Shown one piece after another: positions 1 through 64,000 of a stretch of 64,000 nucleotides of DNA. The position numbers and the translations under genes are program-made. The stretch is from Paracoccus everestensis (GTDB lineage Bacteria; Pseudomonadota; Alphaproteobacteria; Rhodobacterales; Rhodobacteraceae), in contig NZ_CP090836.1 in assembly GCF_021491915.1 (NCBI RefSeq), positions 1 to 64,000 of the forward strand, written 5' to 3'. The notes beneath the pieces are model-generated. The model made no database searches, was not told the DNA's origin, and was given only the letters and a program-made list of their open reading frames with translations. The first letter of the stretch is position 1, and every line of letters begins with the position of its first letter.

Positions 1-100
1 TGGGGTATTGCCGCAGTTCCGCCTTCCCGATGCGCGTCGCGGATCCTGTTTCGCCGGAAGGTCCGGTGAAGGCTGGGGACAGGATAGATAGGGCAAGACC

Positions 101-1483
101 ATGGACGAGATCTGGGGCCAGGCATGCGCCGCGCTTGAAACAAGCGTGGGACCGAACAATTTCAATCATTGGATCAAGCCCCTGCGCCTGACCGGCGTGG
201 ATGCGGGCATTGCCCATTTCGCCAGTCCGACGCGCTTCATCTCGGACTGGGTGAACCGCCACTTCGCCAAGGATATCCTGGGCGAGCTCAGCCGCCATGG
301 CGCCCCCGTGGAACGCCTGCGCTTCGAGGTCGTGCCCCAGCAGGCCCCCGGCCGCGCCCGTCCTGCTGCCGCCGCCCCGGCCAAGCCCGCCCGCCCCGTC
401 GCATCCGCTGCAGCCCCCGCATCCGTCCGCGTGGCGCGCGCCGATCTGGGCGCGCCGCTGGATCCGCGATACACATTCGGCAATTTCGTCGTCGGCAAAC
501 CCAACGAACTGGCCCATGCCGCCGCGCGCCGCGTGGCCGAGGGCGGGCCGGTGGGCTTCAACCCGCTGTTCCTGTATGGCGGCGTGGGCTTGGGCAAGAC
601 GCACCTGATGCACGCAATCGCCCATGACTATCAGATCAATCATCCGGCCGCGCAGGTGCTGTATCTGTCGGCGGAACAGTTCATGTACCGCTTCGTGCAG
701 GCCTTGCGCGAAAGTTCCATCATGGATTTCAAGAGCATGTTCCGCAACGTGAACATGCTGATGGTGGACGACGTGCAGTTCATCGCCGGCAAGGACAGCA
801 CCCAGGAAGAATTCTTCCACACCTTCAACGCCCTGGTCGACCAGGGCAAGCAGATCGTCATTTCCGCCGACCGCGCCCCGGCCGAGATCAAGGGGCTTGA
901 GGAACGCATCAAGTCGCGCTTGTCCTGCGGGCTGATCGTGGACCTGCATCCCACAACCTATGAATTGCGCCTGGGCATCCTGCAATCCAAGACCGAGGGC
1001 TTCCGCGCCCAGCAGCCGGATCTGGAAATCGGCACCGGCGTTCTGGAATTCTTGGCGCATCGGATCACCACCAACGTCCGCGTGCTGGAAGGCGCGTTGC
1101 AGCGCCTGTTTGCCCATGCCAGCCTGCTGCGTCGCGAAATCACGCTGGAAGTGGCCCAGGAATGCCTGGCCGACATCTTGCGCACCAACGACCGCAAGAT
1201 CTCGATCGACGACATCCAGCGCAAGGTGGCCGAACATTACAACATCCGCCTGGCCGACATGATCGGTCCGAAACGCGCCCGCAACGTCGCCCGTCCGCGC
1301 CAGATCGCCATGTATCTGTCCAAGCAGCTGACCAGCCGGTCCCTGCCGGAAATCGGACGCCGCTTCGGCGGGCGCGACCACACCACGATCATGCACGGCA
1401 TCCGCAAGGTCGAGGAACTGGCCGTAGAGGATCATGCTCTGGCCGAGGACGTGGCGCTGCTGAAACGCCTGCTGGAAGCCTGA
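101..1483 (+). CDS. dnaA: Chromosomal replication initiator protein DnaA
   Basis: This 460-residue protein is the replication initiator that binds DnaA boxes and opens the origin. The order is an N-terminal DnaB/DiaA-contact domain (about residues 1-80), an Ala/Pro-rich linker (about 85-115), an AAA+ ATPase with Walker A GGVGLGKTHL (about residue 160) and Walker B with DDVQF, and a C-terminal DNA-binding domain with the DnaA signature GGRDHTTIMHGIRKV. The length is usual for the family. It heads a dnaA-dnaN-recF-gyrB row, the classic order. The 100 bases upstream in the window show no feature I can support. Confidence 0.98.
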   Translation: MDEIWGQACAALETSVGPNNFNHWIKPLRLTGVDAGIAHFASPTRFISDWVNRHFAKDILGELSRHGAPVERLRFEVVPQQAPGRARPAAAAPAKPARPVASAAAPASVRVARADLGAPLDPRYTFGNFVVGKPNELAHAAARRVAEGGPVGFNPLFLYGGVGLGKTHLMHAIAHDYQINHPAAQVLYLSAEQFMYRFVQALRESSIMDFKSMFRNVNMLMVDDVQFIAGKDSTQEEFFHTFNALVDQGKQIVISADRAPAEIKGLEERIKSRLSCGLIVDLHPTTYELRLGILQSKTEGFRAQQPDLEIGTGVLEFLAHRITTNVRVLEGALQRLFAHASLLRREITLEVAQECLADILRTNDRKISIDDIQRKVAEHYNIRLADMIGPKRARNVARPRQIAMYLSKQLTSRSLPEIGRRFGGRDHTTIMHGIRKVEELAVEDHALAEDVALLKRLLEA

Positions 1484-1579
1484 TCCCCGAAAGCCTCACG
1501 AAACCCTTGTGACCGCCCTCATGGCTGGTTACAAATCAGGTCCGCAGACGGGCCGGGTTGGCCATATTCACAGGGAAAC

Positions 1580-2701
1580 GTGATGAAATTCTCGATCGAG
1601 CGCGCCGTTCTGGTCAAGGCCGTCTCTCAGGCCCAATCGGTTGTGGAACGTCGCAACACCATCCCGATCCTGGCCAACGTCCTGATCGAGGCCGCGCCCG
1701 ACGGCGTCAGTTTCCGCGCCACCGACCTGGATACCGAGGTCGTGGACCAGGCCCCGGCGCAGGTCGAACGCCCCGGCGCCACCACCGTCAGCGCGGTCAT
1801 GCTGAACGAGATCGCGCGGAAATTGCCCGACGGCGCCTTGGTGCAGATCAGCAGCGACGATGCGACAGGGCGGCTGGCGGTTCAGGCGGGGCGATCCTCC
1901 TTCAGCCTGGCCACGCTGCCGCGCGAGGACTTCCCGGTCATGGCCTCGTCCGAATACAGCGCCAATTTCAAGGCCAAGGCCGATATGCTGCGCCGCCTGT
2001 TCGACAAGGCGAAATTTGCCATCTCGACCGAGGAAACGCGTTACTATCTGAACGGCGTCTATATGCACGTGGCGCAGGTCGATGGTCAGCCGATGCTGCG
2101 CTGCGTGGCGACCGACGGACATCGGCTGGCGCGGATCGACGCACCCCTGCCGGTTGGCGCGGACGAGATGCCGGGCGTGATCGTGCCGCGCAAGACGGTT
2201 GCCGAACTGCGCAAGCTGCTGGACGACGGCGACGTCGACATCGCGGTGTCGGTCAGCGAGACCAAGGTGCGGTTCGCCACGCCCACGCTGACGCTGACAT
2301 CCAAGGTGATCGACGGGACCTTCCCGGATTATTCGCGCGTGATCCCCCAGAACAATGCCCGCAAGCTCGAGGTTGACGCCGCCGATTTCGCCCGTGCCGT
2401 GGACCGGGTCGCCACCGTCAGCAGCGAACGGTCCCGCGCGGTCAAGCTGGCCTTGGACCAGGACCGGCTGATCCTGTCGGTGAACGCCCCCGACGCGGGC
2501 GCGGCCGAGGAGGAGCTGATCGTCGCCTATGCCGACGAGCCGCTGGAAATCGGTTTCAATGCCAAGTATTTGCAGGAAATCGCATCCCAAGTGGATCGCG
2601 ACAACGCGGTCTTCATGTTCAACGGTTCGGGCGATGCCGCATTGATCCGCGAAGGCGGCGACCAGAGCGCGGTTTATGTCGTCATGCCGATGCGGGTGTG
2701 A
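1580..2701 (+). CDS. dnaN: DNA polymerase III sliding clamp, beta subunit
   Basis: The 373-residue beta clamp encircles DNA and tethers DNA polymerase III. The three repeated clamp domains are present, the N-terminus (MKFSIERAVLVKAVSQAQ) is typical, and the C-terminus ends in the family form YVVMPMRV. The frame opens with GTG at 1580 followed at once by ATG at 1583. The ATG is equally possible and fits family N-termini slightly better. The stop overlaps the GTG start of recF by four bases, suggesting translational coupling. Confidence 0.97.
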   Translation: MMKFSIERAVLVKAVSQAQSVVERRNTIPILANVLIEAAPDGVSFRATDLDTEVVDQAPAQVERPGATTVSAVMLNEIARKLPDGALVQISSDDATGRLAVQAGRSSFSLATLPREDFPVMASSEYSANFKAKADMLRRLFDKAKFAISTEETRYYLNGVYMHVAQVDGQPMLRCVATDGHRLARIDAPLPVGADEMPGVIVPRKTVAELRKLLDDGDVDIAVSVSETKVRFATPTLTLTSKVIDGTFPDYSRVIPQNNARKLEVDAADFARAVDRVATVSSERSRAVKLALDQDRLILSVNAPDAGAAEEELIVAYADEPLEIGFNAKYLQEIASQVDRDNAVFMFNGSGDAALIREGGDQSAVYVVMPMRV

Positions 2702-3774
2702 CGCTAGGCCACATCTCGCTGGCGCAATTCCGGTCCTGGTCGCGGCTAGAGCTGGATCTGGACCAAAGACCCTTGGCGATCTTCGGTCCGAACGGGTCCG
2801 GCAAGACCAATATCCTGGAAGCGGTATCCATGCTGGCCCCGGGCCGGGGGCTGCGGTCAGCACCTGCACCCGACCAGGCCCGCCAGGGCAAGGATGCGGG
2901 CTGGCGGATCACGGCAAGGATCGGCGATCATCCGGTGGAAACCCTGGCCCCGCCGGGCCAGCCCCGCAGCGTCGCCATCGACGACAAGATCGTGGCCCAG
3001 ACCGCGCTTGGGCGCCTGCTGCGGATCATCTGGCTGGTGCCTGCGATGGACCGCCTGTGGTCCGACCCGCCCGAGGCACGGCGGCGATTCCTGGACCGGG
3101 TGACCCTCAGCCTTTATCCCGATCATGCGGATCTGGCGCTGACCTATGACAAGGCGATGCGGGAACGCAACCGGCTGTTGAAGGACCAGATCAACGACCC
3201 CGGCTGGTATCGCGCGCTAGAGGCGCAAATGGGGGATGCGGGCGGCGCGCTGACCCGCAACCGTCAGGCCGCGCTGTCGGCCATCACCGCCGCGCAGGAT
3301 GGGGGCGATTTCCCCGCAGCCACCCTGGCCCTGCTGCCCGGCGAAGGGGTGGCGGACGATCCCGACCCGGACAGCATCGCCGCCCGCTTGGCCGCCATGC
3401 GTCCGCGCGATCTGGCGGCAGGACGCACGCTGACCGGCCCGCACCGGGCCGATCTCGGGGCAACCTGGGGGCCGCAGGATATGCCCGCCGCCCTGTCCTC
3501 GACCGGAGAGCAGAAGGCCTTGCTGTTGTCGCTGATCCTGGCCAATGCCCGCGCCTTGCCGGACCAGCCGGTGGTCCTGCTGCTGGACGAGGTCGCGGCC
3601 CATCTGGACGCCGACCGCCGCGCGGCCCTGTATGACCGCATCTGCGGCCTGCCCGCGCAAAGCCTGCTGACCGGCACCGGAGCCGAGCTTTTCGACAGCC
3701 TTGGCGCCCGCGCCCGGCGCCTGTCCGTGACGAAAATGGCCGGCCTGTCGCAGGCCAGCGAAACGACCGGCTGA
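2698..3774 (+). CDS. recF: DNA replication and repair protein RecF
   Basis: This 358-residue SMC-like ATPase loads RecA at gaps together with RecO and RecR. Walker A is FGPNGSGKTNILEAVSML near residue 30. The ABC-type signature STGEQKALLLSLIL and Walker B LLLDEVAAHLD are near the C-terminus. The start is GTG, overlapping the dnaN stop as GTGA. Position after dnaN and before gyrB is the usual one. Confidence 0.95.
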   Translation: MTLGHISLAQFRSWSRLELDLDQRPLAIFGPNGSGKTNILEAVSMLAPGRGLRSAPAPDQARQGKDAGWRITARIGDHPVETLAPPGQPRSVAIDDKIVAQTALGRLLRIIWLVPAMDRLWSDPPEARRRFLDRVTLSLYPDHADLALTYDKAMRERNRLLKDQINDPGWYRALEAQMGDAGGALTRNRQAALSAITAAQDGGDFPAATLALLPGEGVADDPDPDSIAARLAAMRPRDLAAGRTLTGPHRADLGATWGPQDMPAALSSTGEQKALLLSLILANARALPDQPVVLLLDEVAAHLDADRRAALYDRICGLPAQSLLTGTGAELFDSLGARARRLSVTKMAGLSQASETTG

Positions 3775-3810
3775 ACCCCGCCGGAAACGCAGAAAAATCC
3801 CGTCTTTCCC

Positions 3811-6307
<2,497 letters not shown>

Positions 6308-6463
6308 TGCTGTGGCGGAAATGCCGCGCCCAAGTGTCAGGCGCAGGGTTTCCGTTTACACGCATGAGATGTATCATCGGTGCGCAGACAAATGGCGCTT
6401 ATCTCCAATGCGAACAGGAAGATCCGCGCTTCGGTTGAATTATCCTATGTAAAGGAGCTCTAG

Positions 6464-7201
6464 ATGCGTCATTCCTCGTTTCTGGCGATATGCGCCTTTG
6501 GCCTTGTCCCCGGTGCATCCGGCGCCCTTGCAGGGGGATATGTCGCCCCGGTCGCCGACCCTGTGGTAGTCACGCCGGTGATCGAAGCCCCTGCCGGCAT
6601 CTGGTCCGGCCGATATGCGGGTGGCTCGATCGGCTATGCCTTCGGCGGTGACGACGAGATCGGGCTGGACCTGATCGAAGGGGGAACCCTTGTCGAGCGG
6701 GCGAATGACCTGGGCAGCGTCGATCTTAAAGGCCTGAACGCAGGGCTTCACGCAGGCTATCGCTGGCAGCGTGGGAACTGGGTCTTTGGCCCCGAGCTTT
6801 GGGTCGAGGGCGGCAGCATCGACGCCACGGACCGGATTAGCGTGGCGGACGCCACGGACGTCGAGGTTGAATCCTCGGTCAATTACATCGCCGGTCTGCA
6901 GTTCAAGACGGGCTATACGGTGGATCCGCAGACCCTGGTCTATGGCACCGCCGGCGTCACCCATGGCGATTTCGACTATAAGCTGGCGGACATGACCGAA
7001 AGCTATTCCGATACCGGCTATTCGCTGGGCCTTGGCGTTGAACGGAAGATGCGCGACAACCTTTCGGTTTTTGCGGAATGGCAGTACCGCAATTTCGGCA
7101 AGTCCGAAGTGACCTATGACCTGGGCGATGGCGATGCAGTCCTGACCCGTTCCACGCCCGAACATCACAACATCAAGGTCGGCGTGAACTTCAGCTTCTA
7201 A
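6464..7201 (+). CDS. Outer-membrane beta-barrel protein, opacity/Omp25-31 type
   Basis: A 245-residue secreted protein with a signal peptide ending near ALAGG (about residue 22). It then has alternating amphipathic strands (GRYAGGSIGYAFGG, GLNAGLHAGYRWQ, VNYIAGLQFKTGY) and a C-terminal aromatic residue (VGVNFSF), as expected of an eight-stranded barrel inserted by the BAM complex. The start is supported by an AAAGGAG ribosome-binding site seven bases upstream. The gene stands alone and is followed by a strong terminator. The exact role is unknown; small porin-like surface proteins of this kind are common in alphaproteobacteria. Confidence 0.8.
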   Translation: MRHSSFLAICAFGLVPGASGALAGGYVAPVADPVVVTPVIEAPAGIWSGRYAGGSIGYAFGGDDEIGLDLIEGGTLVERANDLGSVDLKGLNAGLHAGYRWQRGNWVFGPELWVEGGSIDATDRISVADATDVEVESSVNYIAGLQFKTGYTVDPQTLVYGTAGVTHGDFDYKLADMTESYSDTGYSLGLGVERKMRDNLSVFAEWQYRNFGKSEVTYDLGDGDAVLTRSTPEHHNIKVGVNFSF

Positions 7202-7220
7202 GCCGATCCAGCCGTACCGG

Positions 7221-7250
7221 GGCCGGGCCGCTTGCGTGCCCGGCCTTTTT
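7221..7250 (+). terminator. Rho-independent terminator of the barrel-protein gene
   Basis: A perfect 8-bp stem (GGCCGGGC / GCCCGGCC) with a 9-base loop is followed directly by TTTTT, starting 20 bases after the stop codon. It also abuts the 3' end of the convergent pdeM gene. Confidence 0.9.
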
Positions 7251-7915
7251 CATGCCCGCCGTCCGGGCCGCCGAGAAGCGCCCACCGGCAGGGGCAGGGC
7301 GCGCGCGCCGCACGCAATGGCCAGGCCCTGCGGGACAAGCACCGACAGCACCGGGCTGTCGATGGCAAGCCCGCCGGTATAGGCGCCGAAGGCGGGCAGG
7401 ATCAGGTGATCGCGCCCGACCAGGAAACAGCGCCGACGATCCCCTGCCAGCCTGACGCAGGGATGGAAATGACCCGACACATCCGGCCCCTGCCCCGCCT
7501 GGTGGCGCAAGACCAGCCCCTCGGTCAGCGCGTCCACCGTCTTGCCCGGCAGGCGCGGGCAAACCGGGGAAGGATCGTGGTTGCCGCTGACCCAGATCCA
7601 CTGCCTCCCCCAGGCCATGTCGCGCAGCCGGTCGCACAGCATATCGGGCAGAGCCAAGGCCGCCGCATCGTCGTCGAAGCCGTCGCCCAGGCTGATGACG
7701 GCAGCGGGATCGGTGGCGGTGATCTCGGCTTCCAGCCGATCCAGCGTCGCCAGAACCTCGTAAGGCGGCAACAGCGATCCGCCGCGCCGGGCCATGCGTT
7801 CGGACTTGCCCAGGTGCAGGTCGGCCACGATCAGCCAACGGCGTTCCGGCCAGAACAGCGCGCCCGACGGCCGCGCCTCAAGCGCGTGGCCCGCAAAGTC
7901 GAAGGCATAGGTCAT
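7250..7915 (-). CDS. pdeM: Ligase-associated metallophosphoesterase PdeM
   Basis: A 221-residue calcineurin-like metallophosphoesterase. The metal-binding motifs are in order: ADLHLGK (D-x-H), SLGDGFDDD (GD), VSGNHDP (GNH) and SGHFHP. It is the last gene of a four-gene minus-strand operon in which every junction is an ATGA overlap. In the family (TIGR04123 type) the enzyme accompanies the Lhr-type helicase, an ATP-dependent ligase and an MBL exonuclease, and is thought to process DNA ends. Its exact substrate in the cell is not settled. Confidence 0.88.
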   Translation of the reverse strand: MTYAFDFAGHALEARPSGALFWPERRWLIVADLHLGKSERMARRGGSLLPPYEVLATLDRLEAEITATDPAAVISLGDGFDDDAAALALPDMLCDRLRDMAWGRQWIWVSGNHDPSPVCPRLPGKTVDALTEGLVLRHQAGQGPDVSGHFHPCVRLAGDRRRCFLVGRDHLILPAFGAYTGGLAIDSPVLSVLVPQGLAIACGARALPLPVGASRRPGRRA

Positions 7916-10284
7916 GCCAGGCCTGCTTCGGCCATCAGGGCGGCGGCCTCGGCTTCGGCCAGGCGTTCGCGGGCCTGGCCGGTGATGGGCACCCGGCCGT
8001 ATTCCAGCAGCAAGGGTGCGGCCAGGGGGGTCACGCGGCCTGTCATGCGATGGTCGCTTTGGGGTGAATGGTTCAGCATATCCTCGATCCGGTCGAAATC
8101 GACAAGGCCCCGCCGCGCCTCGTCCGCGGTGATCCGCAGCAGCAGATGGTCGGGGTCGTAACGGCGCAAGGTATCGTAAAGAATATCGCTGGAAAAGGTC
8201 GCCTGCTTGCCGGTCTTGCGCGCCCCCGGCATATTCCGCTGGATCAGGCCGGAAATGACCGCGACATTCTTGAACGTCCGCTTCATCACCGCATTGCCCG
8301 CCAACCAGTCGCCCAGGCCCGCGCGCAAGCCTTCGCGGTCCAGCAGCGGCGCGGGATCAGTGACGGGATCCAGCGACCAGATCAGCAGCGCATAGTCGGT
8401 TGCGATAAAGCCCAAGGGTCCAAGTCCCGCTTCCTCCATCATGCGGGTCATCAACAGGCCCAGGGTTTGCAGCGCATTGCGCCCTGCGAACCCATAGAGC
8501 GCGAAATGCCATTTGCCCTGAAAGGGGAAACTCTCGCTCAGCAACACGCCGGGCTGCGGCAGGGTGCTGATCCGGGCCTGCATGGCCAGCCAGTCGGCAG
8601 TGTCCGGGGGCAGCACCCAGTGGCGCGTGGAATCCCCGATCAGCGCCTGCACCCGGTGCGACAGTTGCGTCGAGGTCGCAAGCTTCATCCCGGAGTAAAG
8701 CGCAATCCGCGGCTGCTTGGTGGGCTGCTTCGTCACCTCGACCACCATCTCGCGCAGGGCGTCGTAACGGACGGTCTGCCCGCCGATCAGGAAGGTGTCG
8801 CCGGGCACAAGGGTGGCGGCAAAGCCTTCCTCGACCTCTCCCAGCAGGCCGCCGCCCCGGCGAAAGCGGACCTTCAGCATCTCGGCCTCGACGATGGTGC
8901 CCACGTTCATGCGCAGATCGCGGGCGGCCCGAGGGTCGCGCAGGCGCCACAACCCGTCGCGCAGCATCAGCCGCTGCCAGCGGTCATAAGCGCGCAGGGC
9001 GTATCCGCCGGTCGCGGCGAAATCCAGGCAATCGTCGAACTGTGCGCGGCTCAGCCCGCGATAGGGTCCGGCGGTCCGCGCCTCGCGGAACAGGGCGTCG
9101 GCATCGAAGGGACCGGCGCAGGCCGTCAACAGGATATGCTGGCACAGCACGTCCAGCGGGCCGGGGCCGCGCGGATCGCCGTCCAGGTCGTGTTCATGCA
9201 CGGCTTCCAAGGCGGCGATGCATTCGACCACCTCGAAGCGGTTGGCGGGCACGATGCGGGCACGGCTGGGCGCGTTATAGCGGTGGTTGGCGCGCCCGAT
9301 CCGCTGGACCAGCCGCTTGACGTTCTTGGGCGCGCCGACCTGGATCACCAGATCGACCGCGCCCCAGTCGATGCCCAGATCCAGGCTGCCCGTCGCCACC
9401 ACGGCGCGCAACTCGCCCGCCGCCATCGCGGCCTCGACCCGCTGGCGGGCTTCGCGCGACAGGCTGCCGTGATGCAACCCGATGGGCAGGTTGTCGTCGT
9501 TGGCGGCCCAGATGGCCTGGAAGAACAGCTCGGCCTGGGCGCGGGTGTTGATGAAGATGATGGTCGTGCGGGCCTGCCGGATCTCGGCCAGAACCTCGGG
9601 GACGGCGTAATGGCCGCCGCCGCCCGACCAGGGCGCAGGACGGGCGGTGGCCAACATGGCGATGTCGGGTTCCGGGCCGGGATCGGCATTGATGACCGTG
9701 GCGCCGCCCATGAAGCGGGCCAATGCCTGCGGTTCCTCGACCGTGGCGGACAGGCCGGTTGCGACCAGGCCCGGGGAAAGCGTGCGCAGCCGCGCAAGGC
9801 ACAGCATCAACTGGTCGCCGCGCTTGTTTTCCGCCAATGCGTGCAGTTCGTCCAACACCACGCGCCGCAGGTTGCCAAAGATCTGCGGTGCCTGTTCATA
9901 GGACAGCATCAAGGCCAGCGATTCCGGCGTGGTCAGCAGGATCTGCGGCGGATCGACCCGCTGGCGCGCCCGCTGCGAGGATCGCGTGTCCCCCGTCCGG
10001 TCCTCGACCCGGATGGGCAGGTTCAGGTCCGCCACGGGGCGGGCCAGGTTTCGGGCGATATCCGCCGTCAGCGCCTTGAGCGGAGAGACATAAAGGGTAT
10101 GCAGCCCCTTGTGCCCGTCCTTCAGATCGATCAGCGACGGCAAGAAGCCCGCCAGCGTCTTGCCGCCCCCCGTGGGCGCGATCAGCAGCGTGTCGCCCTT
10201 TGTTGCCAGCAGGTCCAACTGGTGGGGATGGGGCTGCCAGCCCTGCCGGGCGAACCAGTCCTGGAACGCGGGCGGCAGGGTCAC
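7912..10284 (-). CDS. Ligase-associated DEXH-box helicase, Lhr-Core type
   Basis: A 790-residue superfamily 2 helicase. Walker A is IAPTGGGKTLAGFLPSL, the DEXH box is VVLDELHALAENKRGDQ, motif III is TGLSATV, and motif VI is LVQRIGRANHRY. The C-terminal half carries the Lhr winged-helix and beta-barrel region. Lhr-Core proteins translocate 3'-5' on single-stranded DNA and unwind hybrids. Start and stop overlap the neighbouring ligase and PdeM genes as ATGA, so the helicase is made together with them. Confidence 0.93.
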   Translation of the reverse strand: MTLPPAFQDWFARQGWQPHPHQLDLLATKGDTLLIAPTGGGKTLAGFLPSLIDLKDGHKGLHTLYVSPLKALTADIARNLARPVADLNLPIRVEDRTGDTRSSQRARQRVDPPQILLTTPESLALMLSYEQAPQIFGNLRRVVLDELHALAENKRGDQLMLCLARLRTLSPGLVATGLSATVEEPQALARFMGGATVINADPGPEPDIAMLATARPAPWSGGGGHYAVPEVLAEIRQARTTIIFINTRAQAELFFQAIWAANDDNLPIGLHHGSLSREARQRVEAAMAAGELRAVVATGSLDLGIDWGAVDLVIQVGAPKNVKRLVQRIGRANHRYNAPSRARIVPANRFEVVECIAALEAVHEHDLDGDPRGPGPLDVLCQHILLTACAGPFDADALFREARTAGPYRGLSRAQFDDCLDFAATGGYALRAYDRWQRLMLRDGLWRLRDPRAARDLRMNVGTIVEAEMLKVRFRRGGGLLGEVEEGFAATLVPGDTFLIGGQTVRYDALREMVVEVTKQPTKQPRIALYSGMKLATSTQLSHRVQALIGDSTRHWVLPPDTADWLAMQARISTLPQPGVLLSESFPFQGKWHFALYGFAGRNALQTLGLLMTRMMEEAGLGPLGFIATDYALLIWSLDPVTDPAPLLDREGLRAGLGDWLAGNAVMKRTFKNVAVISGLIQRNMPGARKTGKQATFSSDILYDTLRRYDPDHLLLRITADEARRGLVDFDRIEDMLNHSPQSDHRMTGRVTPLAAPLLLEYGRVPITGQARERLAEAEAAALMAEAGLA

Positions 10285-11831
10285 GGGATCATGGCCTTCA
10301 GCGTGGACAGGCGGTCAGCCTCGGCCACGGGCTTGTCCCAGCGGATGCGGCTGATGCGGGGAAAGCGCATGGCGACGCCGGCCTTGTGGCGCCCCGAGGC
10401 GTTCAGGCCTTCGAACGCGACCTCCAATACCAGTTTCGGCGCGACCGACCGGACCGGGCCGAAGCGTTCGATGGTGTTGTTGCGGACAAAGCGGTCCAGT
10501 TCGCGCAGTTCCTCGTCCGTGAAGCCGAAATAGGCCTTGCCGACCGGGACAAGCTGATCCGCGTCCCACAGGCCAAAGGTAAAGTCGCTGTAAAACCCCG
10601 ACCGCTTGCCATGGCCGCGCTGCGCGTAAAGCAGAACGGCATCGACCACATGGGGATCGCGCTTCCACTTGAACCACGGCCCGCGCGGGCGCCCGCCGAC
10701 GTAAGGACTGTCGCGGCGCTTGATCATCACGCCCTCGATCACCTGGGCCGGGGGATCGGCGCGCAGGGCGGCCAGGTCGTCCCAGGTGGCAAAATCCAGC
10801 AAGGGCGAGACATCGATTCGATCGCTGCCGAAATCCGCGCCCTCCAGAACGGCGCGACGATCCATCAGCGGAAATTCCCGCAGGTCGCGGCCCTGCCAGA
10901 TCATCAGGTCATAGACGCGCAGGCCCGCCGGATGGCTGTCCAGCATCCCCCGCCCCACCTGCTTGCGGCCAAGGCGTTTCTGCAGGTCGCCAAAGACCGC
11001 CACGTCATCGCCCCGCCGCACCAGCAGTTCGCCATCCACCGCGCCGTCGAAGTTCAGAGCCTCGATCAGGTCGGGAAAGCTGTTGCTGATATCCTCGCCC
11101 GTGCGGCTGTAAAGCCTGCGCACGCCGCCGTCGTTGATCGCCTGCACACGGATGCCGTCCCATTTCCATTCCGCGATGTAATCGGCGGGAGGGAAGGCGG
11201 CCAACTGGTCCAGATCGACGGGCGTGGACAGCATCACCGGGCGGAACGGGGCGCGGGCGGCATTTTCAGGCCGCAGTCCACCCGCGATCCAGTCGAACAA
11301 GGGTCGATAGGGGGGCTTCAGCCCGTGCCAGATCTCCTCGATCTGGGCCACATCCGGCTCTCCCATGTCGGCCAGTGCCATGCGGGCCATGCGGGCGGAC
11401 AGGCCGATGCGCATATTGCCGGTGGCAAGCTTCAAAAAGGCCAGCCGCTGCGACGGACCCAGCCGGTCCAGCATCCCGGCGATGGCCGTGGGCAGGGCTG
11501 CCTTGCCTGTTTCAGATAACAAGGCCACGGCCTGATGCAGGGGCACATCCTCGTCCCGGTCGGTTTCCCACAACAGCGCAATGGTCTCGGCCAGATCACC
11601 CACGAAATCATAGGACAGCGCGAACAACTGTTCGTCCACCCGTTCCACCATCAGCCCGCGCAAAAGGCCCGGCGTCACGGTGCGCAGCTTCAGGTCGCCC
11701 GTCAGCGCGGCCAGGGCAAAGCCGCGATCCGGGTCGGGCGTGGCCTCCAGGTAATGGCGCAGGATCCGCAGCTTGGCATTGCGCGCGGGCGTAAAGGCCA
11801 GGCGTTCCAGAAGGGTCGCGAATGCCCTCAT
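10281..11831 (-). CDS. Bacterial ATP-dependent DNA ligase of the Lhr-linked repair operon
   Basis: A 516-residue ligase (TIGR04120 type). The N-terminal DNA-binding domain spans about residues 1-190. The adenylation motif I is WKWDGIRVQ, with the nucleotide-accepting Lys at residue 223. Later motifs include DGELLVRRGDDVAVFGDLQKRLG, VIEGVMIKRRDSPYVGG and WFKWKRDP. I set the start at 11831 because the ATG overlaps the exonuclease stop as ATGA. The longer open frame, to 12209, runs through the exonuclease gene and has no family match. Confidence 0.92.
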   Translation of the reverse strand: MRAFATLLERLAFTPARNAKLRILRHYLEATPDPDRGFALAALTGDLKLRTVTPGLLRGLMVERVDEQLFALSYDFVGDLAETIALLWETDRDEDVPLHQAVALLSETGKAALPTAIAGMLDRLGPSQRLAFLKLATGNMRIGLSARMARMALADMGEPDVAQIEEIWHGLKPPYRPLFDWIAGGLRPENAARAPFRPVMLSTPVDLDQLAAFPPADYIAEWKWDGIRVQAINDGGVRRLYSRTGEDISNSFPDLIEALNFDGAVDGELLVRRGDDVAVFGDLQKRLGRKQVGRGMLDSHPAGLRVYDLMIWQGRDLREFPLMDRRAVLEGADFGSDRIDVSPLLDFATWDDLAALRADPPAQVIEGVMIKRRDSPYVGGRPRGPWFKWKRDPHVVDAVLLYAQRGHGKRSGFYSDFTFGLWDADQLVPVGKAYFGFTDEELRELDRFVRNNTIERFGPVRSVAPKLVLEVAFEGLNASGRHKAGVAMRFPRISRIRWDKPVAEADRLSTLKAMIP

Positions 11832-12829
11832 TCCGGCTCGTCCTCGTATCCGACCAGCCGCAACGGACGGGCGGGGATGCCCTGGAGTTCGCACCACCGC
11901 ATCAGCCCGTCCTCGGTCCCGTGGGTGATCCAGACTTCCTGGGGACCAAGTTCCGCGATGGTCTGCGTGACCTGCGGCCAGTCCACATGGTCGCTGATGA
12001 CCAGCGGCAGTTCCACCCCGCGCTGCCGCGCCCGTGCCCGCACCGCCATCCAGCCGGATGCAAAGCCGATCACGGGATCGCGGAACCGCTGCACCCAGGC
12101 GGATGCAAAGGCAGAGGGCGGCGCGATCACCAGTTGCGCATCGACCTGTTTCGCGGTCGCGGGCACCAGCGGGCCAAGGTCGATCCCCTGTTCCACATGG
12201 TAATCGCACAACCGTTGCAGCGCGCCATGGATGGCGATGGGGCCGTCGATGCCTGCGGCGCGGGCCAGCATGATCAGCCGCTGCGCCTTGCCCAGGGCAT
12301 AGGCGCCGATCAGGTGATGGCGTTCGGGAAACTCGGCCATGCTGGCGGTCAGGCGGGTCATTTCGCCCGCCGGGTCCGGGTGCTTGAAGACCGGCAGGCC
12401 AAAGGTCGCCTCGGTCACGAAGATGTCGCAGGGGACGGGTTCATACGCCGCGCTGACCGGGTTCGGATGGCGGCAGTAGTCGCCCGACACCACGATCTTC
12501 GGACCCCGGTCGGGCTGCACGGCGATCTGTGCCGATCCCAGGATGTGGCCCGCCGGATGAAAGCTGACGGTGGTATCGCCAACGCGGATCGGACCATCCG
12601 CCGCCTGCCGCTGGCCCGCGAAATCGGCCCCATAGCGGATCGCCATGATCTCCAGCGTCTGGCGCGTGGCCATGACCGCGCCGTGGCCGGACCGGGCGTG
12701 ATCGCCATGGCCGTGGGTGATCAGCGCGCGGGGCACCGGGCGGATCGGGTCGATGAAGAAATCGCCGGGGGGACAGTAAAGCCCGGCCGGCGTGGGATGC
12801 AGGATCTGATCGGCGCGCATGGGATCCAA
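11828..12829 (-). CDS. Ligase-associated DNA exonuclease, MBL fold
   Basis: A 333-residue metallo-beta-lactamase-fold nuclease (TIGR04122 type), related to the SNM1/CPSF group. The metal motif HGHGDHARSGH is near residue 40. Other family blocks are FHPAGHILGSAQI and VVSGDY. It is the first gene of the exonuclease-ligase-helicase-phosphoesterase operon. In the studied family this protein is a 5'-to-3' DNA exonuclease, so the operon probably forms a DNA break or damage processing set. Confidence 0.9.
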   Translation of the reverse strand: MDPMRADQILHPTPAGLYCPPGDFFIDPIRPVPRALITHGHGDHARSGHGAVMATRQTLEIMAIRYGADFAGQRQAADGPIRVGDTTVSFHPAGHILGSAQIAVQPDRGPKIVVSGDYCRHPNPVSAAYEPVPCDIFVTEATFGLPVFKHPDPAGEMTRLTASMAEFPERHHLIGAYALGKAQRLIMLARAAGIDGPIAIHGALQRLCDYHVEQGIDLGPLVPATAKQVDAQLVIAPPSAFASAWVQRFRDPVIGFASGWMAVRARARQRGVELPLVISDHVDWPQVTQTIAELGPQEVWITHGTEDGLMRWCELQGIPARPLRLVGYEDEPE

Positions 12830-12884
12830 GATGGCAAGGATTTCATGGATTTCAACGCCGCCCCGATGGCCCCCGTTCCCGCCG

Positions 12885-13790
12885 TCAGGCCGGGGGCGGG
12901 CGGCGGGCCGGCACCGCCGCCGCCGGCGCCTTGGACAGTTGCACGGCCAGGATGCCTGCCATGATCACCCCCACGCCGATCACGTCGCCTGCGGCAAGCT
13001 GTTCGCCCAGCAAAAGCGCCCCGGTGGCGACCCCGAAAAAGGGCGTCAGGAAATGAAATGTCGCGGCCCGCACCGCCCCGATCCGGCCCACCAGCTTGAA
13101 CCAGACCCAGGTCGCGACCAGCCCCGGCACGATCACGGTGTAAAGAAAGGCCCAGACCAGCCGGGGATTGGGATCGACCTGCCAATCCTCCAGCAGGGGG
13201 GCAAGGATCCACAGGGTCGCCGATCCGACCAGCATTTGCAGGCTGACGATCATCATCACATTGCCGCCCGAGCTTGCCCCGCGCACCGTCAGCGTGGCAA
13301 CCGCCAGGGCCAGGGCCGCGGCAAAGCACATCGCGATGCCCAGCGGATCGCTGCCCCCGCCTTGCAGCCGCGCGCCCATGATGATCGCCACCCCGATCAA
13401 GCCCAGGGCCAGCCCCGCGATCCCCAAGGGGCGCAACCGTTCCCCCATCAGCATCCAGCCCAGCAGCGCCACGATCAGCGGCATGGTGGCCGCGATGATC
13501 GAGGCCAGCCCCGCCTCGATCCACTGCATGGCCGTCCAGTTCAGGCCCAGGTACAGCGCGTTCTGGCACAGGCCCAGGATCACCACCGCCCGCCATTGCA
13601 CCCGCGTCAGCGCCCGCCAGGTTTCGCCCATCATCAGGGCGATGACGAACGCCGCCGCCCCCGACAGGGCAAAGCGCAGGGCCAGGGCGAACAAGGGCGG
13701 CACCTCGGTCACGATCATCCGGGTCGAGGTGAAGGCCGAGGCCCACATCACCGCAAAGAACACCCCCATCCCGATCGCGCGAATGTCCAT
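12885..13790 (-). CDS. EamA/DMT-family transporter
   Basis: A 301-residue membrane protein with about ten hydrophobic segments and the duplicated EamA domain (motifs WASAFTSTR, ALRFALSG, LGLNWTAMQWIEAGLASIIAATMP). Transporters of this family usually export amino acids or other small metabolites; the substrate cannot be read from the sequence. I chose MDIRAIGMG at 13790 as the start. A 35-residue upstream extension is Pro/Arg-rich and does not look like a real N-terminus. The tail ends in an Ala/Pro/Arg-rich segment. Confidence 0.82.
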   Translation of the reverse strand: MDIRAIGMGVFFAVMWASAFTSTRMIVTEVPPLFALALRFALSGAAAFVIALMMGETWRALTRVQWRAVVILGLCQNALYLGLNWTAMQWIEAGLASIIAATMPLIVALLGWMLMGERLRPLGIAGLALGLIGVAIIMGARLQGGGSDPLGIAMCFAAALALAVATLTVRGASSGGNVMMIVSLQMLVGSATLWILAPLLEDWQVDPNPRLVWAFLYTVIVPGLVATWVWFKLVGRIGAVRAATFHFLTPFFGVATGALLLGEQLAAGDVIGVGVIMAGILAVQLSKAPAAAVPARRPPPA

Positions 13791-13912
13791 GCGGAAAGCC
13801 CCGTTTGCAGATGATGCAGGAACGGCTAGCAGCATGGCCGGGCAGCGGGAAGGCCAAAATGGAAAAGGCCGCGCCCATCGGCACGGCCCCGTCATCCGGC
13901 AAAGCGGAAGGA

Positions 13913-14212
13913 TCAGCTGTTGACGCTGTCCTTCAGCGACTTGGCGACCGTCACCTTGACCTGCTTGTCGGCGGGCTTGGTCATCATTTCCTGGGTCTGC
14001 GGGTTGCGGACCTGGCGTTCCGGGCGGGCGCGGCAGGCGATCTTGCCGATGCCGGGGATCGTGACCGAACCGCCGGCGGCGACTTCACGCGACACAACGG
14101 CGGCGATCGCGTCCAGGGCGGCCGTGGCCGATTTCTTATCCGAACCCATTTCCTCGGCCAGGGTGGCGACGAGTTGGGTCTTGGTCATCGGTTTCGCGGA
14201 TGGCGTTGCCAT
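13913..14212 (-). CDS. HU family DNA-binding protein
   Basis: A 99-residue histone-like protein. It has the typical HU core: a helical N-terminal half (MTKTQLVATLAEEMGSDKKS), the turn VTIPGIGKI, and the DNA-contacting arm RARPERQVRNPQTQEMM, followed by the C-terminal helix. It bends and compacts DNA. A nine-residue tail precedes the usual HU start. It is separate from neighbouring genes, with 149 bases upstream for its own promoter. Confidence 0.93.
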   Translation of the reverse strand: MATPSAKPMTKTQLVATLAEEMGSDKKSATAALDAIAAVVSREVAAGGSVTIPGIGKIACRARPERQVRNPQTQEMMTKPADKQVKVTVAKSLKDSVNS

Positions 14213-14361
14213 GGATCTGTCTCCTCTTGCCCTGTTCTGCGGGGCCTGCGAATAGCGCCGTTTGCGGCATATCGCCTGCTACACACGGTTTTGCCCAACA
14301 GATCAAGCGTTTTTCGCCACTTCTTGCAAAAGCGGGCACCGTCCGGCCGGTTGACGCAGGG

Positions 14362-15840
14362 TCAAAGGAACGCCGTTTCGTTGAAGGACCGCAATTTGCG
14401 CGAATGGATCCGCTCGAGCGGCATCTCTCGCAGCTTTTCCATGGCCCGGATGCCGATCAGCAGGTGATTGGCGACCTGGGTCCGATAGAAATCGGTGGCC
14501 ATCCCCGGCAGCTTCAATTCGCCATGCAGCGGCTTGTCGCTGACACAGAGCAGCGTGCCGTAAGGCACCCGGAACCGGAAGCCGTTCGCGGCGATCGTGG
14601 CGCTTTCCATGTCAAGCGCCACCGCCCGTGCCAGCGACAGCCGGTGGATCGGCGTATCGCGCAGTTCCCAGTTGCGGTTGTCGATGGTGGCGACCGTGCC
14701 GGTGCGCATGATGCGCTTCAGCTCGTATCCTTCCAGTTGCGTGACCTCGGCCACGGCTTCCTGCAAGGCCACCTGCACCTCGGACAGGGTCGGCAGCGGG
14801 ATCCAGACAGGCAGGTCAGCGTCCAGGACGTGGTCTTCACGCAGATAGGCATGGGCCAGGACGAAATCGCCCAGCCGCTGGCTGTTGCGCAGGCCCGCGC
14901 AATGGCCGACCATCAGCCAGGCATGGGGACGCAGGACCGCGATATGGTCGGTCGCGGTCTTGGCGTTCGACGGGCCGACGCCGATATTGACCAGCGTGAT
15001 TCCCTGCCCGTTTGGGCGCTTGAGATGATAGGCGGGCATCTGCGGCATCTTTGTCAGCGCCGCCAGGGGCGCGCCGGCGTCGTCGATCACCTGGTTTCCC
15101 GGTGCGACAAAGCTGTCATAGCCAAGCGATGCGTCGCACAGGACGCGGCGGGCATAGGCCTCGAATTCGTCAACATAGAACTGATAGTTGGTGAACAGGA
15201 TGAAGTTCTGGAAATGCTCGGCCGCCGTCGCGGTGTAATGCTGCAGCCGCGCCAGGGAATAATCGATGCGCTGCGCCGTGAAGGCCGCCAGATGCAGCGA
15301 CCCGTCCGGCATCGGCCCTGCCACGCCGTTCACGATGTCGTCGTTCATGGTGTTCAGGTCCGGCACGTCGAAAATGTCGCGCAAGCTGAAATCCAGCACC
15401 CCTTCCTGGGGCACCGCCAGGTCGCTTTGGGCGGCGACGGCGAAATGGACTGGCATAGGCGTGTCGCTGACACCCACCGTGACGGGCACGCCGTGGTTGC
15501 GGATCAGGAGGCCTATCTGTTCGCGCAGGTAATTGCCGAACAGGTCGGGCCGGGTGACTGTCGCGGAATAGCTGCCGGGGGCGACCACATGGCCAAAGGA
15601 CAGGCGCGAATCGACCGAAGGATGAGTCGGCACGGTCAGGCGCAATTCGGGATAATAGGCGCGATACCGGGCGGCGGGCTTGTCGCCCTCCAATGCCTTG
15701 GTGAAGCGGTCCAGCAGAAAGCCCGTCGATTGCGCATAAAGATCCTGCAATTGCGCGACGGCGGCACCGGCATCGGTAAATTGCCGGCGGCCCGGCGCCT
15801 CGGGGCTTTCGACCGGCAGGTAACGGGAATCCGTGTCCAT
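14362..15840 (-). CDS. amn: AMP nucleosidase
   Basis: A 492-residue protein of the Amn family, which cleaves AMP to adenine and ribose 5-phosphate. The N-terminal AMN domain (about residues 1-190; RYRAYYPELRLTVPTHPSVD) is followed by a nucleoside-phosphorylase-type domain with TLVNIGVGPSNAKTATDH and VALDMESATIAANGFRFRVP, the latter carrying the purine-site MESAT motif. The length is usual. It is convergent with nothing and stands 3' of HU on the same strand, read before it. Confidence 0.92.
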   Translation of the reverse strand: MDTDSRYLPVESPEAPGRRQFTDAGAAVAQLQDLYAQSTGFLLDRFTKALEGDKPAARYRAYYPELRLTVPTHPSVDSRLSFGHVVAPGSYSATVTRPDLFGNYLREQIGLLIRNHGVPVTVGVSDTPMPVHFAVAAQSDLAVPQEGVLDFSLRDIFDVPDLNTMNDDIVNGVAGPMPDGSLHLAAFTAQRIDYSLARLQHYTATAAEHFQNFILFTNYQFYVDEFEAYARRVLCDASLGYDSFVAPGNQVIDDAGAPLAALTKMPQMPAYHLKRPNGQGITLVNIGVGPSNAKTATDHIAVLRPHAWLMVGHCAGLRNSQRLGDFVLAHAYLREDHVLDADLPVWIPLPTLSEVQVALQEAVAEVTQLEGYELKRIMRTGTVATIDNRNWELRDTPIHRLSLARAVALDMESATIAANGFRFRVPYGTLLCVSDKPLHGELKLPGMATDFYRTQVANHLLIGIRAMEKLREMPLERIHSRKLRSFNETAFL

Positions 15841-15932
15841 TCTTGTTATCCTTCTTTCCCCTGACCCTGCCAGCGGGACCGGGCGCAGGCAAGCGTCTGG
15901 CGCCGGGGAACGCGTGCCGTTACGGTGTCGTC

Positions 15933-16838
15933 ATGAAGATGCTTGTTTTCGGTCACGGCTACTGCGCGGGCTTCCTGACGCAACTTTTGCGCGCACGGCG
16001 CTGGCAGGTTCTGGGCACCACGCGCGGCGATCCCGACCGGGTGGCCCAGGCGGGCGCGGTGCCCCTGATCTGGCCCGGCGAGGATGCGCGCCTGCGCGAG
16101 GAGATCGCCACGGCGGATGCGATCCTGGTATCCGCCGCGCCCGGCCCGGAAGGCGATCCGGTTCTGGCCGCCTTTCACGACGATCTGGTGGGCGCCAAGC
16201 CCCGCTGGCTGGGCTATCTGTCCACGACCGGGGTTTACGGCGACCGGAACGGCGGTTGGGTGGACGAGGACAGCCCCCTGGACGCCACCAGCCCTCGCGG
16301 CCAGGCCCGCATCCGGGCCGAGGGGGACTGGCAGACCCTGGCGGATCGTGCGGGGCTGCCGCTGCACATCTTCCGGCTGGCCGGGATCTATGGTCCCGGG
16401 CGCGGGCCGTTCGAAAAGGTGCGCAATGGCACCGCCCGGCGGATCATCAAGCCGGGCCAGGTCTTTTCCCGCATCCATGCCGAAGACATCGCCCAGGTGC
16501 TGCTGGCATCGCTGGACCGGCCCGCGCCCGGCACCGCCTATAACCTTTGCGACGATGACCCTGCGCCCCCGCAGGATGTACTGGCCCATGCCGCCGAACT
16601 GCTGGGCCTGCCGCCCCCGCCCCAGGTGGCGTTCGAGGATGCCCAGATGACGCCCATGGCGCGGTCGTTCTATGCCGACAGCAAGCGGGTATCAAACCGG
16701 CGGATCAAGGAGGATCTGGGGATCGTCCTGCGTCATCCCGATTACCGCAGCGGGTTGGCCGCGATCCTGGCAGGTAACGACGCTTCGCCGCATGGACTTC
16801 GCCCCGCGCTCGTGCATGATCGCGGCGATGGAACTTGA
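15933..16838 (+). CDS. NAD-dependent epimerase-like SDR protein
   Basis: A 301-residue extended-SDR-type protein with an N-terminal nucleotide-binding segment (MLVFGHGYCAGFL). It has no classical TGxxGxxG, but GHGYCAG stands in its place. LSTTGVYGDRNGGWVDE matches the catalytic-loop region of YeeZ/epimerase-like proteins, and FRLAGIYGPGRGPF is the substrate-side block. The longer open frame from 15843 adds 30 residues that run into the upstream leader. The substrate is unknown. Its end overlaps the following hydroxylase gene by 11 bases. Confidence 0.75.
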   Translation: MKMLVFGHGYCAGFLTQLLRARRWQVLGTTRGDPDRVAQAGAVPLIWPGEDARLREEIATADAILVSAAPGPEGDPVLAAFHDDLVGAKPRWLGYLSTTGVYGDRNGGWVDEDSPLDATSPRGQARIRAEGDWQTLADRAGLPLHIFRLAGIYGPGRGPFEKVRNGTARRIIKPGQVFSRIHAEDIAQVLLASLDRPAPGTAYNLCDDDPAPPQDVLAHAAELLGLPPPPQVAFEDAQMTPMARSFYADSKRVSNRRIKEDLGIVLRHPDYRSGLAAILAGNDASPHGLRPALVHDRGDGT

Positions 16839-18051
16839 TGCCGATATCCTGATCGCCGGAGGCGGGCTGAACGGCCCCACCCTGGCGCTTGCCCTGGCCC
16901 AGGCGGGGCTGCGCGTGATCGTGGTCGATTCCCGTCCAGCCGATGCGCGGGCGGGCGACAACTTCGACGGGCGGGCCTATGCGCTTGCCGTGTCCTCTCA
17001 GCGGTTGCTGAAGGCGCTTGGGTTGTGGGCGGGGCTGACAGGCGACAGCCAGCCGATAGGCCAGGTCAAAGCGTCCCAAGGCCGCCCCGGCGAAGGGGCC
17101 TTGCCCTTTTTCCTGCATTTCGACAGCGCCGAGATCGAGGAAGGCCCGGTCGGCTTTATGCTGGAGGACCGGTTCCTGTATCGCGCGCTGCTGGCGGCGA
17201 TGCGGGACCGGGTGCAGAATCTGCCGGGGCTTTCGGTCGTGGACCAGCAGACCACGTCAGGCGGGATCCAGGCCACGCTGTCGGATGGCCGCAGCTTGCG
17301 CGCCCGGCTGCTGGTGGGCGCGGATGGGCGTGGATCCGGGGTGGCCGCCCGCGCCGGGATTCGGCGGCAAGGCTGGGATTACGGCCAGACCGCCCTGGTG
17401 GCGGCCATCGCGCATGACCACCCCCATCACGGCATCGCGCAACAGTATTTCATGGAAACCGGGCCGCTGGCGATCCTGCCCCTGCCCGGCAACCGCAGCA
17501 GCGTCGTCTGGTCGGAAACCCATGACAACGCCCGCGCCATCGCCGCCCTGCCCGATGATGCCTTCCTGGACGTGCTGCGCCCGCGCTTTGGCGATTACCT
17601 GGGCAACATTTCCCTGGCAGGTGCGCGCTTCACCTATCCGTTGAGCCTGTCGCTGGCCGATCGCTATGTCGCGGACCGGGTGGCCCTGGTGGGCGACGCG
17701 GCGCATGGCGTGCATCCCATCGCGGGCCAGGGGCTGAACCTGGGGCTGCGCGACGTGGCGGCGCTTGCGGAGGTTCTGGTCGATGCGTCGCGCCGGGGCG
17801 AGGATATCGGGTCGGATCTGGTCCTGGAACGATACCAGGGCTGGCGGCGGTTCGATGCCACCAGCCTGGCGCTTGGCATGGACGGGGTGAACCGGCTGTT
17901 TGGCAGCAGCAATCCGGTCCTGTCCGCCGCGCGCGGCATCGGCATGGGACTGGTCAGCGCGATTCCCGCCCTGCGGCGCGGCTTCATGCGGCAGGCAGCA
18001 GGGCTGTCGGTCGATCCGATGCCGCGGCTGCTTCTGGGGCAGGCTTTGTAG
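16828..18051 (+). CDS. UbiH/COQ6-family FAD monooxygenase (ubiquinone biosynthesis type)
   Basis: A 407-residue flavin hydroxylase. The dinucleotide-binding motif is ILIAGGGLNGPTLALALAQAG at the N-terminus. The middle DG motif is LLVGADGRGSGVAARAG, and the FAD-ribityl motif is VALVGDAAHGVHPIAGQGLNLGLRD. Members hydroxylate the quinone ring during ubiquinone synthesis; which ring position (UbiH, UbiF or UbiL) cannot be decided here. The start at 16828 is chosen by the FAD motif. The frame extends upstream only through the end of the epimerase gene. Confidence 0.88.
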   Translation: MELDADILIAGGGLNGPTLALALAQAGLRVIVVDSRPADARAGDNFDGRAYALAVSSQRLLKALGLWAGLTGDSQPIGQVKASQGRPGEGALPFFLHFDSAEIEEGPVGFMLEDRFLYRALLAAMRDRVQNLPGLSVVDQQTTSGGIQATLSDGRSLRARLLVGADGRGSGVAARAGIRRQGWDYGQTALVAAIAHDHPHHGIAQQYFMETGPLAILPLPGNRSSVVWSETHDNARAIAALPDDAFLDVLRPRFGDYLGNISLAGARFTYPLSLSLADRYVADRVALVGDAAHGVHPIAGQGLNLGLRDVAALAEVLVDASRRGEDIGSDLVLERYQGWRRFDATSLALGMDGVNRLFGSSNPVLSAARGIGMGLVSAIPALRRGFMRQAAGLSVDPMPRLLLGQAL

Positions 18052-18110
18052 GGGGGCTGCCGCCCCCGTCCCTGCGGGACTCCCCCGCGGATATTTGAAC
18101 AAGATGAAAA
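18052..18110. repeat. Intergenic double-hairpin element with conserved-looking tail
   Basis: Immediately after the UbiH-type stop codon there is a GGGGGC-TGCC-GCCCCC hairpin (18052-18067), then a GTCCC-TGC-GGGAC hairpin (18068-18080). A C-rich stretch and the tail ATATTTGAACAAGATGAAAA follow. From memory, elements of this shape recur between genes in Rhodobacteraceae genomes. Only one copy was noticed in this window. It probably also ends transcription of the hydroxylase gene and separates it from the convergent udgX. Confidence 0.6.
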
Positions 18111-18116
18111 GCCCGC

Positions 18117-19526
18117 TTAGGCGGCCATCATCTTGGCAGCTTGCGTCAGGTCGGCCGCGAACTGGTGGCGCGCTTCCTCGGCCCGGGTTGGATCCAGCCG
18201 CAGGATAAGGCTGGGATGCCAGGTCAGCAGGACCGGGCCGCCGTCCAGCGTGGTTTCCACCATGCCGCGCCGAGGGGTCAGGGGGCGGTTGTCGCCCGTC
18301 AAGGCAAAAGCCGCCGTGGCACCCATCGCCAGCGTCAGCTTCGGCTGGACAAGGCGGCGTTCCAAATCCAGCCACCAGCGACACTGCTTGACCTCGGTGG
18401 CATTGGGGGTCTGGTGGATGCGGCGCTTGCCGCGGGGGGTGAACTTGAAATGCTTCACCGCATTGGTCATCCAGACACGGGCCGGGTCCAGTCCCGCCTG
18501 ATCCATGACCCGGTGCAGCAACTGCCCGGCGGGACCGACAAAGGGGCGGCCTTGCAGATCTTCCTGATCGCCCGGCGCCTCGCCCACGATCATCAGGGGC
18601 GCTGCGGGATCACCCTTGCCCCAGACGGTCTGGGTTGCGGCATGGCACAGGTCGCAGCGGGTGCAGCGGCTGGCCTGCCCTGCGGCAGTGTCCAGATCTT
18701 GGGGCGGGGCCTCGTCCGGGGCCTGCCGGATCCGTGCCGTGACCTTGGCGGCAAAGCCGGGCGCGGTGCTGGCGCCGGCGTCGCGCATGGCCTGCACCCG
18801 GCGGGGCGCGTCCGCCAGCATCTGCGCGATCAGCCCGGTTTCCGGCAGGTTCTTCCAGTATTTCACCGGCATTTCCGACCGCATGGCATTGGTCTTGATC
18901 CGCGCCGGGTTGAAGATGTTGGCGAAATAAGTTTGCCACAATTCATGGCTGGCATCGGGGGGCAGGTTGGGACGCGGCGCGGGCGGTTCAAATCGCAGAC
19001 TGCCGTCAAAGCGGGCCGTGCCTTCGGGCGTGGCGATCAGCCAGTCCATGTCGGCGAAGCGTTTCGCAAAGAACGGCGACGCGGCTTCCAGAATGGGATG
19101 CTCGGGTTCGAACCAGGCGCCAAACCGGCGGCGCGGGCCGTCGCCCGGCATTTCATTGAAACGGACAAAGGCGTGCATCTTGTGGATGTCGCGGCGCACG
19201 GATTTCGCCATGCGACCCAGCCGGTCTGTCAGGGGGTCGGCAGGATTGGCGATGAAACCCCGGTCATCCTGCAGCCGGATCAGCGCGGCATACAGCAAGG
19301 CCCAGCGTTCCGGGTCGGAATGGCTGGCCACGGTCCCGGCCAGATTGAGAAAATCCCTGGTCGCCACCACCGGGTGCAAGCCGGGGGGCGGGACAGGATC
19401 GGCGCCGAACAACCCGGTATCGCCCCAGATCACCTGGTCAGGCGCCACGCGGCTGCTGGCAAGCTGGCGAGCCGTGTCGCGCCAGGCCTCGAAACGTCCG
19501 AAATGGGGCAGATCGACGCCGATCAC
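18117..19526 (-). CDS. UdgX-family uracil-DNA glycosylase with N-terminal DUF4130 domain
   Basis: A 469-residue two-domain protein. The N-terminal half (about residues 1-250) is a DUF4130-type domain. The C-terminal half is a family-4-like uracil-DNA glycosylase with GEAPGDQEDLQGRPFVGPAG and the UdgX-specific loop PRGKRRIHQTP. In mycobacterial UdgX the His of the KRRIH loop forms a covalent bond to uracil-containing DNA. The C-terminal active-site block TWHPSLILR is present. Cys residues near SRCTRCDLCHAAT can hold the Fe-S cluster. The start overlaps the stop of the radical-SAM gene as ATGA. Confidence 0.9.
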   Translation of the reverse strand: MIGVDLPHFGRFEAWRDTARQLASSRVAPDQVIWGDTGLFGADPVPPPGLHPVVATRDFLNLAGTVASHSDPERWALLYAALIRLQDDRGFIANPADPLTDRLGRMAKSVRRDIHKMHAFVRFNEMPGDGPRRRFGAWFEPEHPILEAASPFFAKRFADMDWLIATPEGTARFDGSLRFEPPAPRPNLPPDASHELWQTYFANIFNPARIKTNAMRSEMPVKYWKNLPETGLIAQMLADAPRRVQAMRDAGASTAPGFAAKVTARIRQAPDEAPPQDLDTAAGQASRCTRCDLCHAATQTVWGKGDPAAPLMIVGEAPGDQEDLQGRPFVGPAGQLLHRVMDQAGLDPARVWMTNAVKHFKFTPRGKRRIHQTPNATEVKQCRWWLDLERRLVQPKLTLAMGATAAFALTGDNRPLTPRRGMVETTLDGGPVLLTWHPSLILRLDPTRAEEARHQFAADLTQAAKMMAA

Positions 19527-20755
19527 AGCAATTGCAGCTGCTCGGCCTTGGGCGCGAATCGCGCGCGCAGGCGGTCGCTGTCGGTCAGCGCGCCCGGATG
19601 CCAGTCGGGCAGCGTCACAAAAGCGCGCGCCTTCGACATGATCGCCCCCATGCGCAGCAGATCGCCATAGCGCACCGGCCCGTTGCGCCGCGCGGCCAGG
19701 ATCCGGGTCACCGTCTTGGTGCCGAAGCCCGGGACGCGCAGCAGCATTTCCTTGGTCGCGGTCGCCACATCGACAGGAAACTGCGCCCGATTCGACAAGG
19801 CCCAGGCCAGTTTCGGATCAATGGCCAGATCCAGGAAACCCGACGGGTGGGCCGCGCCGATCTCCTCGGCATCGAACCCGTAAAAGCGCATCAGCCAGTC
19901 GGCCTGATACAGCCGGTGTTCGCGCATCAAGGGCGGCTTGATCAGCGGCAGGGCGGCGGATGCGTCGGGAATCGGGCTGAAGGCCGAATAATAAACCCGC
20001 TTCAGGTCATAGCCGGAATACAGGTTGGCCGAGGTCGCCAGGATGTCCCGGTCCGTCGCCGCATCTGCGCCGACGATCATCTGCGTGGACTGGCCTGCCG
20101 GGGCGAAACGCGGCGGGCGCTTGCCGGTATGGGTCTTTTCCTTGGCGGCTTCCCGGGACAGGCGCACGTCGGCCATGGCGGCGCGGATCGTTTCGGGGCG
20201 CTTTTCGGGGGCCAGTTCCCGGATGCTGGCATCCTGGGGCAGTTCGATGTTGACCGACAGGCGGTCGGCATACAGACCCGCCTCGGCCACCAGGGCGGGG
20301 GATGCATCGGGAATGGTCTTGAGGTGGATGTAACCCTTAAAGCCATGTTCGACGCGCAAGGTCCGGGCGATGCGAACCATCTGGCTCATCGTCTCATCGG
20401 GGCTGCGGATGATGCCAGACGACAGGAACAGCCCCTCGATCATGTTGCGGCGATAGAATTCCAGCGTCAGCGTCACGACCTCCTCGGGCGTGAAGCGGGC
20501 GCGTTCGACATTGCTGCTGACGCGGTTGATGCAATAGGCGCAATCATAGATGCAGAAGTTCGTCATCAGGATCTTCAGCAGGCTGATGCAGCGCCCGTCC
20601 GGCGTATAGGCATGGCAGATGCCCATGCCCCCCGACGATCCCAGGCCGCCATCCCGGGAATCGCGCCGCGTCGTGCCGCTGCTGGCGCAGGAGGCGTCGT
20701 ATTTTGCCGCGTCCGACAGGATCGCCAGCTTCTGCTGAAGGGTGCGTTGTGCCAT
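19523..20755 (-). CDS. Putative DNA modification/repair radical SAM protein (UDG-linked)
   Basis: A 410-residue radical SAM enzyme of the type linked to UdgX (TIGR03916). The cluster-binding motif CIYDCAYCINR is C-x3-C-x2-C. The C-terminal part has a helix-hairpin-helix DNA-binding motif (MLLRVPGFGTKTVTRILAARR). This suggests a radical reaction on DNA or nucleotides, but the reaction is unknown. The start MAQRTLQQKL at 20755 is chosen because the upstream extension is divergent-promoter sequence. It is co-transcribed with udgX. Confidence 0.88.
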   Translation of the reverse strand: MAQRTLQQKLAILSDAAKYDASCASSGTTRRDSRDGGLGSSGGMGICHAYTPDGRCISLLKILMTNFCIYDCAYCINRVSSNVERARFTPEEVVTLTLEFYRRNMIEGLFLSSGIIRSPDETMSQMVRIARTLRVEHGFKGYIHLKTIPDASPALVAEAGLYADRLSVNIELPQDASIRELAPEKRPETIRAAMADVRLSREAAKEKTHTGKRPPRFAPAGQSTQMIVGADAATDRDILATSANLYSGYDLKRVYYSAFSPIPDASAALPLIKPPLMREHRLYQADWLMRFYGFDAEEIGAAHPSGFLDLAIDPKLAWALSNRAQFPVDVATATKEMLLRVPGFGTKTVTRILAARRNGPVRYGDLLRMGAIMSKARAFVTLPDWHPGALTDSDRLRARFAPKAEQLQLL

Positions 20756-20881
20756 TCGTGGAATATATGTTCCCGATGCGTTCCATTCAACGGCCTGTGG
20801 GCCGGAACCCTCACAACGATGCGAGCGTTCGCCGCCCGTGCCATCCGCCAGACGTGATGTGCATCCGGTTTTGGAAAGGAT

Positions 20882-21487
20882 ATGATCGGCGCCATGAACA
20901 TCAGATCGCTCGCCCTTGCGCCCGCCCTTGTCCTTGGCCTCGCCTTTCCGGCCCTGGCCGAGAAAATTCCCTTGAACGAATTGTCGCGCTATCTGAACCG
21001 GATGACGACAGCGACCTCTGAATTCACGCAGGTCAACCCAGACGGTTCGATCTCGACCGGGACGGTCTATATCCAACGGCCCGGACGGGTGCGTTTCGAA
21101 TACAATAACGACAACACGCTGGTCATGGCATCGGGCGGAAACGTGGCGGTGTTCGATCCGAAATCCAGCGGGCCGCAACAATATCCGCTGTCGCAAACGC
21201 CGCTGTCGATCATCCTGGACGCCAACGTGAACTTGGGCCGCGCGAACATGGTGACGGCCCATACGGAAGCGAAGAACGCGACGGTTGTCACGGCGCAGGA
21301 TCCGCAAAACCCGCAATACGGCAATATCCAGATGGTCTTCACCGCCGCGCCGACGCAGTTGCGTCAATGGGTCGTGACCGATGACAGCGGCCAGAAGACC
21401 ACCGTGATCTTGGGCGAGATGCGCGAGGGCGGGTCGATCCCGGCATCGAAATTCTCGATCAACAACGAGGTGGCGCGGCGCAATTGA
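20882..21487 (+). CDS. lolA: Outer-membrane lipoprotein carrier protein LolA-like
   Basis: A 201-residue periplasmic protein with a signal peptide (cut near PALA-EKIPL) and the LolA fold sequence YLNRMTTATSEFTQVNPDGS followed by a GTVYIQRPGRVRFEYN block. LolA ferries lipoproteins from the LolCDE complex to the outer membrane. Two starts are possible, ATG at 20882 and ATG at 20894. The GGAAAGG ribosome-binding site is very close to the first and about 13 bases from the second, so the start is uncertain by four residues. It is divergent from the radical-SAM gene. Confidence 0.85.
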   Translation: MIGAMNIRSLALAPALVLGLAFPALAEKIPLNELSRYLNRMTTATSEFTQVNPDGSISTGTVYIQRPGRVRFEYNNDNTLVMASGGNVAVFDPKSSGPQQYPLSQTPLSIILDANVNLGRANMVTAHTEAKNATVVTAQDPQNPQYGNIQMVFTAAPTQLRQWVVTDDSGQKTTVILGEMREGGSIPASKFSINNEVARRN

Positions 21488-21496
21488 TCGGTGCCG

Positions 21497-21526
21497 GTGA
21501 TCGCATCAACGACGTTGATGGGTCAC
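21497..21526. promoter_or_regulatory. Dyad-symmetric element between lolA and the MFS gene
   Basis: CATCAACG-A-CGTTGATG is a perfect 8-bp inverted repeat around one base (21504-21520). It is extended outward by GTGA on the left and TCAC on the right, with one base of asymmetry. It could be an operator for the MFS transporter gene, which starts 78 bases downstream, or the stem of a terminator for lolA. There is no T tract, which favours an operator. Confidence 0.45.
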
Positions 21527-21603
21527 ATCACGATGCCGGGGCTTGATCTTCGGACGGGACAGGTTCAACGCTGACCGCGACCTTATGCCGCGCAGGTTCA
21601 GTC

Positions 21604-22851
21604 ATGACCACGTCCCGTTTGTTCACGCCCATCCTGATCGGCGGATCGCTGATCCTGCTGATCAACTTCGCCCTGCGGGCCAGCTTCGGCGTCTTCCAGA
21701 TCCCCATCGCCGCCGATTTCGGCTGGCCGCGCGCTGAATTCTCGTTGGCCATTGCCATCCAGAACCTGGCCTGGGGGATCGGGCAGCCGATCTTTGGCGC
21801 GCTTGCCGAACGCTGGGGCGACCGCTGGGCGATCATCCTGGGCGCGATCCTGTATTCGGCGGGGCTGATCCTGACATCCCTTGCGACCACGCCCGCGACG
21901 ATGCAGCTGCTGGAGGTGATGGTCGGCTTCGGCATTGCCGGCACGGGCTTTGGCGTCATCCTGGCCGTCGTGGGCCGGGCTGCCAGCGACGACAACCGCA
22001 GCCTTGCCCTGGGCGTCGCCACCGCAGCCGGATCCGCAGGCCAGGTCTTTGGCGCGCCCTTGGCCGAGGTTCTGCTGGGCTTCTATGCCTGGCAGACCGT
22101 TTTCGTGATCTTCGGCGTGATCGTGCTGTCCTGCCTGCTGTTCCTGCCGATGCTGGGCGATGGCAAGCCCGCCACCCGGTCCGAGCTTGAGGAAAGCCTG
22201 GGCAGCGTGCTGAAGCGCGCCTTCCGCGACCCGTCCTTTCTGATGATCTTCGTGGGCTTCTTTTCCTGCGGCTATCAGCTTGGCTTCATCACCGCGCATT
22301 TTCCCGCGATGGTGACGGAAATGTGCGGCCCGATCAGCCCCATGGGAACGCTGGCCAGCATCGGGATCACCACCACATCTGCCCTGGGCGCGGCGGCGAT
22401 CAGCCTGATCGGGATGGCCAATATCGCCGGGTCGATCTTCGCGGGCTGGCTGGGCAAGCGTTACACCAAGAAATACCTGCTGGCGGGCATCTATACCCTG
22501 CGCACCATCGCGGCGGCGGCCTTTATCCTGCTGCCGATCACGCCCATCAGCGTTGTCGTCTTTTCGCTGGTAATGGGGGCGTTGTGGCTGGCAACGGTGC
22601 CGCTGACCTCGGGGCTGGTCGCCTATATCTATGGGTTGCGCTACATGGGAACGCTGTATGGCTTCGTGTTCCTGTCCCACCAGATCGGATCCTTCCTGGG
22701 GGTCTGGCTGGGCGGCGCGCTGTATGACGCTTACGGCGACTATACCCTTGTCTGGTGGGTCGGTGTGGGCGTCGGCGCAATCAGCGCACTGATCCATCTG
22801 CCGGTGCGCGAGGCCCCGTCCCGCCTTCCGGCCACGGTTCCGGCGGTTTGA
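21604..22851 (+). CDS. MFS transporter
   Basis: A 415-residue major facilitator with twelve predicted hydrophobic segments. It has an MFS-like loop at ALAERWGDRWAI (about residue 65) and a second-half counterpart at AGWLGKRYTKKYL. The sequence resembles the monocarboxylate or oxalate-formate antiporter branch in tone, but the substrate is not inferable. It is alone on the plus strand, preceded by the dyad element at 21497-21526. Confidence 0.85.
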   Translation: MTTSRLFTPILIGGSLILLINFALRASFGVFQIPIAADFGWPRAEFSLAIAIQNLAWGIGQPIFGALAERWGDRWAIILGAILYSAGLILTSLATTPATMQLLEVMVGFGIAGTGFGVILAVVGRAASDDNRSLALGVATAAGSAGQVFGAPLAEVLLGFYAWQTVFVIFGVIVLSCLLFLPMLGDGKPATRSELEESLGSVLKRAFRDPSFLMIFVGFFSCGYQLGFITAHFPAMVTEMCGPISPMGTLASIGITTTSALGAAAISLIGMANIAGSIFAGWLGKRYTKKYLLAGIYTLRTIAAAAFILLPITPISVVVFSLVMGALWLATVPLTSGLVAYIYGLRYMGTLYGFVFLSHQIGSFLGVWLGGALYDAYGDYTLVWWVGVGVGAISALIHLPVREAPSRLPATVPAV

Positions 22852-22903
22852 CGGCGGCGGGCGGTGGTTCTAGGGTCCGGTCCTCGTCTTGCAGGATTCG
22901 CCC

Positions 22904-23593
22904 ATGACCAGCCCGACCCGCCACCATCCTTCGGAACGCGCCATCGCGATCCGCTATCAGCAGCGGTCAGCCGAGGTGAAGGCCTTGCAACGGCAATGCT
23001 ATGCCCTGGCCACGCTGCGGCTGCGCGCGGCGGTCGAGGCGAACGGCACCGGCAAGGGGCTGGCCGTGGTCAGCGACATCGACGAGACGATCCTGGACAA
23101 CACCGCCGTCATGGCGCACGCGATGACCCTGGGCGAGGCCCTGGACGGGTTCGAGACCTGGAAGCTGTGGGAACGCGAAGGGGCGCCGCATCTGCTGCCG
23201 GGGGCTGCGGATTTCTTTCATCTGGCGGACCGCTTGGGTGTCACGATCTTCTACGTCTCGGACCGGTTCGAGGAAAACAAGCTGGCGACCATCGCCACCC
23301 TTTCCCGCCTCGGCCTGCCCCAGGTTCATGCGGACCAGGTGCTGCTGTTCGGCCCGCCCAAATCCGAACGCCGCGCGGCCGTTGAACGGGACCACCGCAT
23401 CATCCTGCAACTGGGCGACACGCTGCACGATTTCCACGGCTGCTTTGCCGGGGCGACGTTGGATATCCAGCACCAACTGGCCGAAGATCACGCAGACCGC
23501 TTCGGCGAGGATTGGATCGTCTTTCCCAACGCCGCCCATGGCACCTGGATGGAAGCCGAACTGCGTCCCTGGGAGGCGCCCAAGCCCCGCTAG
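22904..23593 (+). CDS. HAD acid phosphatase / 5'-nucleotidase of the e(P4) type, apparently not exported
   Basis: A 229-residue HAD phosphatase. The catalytic DxD is VVSDIDETILDNT near residue 55, followed by WKLWEREGAPHLLPGAADFF and motif II-like IFYVSDRF. The C-terminal acidic motif is QLGDTLHDF. Relatives such as H. influenzae e(P4) are outer-membrane lipoproteins that dephosphorylate nucleotides. This one begins MTSPTRHHPSERAIA with neither a signal peptide nor a lipobox, so it may act in the cytoplasm. The frame also allows a TTG start at 22889, but the ATG at 22904 has an AGGA motif eight bases upstream. Confidence 0.8.
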   Translation: MTSPTRHHPSERAIAIRYQQRSAEVKALQRQCYALATLRLRAAVEANGTGKGLAVVSDIDETILDNTAVMAHAMTLGEALDGFETWKLWEREGAPHLLPGAADFFHLADRLGVTIFYVSDRFEENKLATIATLSRLGLPQVHADQVLLFGPPKSERRAAVERDHRIILQLGDTLHDFHGCFAGATLDIQHQLAEDHADRFGEDWIVFPNAAHGTWMEAELRPWEAPKPR

Positions 23594-24183
23594 TCGCCCA
23601 GGTGGCTGGCAATTGCCCGGCCAAGGGCAAAGGCCCGTTGTTCCAGAATCACCGGCGTTTCGCAGACATAGGTCAGCGATTGCTGGCGTTCGGTAAAGAT
23701 GCGCTGATCCCAGTCAAGCGCCTCCTCGGCCGCATCGATGGCATCGAAATCGGGATCGGTTGCGGTCTCCAGGTCGGCCATGGCGGCGCGGCGTTCCTCG
23801 ATCCGGCGGGCCATGTCCACCTGGCTGCGGCCATATCGGGCGATGCCGTCGATCAGCGCCGTCCGATCCGGTTCGATCTTGCCGAACACCGCCACCATCA
23901 GCGCAGTCAGTTCCGCATCGTCGGCCTGCGCCGCGAAATCCGCGATCTCGGCCTCGGCGTCTTCCAGCGGCAGGCGACGTTGTTCCAGCCGGGCGGCAAG
24001 GGCCTCGATCCGGGGATCGCGGGCCAGTTCGGCAATGCGGTCGTCGGGCGCAGGCCCGGTCCAGACCTGACCCAGCGACAGGTGCGGCTGCTTGCGCTGG
24101 ATGCAGGGCCAGTCGGGATCAATTCCGGCAGCCGGCCATGCAGGCCCGGCGGCGATGATCAGCGCCACGATGATGCGTTTCAT
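23590..24183 (-). CDS. Secreted protein of the PQQ-linked ABC operon, function unknown
   Basis: A 197-residue protein with a signal peptide (KRIIVALIIAAGPAWPAAG). The mature start DPDWPCIQRKQPHLSLGQVW is followed by a long helical, charged region (about residues 50-185) with coiled-coil character. Two Cys residues, one near the mature N-terminus and one near CETPVI at the C-terminus, could pair in the periplasm. The start is set at 24183, where the ATG overlaps the ABC permease stop as ATGA. It is the last gene of the operon. Its job is unknown; its place suggests a helper of the ABC system or of the PQQ dehydrogenase. Confidence 0.75.
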   Translation of the reverse strand: MKRIIVALIIAAGPAWPAAGIDPDWPCIQRKQPHLSLGQVWTGPAPDDRIAELARDPRIEALAARLEQRRLPLEDAEAEIADFAAQADDAELTALMVAVFGKIEPDRTALIDGIARYGRSQVDMARRIEERRAAMADLETATDPDFDAIDAAEEALDWDQRIFTERQQSLTYVCETPVILEQRAFALGRAIASHLGD

Positions 24184-25001
24184 CCTCTTTCCTTCCGTCT
24201 GGCCCACAGGCCCTTGGCGGGATCATACATGAACACGGCCCCGCCGAAAAAGACCGCAAGGCAGCCCGCCACAACGCCGAAGGCCTGCCAGTTCATCTCA
24301 AGGTAAAGCGCGAAGCGGATCAGTTCCACCGCATAGGTAAAGGGATTGGCCGCGCAGATGTCGTGCAAAAGGGGCGAGCTTTCGTTCATCCGCCACAGCG
24401 GATAAAGCGCCGAGGACGCAAAGAACATCGGGAAGATCACGAAGTTCATCACGCCCGCGAAATTCTCCAACTGTCGGATGGCCGATGACAGGAACAACCC
24501 CAGCGCCCCCAGCATCAGCCCCGACAGGACCAGCGCGGGAAAGACCGCGACATAGCCCCAGGCGGGCGGCCGGATGTCCCAGAACCAGGCGATCGCCAGA
24601 AACGTATAGGCCTGGATGATCGACACGATCACCCCTGCCATCAGCTTGGATCCCAGCAGGAACCAGCGGGGAAAGGGGCTGACCAGCAGCGTGCGCATTG
24701 CGCCCGTTTCGCGGTCATAGACCATCGACAGCGACGACTGCATCCCGTTGAACAACTGGATCATCGCGACAAGGCCGGGGGTCACATAGACCTCGTAAAG
24801 GACATAGGTCTGATAGGGCGGCGTGATCGACAGGCCCAGCACGGCCCTGAAGCCTGCCGCAAAGATGAACAGCCAGACCAGCGGGCGCACCAGGGCGGCC
24901 AGGAACCGCCCGCGCTGCTGGACAAAGCGCAGCGTTTCGCGCCAGGCAATGCCGCGAAAGGCGGTGGCCCAGGCGGCCGCAGGGAAACGACGTTCGCTCA
25001 T
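24180..25001 (-). CDS. ABC-2 type permease, PQQ alcohol dehydrogenase-linked system
   Basis: A 273-residue membrane protein with six hydrophobic segments and ABC-2 features, including the block MVYDRETGAMRTLLVSPFPRW that couples to the ATPase. ABC-2 permeases normally export. It overlaps the ATPase gene by four bases (ATGA) and the downstream secreted-protein gene likewise. The neighbouring substrate-binding protein is unusual for an exporter-type system. A similar set is found in the lanthanide-uptake (lut) clusters of methylotrophs, which is a parallel drawn from memory of gene content. Confidence 0.85.
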   Translation of the reverse strand: MSERRFPAAAWATAFRGIAWRETLRFVQQRGRFLAALVRPLVWLFIFAAGFRAVLGLSITPPYQTYVLYEVYVTPGLVAMIQLFNGMQSSLSMVYDRETGAMRTLLVSPFPRWFLLGSKLMAGVIVSIIQAYTFLAIAWFWDIRPPAWGYVAVFPALVLSGLMLGALGLFLSSAIRQLENFAGVMNFVIFPMFFASSALYPLWRMNESSPLLHDICAANPFTYAVELIRFALYLEMNWQAFGVVAGCLAVFFGGAVFMYDPAKGLWARRKERG

Positions 25002-25759
25002 GCGGCGGCCCCGGTCAGCGACAGAAAGGTCTGGGTCAGCCCCGAAGGCCCGGCAATGGCAGCCGTCTTTCCCTGGCTGAGAACGCGGCCCTTGTGCAGG
25101 ATCACCAAGTCGTCGTCGGGCTGGATTTCATCCATGATATGCGTGGCCCACAGCGCCGACACGCCTTCCGAGGCGATCAGGCGGCGTGTCAGAGCCAGAA
25201 CCTCGGCCCGGGATTTCACGTCCAGCCCCACCGTCGCCTCGTCCAGCAGCAAAAGATCGGGGCTGTGGATCAGGGCGCGGGCGATTTCCGCGCGCCGTTG
25301 CTGGCCCCCCGACAGGGCGGACACCCGGTCATGCGCGCGGCTTTCCAGCCCCACCTGGTCCAGCACCTTGTCGATGCGCGGTCGGGCCTTGGCGCGCGGT
25401 ATTCCGTGCAGCGCGGCGTGATAGGCTAGGTTCTGCGCCACCGACAAATCGGCGTCCAGGGCGCGGCTTTGGAACACCACGCCCAGGCGCGCCATGGCCT
25501 GGGCGGGATGGCGGCGCAAGTCGTATCCCGCCACCTCGATGCTGCCCGAGACATTGCTGTAAAGCCGCGTCACCAGCGAAAACAGCGTGGTCTTGCCCGC
25601 GCCGTTAACGCCCAGAAGGGCGGTAAAGCTGCCACGCGGGACGGCCAGCGACACATCGGCCAGCGCCTGGACCGAACCAAAGCGATGCGACAGGCCGGTG
25701 ATCCGCAGGGCATCGGCGGATGGGGGCAGAGCGCCCGCCTCCTGCGTGGAATCAGTCAA
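24998..25759 (-). CDS. ABC transporter ATP-binding protein, PQQ alcohol dehydrogenase-linked
   Basis: A 253-residue ABC ATPase. Walker A is GVNGAGKTTLFSLV, the signature is LSGGQQRRAEIARAL, Walker B is LLLLDEATVGLD, and the switch His is in WATHIMDEI. It matches the TIGR03864 type found beside PQQ-dependent alcohol dehydrogenases. It overlaps the small periplasmic gene upstream by eight bases and the permease downstream by four, so the operon is tightly coupled. Confidence 0.9.
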   Translation of the reverse strand: MTDSTQEAGALPPSADALRITGLSHRFGSVQALADVSLAVPRGSFTALLGVNGAGKTTLFSLVTRLYSNVSGSIEVAGYDLRRHPAQAMARLGVVFQSRALDADLSVAQNLAYHAALHGIPRAKARPRIDKVLDQVGLESRAHDRVSALSGGQQRRAEIARALIHSPDLLLLDEATVGLDVKSRAEVLALTRRLIASEGVSALWATHIMDEIQPDDDLVILHKGRVLSQGKTAAIAGPSGLTQTFLSLTGAAA

Positions 25760-26012
25760 GGGTCATGCTGGTGATGGTGAAATCGCCAGACAGCTTGATG
25801 TCGTACTGGCCAATCTCGCATTCAGCATCGTCCACCTCGAACAGGTCGGCGCGTTCCTTCTCCACCCCTTCCGGGCCAGGCTGACATCCGATCTTGGCCA
25901 GGGCTTCGGTTATGCTGGCCAGTTCCTGGTCTGATGCCATGTCATTGTCCTGCGCAAGCACAGGGGTGACGGCGCTGGCGATGATCGCGGCGCAAAGGAC
26001 GGATTTCAGCAT
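25752..26012 (-). CDS. Small secreted protein, PepSY-like
   Basis: An 86-residue protein with a signal peptide (MLKSVLCAAIIASAVTPVLA). The mature acidic part contains two Cys residues, which could form a disulfide, and ends in YDIKLSGDFTITSMTLD. The ending resembles a single PepSY-type strand pair, but that is weak. An AAGGGGAAA ribosome-binding site supports the start. It lies between the acidic protein and the ABC ATPase in the PQQ-linked operon. The function is unknown. Confidence 0.7.
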   Translation of the reverse strand: MLKSVLCAAIIASAVTPVLAQDNDMASDQELASITEALAKIGCQPGPEGVEKERADLFEVDDAECEIGQYDIKLSGDFTITSMTLD

Positions 26013-26023
26013 GGCATTTCCCC

Positions 26024-26596
26024 TTACTGGACGTTGAACACGGCCTGCTGGCTTTCGCCCGAAGATCCCGGCACCGACAATGTATAGCGTCCCGGCGTGA
26101 CTGCAATGAAACTGATCACCGCCGTGCCGGCATTGTCGAATTCGATGCTGTGGACACCCATCGGGCGGATTTCGATGTCGTTGATGACGATCTCATTGAT
26201 CCAGATCGACCGGAAGAAATCGCCGCCCGACAAGGCCAGTTCCTGGCTGCCATCGGCATTGATGGCGATGCGATAGAAGCCGCCCGACTTCAGGGTGTAT
26301 TCCCCGCCCGCGACCGGCTGCCCCGACGCCAGCGTCAGCGGCGCCAGGTCGGTGCGGTTGTCGCGCGCCATGATGCCCGAGAAGCCATAGTCGAACTTGC
26401 CCTTGGCGTCATAGGTGGCCGCAGCCTCGCCGCCGGCTTCTTCCTCTTCCTCGTCGTCGTCGTCTTCTTCGGTCGCCGCAGCGGCCTCGGGGGCCGCCTC
26501 AGACGCAGCGGCGCCTTCGGTGGCGGCGGCGTCCTGTGCTGCGGCGGGAACCGACAGGCCGGCCATGATCATCAGAACGGTCAGCAAACGGGTCAT
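26024..26596 (-). CDS. Secreted protein with Asp/Glu tract, XoxF-region operon
   Basis: A 190-residue protein with a signal peptide (RLLTVLMIMAGLSVPAAAQ). An Ala/Glu-rich stretch and an acidic run EEDDDDEEEEEAGGE follow (about residues 38-60). A folded beta-rich domain then spans about 75-190 (GGEYTLKSGGFYRIAINADG, GVHSIEFDNAGTAVISF, GRYTLSVPGSSGE). The last part looks like a cupredoxin- or immunoglobulin-like sandwich without an evident copper site. The acidic tract might bind cations, which is an inference. The start at 26596 has the ribosome-binding site AAGGAAA. The function is unknown. Confidence 0.75.
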   Translation of the reverse strand: MTRLLTVLMIMAGLSVPAAAQDAAATEGAAASEAAPEAAAATEEDDDDEEEEEAGGEAAATYDAKGKFDYGFSGIMARDNRTDLAPLTLASGQPVAGGEYTLKSGGFYRIAINADGSQELALSGGDFFRSIWINEIVINDIEIRPMGVHSIEFDNAGTAVISFIAVTPGRYTLSVPGSSGESQQAVFNVQ

Positions 26597-26631
26597 GGGT
26601 TTTCCTTCTTTGGTGAATAGGGTGGGCCGCA

Positions 26632-27597
26632 TCAATTGGGCGCGACGACGACGCCCCAGGGCTGCTGGCCTACGGGCACGGACTTGACGACTTCCTCGGA
26701 TGCCACGTCGATCACGGACACGTCGTTGGAATTGCCGTTGGTGGTGAACAGGTATTTCTCGTCGGGCGTGAAGGCCATCTGCCAGACCCGCTGGCCGACC
26801 AGCAGGTAATCCTTGACCTCGTCCGTTTCGCCGTCGATCACGGCCACGCGGTTCGACGGCCCGAGCGCCACGAAGACCTTCTTGCCGTCATTCGTCACGC
26901 GCACACCGACGGGCTGGATCGCTTCGGGCAGGACGCCCGGAACCTCGAACGTGATCTTGTTGGTGATCTGCTGGGTCGCGGGGTCGATCACGCTGATCGT
27001 GCCGCCGATCTCGGCGCTGACATACAGTTTCGTGCCGTCGTGGTTGTACTCGGCGAAGCGGGGGCGCGAATCGACCAGGACGTTGGCGACGATCTCGAAG
27101 GTGTCGGTATCGATGAAATGCGCCATGTTCGTCGTTTCCGACGTGTTGATGACGATCTTGCCGTCCGGGCTGACGCCCATGCCCTCGGGTTCGACGCCCA
27201 CGGGGATTTCGGCCAGCACCTGCTTGGTCTTCACATCGACCACGGTGACAAGGTTGTCATCCTCGTTCGCGACATACAGCGGGTTGCCGGACGGATGCAG
27301 CACGAACAGTTCGGGATCGGGGCCGGACGGCAGGGTATGCAATTCCTCCATCGTGTTCGGATCGAAGACCCGGACCAGGTTGTCGTCGGAGGCGCAAACG
27401 TAAAGCTCGGTTCCGTCGGGGGAAATGGTGATGCCGCGCGGGCGGTTGCCCACCGGATAGGTGCCGATCACCTCCAGCGTGTCGCTGTCCAGGACCGTGA
27501 CATCGTTGCCTTTTTCATTGGTGACGAAGACGCGGTTGGCAAGCGCCGGTTCCGCCAAAAGGGCAAATGCGGGGGCCAGGGCGAGGATATGCTTCAT
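26632..27597 (-). CDS. YVTN-type beta-propeller protein, PQQ-linked
   Basis: A 321-residue secreted beta-propeller with a signal peptide ending near EPALA. The repeat RVFVTNEKGNDVTVLDSDT recurs about every 42 residues, as in LYVCASDDNLVRVFD, LYVANEDDNLVTVVD and LFTTNGNSNDVSVIDV. This is the TIGR03866 type, PQQ-linked, usually with seven blades. Such proteins probably act as scaffold or electron-transfer partners; their precise role is unproven. The start at 27597 has a GAGAGG ribosome-binding site. It lies nine bases after the substrate-binding protein gene. Confidence 0.88.
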   Translation of the reverse strand: MKHILALAPAFALLAEPALANRVFVTNEKGNDVTVLDSDTLEVIGTYPVGNRPRGITISPDGTELYVCASDDNLVRVFDPNTMEELHTLPSGPDPELFVLHPSGNPLYVANEDDNLVTVVDVKTKQVLAEIPVGVEPEGMGVSPDGKIVINTSETTNMAHFIDTDTFEIVANVLVDSRPRFAEYNHDGTKLYVSAEIGGTISVIDPATQQITNKITFEVPGVLPEAIQPVGVRVTNDGKKVFVALGPSNRVAVIDGETDEVKDYLLVGQRVWQMAFTPDEKYLFTTNGNSNDVSVIDVASEEVVKSVPVGQQPWGVVVAPN

Positions 27598-27605
27598 GGA
27601 ACCTC

Positions 27606-28799
27606 TCAAAAGGAACATTCGGTTTCGGGACGGTCGATGCCCAGCGTATCCAGGGCACTGGTCTGGTGCAGATACTGGTCCTGCGGACTGACCGAGGTGG
27701 TCAGCAGCCCGGTGGTCAGCAGGATCGGCTGGCGGACCTGGTGGTCCCAGTCGCGCACGGTCAGTTTCCGGCCCTTGAAGCCCGCCACGTCGAACCCTTC
27801 CGACAGGATGAATTCGCGCAATTCCACCGGATCGGCGGACTGGGTGCGGGTTGCGGCCTCGCCTACAATGCGCAGGGCCAGCCAGGTCTGGTAATCTTCC
27901 TCTCGGATGGGTCGGTTCGCCAGGCGTTCGAAACGGTTCTGGTACTGCGTCCCGCCCCAGGCCTCCATCGCCGGGTGCCAGCTTCGCGGGACCAGGCCGG
28001 CCGATCCTGCCACGGGACGCGGATCCCAGGTCAGATAGGGCAGGTAAGGGGCAAAGATGTCGCTTTCGTCCGCCGCGATCAGGATGTCGTAATCGGGCGC
28101 ACGCTGCGTGAAGACCGGCATCTGTGCCTGGACCTGAACATGGCCCGAATCGGTGCTGCGGGCGCCGCCGGTATCTTCGTAAACGCGTTCCTCGACGATC
28201 TTGGCGCCGAACTTGGCGGCGGAACGGCGAAAGGCGGCGGCCAGGTTTTCATCCTCGGGGTGGCTGCCCTTGACCAGCAGCCAGTCGGGCCAGTTCTTCC
28301 ACATCAGGAACTGCGCTAGCCCGTCGGCCAGCATGGCGTGGCTGGGCGCGACATGGATGGTGTTCGCGCGGCAATCGGTCCCCCGCAAGGCATCGCCCCG
28401 CGCCCGGGCATTCAGCAGCATGGCGCGGTCACCTGCCTGGTCGGCCAGGGCCAGGGTCGTGGCGTCGTCGGCCAGGACCACGACGAACTGGATCCCCTCG
28501 GCCAGGATCCTGTCCAGTTCCGCGCCCGCCGTTTCGGGCGTAGCGGTGATCTCGAGCGCCTCGAAATCCTGGTTCATGAAGCGCCCAGTTGTGTCGTTGT
28601 CCTCGATCGCCAGGCGCGCGCCCGCGAATCCCAGATCCTCGACCGGCAGATCCAGCCGGGAAATGGGGGGCAATCTTTCCTCGTCCACGCGCAGCACGGC
28701 CGCGCGGATCTGCTGCATCTCGGGCTGAGGCTGCTGGGCTATGGCAGGCCCGGCCAGCACAGCGGCACCAGCCAAAAGTCCTATGATTCCCTTGAACAT
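27606..28799 (-). CDS. ABC substrate-binding protein, PQQ alcohol dehydrogenase-linked
   Basis: A 397-residue periplasmic binding protein of the TIGR03863 type (Leu/Ile/Val-like fold), with signal peptide IIGLLAGAAVLAGPAIAQ. Two alpha/beta lobes are visible (LGFAGARLAIEDNDTTGRF in the first, DWLLVKGSHPEDENLAAAF in the second). It is the first gene of the seven-gene ABC operon. What it binds is unknown. The pairing of a binding protein with an ABC-2 permease is the hallmark of this PQQ-linked family and may relate to metal or cofactor handling for XoxF. Confidence 0.88.
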   Translation of the reverse strand: MFKGIIGLLAGAAVLAGPAIAQQPQPEMQQIRAAVLRVDEERLPPISRLDLPVEDLGFAGARLAIEDNDTTGRFMNQDFEALEITATPETAGAELDRILAEGIQFVVVLADDATTLALADQAGDRAMLLNARARGDALRGTDCRANTIHVAPSHAMLADGLAQFLMWKNWPDWLLVKGSHPEDENLAAAFRRSAAKFGAKIVEERVYEDTGGARSTDSGHVQVQAQMPVFTQRAPDYDILIAADESDIFAPYLPYLTWDPRPVAGSAGLVPRSWHPAMEAWGGTQYQNRFERLANRPIREEDYQTWLALRIVGEAATRTQSADPVELREFILSEGFDVAGFKGRKLTVRDWDHQVRQPILLTTGLLTTSVSPQDQYLHQTSALDTLGIDRPETECSF

Positions 28800-28859
28800 T
28801 TTTCGTCTCCCTGCCTGTCATGTTGGGTCGCGGCGGGGCTTGGGACAAGACGGTTTATG

Positions 28860-28878
28860 TTCCCGGCGCGATCGGGAA
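28860..28878. promoter_or_regulatory. Inverted repeat in the divergent binding-protein/mxaD promoter region
   Basis: TTCCCG-N7-CGGGAA lies between the divergent starts of the PQQ-linked binding protein (28799) and the MxaD-like gene (28960). It is a perfect 6-bp dyad with a 7-base spacer. A shared activator could use it for both operons. No match to a known operator is claimed. Confidence 0.35.
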
Positions 28879-28959
28879 GATTTGGATCAATCTTATGTCG
28901 TATGGACGCGGGCGGGCGACTGGCGCATGGTCATGGGCGTTTGACAGAAAGCGGAACAG

Positions 28960-29517
28960 ATGATGCAGAAGATCCTGGGCCTTGCCGTCGCCGCGACGCT
29001 GGCCCTGCCCCTTGGCGCCCAAGCCCATGGGCCCGCCCGCCTGAAGACCGAACAGTCGGTTGTCCTGGACGCCACCCCGGACGAGGTCTGGCAGGTGATC
29101 GGCAAGTTCGACGACATGGGCTGGCATCCCGCGGTGGCCCGTACCGAAATGACGCCCGAAGGCGCGCCTGCCGATGTCCCCGAGGAATCGACGCGCGTCC
29201 TGCACCTGAAGGCGGAAAGCGGCGATCCGACCATCACCGAGCAGTTGATGTCCATCGACCCGGACAAGCGCCAATACAAATACATGATCACCGACGTCGC
29301 GGTCGAGGTTCTGCCGGTCACGAACTACTCGTCCACGATACAGGTCAAGGACAAGGACGGCCATGCCGAGGTGGTCTGGAAGGCCGGGTTCTATCGCGGC
29401 TTTCCCAACAACGATCCCCCGGCCAACCTGAATGACGACGCCGCCATGGCGGCGGTCAACGGAATCTATCAGGCGGGCATCGACGCCCTGGTCGAACGAT
29501 TCGGCAAGGCCGAGTGA
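28960..29517 (+). CDS. MxaD-like SRPBCC family periplasmic protein
   Basis: A 185-residue protein with a signal peptide (LGLAVAATLALPLGAQA) and an SRPBCC/polyketide-cyclase-like fold (VVLDATPDEVWQVIGKFDDMGWHPAV). This is the domain type of MxaD, which improves electron transfer between methanol dehydrogenase and its cytochrome in methylotrophs. Its position beside xoxF fits such a role for XoxF. Its stop overlaps the GTG start of the following propeller gene (GTGA). The start may be 28960 or the next ATG at 28963. Confidence 0.83.
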   Translation: MMQKILGLAVAATLALPLGAQAHGPARLKTEQSVVLDATPDEVWQVIGKFDDMGWHPAVARTEMTPEGAPADVPEESTRVLHLKAESGDPTITEQLMSIDPDKRQYKYMITDVAVEVLPVTNYSSTIQVKDKDGHAEVVWKAGFYRGFPNNDPPANLNDDAAMAAVNGIYQAGIDALVERFGKAE

Positions 29518-30443
29518 GGCTTGCCGCACTGGCATTGATGCTGGCATCCCCCGCAGTCGCGGGGGATTTGGCTTTCGTGACAAGCCAGAACGCGGACATG
29601 GTCACGCTTGTCGATCTGGCGTCGGGCAAGGTGCTGGCCCAGACGCCGGTTGCGGGCAAGCCCGCGCCCGTGGCCTATGATCCGGCAGCGGGCCGCGCCT
29701 ATGTGATCGCGGCGGATACCGGGCAGCTTTACATCCTGGACGAGGCAGGGGGCGTCACGGCCAGCCACGCCTTGGGCGAAGGCGCATTCGGACTGGCTGC
29801 GGCGCCGGGGGGCGGTCTGTTCGTGACAGACTGGTTCGGGGCGCGGCTTGTGCATCTGGACCGCAGCCTGCAGGTGGTCTGGGACGTGCCCACGGGCGCT
29901 GCCCCTGCCGGGGTGGCGGTCAGCACTGACGGGCAATGGGTGGCAACGGCGGATCGCGACAACGACGGGGTCAGCATCTTTGACGCCAAGACGGGCGCGC
30001 TGCTGCACAAGGTCAAGACGGCGGGCGCGCATCCCTTCGGGATCACCTTCCACGACGGGCGGTTCTGGACAGCGGATGTTCAGGGCGACAGCGTTTCCGT
30101 GATCGACCCCTGGACAGGGACGCTGGCGGGCCATGTCCCGACCGGCAGCCACCCTTATGCCGTGGCTTTCGCGGGGGGCCGGGGGTTCGTCACCAACCAG
30201 TATGCAGGCACGCTGACGGTGTTCGACCCCGGCAGCCTGGCCGTATTGGCCGAGGTCCCAGTCGGCGATTACCCGGAAGGCATCGGCACCCTGCCCGGCG
30301 GCGATGCGGTTGCGGTCGCAAACTGGGAATCGGACACGCTTGTCGTCATGGACGCGGCCAGCCTGACCATCACGGCAGAGATCGAGATGCCCTCTGGTCC
30401 CCGCGCCTTTGGCCAGTTCACGGGCCGGCAGGCACAGCCTTGA
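29514..30443 (+). CDS. Secreted beta-propeller protein, YncE-like
   Basis: A 309-residue beta-propeller with a short signal peptide (MRLAALALMLASPAVAG). Blade repeats run about every 40 residues (DLAFVTSQNADMVTLVDLASG, VSIFDAKTGALLHKVKT, VSVIDPWTGTLAGHV, LTVFDPGSLAVLAEV). The start is GTG, coupled to the mxaD-like gene. It is a second, different propeller from the one at 26632-27597. The 3' end overlaps the convergent rhodanese-like gene by 26 bases. The role is unknown; a partner in the XoxF periplasmic system is likely. Confidence 0.82.
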   Translation: MRLAALALMLASPAVAGDLAFVTSQNADMVTLVDLASGKVLAQTPVAGKPAPVAYDPAAGRAYVIAADTGQLYILDEAGGVTASHALGEGAFGLAAAPGGGLFVTDWFGARLVHLDRSLQVVWDVPTGAAPAGVAVSTDGQWVATADRDNDGVSIFDAKTGALLHKVKTAGAHPFGITFHDGRFWTADVQGDSVSVIDPWTGTLAGHVPTGSHPYAVAFAGGRGFVTNQYAGTLTVFDPGSLAVLAEVPVGDYPEGIGTLPGGDAVAVANWESDTLVVMDAASLTITAEIEMPSGPRAFGQFTGRQAQP

Positions 30444-30948
30444 CCAGGGGCGCGCCGCCCGCCGCCAGCCAGCCTTCGATCCCGCCGGGAAACCAGTGGA
30501 CGCCGCTGTAGCCCAGGGCAACCGCACGGCGGGCGGCATTCCAGCTCATCCAGCAATCGCTGCGGCAGAAGATCACCATGGGCGCCGCCCGGTCGCCCTT
30601 CGACACCTGCTCCAGGCCCCGTTCCAACCGCGCCTGTTCGGCAGGGGCCAGGTTTTCCCAGCCGGTATCCCACAGCCAGACCGCACCGGGGATGGTTTCA
30701 TGGGGCGGTTCGCGCCAGATCGTACCCTCGGGCAGGCCCTGGGGCCGTGTCTTGCGGGGCAGCACGTCCAGGAACGGGACGTTTTCGCCATGCAGCCGGA
30801 TGGTATCGCCCGCATCGACAACCGTGGCACCGCGCAGCGTCGCGGGCACCGGCGCGCGATAAGGCTCGCCCCGATAGGCGTCAGGTTCAGGCACCTGGGC
30901 CGTTGCCGGTCCTGCCAGCAGCAGCGCCAGCAAGACCGCGCGGATCAC
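30418..30948 (-). CDS. PQQ-linked rhodanese-like protein with C-x3-C-W motif
   Basis: A 176-residue secreted protein with signal peptide IRAVLLALLLAGPATAQ. The C-terminal half has a rhodanese-like fold (VIFCRSDCWMSWNAARRAVALGY). The cysteine motif reads C-R-S-D-C-W. It belongs to the type named for a CXXCW motif and found beside PQQ alcohol dehydrogenases (TIGR03865). A sulfur-transfer or redox role in maturing XoxF or its cytochrome is possible but unproven. The start overlaps the xoxJ stop as ATGA, so it is the last gene of xoxF-cycB-xoxJ-orf. Confidence 0.85.
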   Translation of the reverse strand: MIRAVLLALLLAGPATAQVPEPDAYRGEPYRAPVPATLRGATVVDAGDTIRLHGENVPFLDVLPRKTRPQGLPEGTIWREPPHETIPGAVWLWDTGWENLAPAEQARLERGLEQVSKGDRAAPMVIFCRSDCWMSWNAARRAVALGYSGVHWFPGGIEGWLAAGGAPLVKAVPAGP

Positions 30949-31757
30949 TGGACCAGCTCCTTGCCGTAGTCATCGACCAGGGGCACGCCTGCGTCACGCA
31001 GGATGGCGTTGATGTCGTCCTGGTGGCGGCGGATCAGGCTGTTCAGTTCCCGCTTCCATTCCTGTTCAGACAGCCGCACCCCCATGGTGATGCGATAGAA
31101 CATCTTCGGCCCCGCTGTTTCCTTCAACAGCGGCGTGAACTGCAGATCGGGATCGTCCTTGACCCGAGGGCCGGACAGCGGTCCCCACAAGACGGCCGCG
31201 TCCAGCGTGCCGTCCTTGACGCCCCCGATCAGGTCGCCAACAGGATCCTTGACGCGGCGGTCCACGAACAGGTCGGCCCCGCGCATATCCTTGGCCAGCC
31301 CCGCCCGCGCCATGATCGTTGCAGGCGGCGATCCCGCGATCACCCCGATCGGATGGCCCTTCAAGGCCGGATCGGAAAGGTGATCGACCCCGGCCAGGTC
31401 GCCGTCCTTTCGCGTCACGATCCCGAACACCGAGGTATAGTAATGGTTGGTGTTCTGCACCAGCTCATCACCCTGGGCATAGCCCATCACCACGTCGCAA
31501 TCCCCTGTCCGCAGCGTCCTGGCGATGAAACCCATGCCCGAGGGGAACCAGGAATAGGTGACAGGCACGCCCAGCCATTCCCCGAATGCCTCTGCCAGCT
31601 TGTTTTCAAAGCCCGATCCGTCGCGCATCGACATGGGGGCGTTGGCCGGATCCGCGCAGACCCGAAACTGCGTGGTGGACCGCAGGTCCGCCACCTGGGC
31701 CGTGGCGGGCAGCCCGCCCAGAACGACCGCCGCCATCAGCCAGCGAAGGATGCCCAT
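30945..31757 (-). CDS. xoxJ: XoxJ, periplasmic binding protein of the XoxF system
   Basis: A 270-residue protein of the MoxJ/XoxJ branch of the family-3 binding-protein fold. It has a signal peptide (ILRWLMAAVVLGGLPATAQ) followed by FRVCADPANAPMSMRDGSGFENKLAEAF. MoxJ/XoxJ proteins are needed for active methanol dehydrogenase and may help load or activate the enzyme. The start is set at 31757. The frame continues 72 residues upstream, but only through the 3' end of the cytochrome gene, whose stop lies one base away. The gene overlaps the rhodanese-like gene downstream. Confidence 0.9.
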   Translation of the reverse strand: MGILRWLMAAVVLGGLPATAQVADLRSTTQFRVCADPANAPMSMRDGSGFENKLAEAFGEWLGVPVTYSWFPSGMGFIARTLRTGDCDVVMGYAQGDELVQNTNHYYTSVFGIVTRKDGDLAGVDHLSDPALKGHPIGVIAGSPPATIMARAGLAKDMRGADLFVDRRVKDPVGDLIGGVKDGTLDAAVLWGPLSGPRVKDDPDLQFTPLLKETAGPKMFYRITMGVRLSEQEWKRELNSLIRRHQDDINAILRDAGVPLVDDYGKELVQ

Positions 31758-31758
31758 C

Positions 31759-32409
31759 TTACATCGACATGCAGGAATCTTCCTGCGCCGTGTATTCGTC
31801 GGACTTGTCGGCGCGTTCCGCAGGACGGCCGCGCGGAATCTCTCCGGTCCCGTGGGCCAGCAGATAGACATAAATGTCATCGACATAGCACCAGACGTTC
31901 TTGTTCGTCCCGAACGCAGGCATGACCGAGTTCGTGCCCTGGCGTCCCGACGCCACGACTTCCTGGAATTCATAGTAGTCCATGCGCAGGACTGAATTCT
32001 TCAAGGCCGGGGCATAGGTGGACCCTTCGCCGTCAGGACCGTGGCAGACATGGCATTCCGCATGATAGCGGCGGAACCCGTTGAAGGTCGCGAAATCGAC
32101 GACGTTGTTGTCGATCTTGAAGGTCGGAATGCCCTCGGCATTGTACCAGCGGCCGTTTTCCTCGGTGACAGGGGTGATGTCCATGCCATTGGGAAGGGTG
32201 GTTGCCCCCTCGGCCATCTCGACGGGCGCATCGTCCCCCCCGGCGGGTGCTGCGGGTTCGGCTGCTGCCGCGGCGCCGGATGTGGCGGCTGCCGCGCCTG
32301 CGCCGGCCTCGGCGGGCGGGGGGGTCTGGGTTGTCGCTTCCTGCGCGAAGGCAGTTGTTGCCACGGTCGCGGCAAGCGCCAGGGACGCAAGGCTGGTGAT
32401 GGCTTTCAT
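31759..32409 (-). CDS. cycB: c-type cytochrome of the XoxF system (c553i type)
   Basis: A 216-residue periplasmic cytochrome. After the signal peptide (about 22 residues) comes an Ala/Pro/Glu-rich linker (about residues 28-60), then the heme motif CHVCH (C119, C122, H123). The likely distal Met is M163. Two more Cys (C174, C213) make it a four-cysteine methanol-type cytochrome. It probably accepts electrons from XoxF and is also called XoxG. The start MKAITSLASL at 32409 has a GGGAGGAA ribosome-binding site. A hairpin stands in the gap to xoxF. Confidence 0.92.
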   Translation of the reverse strand: MKAITSLASLALAATVATTAFAQEATTQTPPPAEAGAGAAAATSGAAAAAEPAAPAGGDDAPVEMAEGATTLPNGMDITPVTEENGRWYNAEGIPTFKIDNNVVDFATFNGFRRYHAECHVCHGPDGEGSTYAPALKNSVLRMDYYEFQEVVASGRQGTNSVMPAFGTNKNVWCYVDDIYVYLLAHGTGEIPRGRPAERADKSDEYTAQEDSCMSM

Positions 32410-32458
32410 TGTCTCATTCCTCCCGAAATTCAATTTACCCGGTCCTCCTCAGGTAAAA

Positions 32459-32487
32459 CTCCCCCCGGAGATTATCCTCGGGGGGAG
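32459..32487 (-). other. Stem-loop in the xoxF-cycB intergenic gap
   Basis: CTCCCCCC (32459-32466) pairs with GGGGGGAG (32480-32487) around a 13-base loop. Read on the minus strand, the stem follows xoxF and is succeeded by TTTT. It could be a partial terminator or an mRNA 3'-end stabiliser that sets a higher level of xoxF than of cycB and xoxJ. Confidence 0.6.
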
Positions 32488-32526
32488 CGTTGGATAGCGC
32501 AACTTTACGTTAGCGGGCCGAAAGTA

Positions 32527-34404
32527 TTAGCCGCTGGTGCCGCCTTCGGCAGGCGCCGGTTCCGCCGCAGGGTCGGCGGCCGGCTCGGCCGAGGCCGAGG
32601 CCTCGCCCGGCAGTTCGAACACGGTCAGCTGGCCGCCCAGTTCGGTGTAATCCGACAGGGCCGCATAGCCGCCCACGGCGCCCAGGCCTTCGTTCGGGTT
32701 GGTCAGGCCCGCTGCCAGACCGATCCCGGCCCAGCCGCCGACGCCCGACAGGATGCCGATGTACTGCTTGCCTTCGCGTTCATAGGTCATCACGTTGCCG
32801 ATGATCCCGGACGGGGTCTTGAACTTGTACAGTTCTTCGCCCGTGTCGGCATCCACCGCCTTCAGATAGCCTTCCAGCGTGCCATAGAAGACCACGTCGC
32901 CCGCGGTGGCCAAGGCCCCCGACCAGACCGAGAACTGTTCGGGCAGCGACCACTTGATCTTGCCCTCGATATTGTCCCAGGCGATGAAGTTACCCATGCC
33001 GCCGTGGCTGTCGGGTGCCGGATACATCGACAGGGTCGCGCCGACATAGGGCTGGCCCGCCGTATAGGCGACGCGGAACGGTTCATAGTCCATGCAGACG
33101 TGGTTGGTCGGCACATAGAAGGTCTGGGTCTTGGGCGAATAGGCAGCGGGCTGCTGGTCCTTCGATCCAAGGGCCGCCGGGCAGACGCCGGTGGTGTTCT
33201 CATCCTCGCCATTCTGGGCGGTCGAGTATTCGGCGACGACCTGCGGGCGGCCATACTGGTCGCTGTTGGGATCCATCTCGACATGGGTCGCCCAGTTCAC
33301 CGCCGGATCGAACTTTTCTGCGACCAGCAGTTCGCCCGATTCGCGGTCCAGCGTATAGCCAAAGCCGTTGCGGTCGAAGTGGGTCAGCAGTTTGCGCGGC
33401 TGGCCGTCGATTTCCTGGTCGGTCAGGATGTTTTCGTTGACCCCATCATAGTCCCATTCATCGTGGGGGGTCATCTGGTAGAACCACTTGGCCATGCCGG
33501 TATCGGCATCGCGGGCCATGATGGTCATCGACCACTTGTTGTCGCCCGGCCTTTGCGACGGGTTCCAGGTCGAGGGGTTGCCGGTGCCGTAGTAGATCAG
33601 GTTCAGATCGGGGTCATAGGAGAACCAGCCCCAGATCGAGCCGCCGCCGATCTTCCACTGATCGCCTTCCCAGCTGTTCAGGCTGCTGTCGGCCCCGACC
33701 GGCTTGCCCAGATGGGTGGTCTTTTCGGGATCGACCAGCATTTCGTCGTCGGGACCGGTCGAATAGGCTTTCCATGCCTCGGTCCCATCGGCCAGGTTCA
33801 GCGCGGTCAACCGGCCACGGATGCCGTATTCACCGCCCGAAACGCCGACCATCACCTTGTCCTTGACCGGCATGACGGTCGCGGTCAGGGTTTCGCCGAT
33901 CGCCGGATCGCCGATCTTGGTGGACCATTTCACTTCGCCCGTCTTGGCATCCAGTGCCACCACGGTGGTGTCGGCTTGCGACAGAATGACCATCCCGTCG
34001 GCATAGGCCAAGCCGCGGTTGACCGTGTCGCAGCACATGACGGCAATGACTTCGGGGTTTTGCTGCGGTTCGTAACGCCACAGGATCTTGCCGTCGTTGG
34101 CCAGATCCAGGGCGAAGACGTTGTTCGGGAACGGCGTGTGGACATACATGATGTCGCCGATCACCAGGGGGCTGCCCTCATGCCCGCGCAGCACGCCGGT
34201 CGAGAAGGTCCAGGCCACCCGCAGATCGCCCACGTTGTCGCGGTTGATCTGGTCCAGTTCCGAATAGCGCGTGTTGGCATAGTCGCCGGTCTGGATCGCC
34301 CATTGTTCGGGCTTGGCTGTCTCGGTCAGGACGCTTTCGTTGGCAAAGCTCGCCGCGCCCGTCAGAAGCAGCACGGCAACCGTGCTGTTCAGCAATCTTT
34401 TCAT
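32527..34404 (-). CDS. xoxF: XoxF, PQQ-dependent lanthanide-type methanol dehydrogenase
   Basis: A 625-residue quinoprotein with signal peptide [17 protein letters not shown]. The vicinal disulfide Cys124-Cys125 (AVMCCDTVN) sits over PQQ. Metal ligands Glu192, Asn276 and Asp318 align with Glu177, Asn261 and Asp303 of MxaF by a constant offset. Asp320 in [11 protein letters not shown] is the extra acidic residue that distinguishes lanthanide-dependent XoxF from calcium MxaF. The C-terminus carries an Ala/Pro/Glu-rich tail (about 25 residues). It heads xoxF-cycB-xoxJ-rhodanese and is preceded by a promoter-like region with a large inverted repeat. Confidence 0.95.
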
Positions 34405-34468
34405 GGATTAATTCCTCCGCTGTTGGAAGCGTGCGACGGGTTCCCTCCTCCATCGCCGTCCTGGAACG

Positions 34469-34498
34469 TAGTCTTTGGCGGACAATGCCTTGCGTCAA
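34469..34498 (-). promoter_or_regulatory. xoxF: Candidate xoxF promoter
   Basis: On the minus strand TTGACG (34498-34493) and AGACTA (34474-34469) are separated by 18 bases, 65-94 bases before the xoxF start. The -10 is a weak match. An inverted repeat begins five bases upstream of the -35 box, where an activator would be expected. Confidence 0.4.
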
Positions 34499-34502
34499 TC
34501 TG

Positions 34503-34550
34503 CCGTTCTGGCAATTGCCCCTAAAGTCTTAGGTCGAATTACCAGAACGG
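34503..34550 (-). promoter_or_regulatory. Candidate activator-binding inverted repeat upstream of xoxF
   Basis: CCGTTCTGGCAATT (34503-34516) and AATTACCAGAACGG (34537-34550) are inverted copies matching at 13 of 14 positions. The arms start 34 bases apart. The site lies just upstream of the putative xoxF -35 box. It is a plausible target for the two-component regulator at 56119-58121, but that link is inference. Confidence 0.6.
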
Positions 34551-34572
34551 TCGGGAAATTTCGGCAATCGCC

Positions 34573-35406
34573 TTAAAGCAGTCTTTCCGCGTGCCACATC
34601 ACATGATCGGCCATGAAGGACTGGACGAAGAAATAGCTGTGGTCATAACCGGGCTGCATCCTGAACTGGCCGGGCTGGCGGCGCGCCATCATCGCCTGGG
34701 CCAGCGATTCGGGGCGCAGCTTGTCCAGGAACTGATCCGCGCTGCCCTGGTCGATCAGCACCTCTCCGGGAAAGCCGCGTTCCGTCATCAGGATCGTCGC
34801 GTCATGGGCGCGCCAGGTTGACCGGTCATCCCCCAGATAGGCAGACAGCTGTTTCTGTCCCCAGTCGGATTCGGTCGGGTTGGCGATCGGCGCAAAGGCA
34901 GACACCGACTTGTATCGCTCGGGATGGGTCATGGCGATGGTCAGCGCGCCATGCCCGCCCATGGAATGGCCCGTGATGCCCATCGCCTCGCGGTCGATGG
35001 CGAAATTGTCGGCCACCAGTTCGGGCAGTTCGTGGACGATATATTGCCACATCTGGAAATGCGGCTTCCACGGATCCTGGGTCGCGTTGACATAGAAGCC
35101 TGCGCCCTTGCCCAGGTCATAGGCCTCGTCGTCGGCCACGTCGTCGCCGCGCGGAGAGGTGTCTGGAAAGACGATGGCGATGCCGGCCTCGGCGCACCAT
35201 TGCTGGGCTGCGGCCTTGGTCATGGCGTTGTCGTGGGTGCAGGTCAGCCCGGACAGGTACCACAGGACCGGCACCCGTTCCTGGGCCACCAGTTCGGGCA
35301 TGAAGACCGCAAAGGTCATGTCGGTCCCGGTGGATTGCGATCTGTGGCGGTAAACGCCCTGCGTGCCGCCAAAGCTGCGGTTTTCGGAAAGGGTTTCAAG
35401 CGTCAT
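34573..35406 (-). CDS. fghA: S-formylglutathione hydrolase
   Basis: A 277-residue esterase-D family enzyme. It hydrolyses S-formylglutathione to formate and glutathione, completing the glutathione route of formaldehyde oxidation. The nucleophile motif is GHSMGGHGA, the catalytic Asp is in DQGSADQF, and the His is in GYDHSYFF. The start MTLETLSENRSF at 35406 matches the family. The longer frame only adds shadow sequence from the GNAT gene, which overlaps by 11 bases. It is 3' of clpP-GNAT and 5' of the xoxF region. Confidence 0.95.
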   Translation of the reverse strand: MTLETLSENRSFGGTQGVYRHRSQSTGTDMTFAVFMPELVAQERVPVLWYLSGLTCTHDNAMTKAAAQQWCAEAGIAIVFPDTSPRGDDVADDEAYDLGKGAGFYVNATQDPWKPHFQMWQYIVHELPELVADNFAIDREAMGITGHSMGGHGALTIAMTHPERYKSVSAFAPIANPTESDWGQKQLSAYLGDDRSTWRAHDATILMTERGFPGEVLIDQGSADQFLDKLRPESLAQAMMARRQPGQFRMQPGYDHSYFFVQSFMADHVMWHAERLL

Positions 35407-35911
35407 CCGACACCTCCAGTTTTTGAAACATGACCAGCCCGTCGACCGGCCCAAGCCGGGGGTGACGAAACGCCCCCGGCAACCTGCCGACAATGGCAAA
35501 TCCGGCCTTCTGCCACAAATGGACGGCATCGGCATTGGTCGAAACGACAAAGTTGAACTGCATCGCCGCAAATTCCTGCGCCGCCGCCCAGGTTTTCGCA
35601 TGGTCCACCAGGGCACGGGCGATCCCCCTGCCCCTAGCATCGGGATGGGTGGCAAAGGACGCATTGGCCACATGGGATCCGCCGCCGGGACGATTCGCGC
35701 CGACATGGCTGGTGCCCAGGACGCGGCCACCGGCGATTGCCACAAAGGCCGTGAAGGGAGGGGCGAACCAGTCCGCCAGGGCATCGCCCCTGGAAATGTC
35801 CTGGGGGATGCAATAGGTTTCGCCCGCGCGATAGACGGGTTCCAGGATGGCCCAGATGGCATCGTGATCGGCCGGGGTCGCGGGGCGGATTTCCACCCCG
35901 CCGCCGGTCAT
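35396..35911 (-). CDS. GNAT family N-acetyltransferase
   Basis: A 171-residue acetyltransferase with the GNAT core: an N-terminal RPATPADHDAIWAIL, the acyl-CoA loop HPDARGRGIARALVDHA (Q/R-x-x-G-x-G/A type), and a C-terminal block NADAVHLWQKAGFAIVGRLPGAF. The substrate is unknown. Similar genes lie beside one-carbon genes in other Rhodobacteraceae, as far as I recall. It overlaps the clpP paralogue (ATGA) and fghA, so all three are probably read as one message. Confidence 0.85.
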   Translation of the reverse strand: MTGGGVEIRPATPADHDAIWAILEPVYRAGETYCIPQDISRGDALADWFAPPFTAFVAIAGGRVLGTSHVGANRPGGGSHVANASFATHPDARGRGIARALVDHAKTWAAAQEFAAMQFNFVVSTNADAVHLWQKAGFAIVGRLPGAFRHPRLGPVDGLVMFQKLEVSDDA

Positions 35912-36549
35912 TTCAACTCGTCCACGCTGCGGATCACCTGTCCCAGCAAGCCATAGTCCAGCGCCTCCTGGGTGTTCAGCCAGAAATCGCGCTGCGTGTC
36001 CTTCTCGATACGCTCGACGCTCTGGCCGGTGGCATCGGCAAAGATCTGGTTCAGACGGTCGCGCATCAGCCGCACCTGTTCCGCCTGGATCATCATGTCA
36101 GACGACGTGCCGCCGATCCCGCCCGAGGGCTGGTGGATCAGGAAGCGCGTGTTGGGCAGGCAGTAGCGGTTTTCCTTTTTTGCCGCGACAAAGATCAACG
36201 CACCCGCCGACGCCACCCAGCCCGAGCCGATGGTGCGCACGTTGGGGCGGATGAACTTGATCACGTCATGGATCATGTCGCCCGATTCCACGTGCCCGCC
36301 GGGCGAGGAGATCAGCATGTTGATCGGCTTGTCGCTGTCCTCGGCCAAGGCCAGCAGATGCGCCACGGTGCGCTGCGCCAGCTTGTCGTTGATGGTGCCC
36401 GCGACAATCACCGTGCGCGACTTGAAGTACAGCTTGCCGATCTTGTCGCCTTCGGGAAGGCCCAGGCCGCCATCCTTTTCGCCGTCGTGGCGCCGGTCGT
36501 CTTCTTCCGGTTCATCGTCGTCGTCATCGTCCAGCCACTGGTGACGCAT
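35908..36549 (-). CDS. ClpP-type serine protease subunit
   Basis: A 213-residue ClpP-family protease. The catalytic triad Ser114 (WVASAGA), His139 (FLIHQPSGG) and Asp188 (DTQRDF) keeps the spacing of E. coli ClpP (Ser97, His122, Asp171). The first 20 residues are strongly acidic (LDDDDDDEPEEDD), which is unlike the usual ClpP N-terminus that contacts ClpX/ClpA. No clpX gene is nearby, so this is probably a second ClpP. It is coupled to the GNAT gene and fghA. Why a protease is placed in this C1 operon is unknown. Confidence 0.88.
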   Translation of the reverse strand: MRHQWLDDDDDDEPEEDDRRHDGEKDGGLGLPEGDKIGKLYFKSRTVIVAGTINDKLAQRTVAHLLALAEDSDKPINMLISSPGGHVESGDMIHDVIKFIRPNVRTIGSGWVASAGALIFVAAKKENRYCLPNTRFLIHQPSGGIGGTSSDMMIQAEQVRLMRDRLNQIFADATGQSVERIEKDTQRDFWLNTQEALDYGLLGQVIRSVDELK

Positions 36550-36576
36550 CGGCCTGCTCCTTTTTATCTCATGGCG

Positions 36577-36601
36577 ACGGCGGGACCAGCGGCCCCGCCG
36601 T
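36577..36601 (-). other. Stem-loop between flhA and the clpP paralogue
   Basis: ACGGCGGG (36577-36584) pairs perfectly with CCCGCCGT (36594-36601) around a 9-base loop. Read on the minus strand no T tract follows, so it may be a processing or stabilising hairpin, or a weak terminator, between flhA and clpP. Confidence 0.45.
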
Positions 36602-36627
36602 TCTTTTACCTATGCAGCCGTGAAGGA

Positions 36628-37758
<1,131 letters not shown>

Positions 37759-37816
37759 CATGGATCTCCTAGTTCGTTCGAGCGTCCCGCAAGGGTCACG
37801 GGCGGTCAAGGCCAAA

Positions 37817-37835
37817 GGGGCCGCGACGCGGCCCC
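37817..37835 (-). terminator. Hairpin between gfa and flhA
   Basis: GGGGCCGC-GAC-GCGGCCCC forms an 8-bp perfect stem with a 3-base loop, in the 100-base gap. On the minus strand it is followed by TTT only. It may attenuate transcription from gfa into flhA or end the gfa transcript. Confidence 0.5.
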
Positions 37836-37863
37836 CGGATTTCATGCAGGGATCAGCGTCCCG

Positions 37864-38448
37864 TCAAGCAGCCAGGGCGCCGGAACGCTTGGCAATATGG
37901 GTGGCAATCGCGTCCATCAAGGGCGGCGACAGCGCGTCATAGGGTTCCAGACCCAGTTCGCGCAAACGCGCCCGGATGCCGTCCATCTGAGCCGGATCGA
38001 CGCCGGATTCGATGATCGAACTTACAAAGGCCGCGAACTCGGGGGCCGACCAGCCGGCTTCGTTCGACAGTTCGGTATGGACAAAGTCCAGTCCATAGAA
38101 CGGATGGTCCTTGTTCTCGATCCGGCCATACATATGAACGCCGCAGCCGGTGCAGGCGTAGCGCTGGATCGGCGCGTCCTTGTTGACGATCTGCAGCTTG
38201 TCGCCGTTTTCCAGAACCTGGACCGCGTCGCGCGACACGACGGCCACCTGGCTGAAGACCGCCCCGTCGGGCTTCCAGCATTTCGTGCAGCCGCACACGT
38301 GGTTATGGGCGGTCTGCGCGCCGACCCGGACCTTGACCGGCTTCGTCGCGCATTTGCAGGTAAGCGTGCCGCCCCCGAAACTGGAATTGCCTGCCTTTAT
38401 GCCGTTATCCACGGCGGGGTGGATCTTTACCCCCTCGGTGCTGGCCAT
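37864..38448 (-). CDS. gfa: Glutathione-dependent formaldehyde-activating enzyme (S-(hydroxymethyl)glutathione synthase)
   Basis: A 194-residue Gfa protein. Zinc-binding Cys motifs are [23 protein letters not shown] and [15 protein letters not shown], as in the Paracoccus enzyme that promotes condensation of formaldehyde with glutathione. The usual length is about 190 residues. The start [13 protein letters not shown] is at 38448. It lies upstream of flhA on the same strand and supplies its substrate. Confidence 0.94.
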
Positions 38449-38528
38449 GGTTCTTCCCTCCCGATGAACCGATTGTGAACCCAGCGTCGCGCCATTGGGA
38501 ACATTCGGCAAGTCAGCGGAAGGTTGTA

Positions 38529-38550
38529 GCGCCCCGACGAACCGGGGCGC
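38529..38550 (-). terminator. Hairpin at the end of hrcA-grpE
   Basis: GCGCCCC pairs with GGGGCGC around an 8-base loop, directly after the grpE stop codon. No T tract follows on the minus strand. It is probably the 3' end of the hrcA-grpE message. Confidence 0.5.
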
Positions 38551-38557
38551 CGTGCGG

Positions 38558-39088
38558 TCAGCTTGCGGGCGTCGAGGACACGCCGACCTTGGCCGGACGC
38601 AGCAGCCGGTCGTGCAGGCGGAAACCATTGTCCATCACCTGGATGATTTCCCCCGCAATGGTGCCGGGAACGGCGGCTTCGAACATCGCCTCGTGTTCGC
38701 TGGGGTCAAACTTGTCACCGGGCCGAGGGGTGATCACGGCAATGCCATGCTTGGCAAAGACATTGGACAGTTCGCGCAGGGTCAATTCTACGCCTTCGAT
38801 CAGGGCGCTTGCGGCGGCACGCTGTTCGTCGCCCGCCGCATCCAGCGCACGGGTCAGCGCGTCATGGACCGGCAGCAGGTCGCGCGCCAGGCGGGATCCG
38901 CCATATTGTTCCGCGTCCCGGCGGTCCTTTTCGGCCCGCTTGCGCGAGTTTTCGGCGTCGGCCAATGCCCGCATGAACCTGTCGCGGAATTCGTCGCGTT
39001 CAGCCGTCAGGGCGGCGATTTCGCCCGCCGGGTCAGTCAGGGGATCCGCCAGGATATCGTCAAGGGGCTGTTCGTTTTGCTCGTTCAT
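38558..39088 (-). CDS. grpE: GrpE, nucleotide exchange factor for DnaK
   Basis: A 176-residue protein with the GrpE layout. There is a charged N-terminal tail, a long coiled coil (about residues 20-75; [28 protein letters not shown]), and a beta domain with [17 protein letters not shown] and [18 protein letters not shown]. The start [11 protein letters not shown] at 39088 is favoured over a longer frame that runs into hrcA. It follows hrcA by seven bases, the common heat-shock pairing. Confidence 0.95.
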
Positions 39089-39095
39089 CGTCTTT

Positions 39096-40151
39096 TCATC
39101 CTTTCCGGCCGGACAGCACCCGCCCGACCAGTTGCGCGGTGTAGTCGACGATCGGCACGATCCGGCCATAGTTCAGCCGTGTCGGTCCGATGACGCCAAC
39201 CGCGCCTACAATCTTTCGATCGGCATTCATATAGGGTGAAACCACCAGAGCGGAACCCGAAAGCGAAAAAAGCTTGTTTTCCGACCCGATGAAGATGCGG
39301 ACCCCCTCGCCTTTCTCGGTCAATTCCAGGAATTCCACGATGTCGCGCTTGCGTTCCAAGTCGTCGAACAACACGCGGATGCGGTCCAGATCCGCGGCCT
39401 CCTGGTCCAGCAGGTTGGCCCGGCCCCGCACGATCAGGCGCGGATCGCTGGACCCGGCATCCCATTGGGCCATTCCCGATTGCACCAGTTCGGCGGCCAG
39501 CACGTCCAGTTCCTGGCGCCGCGCCGCGATTTCCCGACCGATATGGCCGCGCAGTTCGGACAGGGTCTTTCCCTCGGCCATGGCGTTCAGGAAATTCCCC
39601 GCCTCTCGCATCGACGAGGGCGTCTGGCCCACGGGCGGCGTGAACAGGCGGTTTTCCACATGGCCGTCGGCAAAGACCAGCACCACCAGCGCGCGGTCGG
39701 GACCAAGGCTGACGAATTCGATATGCCGGATCGGCGCCTCGTGCTTGGGCATCAGCACCAGGGATGCGCCGCGGGTGATGGAGGACAGCGCCGTGCTGAC
39801 CCGGTCCAGCAGCACGCCCGTATCGGGATCGTCGTTGCCCAGCGTCTGGTCGATGGCCGCGCGGTCAGTGGCGGTGACGGCGTCCACCTCCATCATGCCG
39901 TCCACGAACAGCCGCAGCCCCTGCTGGGACGGCATCCGTCCGGCCGAGGTGTGTGGGCTGTCCAGCAGCCCCATGAATTCCAGATCTTGCATCACGTTGC
40001 GCACGGTCGCCGCGCTCAGCTTCTCGGACAAGGCGCGGGTCAGCGTGCGCGAACCCACAGGCTCGCCTGTTTCCAGATAGGTTTCGACCACGCGGCGAAA
40101 GATTTCGCGCGACCGGTCGTTCAAATCCTGCAGCGGCGTTTTCCGGTCCAT
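39096..40151 (-). CDS. hrcA: Heat-inducible transcription repressor HrcA
   Basis: A 351-residue repressor of heat-shock genes that binds CIRCE elements. The N-terminal winged helix ([41 protein letters not shown]) is followed by the sensor domain ending in [18 protein letters not shown]. The start at 40151 was chosen by the family N-terminus. No CIRCE repeat was seen in this window, so its target (groESL or dnaK) is elsewhere. It is divergent from rph across 71 bases. Confidence 0.95.
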
Positions 40152-40222
40152 GTCCCTCGAAGGGTTGCGTGATGGCCCGTTGGGGCGGTATTGGGCAGCC
40201 AATCTCTCGAAAAGGAATGACC

Positions 40223-40936
40223 ATGCGCCCGTCTGGCCGAAATCTAAGCCAAATGCGTCCGATTTCAATCGAAACCGGCGTGATGGCTCATGCCGAAGGG
40301 TCATGCCTGATCCGTGTCGGCAACACCCATGTGCTGTGCACGGCATCGCTGGAGGAAACGCCGCCGCGTTTCCTGAAGGGCACCGGCCTGGGCTGGGTCA
40401 CGGCGGAATACGGGATGCTGCCGCGCGCCACCAACACCCGCAACCGGCGCGAGGCAGCCCAGGGCAAGCAATCGGGCCGCACCCAGGAAATCCAGCGCCT
40501 GATCGGGCGCAGCCTGCGGGCGGGCGTGGATCGCAGTGCCCTGGGCGAACGGCAGATCACCATCGACTGCGACGTGATCCAGGCCGATGGCGGCACCCGC
40601 TGCGCATCCATCACGGGCGGCTGGGTCGCGCTGCGGCTGGCTGTAAACAAGCTGCTGAAGGCAGGCGCGATCACCAGCGACCCGATCATGGACCATGTGG
40701 CGGCGGTGTCCTGCGGACTTTATGCGGGCCAGGCGGTTCTGGATCTGGATTATGCCGAGGACAGCGAGGCAGGCACCGACGGCAATTTTGTCCTGACAGG
40801 CGCGGGCCGCCTGATCGAGGTGCAGATGTCGGCCGAGGGCGCGACCTTCTCGCGCGACCAAATGGGACAGTTGCTGGATCTGGCCGAAGGCGGCATGGCC
40901 GAACTGGTCGCCGCCCAGAAGGCCGCCACCGCATGA
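40223..40936 (+). CDS. rph: Ribonuclease PH
   Basis: A 237-residue phosphorolytic exoribonuclease that trims tRNA 3' ends. Family blocks are [72 protein letters not shown] and [20 protein letters not shown]. Start MRPSGR at 40223 is preferred because the AAAAGGA ribosome-binding site stands seven bases upstream, whereas the ATG at 40217 is too close. Its stop overlaps rdgB (ATGA). Confidence 0.96.
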
Positions 40937-41541
40937 GACGCTTTGAGGGCACCCGCCTGCTGGTGGCGACCCATAACGCGGGCAAGCTGGACGAGATGCG
41001 CGCCCTGCTGGCCCCTTTTGGCGTCGAAGTCACGGGTGCGGCCGAGGCGGGTCTGCCCGAGCCTGAGGAAACCGAAACAACCTTCGTCGGCAATGCCCGC
41101 ATCAAGGCCCGCGCCGCCGTGGAGGCAACCGGCCTGCCCGCGCTGTCCGACGACAGCGGCATCTGCGTCGATGCGCTTGACGGCGCGCCCGGCGTCCACA
41201 CCGCCGACTGGGCCGAGACCGGCCAGGGCCGTGACTTCCGCATGGCCATGCAGCGCACCTGGGACGAACTGGAATCGCGCAATGCCCCCGCCCCGCGCAG
41301 CGCCCAGTTCCGCTGCACCCTGGTGCTGATGTGGCCCGACGGCCATGACGAGGTGTTCGAGGGCGTGCTGCCCGGCCAGGTCGTCTGGCCGCCGCGCGGG
41401 GTTGAAGGCCACGGTTACGACCCCATCTTCATGCCGGACGGTCACGACGTGACCCTGGGGGAGATGTCGCCCGAGATGAAGAACAGCCTCAGCCACCGGG
41501 CACGGGCGGTGGAGCGGATGATAAGGGGCAGCTTTGCATAG
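40933..41541 (+). CDS. rdgB: dITP/XTP pyrophosphatase RdgB (HAM1 family)
   Basis: A 202-residue enzyme that removes inosine and xanthosine triphosphates from the nucleotide pool. Family motifs are [53 protein letters not shown], and [10 protein letters not shown] with the SHRARA C-terminal block. The ATG overlaps the rph stop. A longer frame from 40150 spans the rph sequence and is rejected. Confidence 0.95.
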
Positions 41542-41908
41542 GATATCCACCGGATCGCCCTTCGAGGCCGCCATGGGTTACAGCCGCGCCGTTGTGAAGG
41601 GCGACTGGTGCTTCGTGTCCGGCACAACGGGGTATGACTATGCCACGATGACCATGCCGGACGATCCCTGCCAGCAGGCCCGCAACTGCTTTGCCACGAT
41701 CTTTTCCGTGCTGAAGGAGGCGGGCTTTGCCCCCGAGGACATCGTGCGCGTGCAATACACCGTCACCGACGCCGCCGTGATGGAGGTGATCGCCCCTGCC
41801 CTGGGCGAGGCCATGGGCACCATCCGCCCCGCCGCCACCATGGTCATCGCAGGGCTGATCCGGCCCGAGATGAAGGTCGAGGTGGAAGTCACGGCGATGC
41901 GCGGATGA
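41534..41908 (+). CDS. RidA family protein
   Basis: A 124-residue YjgF/RidA-type protein. Relatives hydrolyse reactive enamine or imine intermediates from PLP enzymes. The family pattern is GYSRAVVKGDWCFVSGTTGYD at the N-terminus and the C-terminal IRPAATMVIAGLIRPEMKVEVEVTAM. The active-site Arg is in IRPA. The only good start is TTG at 41534, preceded by AAGGGG, because the frame closes at 41522 and the next ATG would cut the first strand. It overlaps rdgB by eight bases and hemW by four. Confidence 0.82.
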   Translation: MHRISTGSPFEAAMGYSRAVVKGDWCFVSGTTGYDYATMTMPDDPCQQARNCFATIFSVLKEAGFAPEDIVRVQYTVTDAAVMEVIAPALGEAMGTIRPAATMVIAGLIRPEMKVEVEVTAMRG

Positions 41909-43104
41909 TGATGCCGGGGCAGGACGGCTTTGCAGAGGCGGACTGGCGGGCCGGGGGCTTTGGCCTTTACGTCCATTGGCCCTTTTGCCAGGCGAAATGC
42001 CCTTATTGCGATTTCAACAGCCATGTGGTGCCTGCCGTGGACCAGGCCCGCTGGGCCGAGGCGCTGTCGTCCGAAATCGCCCGGCTTGGCGCGGAACTGC
42101 CCGGCCGTCACCTGGGCAGCATCTTTTTCGGCGGCGGCACGCCGTCGCTGATGGAACCCGAAACCGTCGATACGGTCCTGCGCGCCGCCCGCGCCGCCTG
42201 GGGGTTCGCCAACGACATCGAGATCACGCTGGAGGCCAACCCCACAAGCGTCGAACGGGGCCGTTTCCGGGGGTTTGCCGATGCGGGCGTCAACCGCCTG
42301 TCCATGGGCATCCAGGCGCTGAACGACGCCGATCTGCGCGCCCTGGGCCGGATGCATTCCGTGGCCGAGGCGCGGGCGGCCCTTGACGTGGCGCGCGCCT
42401 GCTTCGACCGGGTCAGCTTTGACCTGATCTATGCCCGGCAGAACCAGACGCGCGAGGCCTGGAGGGCCGAACTGACCGAAGCCCTGGCGATGGCCGTGGA
42501 TCACCTGTCGCTGTATCAGTTGACCATCGAACCCGGCACGGCCTTTGGCGCGCGGGCGGCGGCGGGCAAGCTGCGCGACCTGCCCGACGACGATCTGGCC
42601 GCCGATATGTATCTGGAAACCCAGGACATCTGCGAAGCAGCCGGGATGGCGGGATACGAGACATCCAACCATGCCCGCCCCGGTTCGGAAAGCCGCCACA
42701 ATCAGGTCTATTGGCGCCAGGGCGATTGGGCGGCGGTCGGACCCGGCGCCCATGGCCGCATCACCCTGCCCTCCGTCGGCAACTCTGGCGGCCGCCTTGC
42801 CACCGAGGCGCATCGCGCCCCCGGCGCCTGGCTTCACACCGTCGAGCGCCAGGGAACGGGCGAATCGCTGCGCGAGGTGGTGCCATTGGACGAACAAGCG
42901 ACCGAATACCTGCTGATGTCGTTGCGGCTGGCCAAGGGACTGGACGAGGCCCGTTATGCCCGGCTGGCAGGCACCCCCCTGGACAAGGACGCGGTCAGCC
43001 GGCTGGCAGACCTGGGCATGGTCGAACGCAGCGACGGGCGGCTGCGCACCACCCGCGCGGGGCGTCCCCTGCTGAATGCCATCCTGCGGGAATTGGCGGC
43101 CTGA
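41905..43104 (+). CDS. hemW: Radical SAM heme chaperone HemW
   Basis: A 399-residue protein with the radical SAM motif CQAKCPYCDF (C-x3-C-x2-C) near residue 32 and HemN-like blocks (FFGGGTPSLM, LEANPTSVERGRF, NRLSMGIQALND, ETSNHARPGSESRHNQVYW). HemW transfers heme to respiratory proteins; older annotations call it oxygen-independent coproporphyrinogen oxidase. The C-terminal HemN winged-helix domain is present. ATG-ATG-ATG overlaps the RidA stop, so the exact start is uncertain by two residues. Confidence 0.92.
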   Translation: MMMPGQDGFAEADWRAGGFGLYVHWPFCQAKCPYCDFNSHVVPAVDQARWAEALSSEIARLGAELPGRHLGSIFFGGGTPSLMEPETVDTVLRAARAAWGFANDIEITLEANPTSVERGRFRGFADAGVNRLSMGIQALNDADLRALGRMHSVAEARAALDVARACFDRVSFDLIYARQNQTREAWRAELTEALAMAVDHLSLYQLTIEPGTAFGARAAAGKLRDLPDDDLAADMYLETQDICEAAGMAGYETSNHARPGSESRHNQVYWRQGDWAAVGPGAHGRITLPSVGNSGGRLATEAHRAPGAWLHTVERQGTGESLREVVPLDEQATEYLLMSLRLAKGLDEARYARLAGTPLDKDAVSRLADLGMVERSDGRLRTTRAGRPLLNAILRELAA

Positions 43105-43457
43105 TGCGTCCCTTGTGGTATGCCGCCGGACTGCTGTCCCTGGCCCTGGGCATCGTGGGGATCGCCCTGCCCGTGGTGCCGACCGTGCCCTTTCTGCTGC
43201 TGGCCGCAGCGGCCTTTGCGCGCAGCAGTCCCCAACTGGAACGGCGGATCCTGAACCATCCGACCTATGGCCCGCCTGTCCGGGCCTGGCGCGAACGCGG
43301 GGCGATCAGCCGCCTGGCCAAGATCTGGGCGACGCTGGCCATGGGCTGCGGGGTGGGCTTCAGCCTGTTCGTCGGAATGCCCGTCTGGGTCGTCGCGACG
43401 CAGGCCGCGATCTGCACGGCCATCGCCGCCTATCTCGTGACCCGGCCCGAAACCTGA
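43104..43457 (+). CDS. YbaN family inner-membrane protein (DUF454)
   Basis: A 117-residue membrane protein with three hydrophobic segments. The DUF454 motif GIVGIALPVVPTVPFLLLAAAAFARSS and the block ERRILNHPTYGPPVRAWRERGAISRLAK are visible. The function is unknown. The ATG overlaps the hemW stop as TGATG, and mpg follows by six bases. Confidence 0.88.
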   Translation: MRPLWYAAGLLSLALGIVGIALPVVPTVPFLLLAAAAFARSSPQLERRILNHPTYGPPVRAWRERGAISRLAKIWATLAMGCGVGFSLFVGMPVWVVATQAAICTAIAAYLVTRPET

Positions 43458-43463
43458 TCCCCC

Positions 43464-44048
43464 ATGACGGCTGCCCTTTCCTTTGCCGAGCAGATTTCCG
43501 GGATGACTGCGGTCGATCTTGCCCGGCGGCTGATCGGGGCGACCCTTCTGGTCCGTGGCGCGGGTGGGACCATCATCGAGACCGAGGCTTACAGCCGCGA
43601 CGATCCCGCATCGCACAGCTTTCGCGGCCCGACCGCGCGCAATGCGTCGATGTTCGGACCAGCGGGGCACGCCTATGTCTATCGATCCTATGGCATCCAC
43701 CTGTGCCTGAACGTGGTCGCCCGCCCGGGCGAGGCGGTCCTGATCCGCGCCCTGGACCCCACCACGGGGATCGAGGCAATGGCCGCGCGCCGCAACAGTC
43801 CCATGCTGTGCAACGGGCCGGGACGGCTGACCCAGGCGCTCGGCGTCCGGCCCGACGATGACGGTGCCCCCCTGGATGGCCCGGAACTGTTTATCGGCCT
43901 GTCCCCGGACCGGCCCGACCTGCTGGTGGGGCCGCGTATCGGCATCAGCCGCGCGCAGGATCTGCCCTGGCGTTTCGGCATGGCTGGCGTTCGCGGCCAC
44001 AGCCGCCCCTTCCCCTCTGAGCCATCGCCCCTGTCAACGCCGCGTTGA
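43464..44048 (+). CDS. mpg: DNA-3-methyladenine glycosylase (AAG/MPG type)
   Basis: A 194-residue base-excision enzyme that removes alkylated adenine. The family sequence GTIIETEAYSRDDPASHSFRG contains the catalytic Glu. It is followed by TARNASMFGPAGHAYVYRSYGIH and the C-terminal CNGPGRLTQALGV. It is the last gene of the rph-rdgB-ridA-hemW-DUF454-mpg run. Its short C-terminal tail is Pro/Ser-rich. Confidence 0.92.
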   Translation: MTAALSFAEQISGMTAVDLARRLIGATLLVRGAGGTIIETEAYSRDDPASHSFRGPTARNASMFGPAGHAYVYRSYGIHLCLNVVARPGEAVLIRALDPTTGIEAMAARRNSPMLCNGPGRLTQALGVRPDDDGAPLDGPELFIGLSPDRPDLLVGPRIGISRAQDLPWRFGMAGVRGHSRPFPSEPSPLSTPR

Positions 44049-44095
44049 TCACGTCAGTGATCGATGTTCCAGGAAGGAGTTCAGGCTGTCTTCGG

Positions 44096-45778
44096 CTAAA
44101 TCTGCGGTCTGGTCAGCCACATCGGCAGGGCATGGCCCGCTCGGCCCGTCAGGGATGCTTCGATACATCGGCCCAGGTTGCCGAACCTGACCCTGCAGCC
44201 GGACAGGCCGGGGCCGTAATGGGCGTATTTTCCCGAATTCGTCATCAGCGTGCGGGTCTTGACCGGGAAAACCGGGCGAGAGATCGAACACCAGCACAGG
44301 TCGGGGATCACCTGCACCCCCGCCTGTTCCAGCAGCGCCAGGGTTCCTTCGGCACGCGCCTGCGCAATCGTGTCGCGGCCCGCCGTCAGGATGGTGGGGA
44401 TCAGCACCCGGCGCCCATCAAGGCCTGCGGCCAGCGCGCGGCATTCGCCCGGCGAGGCGTGGGGGCTGCCCAGGGCGACAAGGTCGATGTCCTCCGGCCC
44501 CTCGTTCAACAGCTGCCAGCCTTGTTCCATATCGGCCAGGGTGATCCGACGACGATCGGCCTCATTGCCGATTTGCCCGGCTTCGGGTGTCACCCCCTCC
44601 AGATGCAGCATCGGCGCGGCGGAAGTCGTGCCAAAGGCCGCGCACAGGGCCTTCAACTCGTCCGTGCCGGGACTTGCATCCGCAAGCCCGCGCAGAACGG
44701 GAATGCGGTCGGGCGACAGCTTCCCGGCCAGATAGCCGATCAGCGGCCAGAAGGCATCATCGGCATTTTGGGGTAGGTCCACGTCGATGATGCGCCGGGC
44801 CTTGCGCTGTTCGTCCAGATAGACGCCCGACAAGGGCGCCCGCCCCGTGATCGCAATGCACAGGTCTAGGAAATCCGGGTGCTTGGCGGTGCGTGCCCCC
44901 AGAACGCTGTTGGCATAGATCACCGCGTTCGATTCTGCCCAGGCAACCGCCTCGCCCATGCCCGGCGCGCTGTCCAGAAGATAGGGTGAACAGGTGAAGG
45001 TCGGGCGGCAGCCCATCGCCACATAGGCATCGGCCAGCCGCTGCGCAGGCCCGCCAAAGCTGGGCGGCACGCCTTGGGCGCGCCAGTTGTCGTGATCAAC
45101 GGAAATCGCATTCATCGTCGTCGGCACCCTGACCCTGGCACCCATCGCCACCATCTTTTCAGCAAAGGTCAGGTTTGCGGGACTGGCATAGATGCAGCCG
45201 TCGATATGGGCCTGGGTCACGTCCACAAGCCCCCTGGCCCCCTGCTCGGCGGCCATGGCGCAGATGATCCGCATGGCCTGCGCCCTGGCCGCGCCTCCCT
45301 CGCCCGCCAGCATCGCGCGGTCGCCGGCAGTCAGGTCCAGCGATGCCGTGGCAGGCGGCAGGACCGGGATCGACAGCGCGCCAGCGGTGATCCGATCCAG
45401 TCCGATCGCTGCATGGCTTTCGTTGGACATGACCGTGAAATCCCGGTCTGACAGGCGCAGGACCGGCAGAGCCTTTCCGAACATCTCGACCGCGATCAGG
45501 GCGCCCAGGGTCACGACATCCTCGGGTTCGGAAAAGACCAGCGCCACCGGGCCGCGCCCAGACAGGACCAGATCAAGCAGCACCCCCGACCCCGTGCAGG
45601 ATCCGCGCGTGGAGGGCATCATCAGCACGCTGCCGGTGATCGCCTGCCCATGCAGCGGGTGATGCACGTCGATGACCGTGCCGGTCGCGGGATCCACCCC
45701 GCCCCAGAAGCTGAGCGGCTCGCCGGACGCGATGACCGGCCCCTCTGCGATGCCCGGCAGGATGGACAGCGCCGTCAT
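44096..45778 (-). CDS. Aconitase X, cis-3-hydroxy-L-proline dehydratase type
   Basis: A 560-residue type I AcnX protein. The N-terminal swivel domain (about residues 1-130) holds [20 protein letters not shown]. The large DUF521 catalytic domain begins at [17 protein letters not shown] and includes Cys-rich iron-sulfur positions near [15 protein letters not shown] and [12 protein letters not shown]. Bacterial enzymes of this type dehydrate cis-3-hydroxy-L-proline to delta-1-pyrroline-2-carboxylate. The start at 45778 overlaps the stop of the proline-racemase-family gene (ATGA). It ends the hydroxyproline operon. Other hydratase substrates remain possible. Confidence 0.88.
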
Positions 45779-46815
45779 TGCTTCAGCGTCGGCGTGACGC
45801 CCCATGTGTCGGACAGCATATAGCCCGCCTGCCACGGGTCGTCGGGATCCAGGTAATAGCTGTGCTGCCCCGTGATCCAGGCCCGCCCGGTGATCTGCGG
45901 GATGATCGTGGTCCGTCCGCCGCTTTCCCGCACCTCGAGGATCTGGCCGGTGAAACGCGACCCGATGATGGATTCATGGATCAGCACGTCGCCCTGACCC
46001 ATCGACCCCCGCGCCTGCAGCACCGCCATGCGGGCCGAGGTGCCCGTCCCGGTGGGCGAACGGTCCGACCGGCCGGGCGCCACGATGCAGGTGTTGCGCG
46101 TGACGTTCCCCGGACCCTGGAAGGGCATCGCGAATTGCACGATGGATACGCCGCGCACGTTCGGGAAATCGGGATGGACCACATCGAACTGCTGTCGCGC
46201 GGCGTGGCGGATCTTCTCGCCCAGGGTGGCCAGGTCGCGGGCCTCGTCGGGGCGGATCTGGAAACCGAGGGCTTTCGCATCCACGATCCCGAAGAACATC
46301 CCGCCATAGGCGATGTCCAGCGGGATGGTGCCATGGCCCTCGACTTCCAGCGCGCCGTCCAGAACGGCGGCAAAGGCGGGGGCGTTGCGGAAGGTGACGG
46401 ATCGGCACTTGCCGTTTTCGCAATCCGCCGTCACCTCGATCACGCCGCCGGGCATATCCAGCTTGAAGCGGGTGACAGGCTCGACCATCGGCACCATGCC
46501 GGTTTCCAGCAGCACGGTCGCCACGCAGATCGTGTTCGACCCGGACATGGGGACGTATTCCGTAGGCTCCATCACGATGGCGCCCGCAGCGCAGCCGGGG
46601 GTGATCGGCGGGACGATCAGGTTGACATGGCGCGCGACCGATCCGCGCGGCTCGCAGATCAGCAGGCGGCGGATGTGGTCGTGGTCACGCTCCATCGCAA
46701 TCATGCGCTCCATCATGGTGGCGCCTGCAGGGGGCAGAACGCCGCCGATGATGACATCGCCGATCTCGCCCTCGGCATGGCAGCCGATCACGGAAATCGA
46801 AAAACGAGAGCGCAT
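45775..46815 (-). CDS. Proline racemase-family protein with Ser/Thr in place of catalytic Cys/Cys
   Basis: A 346-residue member of the proline racemase family. The two catalytic Cys of the epimerases sit in MCGH and DRSPCGTGT. Here the same places read PMSGSNTIC and [14 protein letters not shown], that is Ser and Thr. Trans-3-hydroxyproline dehydratases are known with Cys/Thr, but I know no characterised Ser/Thr protein. It is therefore likely a dehydratase or a divergent enzyme, not a racemase. It overlaps aconitase X (ATGA) and follows the small tautomerase by three bases. Confidence 0.82.
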
Positions 46816-46818
46816 GGC

Positions 46819-47025
46819 TTATTCCTTTTGGTCGTTCGCCGGCGGTGCTGCATATGACCGGCCCGCATTGAACCAGTCCTGCGGCGGGGTTTCCTGGAAA
46901 ATGACGGTAGTGGCCTCTGCCGGAATGCCAGCCATCTCGGTCAGCATCCGGGTGATGCCGGCGGCGATATCGGCTTTCATGTCCGGGGATCGGCCGGGGA
47001 ACAGTTCGATGCGGACGATGGGCAT
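46819..47025 (-). CDS. Small tautomerase-family protein (4-oxalocrotonate tautomerase type)
   Basis: A 68-residue protein starting MPIVRIELFPGRS. After Met removal, Pro1 is the catalytic base of this superfamily and Arg11 is in place. Position 39 is Thr rather than the Arg of 4-oxalocrotonate tautomerase, and position 50 is Trp rather than Phe. It sits between hydroxyproline 2-epimerase and the Ser/Thr proline-racemase-family gene in one operon. It might speed the enamine-to-imine step that follows dehydration of 3-hydroxyproline; that is only inference. Confidence 0.85.
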   Translation of the reverse strand: MPIVRIELFPGRSPDMKADIAAGITRMLTEMAGIPAEATTVIFQETPPQDWFNAGRSYAAPPANDQKE

Positions 47026-47051
47026 GGACAGCCTTTCGGGGAAATGGACGG

Positions 47052-48056
47052 TCACTTGACGACAAAGCCGTGGGCAAAGGGATCGCGCTCGGCATCGATG
47101 AAGATGGTGTTCAGCCCGGTCTGGCGCGCCCAGCCGGCAATCGAGGGGATGATCGCGGCGCGTCCCGCCACGGTGGTCGCGGCCTCGACCCGGCCCTTGA
47201 AGATGCTGCCGATGATGGATTCGTGGTGGAATTCGTCGCCCACGGCCAGCTTGCCCCTGGCCGCCAATTGCGCCATCCGGGCCGAGGTGCCAGTGCCGCA
47301 AGGGCTGCGGTCGATGGCCTTGTCGCCATAAAAGACGGCGTTGCGCGCGTGTGCCCCGGGCTGGGTCGGTTGCCCGGTCCACAGGATGTGGGACAGCCCG
47401 TTGATCGCCGGATGTTCGGGATGGACGAAGTCGTATTTCGCGTTCAACGCCGTGCGCAGCTTTGGCGACCAGCCGATCAGTTCGCCCGCCCTATGGTCGG
47501 CCATGTCGCGAAAGTTCTTCTGCGGCTCGACGATGGCATAGAAATTGCCGCCATAGGCCACGTCCACGACGATTTCGCCCAGTCCCTCGACCTCGGCCGT
47601 CAGGCCCTCGGCGTGAAGAAAGCCGGGTACGTTGGTCAGGCGCACTTCTTCGACAAAGCGGCCTTCCTGGCAGTATTCGATATCGACCTTGCCGGCGGGG
47701 GTCTCGATCGCCAGGCGGCCCGGGGTGCGGGGGGTGATCAGCCCGTTTTCGATTCCCATGGTGATGGTGCCGATGGTGCCGTGGCCGCACATGGGCAGAC
47801 AGCCCGAGGTTTCGATATACAGGACCGCAACATCGCAATCCGCCCGCGTCGGGGGATAGAGGATCGACCCCGACATCATGTCATGGCCGCGCGGCTCGAA
47901 CATCAGGCCGGTGCGGATCCAGTCGAAGTCGCGCAGGAAATGGGCGCGCCTTTCCAGCATGGTCGCGCCCTCCAGCCGGGGGGCGCCGCCTGCGACCAGG
48001 CGGACCGGGTTGCCGCAGGTATGGCCGTCGATGCAGGGGAAGATGTATTGGGTCAT
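47052..48056 (-). CDS. Hydroxyproline 2-epimerase
   Basis: A 334-residue proline racemase-family enzyme with both catalytic Cys (PMCGHGTIG and DRSPCGTGT). The substrate-loop context CIDGHTCGNPVRLV fits 4-hydroxyproline 2-epimerases, which convert trans-4-hydroxy-L-proline to cis-4-hydroxy-D-proline. The D-amino-acid dehydrogenase gene overlaps its start (ATGA) and would use the D-product. Plain proline racemase is less likely given the neighbours. Confidence 0.87.
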   Translation of the reverse strand: MTQYIFPCIDGHTCGNPVRLVAGGAPRLEGATMLERRAHFLRDFDWIRTGLMFEPRGHDMMSGSILYPPTRADCDVAVLYIETSGCLPMCGHGTIGTITMGIENGLITPRTPGRLAIETPAGKVDIEYCQEGRFVEEVRLTNVPGFLHAEGLTAEVEGLGEIVVDVAYGGNFYAIVEPQKNFRDMADHRAGELIGWSPKLRTALNAKYDFVHPEHPAINGLSHILWTGQPTQPGAHARNAVFYGDKAIDRSPCGTGTSARMAQLAARGKLAVGDEFHHESIIGSIFKGRVEAATTVAGRAAIIPSIAGWARQTGLNTIFIDAERDPFAHGFVVK

Positions 48057-49285
48057 GTCCGTTTTCCGAAACGCGCCGGGGAAAAGGGCGCAAGGTCGAT
48101 GGGGGGCGTGGCCCCGGTCACAAGGTCAGCGACAATCCGCGCCGTGCCTGCCGATTGCGTCAGGCCCAGATGGCCATGGCCAAAGGCGCAGGTGACGTTC
48201 GGATTGCCGGGCAGCGGGCCGATGGCGGGAAGGCTGTCGGGCAGGGACGGACGGAAGCCCATCCATTGCGTGCCGCCGGTGGTGCGCAATCCCGGCAGGA
48301 AGGCTGCGGCCTTGTCCAGCATCGCCCGAGACCGCTTGAAGTTCGGGGGCAGGTCCAGCCCGCCCAGTTCGACCGCCCCGCCGACACGGATGCCCGAGGA
48401 CAGCTTCGTGACGACAAATCCGTGCCCGCCGAAGGTGACCTGGGTGCGCAGGTCGAAGGCGTCCCCGGGCAGCGTGGTGTTATAGCCGCGTTCGGTTTCC
48501 AGCGGGATGCGCACGCCCCGGCTGCGTGCCAGCCTGTGCGAAAAGGCCCCCGCCGCCAGAACCACCCGGCCCCGCATCGTCCCGCTGGCGGTCATGACGC
48601 CGTCATCGGTCAGGGCAGTCGCCTCGGCAATGACGATCCGCCCGCCACCCGCGCGGAAACGGTCAGCCAAGGCGACGGTATAGTCGCGCGGGTCGGCGAT
48701 GGAATACCAGCCAGGCGTGAATGTCCCATGGGTAAAGCGCAGTGCCAGGCCGGGCTGAACCTCGGCCATCTCCTCGGGTGTCATGTGCCGGAAGGCAATG
48801 CCGTGATCCGCGCGCGCCTGCCAGCCGGGCAAGGACGCGTCGAATTCCCGCTGGCCTTCATAAACCTGAAGATTGCCGTCCTTGCGCAACATCGCCTGGG
48901 TGCCGGTTGCCACCAGGAACGGTTCCAGTTCGGCCCTGGACAGATCCATCAGGGCCGTCTGGCCCTTGGTCGAGGCCGCGACGCGGGCGGGCGAACAGGC
49001 GCGCCAGAACCGCATCATCCAGGGCGCGATCCGCAACGCGTAGGCCGGCGGCACAGACAGCGGCCCCAGCGGATCCAGCAGCCAGCGGGGCGCCTTGCGC
49101 ATGATCCCGGGCGAGGCCAAGGGCAGGATGTCGGTAAAGGCAAATGCCCCCGCATTCCCGGCGGACGCCCCGGCAGCCGGGCCTTCGCGGTCGATCACCG
49201 TGACCGGCACGCCGCGCGCCTGCAAGGCCAGGGCGGCGGACAGGCCGACAACGCCCGCCCCGACAACGATCACGTCCGACATCAA
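48053..49285 (-). CDS. FAD-dependent D-amino acid dehydrogenase, likely D-hydroxyproline dehydrogenase
   Basis: A 410-residue DadA/DAO-type flavoenzyme. The FAD motif is VIVVGAGVVGLSAALALQARG, followed by SAGNAGAFAF. The C-terminal part has TGGTQWMGFRPSLPDSLPAIGPLPG and GHGHLGLTQSAGTARIV. It probably oxidises cis-4-hydroxy-D-proline to 4-hydroxy-delta-1-pyrroline-2-carboxylate. It overlaps both the ATPase gene (ATGA) and the epimerase gene, consistent with a coupled pathway. Confidence 0.87.
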   Translation of the reverse strand: MMSDVIVVGAGVVGLSAALALQARGVPVTVIDREGPAAGASAGNAGAFAFTDILPLASPGIMRKAPRWLLDPLGPLSVPPAYALRIAPWMMRFWRACSPARVAASTKGQTALMDLSRAELEPFLVATGTQAMLRKDGNLQVYEGQREFDASLPGWQARADHGIAFRHMTPEEMAEVQPGLALRFTHGTFTPGWYSIADPRDYTVALADRFRAGGGRIVIAEATALTDDGVMTASGTMRGRVVLAAGAFSHRLARSRGVRIPLETERGYNTTLPGDAFDLRTQVTFGGHGFVVTKLSSGIRVGGAVELGGLDLPPNFKRSRAMLDKAAAFLPGLRTTGGTQWMGFRPSLPDSLPAIGPLPGNPNVTCAFGHGHLGLTQSAGTARIVADLVTGATPPIDLAPFSPARFGKRT

Positions 49286-50004
49286 TGCGTGGCCGACAGG
49301 AATTTCTGCAATTCGGGATCCTTGGGCGCATTGAACAACTGTTCGGGGGGCGCGATTTCCGCCATGACGCCCTTGTGGAAAAAGGCCACGCGGTCGGATA
49401 CCTCGCGCGCGAATTTCATCTCGTGGGTGACGCAGATCATCGTCATCCCTTCGCGCGCCAGCATCCGCAAGGTGTCCAGAACCTCGCCCACCAACTGCGG
49501 GTCAAGGGCCGATGTCACCTCGTCGAACAGCATATAGTCGGGCGACATGGCAAGCGCCCGGGCAATCGCCATGCGCTGCTGCTGGCCGCCCGACAGGCGC
49601 GAGGGATAGACCTTCAGCTTGTCGCCCAGGCCCACGTGATCCAACTGCTTGACCGCCTCGGCCTCGGCTTCCGCCCTGGACCGTTTCAGCACCTTGACCT
49701 GGGCCAGCATGACGTTTTCCAGCACGGTCAGATGCGGAAAGGCGTTGAACTGCTGGAAGACGATGCCGATCTTGCGGCGCAGCTTGTTCAGGTCGGTGGA
49801 CCTGGCGTGAACAACGGTCCCGTCCACGGCGATCTTGCCGGAATCGATGGGTTCCAGCCCGTTGATGCAGGTCAGCAACGTCGATTTGCCCGACCCCGAT
49901 CCGCCGATGATCGTCACCACCTCGCCCTTTTGGACGGTCAGGTCGATGCCTTTGAGGACTTCCAGCGCGCCGAAGGACTTGCGGACGTTTTCGATCTCAA
50001 TCAT
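49282..50004 (-). CDS. Polar amino acid ABC transporter, ATP-binding protein
   Basis: A 240-residue ATPase of the GlnQ/HisP type. Walker A is [18 protein letters not shown], the signature is [18 protein letters not shown], and Walker B is YMLFDEVTSALDPQLVGE, which has Glu-Val in place of the usual Glu-Pro. The start at 50004 lies inside the 3' end of the permease gene (8-base overlap). It energises uptake with the two permeases and the binding protein. Hydroxyproline is the inferred substrate because of the operon. Confidence 0.93.
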   Translation of the reverse strand: MIEIENVRKSFGALEVLKGIDLTVQKGEVVTIIGGSGSGKSTLLTCINGLEPIDSGKIAVDGTVVHARSTDLNKLRRKIGIVFQQFNAFPHLTVLENVMLAQVKVLKRSRAEAEAEAVKQLDHVGLGDKLKVYPSRLSGGQQQRMAIARALAMSPDYMLFDEVTSALDPQLVGEVLDTLRMLAREGMTMICVTHEMKFAREVSDRVAFFHKGVMAEIAPPEQLFNAPKDPELQKFLSATH

Positions 50005-50650
50005 TGGACCACCGTTTTTCCAGATAGCCGCCGAACCGGGCCAGCGGGAACGAGATGACAAAATAGAAGGCCCCGCAGATCATCAGAAGCAGCAGCGGTT
50101 CTTGCAGGCGGGTGATCAGGATCTGGGTCGATTTCAGCAGTTCCGTCACCTGCACGATATAGACCAGCGCGGAATCCTTCATCACCCCAAGCGCCAGCCC
50201 GATCCAGGACGGCAAGGCCACGCGGGTTGCCAGCGGCAACACGATGTTGCGCATATCCTGGCCCCAAGTCATGCCCAGGGACCGCGCCGCACGCCGCGTC
50301 GTCACCGGCACCGCCTCGATCCCGCCGCGCACGATTTCCGAACAGAAGGCCGCCGTGTACAACGACAGGATGATGCAGGCGACCGTGAAGCCCGAGATGT
50401 TCAGCCGCAGGATCGTGCCCAAGAACGCATTGGCCAGAACAAGCTGGATCAACAGCGGGATCGACCGGAAGATGTCCAGCACAAAGGTCAGCGGCGCCGC
50501 CCAGATCGGGCCGACCTGATAGCGGAAGACGCCAAAGACGATGCCCAGAATGGTCCCCGCGATCACCGAGATCATCGTGACCACGATCGTGATGCCAGCG
50601 CCACGGGCCAGAAAGGCGAAATCGGCGGCGGTCAGTGCGGTATCGAACAT
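49997..50650 (-). CDS. Polar amino acid ABC transporter permease
   Basis: A 217-residue HisM/GlnP-type permease with about five hydrophobic segments. The EAA-like loop is EIVRGGIEAVPVTTRRAARSLGM, which touches the ATPase. It pairs with the next permease and overlaps the ATPase gene. It lies in the hydroxyproline operon. Confidence 0.92.
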   Translation of the reverse strand: MFDTALTAADFAFLARGAGITIVVTMISVIAGTILGIVFGVFRYQVGPIWAAPLTFVLDIFRSIPLLIQLVLANAFLGTILRLNISGFTVACIILSLYTAAFCSEIVRGGIEAVPVTTRRAARSLGMTWGQDMRNIVLPLATRVALPSWIGLALGVMKDSALVYIVQVTELLKSTQILITRLQEPLLLLMICGAFYFVISFPLARFGGYLEKRWSND

Positions 50651-50662
50651 GGCCAGACCCCT

Positions 50663-51328
50663 TCAATACCGGAACAGCCGGGCAGCGATCAGCCGCGCGC
50701 CAAGGGTGATGACCTTTGTGATCACGTAAAAGATCAAGGCGGCCAGGGCGAACAATTCGAAGGTGCGGAAGGTCAGCGCGTTCAGATCCTGCGTCACGCC
50801 ATACAGGTCGCTGTTCATGCCGACCGTGACGCCCAGGGACGTCATCAGGATTGCCCAGACCATCTGGTTGGTCATCGGCAGAAAGGCAATGCGCAGCATC
50901 TGCGGCAACACGACATAGCGGAAGGCCCCGCCCTGGCCAAAGCCCAGAGACCGCGCGGCGCGGGCCTGGGTGTCGGGAATGGCCTTCAGCGCGCCGCGAA
51001 AATTCTCGGTCAGATAGCCTGCGTTGTTGAAGGTGATGCCCAGCAGGATCGAGGCAAAAGGCGAAAGGTGGATGCCGAAGCTGCCCAACCCGAAATGCGC
51101 CATGTAGATCTGGAACAGGGCGGGGGTGTTGCGCGCAACCTCGACCCAGGTCTTCGAGACAGCGGACAGAACCCGCACGCCCGACAGCCGGAACATGGTC
51201 AGCACGATCGCAAGCCCGATGCCGATCACCATCGACAGGATGGCGATCTGCATGGTCACAAGCGCGCCATCCAGCATCTGCGGAAGCCGGGCAAGCGCCT
51301 GTTTCCATTGGAAGGTATAGTTGAACAT
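50663..51328 (-). CDS. Polar amino acid ABC transporter permease
   Basis: A 221-residue permease of the same family, with EAA-like loop ENFRGALKAIPDTQARAARSLGF and the N-terminal block LAIVLTMFRLSGVRVLS. It forms the heterodimeric channel with the product of 49997-50650. A strong hairpin separates it from the binding-protein gene upstream. Confidence 0.92.
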   Translation of the reverse strand: MFNYTFQWKQALARLPQMLDGALVTMQIAILSMVIGIGLAIVLTMFRLSGVRVLSAVSKTWVEVARNTPALFQIYMAHFGLGSFGIHLSPFASILLGITFNNAGYLTENFRGALKAIPDTQARAARSLGFGQGGAFRYVVLPQMLRIAFLPMTNQMVWAILMTSLGVTVGMNSDLYGVTQDLNALTFRTFELFALAALIFYVITKVITLGARLIAARLFRY

Positions 51329-51354
51329 GGGCCGTCCCGCGGCTGCTGCAAGGT

Positions 51355-51387
51355 GTCAGGGCGGTGCGGCACCTGCGCCGCCCTGAC
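51355..51387 (-). other. Stem-loop between binding-protein and permease genes
   Basis: GTCAGGGCGG (51355-51364) pairs with CCGCCCTGAC (51378-51387), and a further wobble and pairs extend it. No T tract follows on the minus strand. Such hairpins often stabilise the binding-protein part of the transcript so that more of it is made than of the permeases. Confidence 0.6.
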
Positions 51388-51393
51388 GGGTTT

Positions 51394-52206
51394 TCAGCGA
51401 TAGATGCCGGGAACGGTCAGATCGGCAGGCTCGCCCTCGCCCACCCATTTTGCATAAAGTTCGGCATAGCGTCCGGTGCGGACCTGCTGGTTCACGAACA
51501 GGTTCAGGTAATTGATAAGCCCGTATTCCTCGCGCATCGTGAACAGCGCCACATAGTCGGGGACCATCGGCGCCTTGTCGATGATCTTGATGCCGGGGAA
51601 ATTGCCCGAAGCGACGTTGGCATTCGCGACCTCGACCGTGGAAACCGTCGCGTCAAGCTGCCCCTGGCTCAGCGCCAGGAAAACGTCGGCTTGCGTTTGA
51701 TACGGACGGAAGGTGCCCTCGCCCCATTCGTTGATCTGCTTTTCCAGCCAGATCGCCTCATAGGTGCCGGCGGTGGCCCCGACGGTCTTGCCCTTCATGT
51801 CTTCCCAGGTCGACATCTCGACGCCCTCGTTCCCGACGACGGCGTTTTCAAAGGCATAGTAGGGAATCGACATGCCGACCGTCTTGGCCCGCTCCAGCGT
51901 GTCCGAGGTCGAGGCGACGCCCACGTCCACGCGGCCCGACATCAGCGCGGGGATCCGTTCGGGAAAGGGGGTTTCCACGATCTCGGCCGTGACGCCCAGG
52001 GCGGCGGCCAGGTCGTTGCAATAATCCACGTCGAAGCCGATGGGATTGTTGCTGTCGTCGCGCATCCCCATCGGCGGGAAATCCAGCACCACGGCGCAGC
52101 GCAGCGTGCCCGACGAGATGATGTCGTCCAGCTTGTCGGCATGGGCCGGCGCGGCCAGGGCGGCCGTTGTCGCCAGCAGGCCAAGGGCCCGTGTGGTCTT
52201 TGTCAT
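51394..52206 (-). CDS. Amino acid ABC transporter substrate-binding protein
   Basis: A 270-residue family-3 binding protein. It has a signal peptide (LGLLATTAALAAPAHA), then DIISSGTLRCAVVLDFPPMGMRDDSNNPIGFDVDYCNDLAAALG and the lobe-closing block LMSGRVDVGVASTSDT. It is the first gene of the operon that ends with aconitase X. An AGGAGA ribosome-binding site supports the start at 52206. The probable ligand is a hydroxyproline, by context only. Confidence 0.92.
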   Translation of the reverse strand: MTKTTRALGLLATTAALAAPAHADKLDDIISSGTLRCAVVLDFPPMGMRDDSNNPIGFDVDYCNDLAAALGVTAEIVETPFPERIPALMSGRVDVGVASTSDTLERAKTVGMSIPYYAFENAVVGNEGVEMSTWEDMKGKTVGATAGTYEAIWLEKQINEWGEGTFRPYQTQADVFLALSQGQLDATVSTVEVANANVASGNFPGIKIIDKAPMVPDYVALFTMREEYGLINYLNLFVNQQVRTGRYAELYAKWVGEGEPADLTVPGIYR

Positions 52207-52302
52207 GGTTTTCTCCTGTCGGTGATGGGCCGGCCTATGCTGGCCGATTCCTTGCTTGCCACTATTCATAGGATGGAAGGGCATGGCAAATTAAAAATAC
52301 AA

Positions 52303-52314
52303 ACAGTATACAAA
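52303..52314. promoter_or_regulatory. Candidate GntR operator between binding-protein and reductase genes
   Basis: On the minus strand TTTGTATACTGT is a near-palindrome around GTATAC (52306-52311). A second TTTGTAT half-site follows about ten bases later. The same TTGTxxAC core recurs at 54468 and 55219. It lies in the divergent promoter region of the uptake operon and the reductase gene. Confidence 0.5.
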
Positions 52315-52359
52315 TATTGCGCAAGGACATCACGGTCTGGAGTCATGCAGGAGGATGAG

Positions 52360-53391
52360 ATGGACGAAACAGTATCGGTCGAAACGCTGCGTCAAAGGAT
52401 CGAACGGATCTTTCTGCGCGCGGGAATGCATGAGGGCCAGGCCGCGCCCTTGTCCCGTGTCATTGCGGCGGGCGAACGCGACGGCTGCAAGTCGCATGGC
52501 ATCTACCGGATCGAAGGCATCTTGCGCACCTTGAAGGCGGGCAAGGTATCGGGTTCGGCGGAACCTGTGCTGCAGGCGGCGGCTGGCGATGCCATTGTCC
52601 GCGTGAATGCCGGGGGCGGGTTTTCGAACGCGGCTTTCGAACTGGGCCTGCCGGTCCTGGCGGATCGCGCGAAAGACCTGGGGCTTGCCGCCCTGGTGGT
52701 GAATGATTGCGTCCATTTCGCGGCCCTTTGGCCCGAGGTCGAAGCCGTGACCGCCCACAGGCTTGCGGTTCTTGTGATGTGCCCCAGCTATGCCAGCGTG
52801 GCGCCTGCCGGGGGCAACCAGCCGTTGCTGGGCACGAACCCGCTTGCCTTCGGCTGGCCCCGGACGGGCCGCCATCCCTATGTCTTTGACTTCGCCACCT
52901 CGGTTGCGGCACGCGGAGAGATCGAACTGCACCGCCGCGCCGGAAAGCCCCTGCCCGATGGCTGGGCCATCGACCTGCAGGGCCAGCCCACGACCGATCC
53001 CGATGCGGCCCTGGCGGGCGCGATGCTGCCTTTTGGCGGACACAAGGGGTCGGCCATCGGGACGATGATCGAATTGCTGGCAGGGATCATGATCGGCGAC
53101 CTGACCAGCCCCGAGGTGCTGGATTTCCTGGGCACGACGGCGCTTGCGCCTTTTCATGGCGAACTGATCCTGGCGATGTGCCCTGACAAATTCGCCGCCG
53201 GCCGGACAGGCGACCCCTTTGCGCGGGCCGAAGTGCTGTTCGAGGCGATCCAGGGCCAGGGCGCCCGCCTGCCCTCGCAACGCCGTTTCGCGGCTCGTGC
53301 CAAGGCGGAAGCCCAGGGGATCGACCTGACCGGCGCAGAGGTTGCGCAAATGGACCGCTTTCTGGCGCTTGGACTGGACGCGGTCGCCTGA
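52360..53391 (+). CDS. Malate/lactate dehydrogenase-family reductase, likely delta-1-pyrroline-2-carboxylate reductase
   Basis: A 343-residue protein of the Ldh2/YbiC fold, a NAD(P)H-binding family unrelated to ordinary Rossmann dehydrogenases. Characteristic blocks are ERDGCKSHGIYRIEG, VNDCVHFAALWPEV, LGTNPLAFGWP, FDFATSVAARGEIEL and MLPFGGHKGSAIGTMIELLAGI. In hydroxyproline clusters such enzymes reduce delta-1-pyrroline-2-carboxylate, the product of aconitase X, to L-proline. The start MDETVSVETL at 52360 has an AGGAGG ribosome-binding site; a longer frame from 51364 is a shadow. It is divergent from the uptake operon. Confidence 0.85.
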   Translation: MDETVSVETLRQRIERIFLRAGMHEGQAAPLSRVIAAGERDGCKSHGIYRIEGILRTLKAGKVSGSAEPVLQAAAGDAIVRVNAGGGFSNAAFELGLPVLADRAKDLGLAALVVNDCVHFAALWPEVEAVTAHRLAVLVMCPSYASVAPAGGNQPLLGTNPLAFGWPRTGRHPYVFDFATSVAARGEIELHRRAGKPLPDGWAIDLQGQPTTDPDAALAGAMLPFGGHKGSAIGTMIELLAGIMIGDLTSPEVLDFLGTTALAPFHGELILAMCPDKFAAGRTGDPFARAEVLFEAIQGQGARLPSQRRFAARAKAEAQGIDLTGAEVAQMDRFLALGLDAVA

Positions 53392-53396
53392 CGAAT

Positions 53397-53421
53397 AAGG
53401 CCCCCGGTTTCCGGGGGCCTT
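53397..53421. terminator. Bidirectional terminator between convergent genes
   Basis: AAGGCCCCCGG-TTT-CCGGGGGCCTT is an 11-bp perfect stem with a 3-base loop, sitting between the 3' ends of the reductase gene and the DapA-like gene. There is only a short T tract on either side, but the stem is very strong. Confidence 0.75.
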
Positions 53422-53428
53422 GAGCAGG

Positions 53429-54391
53429 TCAGGGCTTGCAGGCCTGGACCGCGCCGGGAAGCGCGCTCCATTCCCCGTACCAGACCTTGAACTGATGGAG
53501 CTGCCGTTCGGCCCAGCCCCGCTGGCTGGGGGTCAATTCATCCGTTTCGTTGAAGTGCAGCGCGTATTCGGCGTCGCCCTGCAGCACCATCATGTGCTTG
53601 TAATACAGGACCAGATCGGTCCCTTCGTCCCAGGACGACAGGACCTCCAGCGCCTCGCTCATTTCCTTGGCGCGGGCACGGGCGTCCAGATCGCCCCCGG
53701 CCGCCGCCTTGGAAAGCGCCACGAAATGCAGGATCTCGTGCGGGATGACGTTGCCGATGCCGGTGATCGTGCCGGTGGCGCCGCATTTGACATAGCCGTG
53801 GTAAACGCCGGTGTCGACCCCTGCCATCAGGATCACGCCGTCATCCGCACTGGTGATGTGTTCGGCTGCATAGGTCATGGCGCGGGCACCGCCGAATTCC
53901 TTGAAACCCACCAGGTTCGGATGATCGGCCCGCAGGGCAAAGAACAGGTCTGCCTTGGTTTCAAAGCCGTAGTAAGGGCTGTTATAGATGACGGCGGGAA
54001 GGTCGGGCGCAGCCGCCAGGATCGCCTTGAAATGATGGCGCTGCGCGGTGGCCGACAGGCCGCGCGACAGCACCCGCGGGATCACCATCAGCCCCGCCGC
54101 GCCGACTTTCTGTGCATGGGCCGCATGGGCCACTGCCAGGGCGGAATTGACCGCGCCCGTGCCCACGATCACCGGGATCCCCGCGCCGACCAGACGTTCC
54201 ACCCCTTCCATCCGCTGCGCATCGGTCAGCAGCGGCCAGTCGCCCATGGACCCGCAGTAAACGACCGCCGACATTCCCGCCGCGATCAGTTCTTGGGCTT
54301 TGCGCACAAGCGCGTCGTAATCGGGGCTGCGATCGGGGGTGCAGGGCGTCATCAGCGCGGGAATGACGCCGGTGAAGATCTGGGTGTTCAT
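53429..54391 (-). CDS. DapA-family protein, likely 4-hydroxy-delta-1-pyrroline-2-carboxylate deaminase
   Basis: A 320-residue class I aldolase-type barrel of the DHDPS/NAL family. Key positions are VVYCGSMGDWPLLTD (where DHDPS has GTTGE), IYNSPYYGF (catalytic Tyr) and NLVGFKEFGG (Schiff-base Lys). In hydroxyproline catabolism this family includes the deaminase that turns 4-hydroxy-delta-1-pyrroline-2-carboxylate into alpha-ketoglutarate semialdehyde. Context strongly suggests this, but another aldolase activity is possible. It is read after the GntR gene, with an operator-like palindrome between them. Confidence 0.82.
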   Translation of the reverse strand: MNTQIFTGVIPALMTPCTPDRSPDYDALVRKAQELIAAGMSAVVYCGSMGDWPLLTDAQRMEGVERLVGAGIPVIVGTGAVNSALAVAHAAHAQKVGAAGLMVIPRVLSRGLSATAQRHHFKAILAAAPDLPAVIYNSPYYGFETKADLFFALRADHPNLVGFKEFGGARAMTYAAEHITSADDGVILMAGVDTGVYHGYVKCGATGTITGIGNVIPHEILHFVALSKAAAGGDLDARARAKEMSEALEVLSSWDEGTDLVLYYKHMMVLQGDAEYALHFNETDELTPSQRGWAERQLHQFKVWYGEWSALPGAVQACKP

Positions 54392-54467
54392 GGGAAATCC
54401 TTTTCGACGGACAGGCAGACGGCATCGCGGCCGATTCTCTCAACGGCAATCTAGCATTTGCATTTTA

Positions 54468-54479
54468 TTTGTCGACAAG
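54468..54479. promoter_or_regulatory. Candidate GntR operator upstream of the DapA-like gene
   Basis: TTGTCGACAA (54469-54478) is a perfect 10-bp palindrome. It lies in the gap between the GntR gene and the DapA-like gene, about 80 bases from the latter's start. The same motif with one change occurs upstream of the GntR gene, and a related one at 52303-52314. Confidence 0.55.
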
Positions 54480-54490
54480 AATCCGGCGAG

Positions 54491-55189
54491 CTACAGGCCG
54501 ATGGTCTGCCGTTCATCCCGTGCCAGGAAATGCTGGATTTGCCGGATGATCTGGTCGGCATGGGTCTTGGCCAGCCGGTCGCACAGTTCGGTATCGCGGG
54601 CGGTGATGGCGTCGATGATGTCTTCGTGTTCCTGGACGATTTCGGGGGGCAGGCGATCGTTGAAGGACTGGTAATACAGCCGCAGCAGGCGCCGGCCTTC
54701 GTCCAGGATGCGCAAGAACAGGCTGGCATAATATGGATTGCGTCCAGCCTCGGCGATGGCCGCGTGGAAATCGCGGTTGGAGGCGATCATTCCCAGCGCG
54801 TCCTGGGCCGCCACGGCAGCGGCAAAGCGGGCCTGATGCGTGCGGATCGTCTTGAGATCGGCAGGGCGGTGATAGGTCGCGGCAAGTCGCGTGGTCACGC
54901 GGTACATCAACGTCATCGCATCGAAAAAGGTGTGCAGGTTCAGGAAGTCGATGTTGGCGACCATGGTCGAGCGGTTGGGAAGGGTTTCCACCAGCCCCTC
55001 GCCCGCCAACCGCACCAAGGCTTCCCGGATGGGGGTGCGCGACATCCCAAAGCGCTCGGCCAGCTGCACTTCGTCGATAGGACTGCCGGGCAGCAGCACC
55101 AGATCCAGGATCTCGTCGCGCAGCTGGTCATAGACCAGCTTGACGCCTGACCCACGCCTGCGTTCGGGAAAGCCGCCGGTTTCTGCCAT
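54491..55189 (-). CDS. GntR family regulator, FCD (FadR) type
   Basis: A 232-residue regulator with an N-terminal winged helix (LRDEILDLVLLPGSPIDEVQLAERFGMSRTPIREALVRLAGEGLVE) and an FCD domain (about residues 90-220) with metal-binding His in the helices (RDFHAAIAEAG, DIIDAITARDTELCDRLAKTHADQI). It probably represses the hydroxyproline genes until a pathway compound binds. Palindromes TTGTCGAC lie on both sides of the gene, suggesting self-control. Confidence 0.88.
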   Translation of the reverse strand: MAETGGFPERRRGSGVKLVYDQLRDEILDLVLLPGSPIDEVQLAERFGMSRTPIREALVRLAGEGLVETLPNRSTMVANIDFLNLHTFFDAMTLMYRVTTRLAATYHRPADLKTIRTHQARFAAAVAAQDALGMIASNRDFHAAIAEAGRNPYYASLFLRILDEGRRLLRLYYQSFNDRLPPEIVQEHEDIIDAITARDTELCDRLAKTHADQIIRQIQHFLARDERQTIGL

Positions 55190-55218
55190 CGATCCGTTCT
55201 CCGAAATGCGCCATCAGG

Positions 55219-55230
55219 ATTGTCGACATC
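55219..55230. promoter_or_regulatory. Candidate GntR autoregulatory operator
   Basis: ATTGTCGACATC, with the core TTGTCGACA, lies 30 bases before the GntR start and matches the palindrome at 54468-54479 in nine bases. It may let the regulator control its own gene. Confidence 0.5.
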
Positions 55231-55466
55231 ATAAATACACTTTGTGCTTTTGCAGATCAATCGGGATGGTCCGGTGGTCGGGACGATCCGGGCCGGGTCA
55301 CCGTGCCGGCGACCCTTTTTGACAAGTTTCATGGGCCTTGGGTGCCACCGATGCATGGACCTCTGCGCCCAGCGGACTGGACATTGGTCCGATCCGCCAG
55401 AAGGCGATCCGTGGTTCAATTCAGGGATGTCTCCGGGCCTTTGGCCCATCATGAAAGGATATGTCC

Positions 55467-56087
55467 ATGCGTATGCAACCATCTTTCCCGTCTCGTCCGG
55501 CTGGATCGCGGCTGATGCTGCTGTTTCTTGCCGGGACGGCAATAGCCATGCCGGTCGCCCCTGATTTCAACCATGGTGCCTTTCCGACGCTTTCCCCGGC
55601 TTTCGCCCATGCCCGTGGAGGGGATGACAGCGGGGGCGACAACGGCGGGCATGGCCGCGGGGGGGATGACAATGGGGGCGATGGTGGCGGACATGGCCGT
55701 GGCGGTGACGACAGCGGCGGACGCGGCAGAGGCGGCGATGATCGTGGCGGCGACGACAGCGGCGGGCGCGGCAGGGGCGGCGATGACAAGGGCAGCGATG
55801 ACCGGGGCGGCGATCGGGGGCGCGGCCGGGGCAGTGACGATGCCAGAAACGACGATCATGGCCGGGGACGCGGGCGGGACGATGGGCGCAATCCCGGCAC
55901 CGTCGGCGACCGCACGCCTGCGCGCGCCGAAAGCTCGTCGCGGGGAATCGAGGTGACCTATGCGGACGGCTGGAAGGAAGAAGTCGAAAACGGCCGGTAC
56001 GAGTTGAAGGACGCCCGGAACCGCACGGTGGTCGAGCGTGCGGCGACCCGGCAGGACTATGACCGTCTGGGTGCCATCGCCCGCTGA
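55467..56087 (+). CDS. Secreted Asp/Gly/Arg-rich repeat protein
   Basis: A 206-residue protein with a signal-like hydrophobic stretch (LMLLFLAGTAIAMPV). About 90 residues of imperfect repeats follow (GGDDSGG, GHGRGGDD, GGRGRGGDD), dense in Asp pairs and Gly, then a short folded end (GIEVTYADGWKEEVENGRYELKDA). No named family is recognised. The Asp-rich repeats might bind metal ions, which is inference. The start MRMQPSFP at 55467 has GAAAGGA seven bases upstream. It ends in a terminator that overlaps the convergent response-regulator gene. Confidence 0.72.
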   Translation: MRMQPSFPSRPAGSRLMLLFLAGTAIAMPVAPDFNHGAFPTLSPAFAHARGGDDSGGDNGGHGRGGDDNGGDGGGHGRGGDDSGGRGRGGDDRGGDDSGGRGRGGDDKGSDDRGGDRGRGRGSDDARNDDHGRGRGRDDGRNPGTVGDRTPARAESSSRGIEVTYADGWKEEVENGRYELKDARNRTVVERAATRQDYDRLGAIAR

Positions 56088-56108
56088 ACGTCCTGAAACA
56101 TGACGCCA

Positions 56109-56141
56109 GGGGCGACGGTCAGCCGTCGCCCCATCGTTTTT
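56109..56141 (+). terminator. Rho-independent terminator of the repeat-protein gene
   Basis: GGGGCGACGG-TCAG-CCGTCGCCCC is a perfect 10-bp stem with a 4-base loop, followed after ATCG by TTTTT. It starts 21 bases after the stop and overlaps the 3' end of the response-regulator gene. Confidence 0.88.
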
Positions 56142-56760
56142 GCGCCAGCAAGGCGGCTTCGGTCCGGTTGCGCAGATGCAGCTTTTGCAGGATCTGGGTC
56201 ATGTGGTGCTTGACGGTCCGTTCCTGCACATCCAGCAGGCGGGCGACCTCCTTGTTGGCCAGGCCCGAGGATACGAGGCGCAGGATCTCCTCCTCGCGCG
56301 CGGTCAGCGAGGCCAAGGGATCGGGTTCGCCGGGTTGCGCCCTGCCCATCCGGGTCAGCAACCGCGCGGCCAAGGCCGGGGCGACATGGCTTTCCCCCGC
56401 CATCAGCCGTTCCAGGATCGTGACCAGTTCGGCGCCGCCGATGCCCTTCAGAAGATAACCCCGCGCGCCGCCTTCCAGGGCCGCGAATACGGCGTCGCTG
56501 TCCTCGGACACGGTCAGCATCACTGCCACCGGGGCCGGGTCCATCCGCATGATCCGCTCCAATGCCCATAATCCGCCCTGCGGCATCGACAGATCCAGCA
56601 GAACCATGTCCGGGGCCAGCCGCCTCGCCTGGTCAACCGCCTCGGCGCCCGAGGCTGCCGTGCCCGCCACCTGGAAATGGCCGCTTTCCCCCAAGGTCCG
56701 TGCGACCCCTTCGCGAAACAGCGGATGGTCGTCCGCCACCAGAACGCGGTGCATGGTCAT
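56119..56760 (-). CDS. NarL/FixJ-type response regulator
   Basis: A 213-residue regulator. The receiver domain has the acidic pocket VADDHPLFREG and the phosphorylation site DMVLLDLSMPQGG, with the conserved Lys in GYLLKGIGGAEL. The C-terminal LuxR-type helix-turn-helix is LTAREEEILRLVSSGLANKEVARLLDV. The ATG at 56760 overlaps the sensor-kinase stop. It pairs with the kinase upstream. The architecture resembles the FlhR regulator of formaldehyde oxidation in Paracoccus, but other roles are possible. Confidence 0.85.
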   Translation of the reverse strand: MTMHRVLVADDHPLFREGVARTLGESGHFQVAGTAASGAEAVDQARRLAPDMVLLDLSMPQGGLWALERIMRMDPAPVAVMLTVSEDSDAVFAALEGGARGYLLKGIGGAELVTILERLMAGESHVAPALAARLLTRMGRAQPGEPDPLASLTAREEEILRLVSSGLANKEVARLLDVQERTVKHHMTQILQKLHLRNRTEAALLAQKRWGDG

Positions 56761-58121
56761 GGCGTCACCTCCATCCACAATTCGGTATGCCCGTCCTTGC
56801 GGTCAAGTCCGAACCGCCCGCCCAAGGCCTCGACCCGGTCCCGCAGGCCGCCAAGGCCAAGGCCTGGCACGCTGCCCTCTGCCAGGCCCGGGCCGTCGTC
56901 GCGCACCGTCAGCCGCAAACCCGCCGAACAGATCAGAACGACCCATTGGTTCGACCCGGCGGCATGGCGACTGGCATTGTTAAGCCCTTCCTGGACAAAG
57001 CGGAACAGGCATATTCGCAGGGCGGGCGTCAACGGCATCGGGCAATCGTCGTCGATCTTTAAGGAAACCGGCTGGCCGGACCGGGCCTGATGGGACTGGG
57101 CTGCCAGGCGGATGATCTGCTGCGCGGGAAGATCGGCGACCTCGGGCAGAACCAGCCCGCGCGAGATTGCCCGGATTTCCGTCATGGCCTGGCCCAGGGC
57201 GTCGCACAGGCTGGTCAGTTCCTCGGGCGGATGATTCATCGCCTGCCCCAGAGCATCGACGCGCAGGCTGGCATAGGCCAGATACTGCGCCGGGCCGTCA
57301 TGCAGATCCGCCCCGATGCGGCGCAGCGCGCCTTCGGCGGACATGGCGGCGCGGCCCGCTGCCTGCTGGACGCGCAGGCGCAGGGCCTGGTTGCGATCGG
57401 ACAGATCGCGCAGTTCGGCCAGACGGCGGTCCAGGTCGCGACGCTGCGCCTCAATGGTGCGGCTGCCCCCATAGACGATGGCATAAAGCAGCGAACCAAG
57501 CGCCAGCCCGATGCCCCCCACCGCCCCAAGCGCCATGTTGCGCGAGGCTGTCAGGTCGGCCTTCAGCTTGGGATCGGCCACGTAGACCTCGGCCACGGCG
57601 ATGATCTCTCCGGTCCAGTCGGCGCGGATGGGGCTGTAGATTTCCAGCAAGGGCACGCCCAGGGCGTGTTCGGCCCTGTCTTCTTCCTCGGCCTCGTCCT
57701 CGAAGGTGGCAGCGATGCGGCCCGCCCAGGCCTGCTGCAATTCGGCCGAGGGGGGAAAGGTCCGGCCGATCAGGTCAGGGTCCGAAGCCTCGATCACGAT
57801 GCCGCCGGGGCGCCAGATCTTGTAGGACAGGATGCGGTCGCCCATCGGGGTCGCAGGCAGAACCTCCTCCAGGGCGCGACGCATCGCGGGCGAGGGGGTG
57901 TCATTGCCGACATAGCTTTCGACCAGGGGATGCAGAAAGCTGTCCATGTACAGCGCGGCGGCTGTGGCGGTGTTGCGGACCACGATCTGCTGGATCCGCT
58001 GCGCCACAAGACTGCCCACCAGAAGTGCGAAGACCAACAACACCAGCCCGCCCGCCAAGCCAAAGCGGGTGGCCAGCGACGCCCTGTTCCATGACCTGCA
58101 AAGCCGTTCCAACCGTAACAT
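56757..58121 (-). CDS. Membrane sensor histidine kinase (HisKA_3 type)
   Basis: A 454-residue kinase. Transmembrane segments lie near residues 15-45 (FGLAGGLVLLVFALLVGSLVA) and about 200-220 (LGAVGGIGLALGSLLYAIVYG), enclosing a periplasmic sensor domain of about 150 residues. The cytoplasmic part has a coiled coil, the phosphorylated His in RIGADLHDGPAQYLAYASLR, and the ATP-binding block LTVRDDGPGLAEG. It forms a two-component pair with the NarL-type regulator. It may sense a C1 compound (FlhS-like) or another periplasmic signal; the sequence alone does not say. Confidence 0.85.
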   Translation of the reverse strand: MLRLERLCRSWNRASLATRFGLAGGLVLLVFALLVGSLVAQRIQQIVVRNTATAAALYMDSFLHPLVESYVGNDTPSPAMRRALEEVLPATPMGDRILSYKIWRPGGIVIEASDPDLIGRTFPPSAELQQAWAGRIAATFEDEAEEEDRAEHALGVPLLEIYSPIRADWTGEIIAVAEVYVADPKLKADLTASRNMALGAVGGIGLALGSLLYAIVYGGSRTIEAQRRDLDRRLAELRDLSDRNQALRLRVQQAAGRAAMSAEGALRRIGADLHDGPAQYLAYASLRVDALGQAMNHPPEELTSLCDALGQAMTEIRAISRGLVLPEVADLPAQQIIRLAAQSHQARSGQPVSLKIDDDCPMPLTPALRICLFRFVQEGLNNASRHAAGSNQWVVLICSAGLRLTVRDDGPGLAEGSVPGLGLGGLRDRVEALGGRFGLDRKDGHTELWMEVTP

Positions 58122-58332
58122 GACGCATGATCCCCCCAATGCCTTCGGGTTGATACTGGACTGAAGTCCGGCCCTCACAGGCCGGGATCACCACCGGCGT
58201 TGTCCTTGCCATCCGTTCTCAATCCGGCTCCTGCTGACCCAAGCGGGAAACCTTGTCGCCCTTGGCACTGGCAGGGGGGTCTGAACGAACCCCGGGCCAG
58301 CCGCGCTTGTCATATCTGGCGGGCCTGTCGCC

Positions 58333-59577
58333 TCATGCCGCCTTGGCCAGGATCGAGCCCAGCGCCTCGGTCAGCCGGTCCACCTGTTCCACCGTGTTGT
58401 AATGCACCATCGAGACGCGCAAAACGCCGCCTGCGTGATCCTGGCCCAGATGCTCGACCAGGCGGCGGGAATGGAAATCGCCAAAGCGCATGGCGATGCC
58501 GTGGCCGTCCATGGCGCGGACGAGGTTGCCGGAATCCACGGAGTCGAACTTGAACGCGATGGTGGGCACGCGGGTGCTGTCGCGGTTCGTTCCCTCACCA
58601 ACGATGCGGCAATCGTTGCGGCCCCCCAGCCAGGACAGCAGCCGGTCGGTCAGCAGATCCTCGTGCGCGGTGATGCGGTCATAGGCGGCGGCAACCAAGG
58701 CGCGGCGGTCGCCGGTGGCGCCATGGTGGCGCGCAAGGCCGGTCAGGTAATCCACGATCCCGTCGGTGCTATAGGCGGATTCATAGCTGGGGTTGCCCGG
58801 TTCCAGCTTTCCGGGGACTTTGTCCTTGCCATAGAAATAATGGTAAAGCCCGTCCAGGTCGGCCAGCAGGTCGTATTTGCCGTACATCAGCGCGCCATGC
58901 GGGCCGTAGGCCTTGTAAAGGCTGAAGACATAGTAATCGACATCCCAAGCCCGCACGTCGATCAGCCGGTGGGGGGCGTATGCCACCGCATCCACGCAGA
59001 TCAGCGCGCCATGGTCATGCACGAAACGGGCAAAATCCGCGACGGGATGCACCTTGCCCAGGATGTTGGACACATGGGTCACGCAAACCAGGCGCGTGCG
59101 GTCGGTCATCAGGGGGGCCAGATCCGACAGCTGCAAATCCTGTGTCTGCGGGTTCAGGGGCCAGACCTTCACCGTCACGCCGAAATCGGCCAGCCGCATC
59201 CAGGGACCGATATTGCTTTCATGATCGGCCATGGTCACGATCACCTCGTCGCCGGGGCGGAACTGGCTGCGCATCGCGGTTGCCAGGTTCTGCAACAGCA
59301 CCGTGGTCGAGGGACCGAAGACGATCTCCTCGGGGCGGGCGGCGTTGACCAGCGTCTGGGCCGCCCTGCGGCCCAGCATCAGCGCCTCGGCCGCAGCTTG
59401 GGACACGGCATAGCTGCCGCCGATCTGGACGTTGCGATGTGTCAGGAATTCGACCACCCGGTCCAGCGCAGGCTGGCAGATCTGCGACCCGCCCGCATTG
59501 TCGAAGAACACCCAGTCGTTCGTCAGGCCGGGAAACCGGGACTGCACATGGGCCATGTCGAGAGCTGTCATTGTCAT
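58333..59577 (-). CDS. Cysteine desulfurase-like class V aminotransferase-fold protein
   Basis: A 414-residue PLP enzyme. The N-terminal block is VFFDNAGGSQICQPALDRV, the cofactor-pocket sequence is VTMADHESNIGPW, and the Schiff-base Lys is in YVFSLYKAYGPHGALMYG. It matches the cysteine desulfurase-like group (TIGR01976 type) whose activity is poorly known. No IscU/SufU-type partner is near. It closes an operon with an amino-acid ABC importer, so a catabolic lyase or transaminase role on the imported compound is likelier than iron-sulfur assembly. Confidence 0.83.
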   Translation of the reverse strand: MTMTALDMAHVQSRFPGLTNDWVFFDNAGGSQICQPALDRVVEFLTHRNVQIGGSYAVSQAAAEALMLGRRAAQTLVNAARPEEIVFGPSTTVLLQNLATAMRSQFRPGDEVIVTMADHESNIGPWMRLADFGVTVKVWPLNPQTQDLQLSDLAPLMTDRTRLVCVTHVSNILGKVHPVADFARFVHDHGALICVDAVAYAPHRLIDVRAWDVDYYVFSLYKAYGPHGALMYGKYDLLADLDGLYHYFYGKDKVPGKLEPGNPSYESAYSTDGIVDYLTGLARHHGATGDRRALVAAAYDRITAHEDLLTDRLLSWLGGRNDCRIVGEGTNRDSTRVPTIAFKFDSVDSGNLVRAMDGHGIAMRFGDFHSRRLVEHLGQDHAGGVLRVSMVHYNTVEQVDRLTEALGSILAKAA

Positions 59578-59583
59578 CTGCTT

Positions 59584-60321
59584 TCAGTGGTTCAGTACGG
59601 CGCCCAGGAAATTCCGGGTGCGCGGGTGGGCGGGATTAGCCAGCACCTGCGCGGGCGGGCCTTGTTCGACAATCTGGCCCGCGTCCATGAAGATCACGCG
59701 GTCGGCGACCTGGGACGCGAAGCCCATCTCGTGCGTGACGACGATCATGGTCACGCCCGTGCGCGCCAGGTCGCGCATCACGTCCAGAACCTCGCCCACC
59801 ATCTCGGGGTCAAGGGCACTGGTCGGTTCGTCGAACAGCATCACCTGCGGGTCCATGGCAAGGGCGCGGGCAATCGCCACGCGCTGCTGCTGCCCGCCCG
59901 ACAGGTGTTCGGGATACTTATCGGCCTGGTTGGCGATGCCCACGCGTGCCAGCAGCTCGTCGGCCCGTTGCGCGGCATCGGTGCGCGACGCCCCGCGCAC
60001 CTTGCGGGGGGCCAGCATGACGTTTTCGCGCACCGTCAGGTGCGGGAACAGGTTGAAGGACTGGAACACCATGCCAACCTCGGCCCGGACACGCGCCAAG
60101 GCGCGGCCGGTGGCAACGGGGATTCCGTCCACACGGATCTCGCTTTCGGGCGAAAAGCTTTCCAGCCGGTTGATGCAGCGGATCAGGGTGGACTTGCCTG
60201 ACCCCGATGGGCCGATGATGCAGACCACCTCTCCCTTGGCGACATCCAGGTCGATGCCCCGCAGCGCCTCGAAGCTGCCATAGGACTTGCGAAGGTTTCG
60301 GATGCTGACAAAGCCCGTCAT
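59584..60321 (-). CDS. Amino acid ABC transporter ATP-binding protein
   Basis: A 245-residue ATPase of the polar amino-acid uptake family. Walker A is [18 protein letters not shown], the signature is [17 protein letters not shown], and Walker B is [18 protein letters not shown]. It starts at 60321, one base after the permease stop. The substrate is unknown. It belongs with the permease, binding protein and the PLP enzyme. Confidence 0.93.
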
Positions 60322-60322
60322 C

Positions 60323-60994
60323 TCAGCGCCTCCTGGCTGCAAAGCGGCGTTCCATCCGCGACACGGCGGCGACCAGCGGCCACAGGAAAGCCACATAGAT
60401 CACGGCCGCGACGATCAAGGGCGTGGGGTTGGCGGCCAGGGCCTGCGCCTGCGTCGCCTGCTTCAGCAGGTCGGGCATCGCCACAACGGAAGCCAGCGCC
60501 GTGTCCTTGACCACGTTGATCGAATTGTTGGTCAAGGGCGGGATGACGATCTTGACCGCCTGCGGCAGGATCACCTCTTTCATCGTCTGCGGCCCGCTGA
60601 GGCCCAAGGCGGCGGACGCCTCGAACTGGCCTTTTGGGATGGCCTCGATCCCCGCGCGAAAGATCTCGGCCGTGTAGGCGCCCGATACCAGGGTCAGAGC
60701 GGTCATTGCCGACACGAAGGGCGACAAGCGCAGGCCGACGAATGGCAGGGCGTAATACACGATGATCAGCAGCACCAGCAGGGGAATGGACCGGAACACG
60801 TCGATATAGACCCGCGTCAGCAGGCGCAGGGGCGCGGCCGCGTAAAGCCGTGTCATCGCAAGGGCCAGCCCCAGGGCCAATCCCGCGACGATGCTGGCCG
60901 CGCCCAGTTGGAGCGTGATCCACAGCCCCTGCATCAGCATGGGCAGGCTGCGCCGCATGATCTCGGCGTTCAGGAAGGTGTCGAATATATCCAT
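60323..60994 (-). CDS. Amino acid ABC transporter permease
   Basis: A 223-residue permease with the EAA-like loop [23 protein letters not shown] and several hydrophobic segments. Only one permease gene is present, so a homodimeric channel is expected, unlike the two-permease system at 49997-51328. A hairpin separates it from the binding-protein gene. Confidence 0.92.
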
Positions 60995-61021
60995 GGCCGT
61001 CCTTTGCCGGTGGATCGCAGA

Positions 61022-61049
61022 ACCGGACCAGGGGCGTCCCCGGCCCGGT
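61022..61049 (-). other. Compound stem-loop between binding-protein and permease genes
   Basis: ACCGG (61022-61026) and CCGGT (61045-61049) enclose GGGG-CGT-CCCC, giving a nested hairpin in the 60-base gap. It resembles the SBP-permease hairpin at 51355-51387 in position, and may likewise favour the binding protein. Confidence 0.5.
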
Positions 61050-61054
61050 CCCGA

Positions 61055-61849
61055 TCAGTTCAGCCTGGGCATCGGCAGGACGGTCACGGTCGACGATCCG
61101 GCGTCAGGCGCCACGCCGAACCATTTTTCGTGCAACTGGGCCATCACCCCCTCGGTCTTGAGGTCGTCCAGCACCGCGTTCACCTGCGTTGCCAGCTCGG
61201 CATCCTTGGCGAACATCATCGAGTATTTCTCGCCGGTCTCGATCCGCGCCACGACCTTCAGTTCCGGCTTGTCCTTGACGTAATACAGCAACGCCGGAAT
61301 GTCCGAGATATAGCCGTCGATGCGTCCTGCGTTCAGGTCCAGCATGGCGGGGGCAAGGCCTTCATAGCGGCGGATTTCGGCAAAGCCATAGGCGGCCTGC
61401 TGGTCGCTGGCCCACATATCGCCGGTCGATCCGGTATCGACGCCGACCACCTTGCCCTTCAATTCCTCAAGAGAGGCGGGACCGCCTTCGGCAACCGTCA
61501 GCGACTGGTCACTGTCATAATAAGGCTGGGCGAAGCTGACCGACTTCAGCCGCTCGTCCGTGATGGTGATGGACGAGGTGGCAATGTCGATCCGCCCCGA
61601 TTGCACGGCGGAAAACAGGCCGTTGAAGGGGATGTTTACCGTCTCGACCTCGGCCCCCAGACGTTCGGCGACGGCAGCGACCAAATCGATCTCGAACCCC
61701 ACGAACTGACCGGTTTCGTCCTGGAACTCCCATGGCACGTTGCCGATGTTTGCCCCGACCGTCAGCTTGTCCTGCGCGGCAGCGGACCATGCCGTCCCGG
61801 CCAGCACCGCCAAGGCCAAGCCAAGGCGTCGCATTCCACTTTTTCCCAT
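61055..61849 (-). CDS. Amino acid ABC transporter substrate-binding protein
   Basis: A 264-residue family-3 binding protein with a signal peptide (MRRLGLALAVLAGTAWSAAAQ). The first strand region is KLTVGANIGNVPWEFQDETGQFVGFEIDLVAAVAERLG, and the middle contains GRIDIATSSITITDERLKSVSFAQPYY. The ligand is not inferable. It is the first gene of the second uptake operon. The start is set at 61849; the frame allows 29 further residues, but those lie in the operator region. Confidence 0.9.
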   Translation of the reverse strand: MGKSGMRRLGLALAVLAGTAWSAAAQDKLTVGANIGNVPWEFQDETGQFVGFEIDLVAAVAERLGAEVETVNIPFNGLFSAVQSGRIDIATSSITITDERLKSVSFAQPYYDSDQSLTVAEGGPASLEELKGKVVGVDTGSTGDMWASDQQAAYGFAEIRRYEGLAPAMLDLNAGRIDGYISDIPALLYYVKDKPELKVVARIETGEKYSMMFAKDAELATQVNAVLDDLKTEGVMAQLHEKWFGVAPDAGSSTVTVLPMPRLN

Positions 61850-61873
61850 GATACATCCCCGTTGTCTTGTTTT

Positions 61874-61902
61874 TGGTTTGACCGGCCAAACCGGTCTGAC
61901 CA
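61874..61902. promoter_or_regulatory. Candidate tandem FadR-type operator
   Basis: GGTTTGACC (61875-61883) and GGTCTGACC (61893-61901) are near-identical copies 18 bases apart, each a GGT-N3-ACC dyad. Together they form a larger imperfect palindrome in which TGGT and GACCGG on the left mirror CCGGTC and ACCA on the right. It lies in the divergent region between the uptake operon and the GntR gene at 61980, where a FadR-type regulator is expected to bind. Confidence 0.65.
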
Positions 61903-61979
61903 GTATTGAGGCATGGGAACCTGTTCTTTGCAACATCTATGTTTGCGGAAAGCAGAGGCGGTAGTCAGGGGGTGGCACG

Positions 61980-62675
61980 ATGAGCAGGCTGATTTGGGAC
62001 AAGGGGCCGGTCGCACAAACCATCGCGCGCCGTTTGCAGGACATGATCAGGTCGGGGGAATTGCGTCCGGGCCAGAAGCTGCCGTCGCAACGCATCCTGG
62101 CGGAACAGTTGAACGTGTCCCGACCGTCGCTGCGCGAGGCCCTGCTGACGCTGGAAACCCTGGGCTTGGTCCAGACCCTGCCCGCGCGGGGCAGCTTTGT
62201 GACCGATCCTGCCTCGCGCCCCGCATCGCTGCCCTGGCGGTACGACAATGCCCATGATTTGCGCGACGTGTTCCAGACGCGTGTCCTGATCGAGGCCGAA
62301 CTGTGCCGCCTGGCAGCTACCGCCATGACGCCCCCCCTGCTGGAAGGCCTGAAGAACGCCGCCCAGGCCTTCGAGGATGCCTGGCAGTCCGGCGACCTGG
62401 TGGCCCATGTCGAGGCCGATCTGGCGCTTCACCTGGGCATCGCGATGGCTTGCCCCAACCGGATGCTGACCGACCTGTATCGCACGGTTCAGCAACTGCT
62501 GACGGAAACGCAGCGCCAGCCCATTCCGAACACCGACCCGGACCGAATGCGCCAATCGATTGCCGAGCATTGGCGGATCCTTGACGCCCTGGAACGGGGC
62601 AACGGCAAGGCGGCAGGAAAAAGAATGCGCCTCCATGTGCAGAACACTGCCGGATCCGCCGGGGTAAAGCTGTGA
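61980..62675 (+). CDS. GntR family regulator, FCD (FadR) type
   Basis: A 231-residue regulator with an N-terminal winged helix (IARRLQDMIRSGELRPGQKLPSQRILAEQLNVSRPSLREALLTLETLGLV) and an FCD ligand domain (about residues 90-225, with HVEADLALHLGIAMA and IAEHWRILDALERGN). It is divergent from the ABC operon at 59584-61849, beside the candidate tandem operator. It probably controls that operon in response to the imported compound. AGGGGG upstream supports the start. Confidence 0.88.
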   Translation: MSRLIWDKGPVAQTIARRLQDMIRSGELRPGQKLPSQRILAEQLNVSRPSLREALLTLETLGLVQTLPARGSFVTDPASRPASLPWRYDNAHDLRDVFQTRVLIEAELCRLAATAMTPPLLEGLKNAAQAFEDAWQSGDLVAHVEADLALHLGIAMACPNRMLTDLYRTVQQLLTETQRQPIPNTDPDRMRQSIAEHWRILDALERGNGKAAGKRMRLHVQNTAGSAGVKL

Positions 62676-62869
62676 TTTTGGCGGGCGATGGGTGCCGTGT
62701 CAGTTTACCGTCCGCCCGCATGATCGCGGCCGGGCGGCATGATGATCCCAGACATGACGGGAATCATGCCTCGTGCCGACAACAAGGCGGCGCGAGGCGA
62801 GGACAGCATGGTCAATGAAGCAATATCGTCAAAAGCCGGCAGGGTGCTTCACATGGAACCCGCTGCTTC

Positions 62870-64000
62870 TTAGGTCATCACTCGCGTCAACGCCGTGTCG
62901 ATTGCATCGGTGATCCGGTCGATGTCGTCCTTTGTGGCGATCAGCGCGGGCGACAGGCACAGCGTGTTGTTCAGGCCCGGCAAGCTGCGGTTGGTCGCGC
63001 CGATGATCACGCCCTGGCTCAGGCAATCGGCCACCACGGCCTGAACGCGGCGTTCGTCCAGCGGCTCCTTTGTGGTGCGGTCGGCGACCAGTTCGGCCCC
63101 GCAGAACAGCCCCTTGCCGCGCACGTCGCCGATCACCGGATGACGCTCTTGCAGCGCCCGCAGGTTGGCCAGCACCCGCTCTCCCATCGCCACGGTGTTT
63201 TCCAGCAGTCCCTCGTCCTCGATGATGCGCATATTTTCCAGCGCGGCCACCGGACCCGCCGTGCAGCCGCCAAAGGTCGAGATGTCGCGGAAATGGCTCA
63301 TCGTGTCCTCGGGGACGTCCTTGAACATCTCGAAGACGGCTTCCGTCGTCACTGTGCAACTGATCGCCGCATAGCCCGAGGCCACCCCCTTGGCCATGGT
63401 GACGAAGTCGGGCTGGATGCCGTAATGCTGGTATCCGAACCAGGTGCCGGTGCGGCCCAGGCCGCAGACCACCTCGTCGATGTGCAGAAGGATGTCGTAC
63501 TTGCGGCAGATCTCCTGGACCCGCGGCCAGTATCCCTCGGGCGGCACGATCACCCCGCCGCCCGCGGTGATCGGCTCCAGCACGATGGCGCCCACGGTGT
63601 CGGGGCCTTCGCGCAGGATCGCTTCCTCGATGGCGTCCGCCGCGCGCTGCCCATAGTTTTCCACATCCCACTGGGCACGGTATTCCAGGCAATGCGGCAC
63701 GCGGACGAAGCCGTCGGGATAGGGGCCGTATTGGGCGGCCCGCTGGTCCTGGCCGCTGGTCGCCAGCGTGCCGATGGTGGTGCCGTGATAATCGCGGTCA
63801 CGATACAGGATTTTCCACTTTCTGCCGCCATGCTGCCTGTGGGCGATCTGGCGGACCATCTTGTAGACCTTCTCGTTGGCCTCGGACCCGGAGTTCGAAT
63901 AATAGACCCGGCTCATCCCCGGCATCTTGGCGATCAGCCGTTCTGCAAACAGCGCCGCCGGGACGTTGCCCGCCGCCCCCGCATAATAGTTCAGCTTGAC
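62870..64000 (-). CDS. Class III (omega) aminotransferase, 5' end outside the window
   Basis: A partial PLP aminotransferase; the frame stays open to position 64000, where 377 codons are visible including the stop. It contains YYSNSGSEANEKVYKMVRQIAH (phosphate-binding), YRDRDYHGTTIGTLATSG, ILLHIDEVVCGLGRTG, and the Schiff-base Lys in FVTMAKGVASGYAA. The sequence is of the taurine/beta-alanine/polyamine omega-aminotransferase kind; the amine donor cannot be fixed. It is 3'-convergent with the GntR gene. Its neighbour beyond the edge is unknown. Confidence 0.87.
   Translation of the reverse strand, partial: VKLNYYAGAAGNVPAALFAERLIAKMPGMSRVYYSNSGSEANEKVYKMVRQIAHRQHGGRKWKILYRDRDYHGTTIGTLATSGQDQRAAQYGPYPDGFVRVPHCLEYRAQWDVENYGQRAADAIEEAILREGPDTVGAIVLEPITAGGGVIVPPEGYWPRVQEICRKYDILLHIDEVVCGLGRTGTWFGYQHYGIQPDFVTMAKGVASGYAAISCTVTTEAVFEMFKDVPEDTMSHFRDISTFGGCTAGPVAALENMRIIEDEGLLENTVAMGERVLANLRALQERHPVIGDVRGKGLFCGAELVADRTTKEPLDERRVQAVVADCLSQGVIIGATNRSLPGLNNTLCLSPALIATKDDIDRITDAIDTALTRVMT

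Follow-up and report, generated by a model that had tools for sequence, protein, structure and literature searches.

Gene content and order of the ABC set beside xoxF

The pairing of an import-type binding protein with an export-type ABC permease, close to a methanol dehydrogenase gene in Paracoccus everestensis, raises the question of what such a transporter moves and how it serves the enzyme. In the window, which denotes the whole analysed stretch of 64,000 nucleotides (contig NZ_CP090836.1, positions 1 to 64,000), seven open reading frames are located on the minus strand at 23590–28799, arranged like the lutABCDEFG genes described from Methylorubrum extorquens. The initial annotation had described a seven-gene set at this position, reading binding protein, beta-propeller, acidic protein, small periplasmic protein, ATPase, permease and secreted helix-rich protein, and all seven frames were recovered in this order. 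Four of the seven proteins exceed the curated cut-offs of PQQ-linked NCBIfam families. These include the periplasmic substrate-binding protein LutA of the Peripla_BP_6 family (27606–28799; TIGR03863, 460.5 bits, cut-off 413.6; PF13458), the YVTN beta-propeller LutB (26632–27618, likely start ATG 27597; TIGR03866, 530.2 bits, cut-off 287.3), the ABC ATPase LutE (24998–25759; TIGR03864, 333.6 bits, cut-off 302.25) and the permease LutF (24180–25001; TIGR03861, 400.2 bits, cut-off 241.35; PF01061). Overlaps of 4–8 bases had been noted in the second half of the operon and were measured as 8 bases between the lutD-position gene and lutE (25752–25759, with a TTG start), 4 bases between lutE and lutF (24998–25001) and 4 bases between lutF and the lutG-position gene with the ATG at 24183, or 28 bases with the GTG at 24207.

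Upstream on the same strand, xoxF (32527–34404) encodes a PQQ methanol dehydrogenase of the Asp type (WDYDG motif), accompanied by genes for a XoxG-like cytochrome c (31759–32433; PF13442), a XoxJ-like binding protein (30945–31973; PF00497) and a PQQ-associated CXXCW protein (30418–30948; TIGR03865, 199 bits, cut-off 128.05). An MxaD-like SRPBCC protein (28960–29517; PF10604) and a second YVTN propeller (29514–30443; TIGR02276 repeats) are encoded on the plus strand. The genome also encodes pqqE, and its second XoxF match is weaker than any match listed.

The set had been likened to the lut genes of methylotrophs, which is borne out by the four curated families above cut-off and by a gene order identical to that of M. 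extorquens lutA–G, as given in the available text of PMC7391723. It is the Paracoccus version of the known lanthanide-use (lut/ped) module. As in the lut cluster of M. extorquens AM1 (lutA–H, lanM and lutI; same portion of PMC7391723), genes for a binding protein, an exported protein, two small proteins, an ATPase, a permease and a further exported protein follow one another, although lutH (TonB receptor) or lanM does not adjoin the window set, and LutC, LutD and LutG are matched to their AM1 counterparts by gene order. Similarly, PedA1A2BC of Pseudomonas putida KT2440, in the accessible part of PMC6839425, comprises a binding protein, a YVTN propeller, an ATPase and a permease, whereas the window set adds lutC, lutD and lutG and adjoins xoxF rather than pedH. 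The pSymB xoxF locus of Sinorhizobium meliloti (strain ABS7, L218) likewise combines an annotated PQQ dehydrogenase, XoxJ-type and CXXCW proteins, lutA, lutB, a hypothetical protein at the lutC position, lutE and lutF, but there a PqqT-type importer set lies inside the run, whereas that of P. everestensis is 0.92 Mb away.

The reported lack of a TonB receptor and of an EF-hand lanmodulin-like protein in the window was upheld in genome-wide searches, with three PF00593 receptors, all outside bases 1–64000, and zero EF-hand_5 matches in the whole genome. By eye, the three receptors neighbour FecCD/FepB-like genes (L215), a cobalamin-type ABC system (L216) and no adjoining transport genes (L217). 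The absence of a TonB receptor beside lut is not unique to the window, since a LutH homologue is reported neither for P. putida (in the text of PMC6839425 at hand) nor for S. meliloti 2011, for which lutABEFG homologues are reported (PMC12628762). Pfam-confirmed TonB receptors do occur directly after the PqqT-type set in locus L043 and approximately 4 kb from lutA in locus L227, and because both were missed by phmmer, the null phmmer result for receptors near lut loci is no evidence of absence. The pattern scan for lut loci covers the best 80 of more than 594 loci (L114–L193), mostly from Rhodobacterales and with none from Methylobacterium or Methylorubrum, which partly repeat the survey loci (L114 is G023, and L164 and L224 share the same permease).

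Proteins at the lutC, lutD and lutG positions

Three of the seven proteins had been listed as being without known function, which can be narrowed for two of them, the acidic protein through the cupredoxin-like names of some homologues and the small protein through a PepSY-like family. The secreted acidic protein at the lutC position (26024–26635, likely start ATG 26596) has 898 homologues, a few of which are named cupredoxin or copper-binding, and no Pfam or NCBIfam match above cut-off. It incorporates an 11-residue Asp/Glu run, and at least four consecutive acidic residues are found in 19/61 LutC-position homologue frames, window included. The lutD position (25752–26012) is occupied by a small periplasmic PepSY-like protein with two Cys residues and a conserved acidic core, as suggested by an alignment with nine invariant columns over twenty sequences (A3), a predicted structure of one helix and four strands, and a relative (L140) that passes the PepSY_2 cut-off, the window copy itself having no PepSY_2 match. 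The LutD family occurs in just 1/22 LutA genomes of the class survey, that of P. everestensis, and also, at 45–47 bits, in two genomes without LutA (G152 and G173) and weakly in G131, and the LutD-position protein is thus not a core part of the module. The secreted helix-rich protein at the lutG position (23590–24207, likely start ATG 24183) has 1520 homologues and was detected in 9/106 sources searched, window included, with no family match in the Pfam or NCBIfam search. Single sequence queries with LutG, LutA and LutF matched no solved structure, and the matches of LutC and LutD were taken as chance.

Association with lanthanide-type PQQ dehydrogenases

LutA is encoded in 22/192 genomes of the class survey. 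An Asp-type PQQ alcohol dehydrogenase is found in 20/22 of these, as against 4/170 genomes without LutA (table 20/2/4/166; Fisher p 3.4e-21), where Asp-type refers to an Asp at the diagnostic column and lanthanide binding beyond the WDYDG and WDFDG contexts is only putative. The residue was scored in 66 PQQ-dehydrogenase frames of at least 350 amino acids, taken from the fetched loci and the window among the matches listed. LutA occurs in 0/19 genomes whose examined enzymes are all of the Thr type, second enzymes of, for example, G191, G142, G107, G063, G022 and G120 being outside the sample. The two exceptions among the LutA genomes are G111, in which no Asp-type enzyme was found, and G160, with a fragment only; four Asp-type genomes are without LutA.

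A link of the operon to xoxF or other PQQ dehydrogenases had been proposed, and its occurring equally often without such enzymes is ruled out by these frequencies. The proposed pairing with xoxF holds in terms of the nearby gene and the tie to Asp-type enzymes, but not in terms of specificity, with a XoxF-like enzyme in just 8/22 LutA genomes. As 12/22 lack a XoxF-like match but encode a different Asp-type enzyme, the lut module is not XoxF-specific. What it follows is the Asp residue of lanthanide-type enzymes, not XoxF or the use of PQQ in itself.

The LutF permease

The combination of an import-type binding protein with an ABC-2 permease had been regarded as mechanistically odd. By fold, LutF is a type V (ABC-2) permease: its model (pLDDT 90.2) has structural matches including KpsM, NosY, ABCA and ABCG, the fifty listed being KpsM, Wzm, TarG, NosY, ABCA, ABCG, ABCH, Pdr-type and PmtCD chains, while the LutF profile gave weak matches (8tsh and 9qfx) among solved structures. 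Most of the listed chains belong to exporters, and no bacterial importer that works with a type I binding protein is known among them. Together with this fold, the presence of LutA and LutF in the same 42/249 genomes of the phylum survey indicates that the import/export oddity is real.

Under periplasmic loading similar to that by NosDFY, LutEF would spend ATP on driving insertion of lanthanide by LutA/LutB into the apo-dehydrogenase, with no membrane crossing. However, the listed type V permeases score alike, and the partners in the window are TIGR03863 and TIGR03866 proteins, with the NosD family absent among the family matches of LutA and LutB. Furthermore, the available portion of PMC7391723 describes lanthanum as periplasmic in lutE and lutF mutants of M. 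extorquens and cytoplasmic in the wild type, and such loading appears unlikely. These published mutants of relatives favour movement into the cytoplasm.

A PqqT-type importer accompanies LutA

A separate import-type ABC set is encoded at 0.95 Mb in the P. everestensis genome, 0.92 Mb from the window. Its binding protein belongs to the family of PqqT, a PQQ-binding protein of M. extorquens, and matches the solved structures (PDB 9b1u and 9b1v) with E-values of 1.6e-100 for the profile, which was constructed from fetched loci, those of the class survey among them, and 1.8e-66 for the P. everestensis copy. In the class survey, 19/20 matches to the PqqT-type binding protein are in LutA genomes, and 19/22 LutA genomes carry it. 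All 28/28 strong matches in the phylum survey, which shares some genomes with the class survey (strong matches G000 and G058 among them), are likewise in LutA genomes, a weak match (G344, 75 bits) being set aside as a paralogue. The surveys counted the binding protein only; on visual inspection, the majority of the loci viewed, though not every one, also showed the permease and ATPase. The PqqT-type set follows LutA. This link to lut is a new finding here and a hint at joint handling of metal and cofactor.

Other roles for the companion importer were considered and rejected. Flavin transport, considered as ribBA and ribH lie beside the set in P. everestensis, was set aside given that no rib genes adjoin it in the same-genus locus L223 (by eye) and that the binding protein matches PqqT. 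Service to PQQ auxotrophs is at odds with pqqE in 16/20 of its class genomes, and a role as a mark of PQQ synthesis with its presence in 15/18 pqqE genomes with LutA and 1/15 without LutA.

Proposed role of the module

We consider it probable that this Paracoccus lut/ped module supplies lanthanide for XoxF through LutEF and LutA, with the PqqT-type importer retrieving PQQ in parallel. LutA and LutB would capture free or chelated lanthanide in the periplasm, and the acidic LutC and PepSY-like LutD may buffer it. LutEF would be an ATP-driven type V transporter that works with LutA and supplies lanthanide for XoxF, while the importer encoded elsewhere in the genome would recover the PQQ cofactor. 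The dispensability of pedA1A2BC for lanthanide repression of PedE-based growth in P. putida, stated in the accessible text of PMC6839425, counts against this explanation. The exporter-type structural matches of LutF, the two LutA genomes without an Asp-type enzyme and the four reverse cases were also counted against lanthanide supply.

Alternatively, LutEF could export PQQ, alone or complexed with lanthanide, and the PqqT importer could bring it back, as would agree with the exporter-type fold and with the PqqT-type binding protein in 19/22 class LutA genomes. LutF also adjoins pqqE and other pqq genes in the four class-survey genomes that encode LutF without LutA (G105, G106, G108 and G191), and at least two of pqqB, pqqC and pqqE are present in 27/114 loci examined, one of the 114 (L223) being without LutF. 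In a tree with long branches and unsettled bootstrap, built without the permease of the window itself, the four permeases from pqq operons are nested within the LutF clade at three weakly supported positions. However, 11/15 pqqE genomes without LutA also have no LutF, and in the phylum survey each of the 42 genomes with LutF also has LutA. Growth with the calcium enzyme PedE persists in P. putida without pedA1A2BC (PMC6839425, available text), and the M. extorquens authors, in the text of PMC7391723 at hand, put forward a different transporter, META1p2359, as the exporter of PQQ. Such outward movement is quite doubtful, and general PQQ export as the sole role of LutEF was rejected in view of the continued use of PedE in the pedA1A2BC deletion and of the 11/15 genomes.

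It is also conceivable, if rather improbable, that the handling of lanthanide is coupled to that of PQQ, with LutEF exporting PQQ or lanthanide-PQQ, LutA/LutB acting as periplasmic receiver and PqqT recovering the cofactor. Such paired handling would explain why an import-type binding protein is combined with a permease of export type, why PqqT tracks lut rather than PQQ synthesis, and why LutF is found in the pqq operons of genomes that have no LutA. If true, PQQ would be a lanthanide carrier at the inner membrane.

In S. meliloti, both transporters are encoded in one run with xoxF, so that the roles of LutEF and the PqqT-type importer are separable by single deletions. The tracking of the lanthanide-type Asp residue by the lut module, and the close companionship of LutA and the PqqT-type binding protein, make the questions of how lanthanides reach periplasmic dehydrogenases, and of what the lut ABC step contributes, more testable.

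Structure of the lut operon and its likeness to known systems

Seven reading frames on the minus strand (23590-28799), in the order lutA, B, C, D, E, F and G, bear out the arrangement from binding protein to helix-rich protein proposed in the initial annotation. They encode a binding protein (LutA; TIGR03863), a propeller (LutB; TIGR03866), an acidic secreted protein (LutC), a small periplasmic protein (LutD), an ATPase (LutE; TIGR03864), a permease (LutF; TIGR03861) and a helix-rich secreted protein (LutG), with 4/7 matching the families named at curated cut-offs. The overlaps of 4-8 bases described for the second half of the operon are likewise present, the last three junctions measuring 8, 4 and 4 bases, of which the final one (lutF/lutG) presumes a lutG start at 24183. 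Homologues of lutC, lutD and lutG with organism names, retrieved in homologue searches, are mostly from Paracoccus. A MxaD-like gene and a second propeller gene (28960-30443, plus strand) lie between the operon and xoxJ, and beyond this pair are minus-strand CXXCW, XoxJ-like, XoxG-like and XoxF genes. The MxaD profile has matches in 14/80 named loci (the best 80 of more than 594), twelve of which also encode a PqqT-type protein.

The suspected likeness to methylotroph lut genes was confirmed, as the gene order is identical to that of the Methylorubrum extorquens lutA-G list in the available part of PMC7391723, with LutC, LutD and LutG assigned by position. All four core parts recur in PedA1A2BC of Pseudomonas putida (PMC6839425, in part), and lutABEFCG is present in TMED127 marine bacteria according to the accessible text of PMC12542740. 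A Paracoccus alcaliphilus plasmid shares the gene order, its lutD position being annotated as a PepSY domain protein; after lutG in this species come genes for a histidine kinase and a response regulator (L219:13983-16189).

Elsewhere in the P. everestensis genome, pqqE (G000:C1:2945229-2946290) is found about 11-12 kb short of the end of the single contig; on a circular chromosome, some 35 kb would separate it from the lut operon. Three TonB-dependent receptors are encoded (L001-L003), one adjoining FecCD/FepB-like genes and one cobalamin-type ABC genes, while no transport genes adjoin L002.

Co-occurrence with lanthanide-type dehydrogenases

The lut module tracks lanthanide-type enzymes, neither PQQ enzymes generally nor XoxF alone. 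Among 192 genomes of the class (186 of them with completeness of 90% or more and contamination of 5% or less), LutF exceeds its cut-off in 25 and LutA occurs at E <= 1e-40 in 22. Among the matches listed, a XoxF-like enzyme (at least 63% identity) is found in eight genomes, P. everestensis included, with LutA in 8/8 and LutF in 7/8; in the exception, G007, LutA sits about 1 kb or less from the end of a contig, so the assembly may lack LutF.

Sixty-six aligned PQQ-dehydrogenase frames from fetched loci were read at the second Asp of the XoxF WDYDG motif, where Asp is described in the literature as a mark of lanthanide-type enzymes. Rather than being equally frequent in genomes without xoxF or other PQQ dehydrogenases, which the initial annotation named as a refuting outcome, the module is unevenly distributed, Asp-type enzymes in these frames occurring in 20/22 LutA genomes vs 4/170 without LutA (G003, G024, G056 and G120). 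Among the frames examined, nineteen genomes have only Thr-type enzymes; LutA and the PqqT-type protein are each present in 0/19 of these, and LutF in 3/19. These LutA counts, and the absence of LutA from the Thr-only genomes, thus indicate that the module follows lanthanide-type enzymes. In the best 80 of more than 594 loci, Asp is found in 37/42 PQQ-dehydrogenase frames of at least 450 aa, the remainder having Val (one) or an unmatched residue pattern (four).

A PqqT-type companion transporter

A second ABC set is incorporated in the lut operon of Ciceribacter, Rhizobium, Roseibium and Poseidonocella loci, with Pfam matches to an NMT1-type binding protein (L119, L134) and a BPD_transp_1 permease and ABC ATPase (L121). 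The binding-protein profile matches the PqqT structures PDB 9b1u and 9b1v, as well as 9ooz (E 1.6e-100 and 7.8e-100), and the P. everestensis protein as sole query does so at E 1.8e-66. On these matches the companion is classified, by sequence, as a PqqT-type set. PqqT of M. extorquens binds PQQ with a Kd of 50 nM (PMC12124388, in part). No report tying lanthanide use to transporters of the NMT1 or NitT type was found in the literature searched, mostly without subscription journals, nor any mention of lut beside PqqT in the available portions of text on PqqT.

With one family member as query, the companion binding protein was found in 20/192 class genomes, 19 of which have LutA; the other, G024, has an Asp-type enzyme. 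In G024, which has no LutF over the cut-off, a LutE-like ATPase directly follows the PqqT-type set (L206). A profile search of 249 genomes of the phylum gave 29 matches, of which 28 were strong (247-445 bits). Every strong match falls in a LutA genome, and the 207 genomes without LutA have none; fourteen LutA genomes lack the companion. The companion lies at most 20 kb from LutA in 16/28 strong matches, and inside the locus in 38/80 named loci (the best 80 of more than 594), in thirteen of these between LutA and LutF. The companion might simply follow PQQ synthesis; this was ruled out, as among 33 pqqE genomes it occurs in 15/18 with LutA vs 1/15 without (Fisher p 1.3e-5).

In P. everestensis, the PqqT-type binding protein, permease and ATPase genes (G000:C1:948657-951049; L198:8658-11050) directly follow ribBA and ribH; no such rib neighbourhood was seen in L223, a genome of the same genus. 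In L229 and L230, two loci belonging to a different class within the phylum, a PQQ dehydrogenase, lutA, lutB, lutF and the PqqT-type set adjoin, flanked by regulator-like genes. TonB-dependent receptors identified with Pfam directly after a PqqT-type set (L043:13890-15980) and about 4 kb from lutA (L227:3-1595) are possible candidates for PQQ or lanthanide receptors.

LutF without LutA

In the class survey, LutF occurs in the absence of LutA in G105, G106, G108 and G191, a combination found in none of the 42 LutF genomes of the phylum survey. In all four, LutF adjoins pqqE and other pqq genes, and a tree built from 122 permeases puts these proteins inside the LutF clade, at three weakly supported places. 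There are hints that these pqq-adjoining permeases may handle a PQQ-related substrate. General PQQ export by the lut branch was also considered, and the P. putida data in the accessible part of PMC6839425 argue against it; for M. extorquens, META1p2359 has been proposed for PQQ export by the authors of PMC7391723 (available text). A LutF-family permease gene adjoins or heads a pqq biosynthesis operon in four loci from genomes without LutA (L050, L051, L052 and L057).

Proposed mechanism

Alongside the lut parts, gene order, co-occurrence and fold observed here, we infer the transported substrate, its direction and the roles of LutC, LutD and LutG. LutA, LutB and LutEF would act as one unit to supply lanthanide to XoxF, with the metal moving inward, the direction favoured by published mutants, while PqqT would recover PQQ alongside this lanthanide supply.
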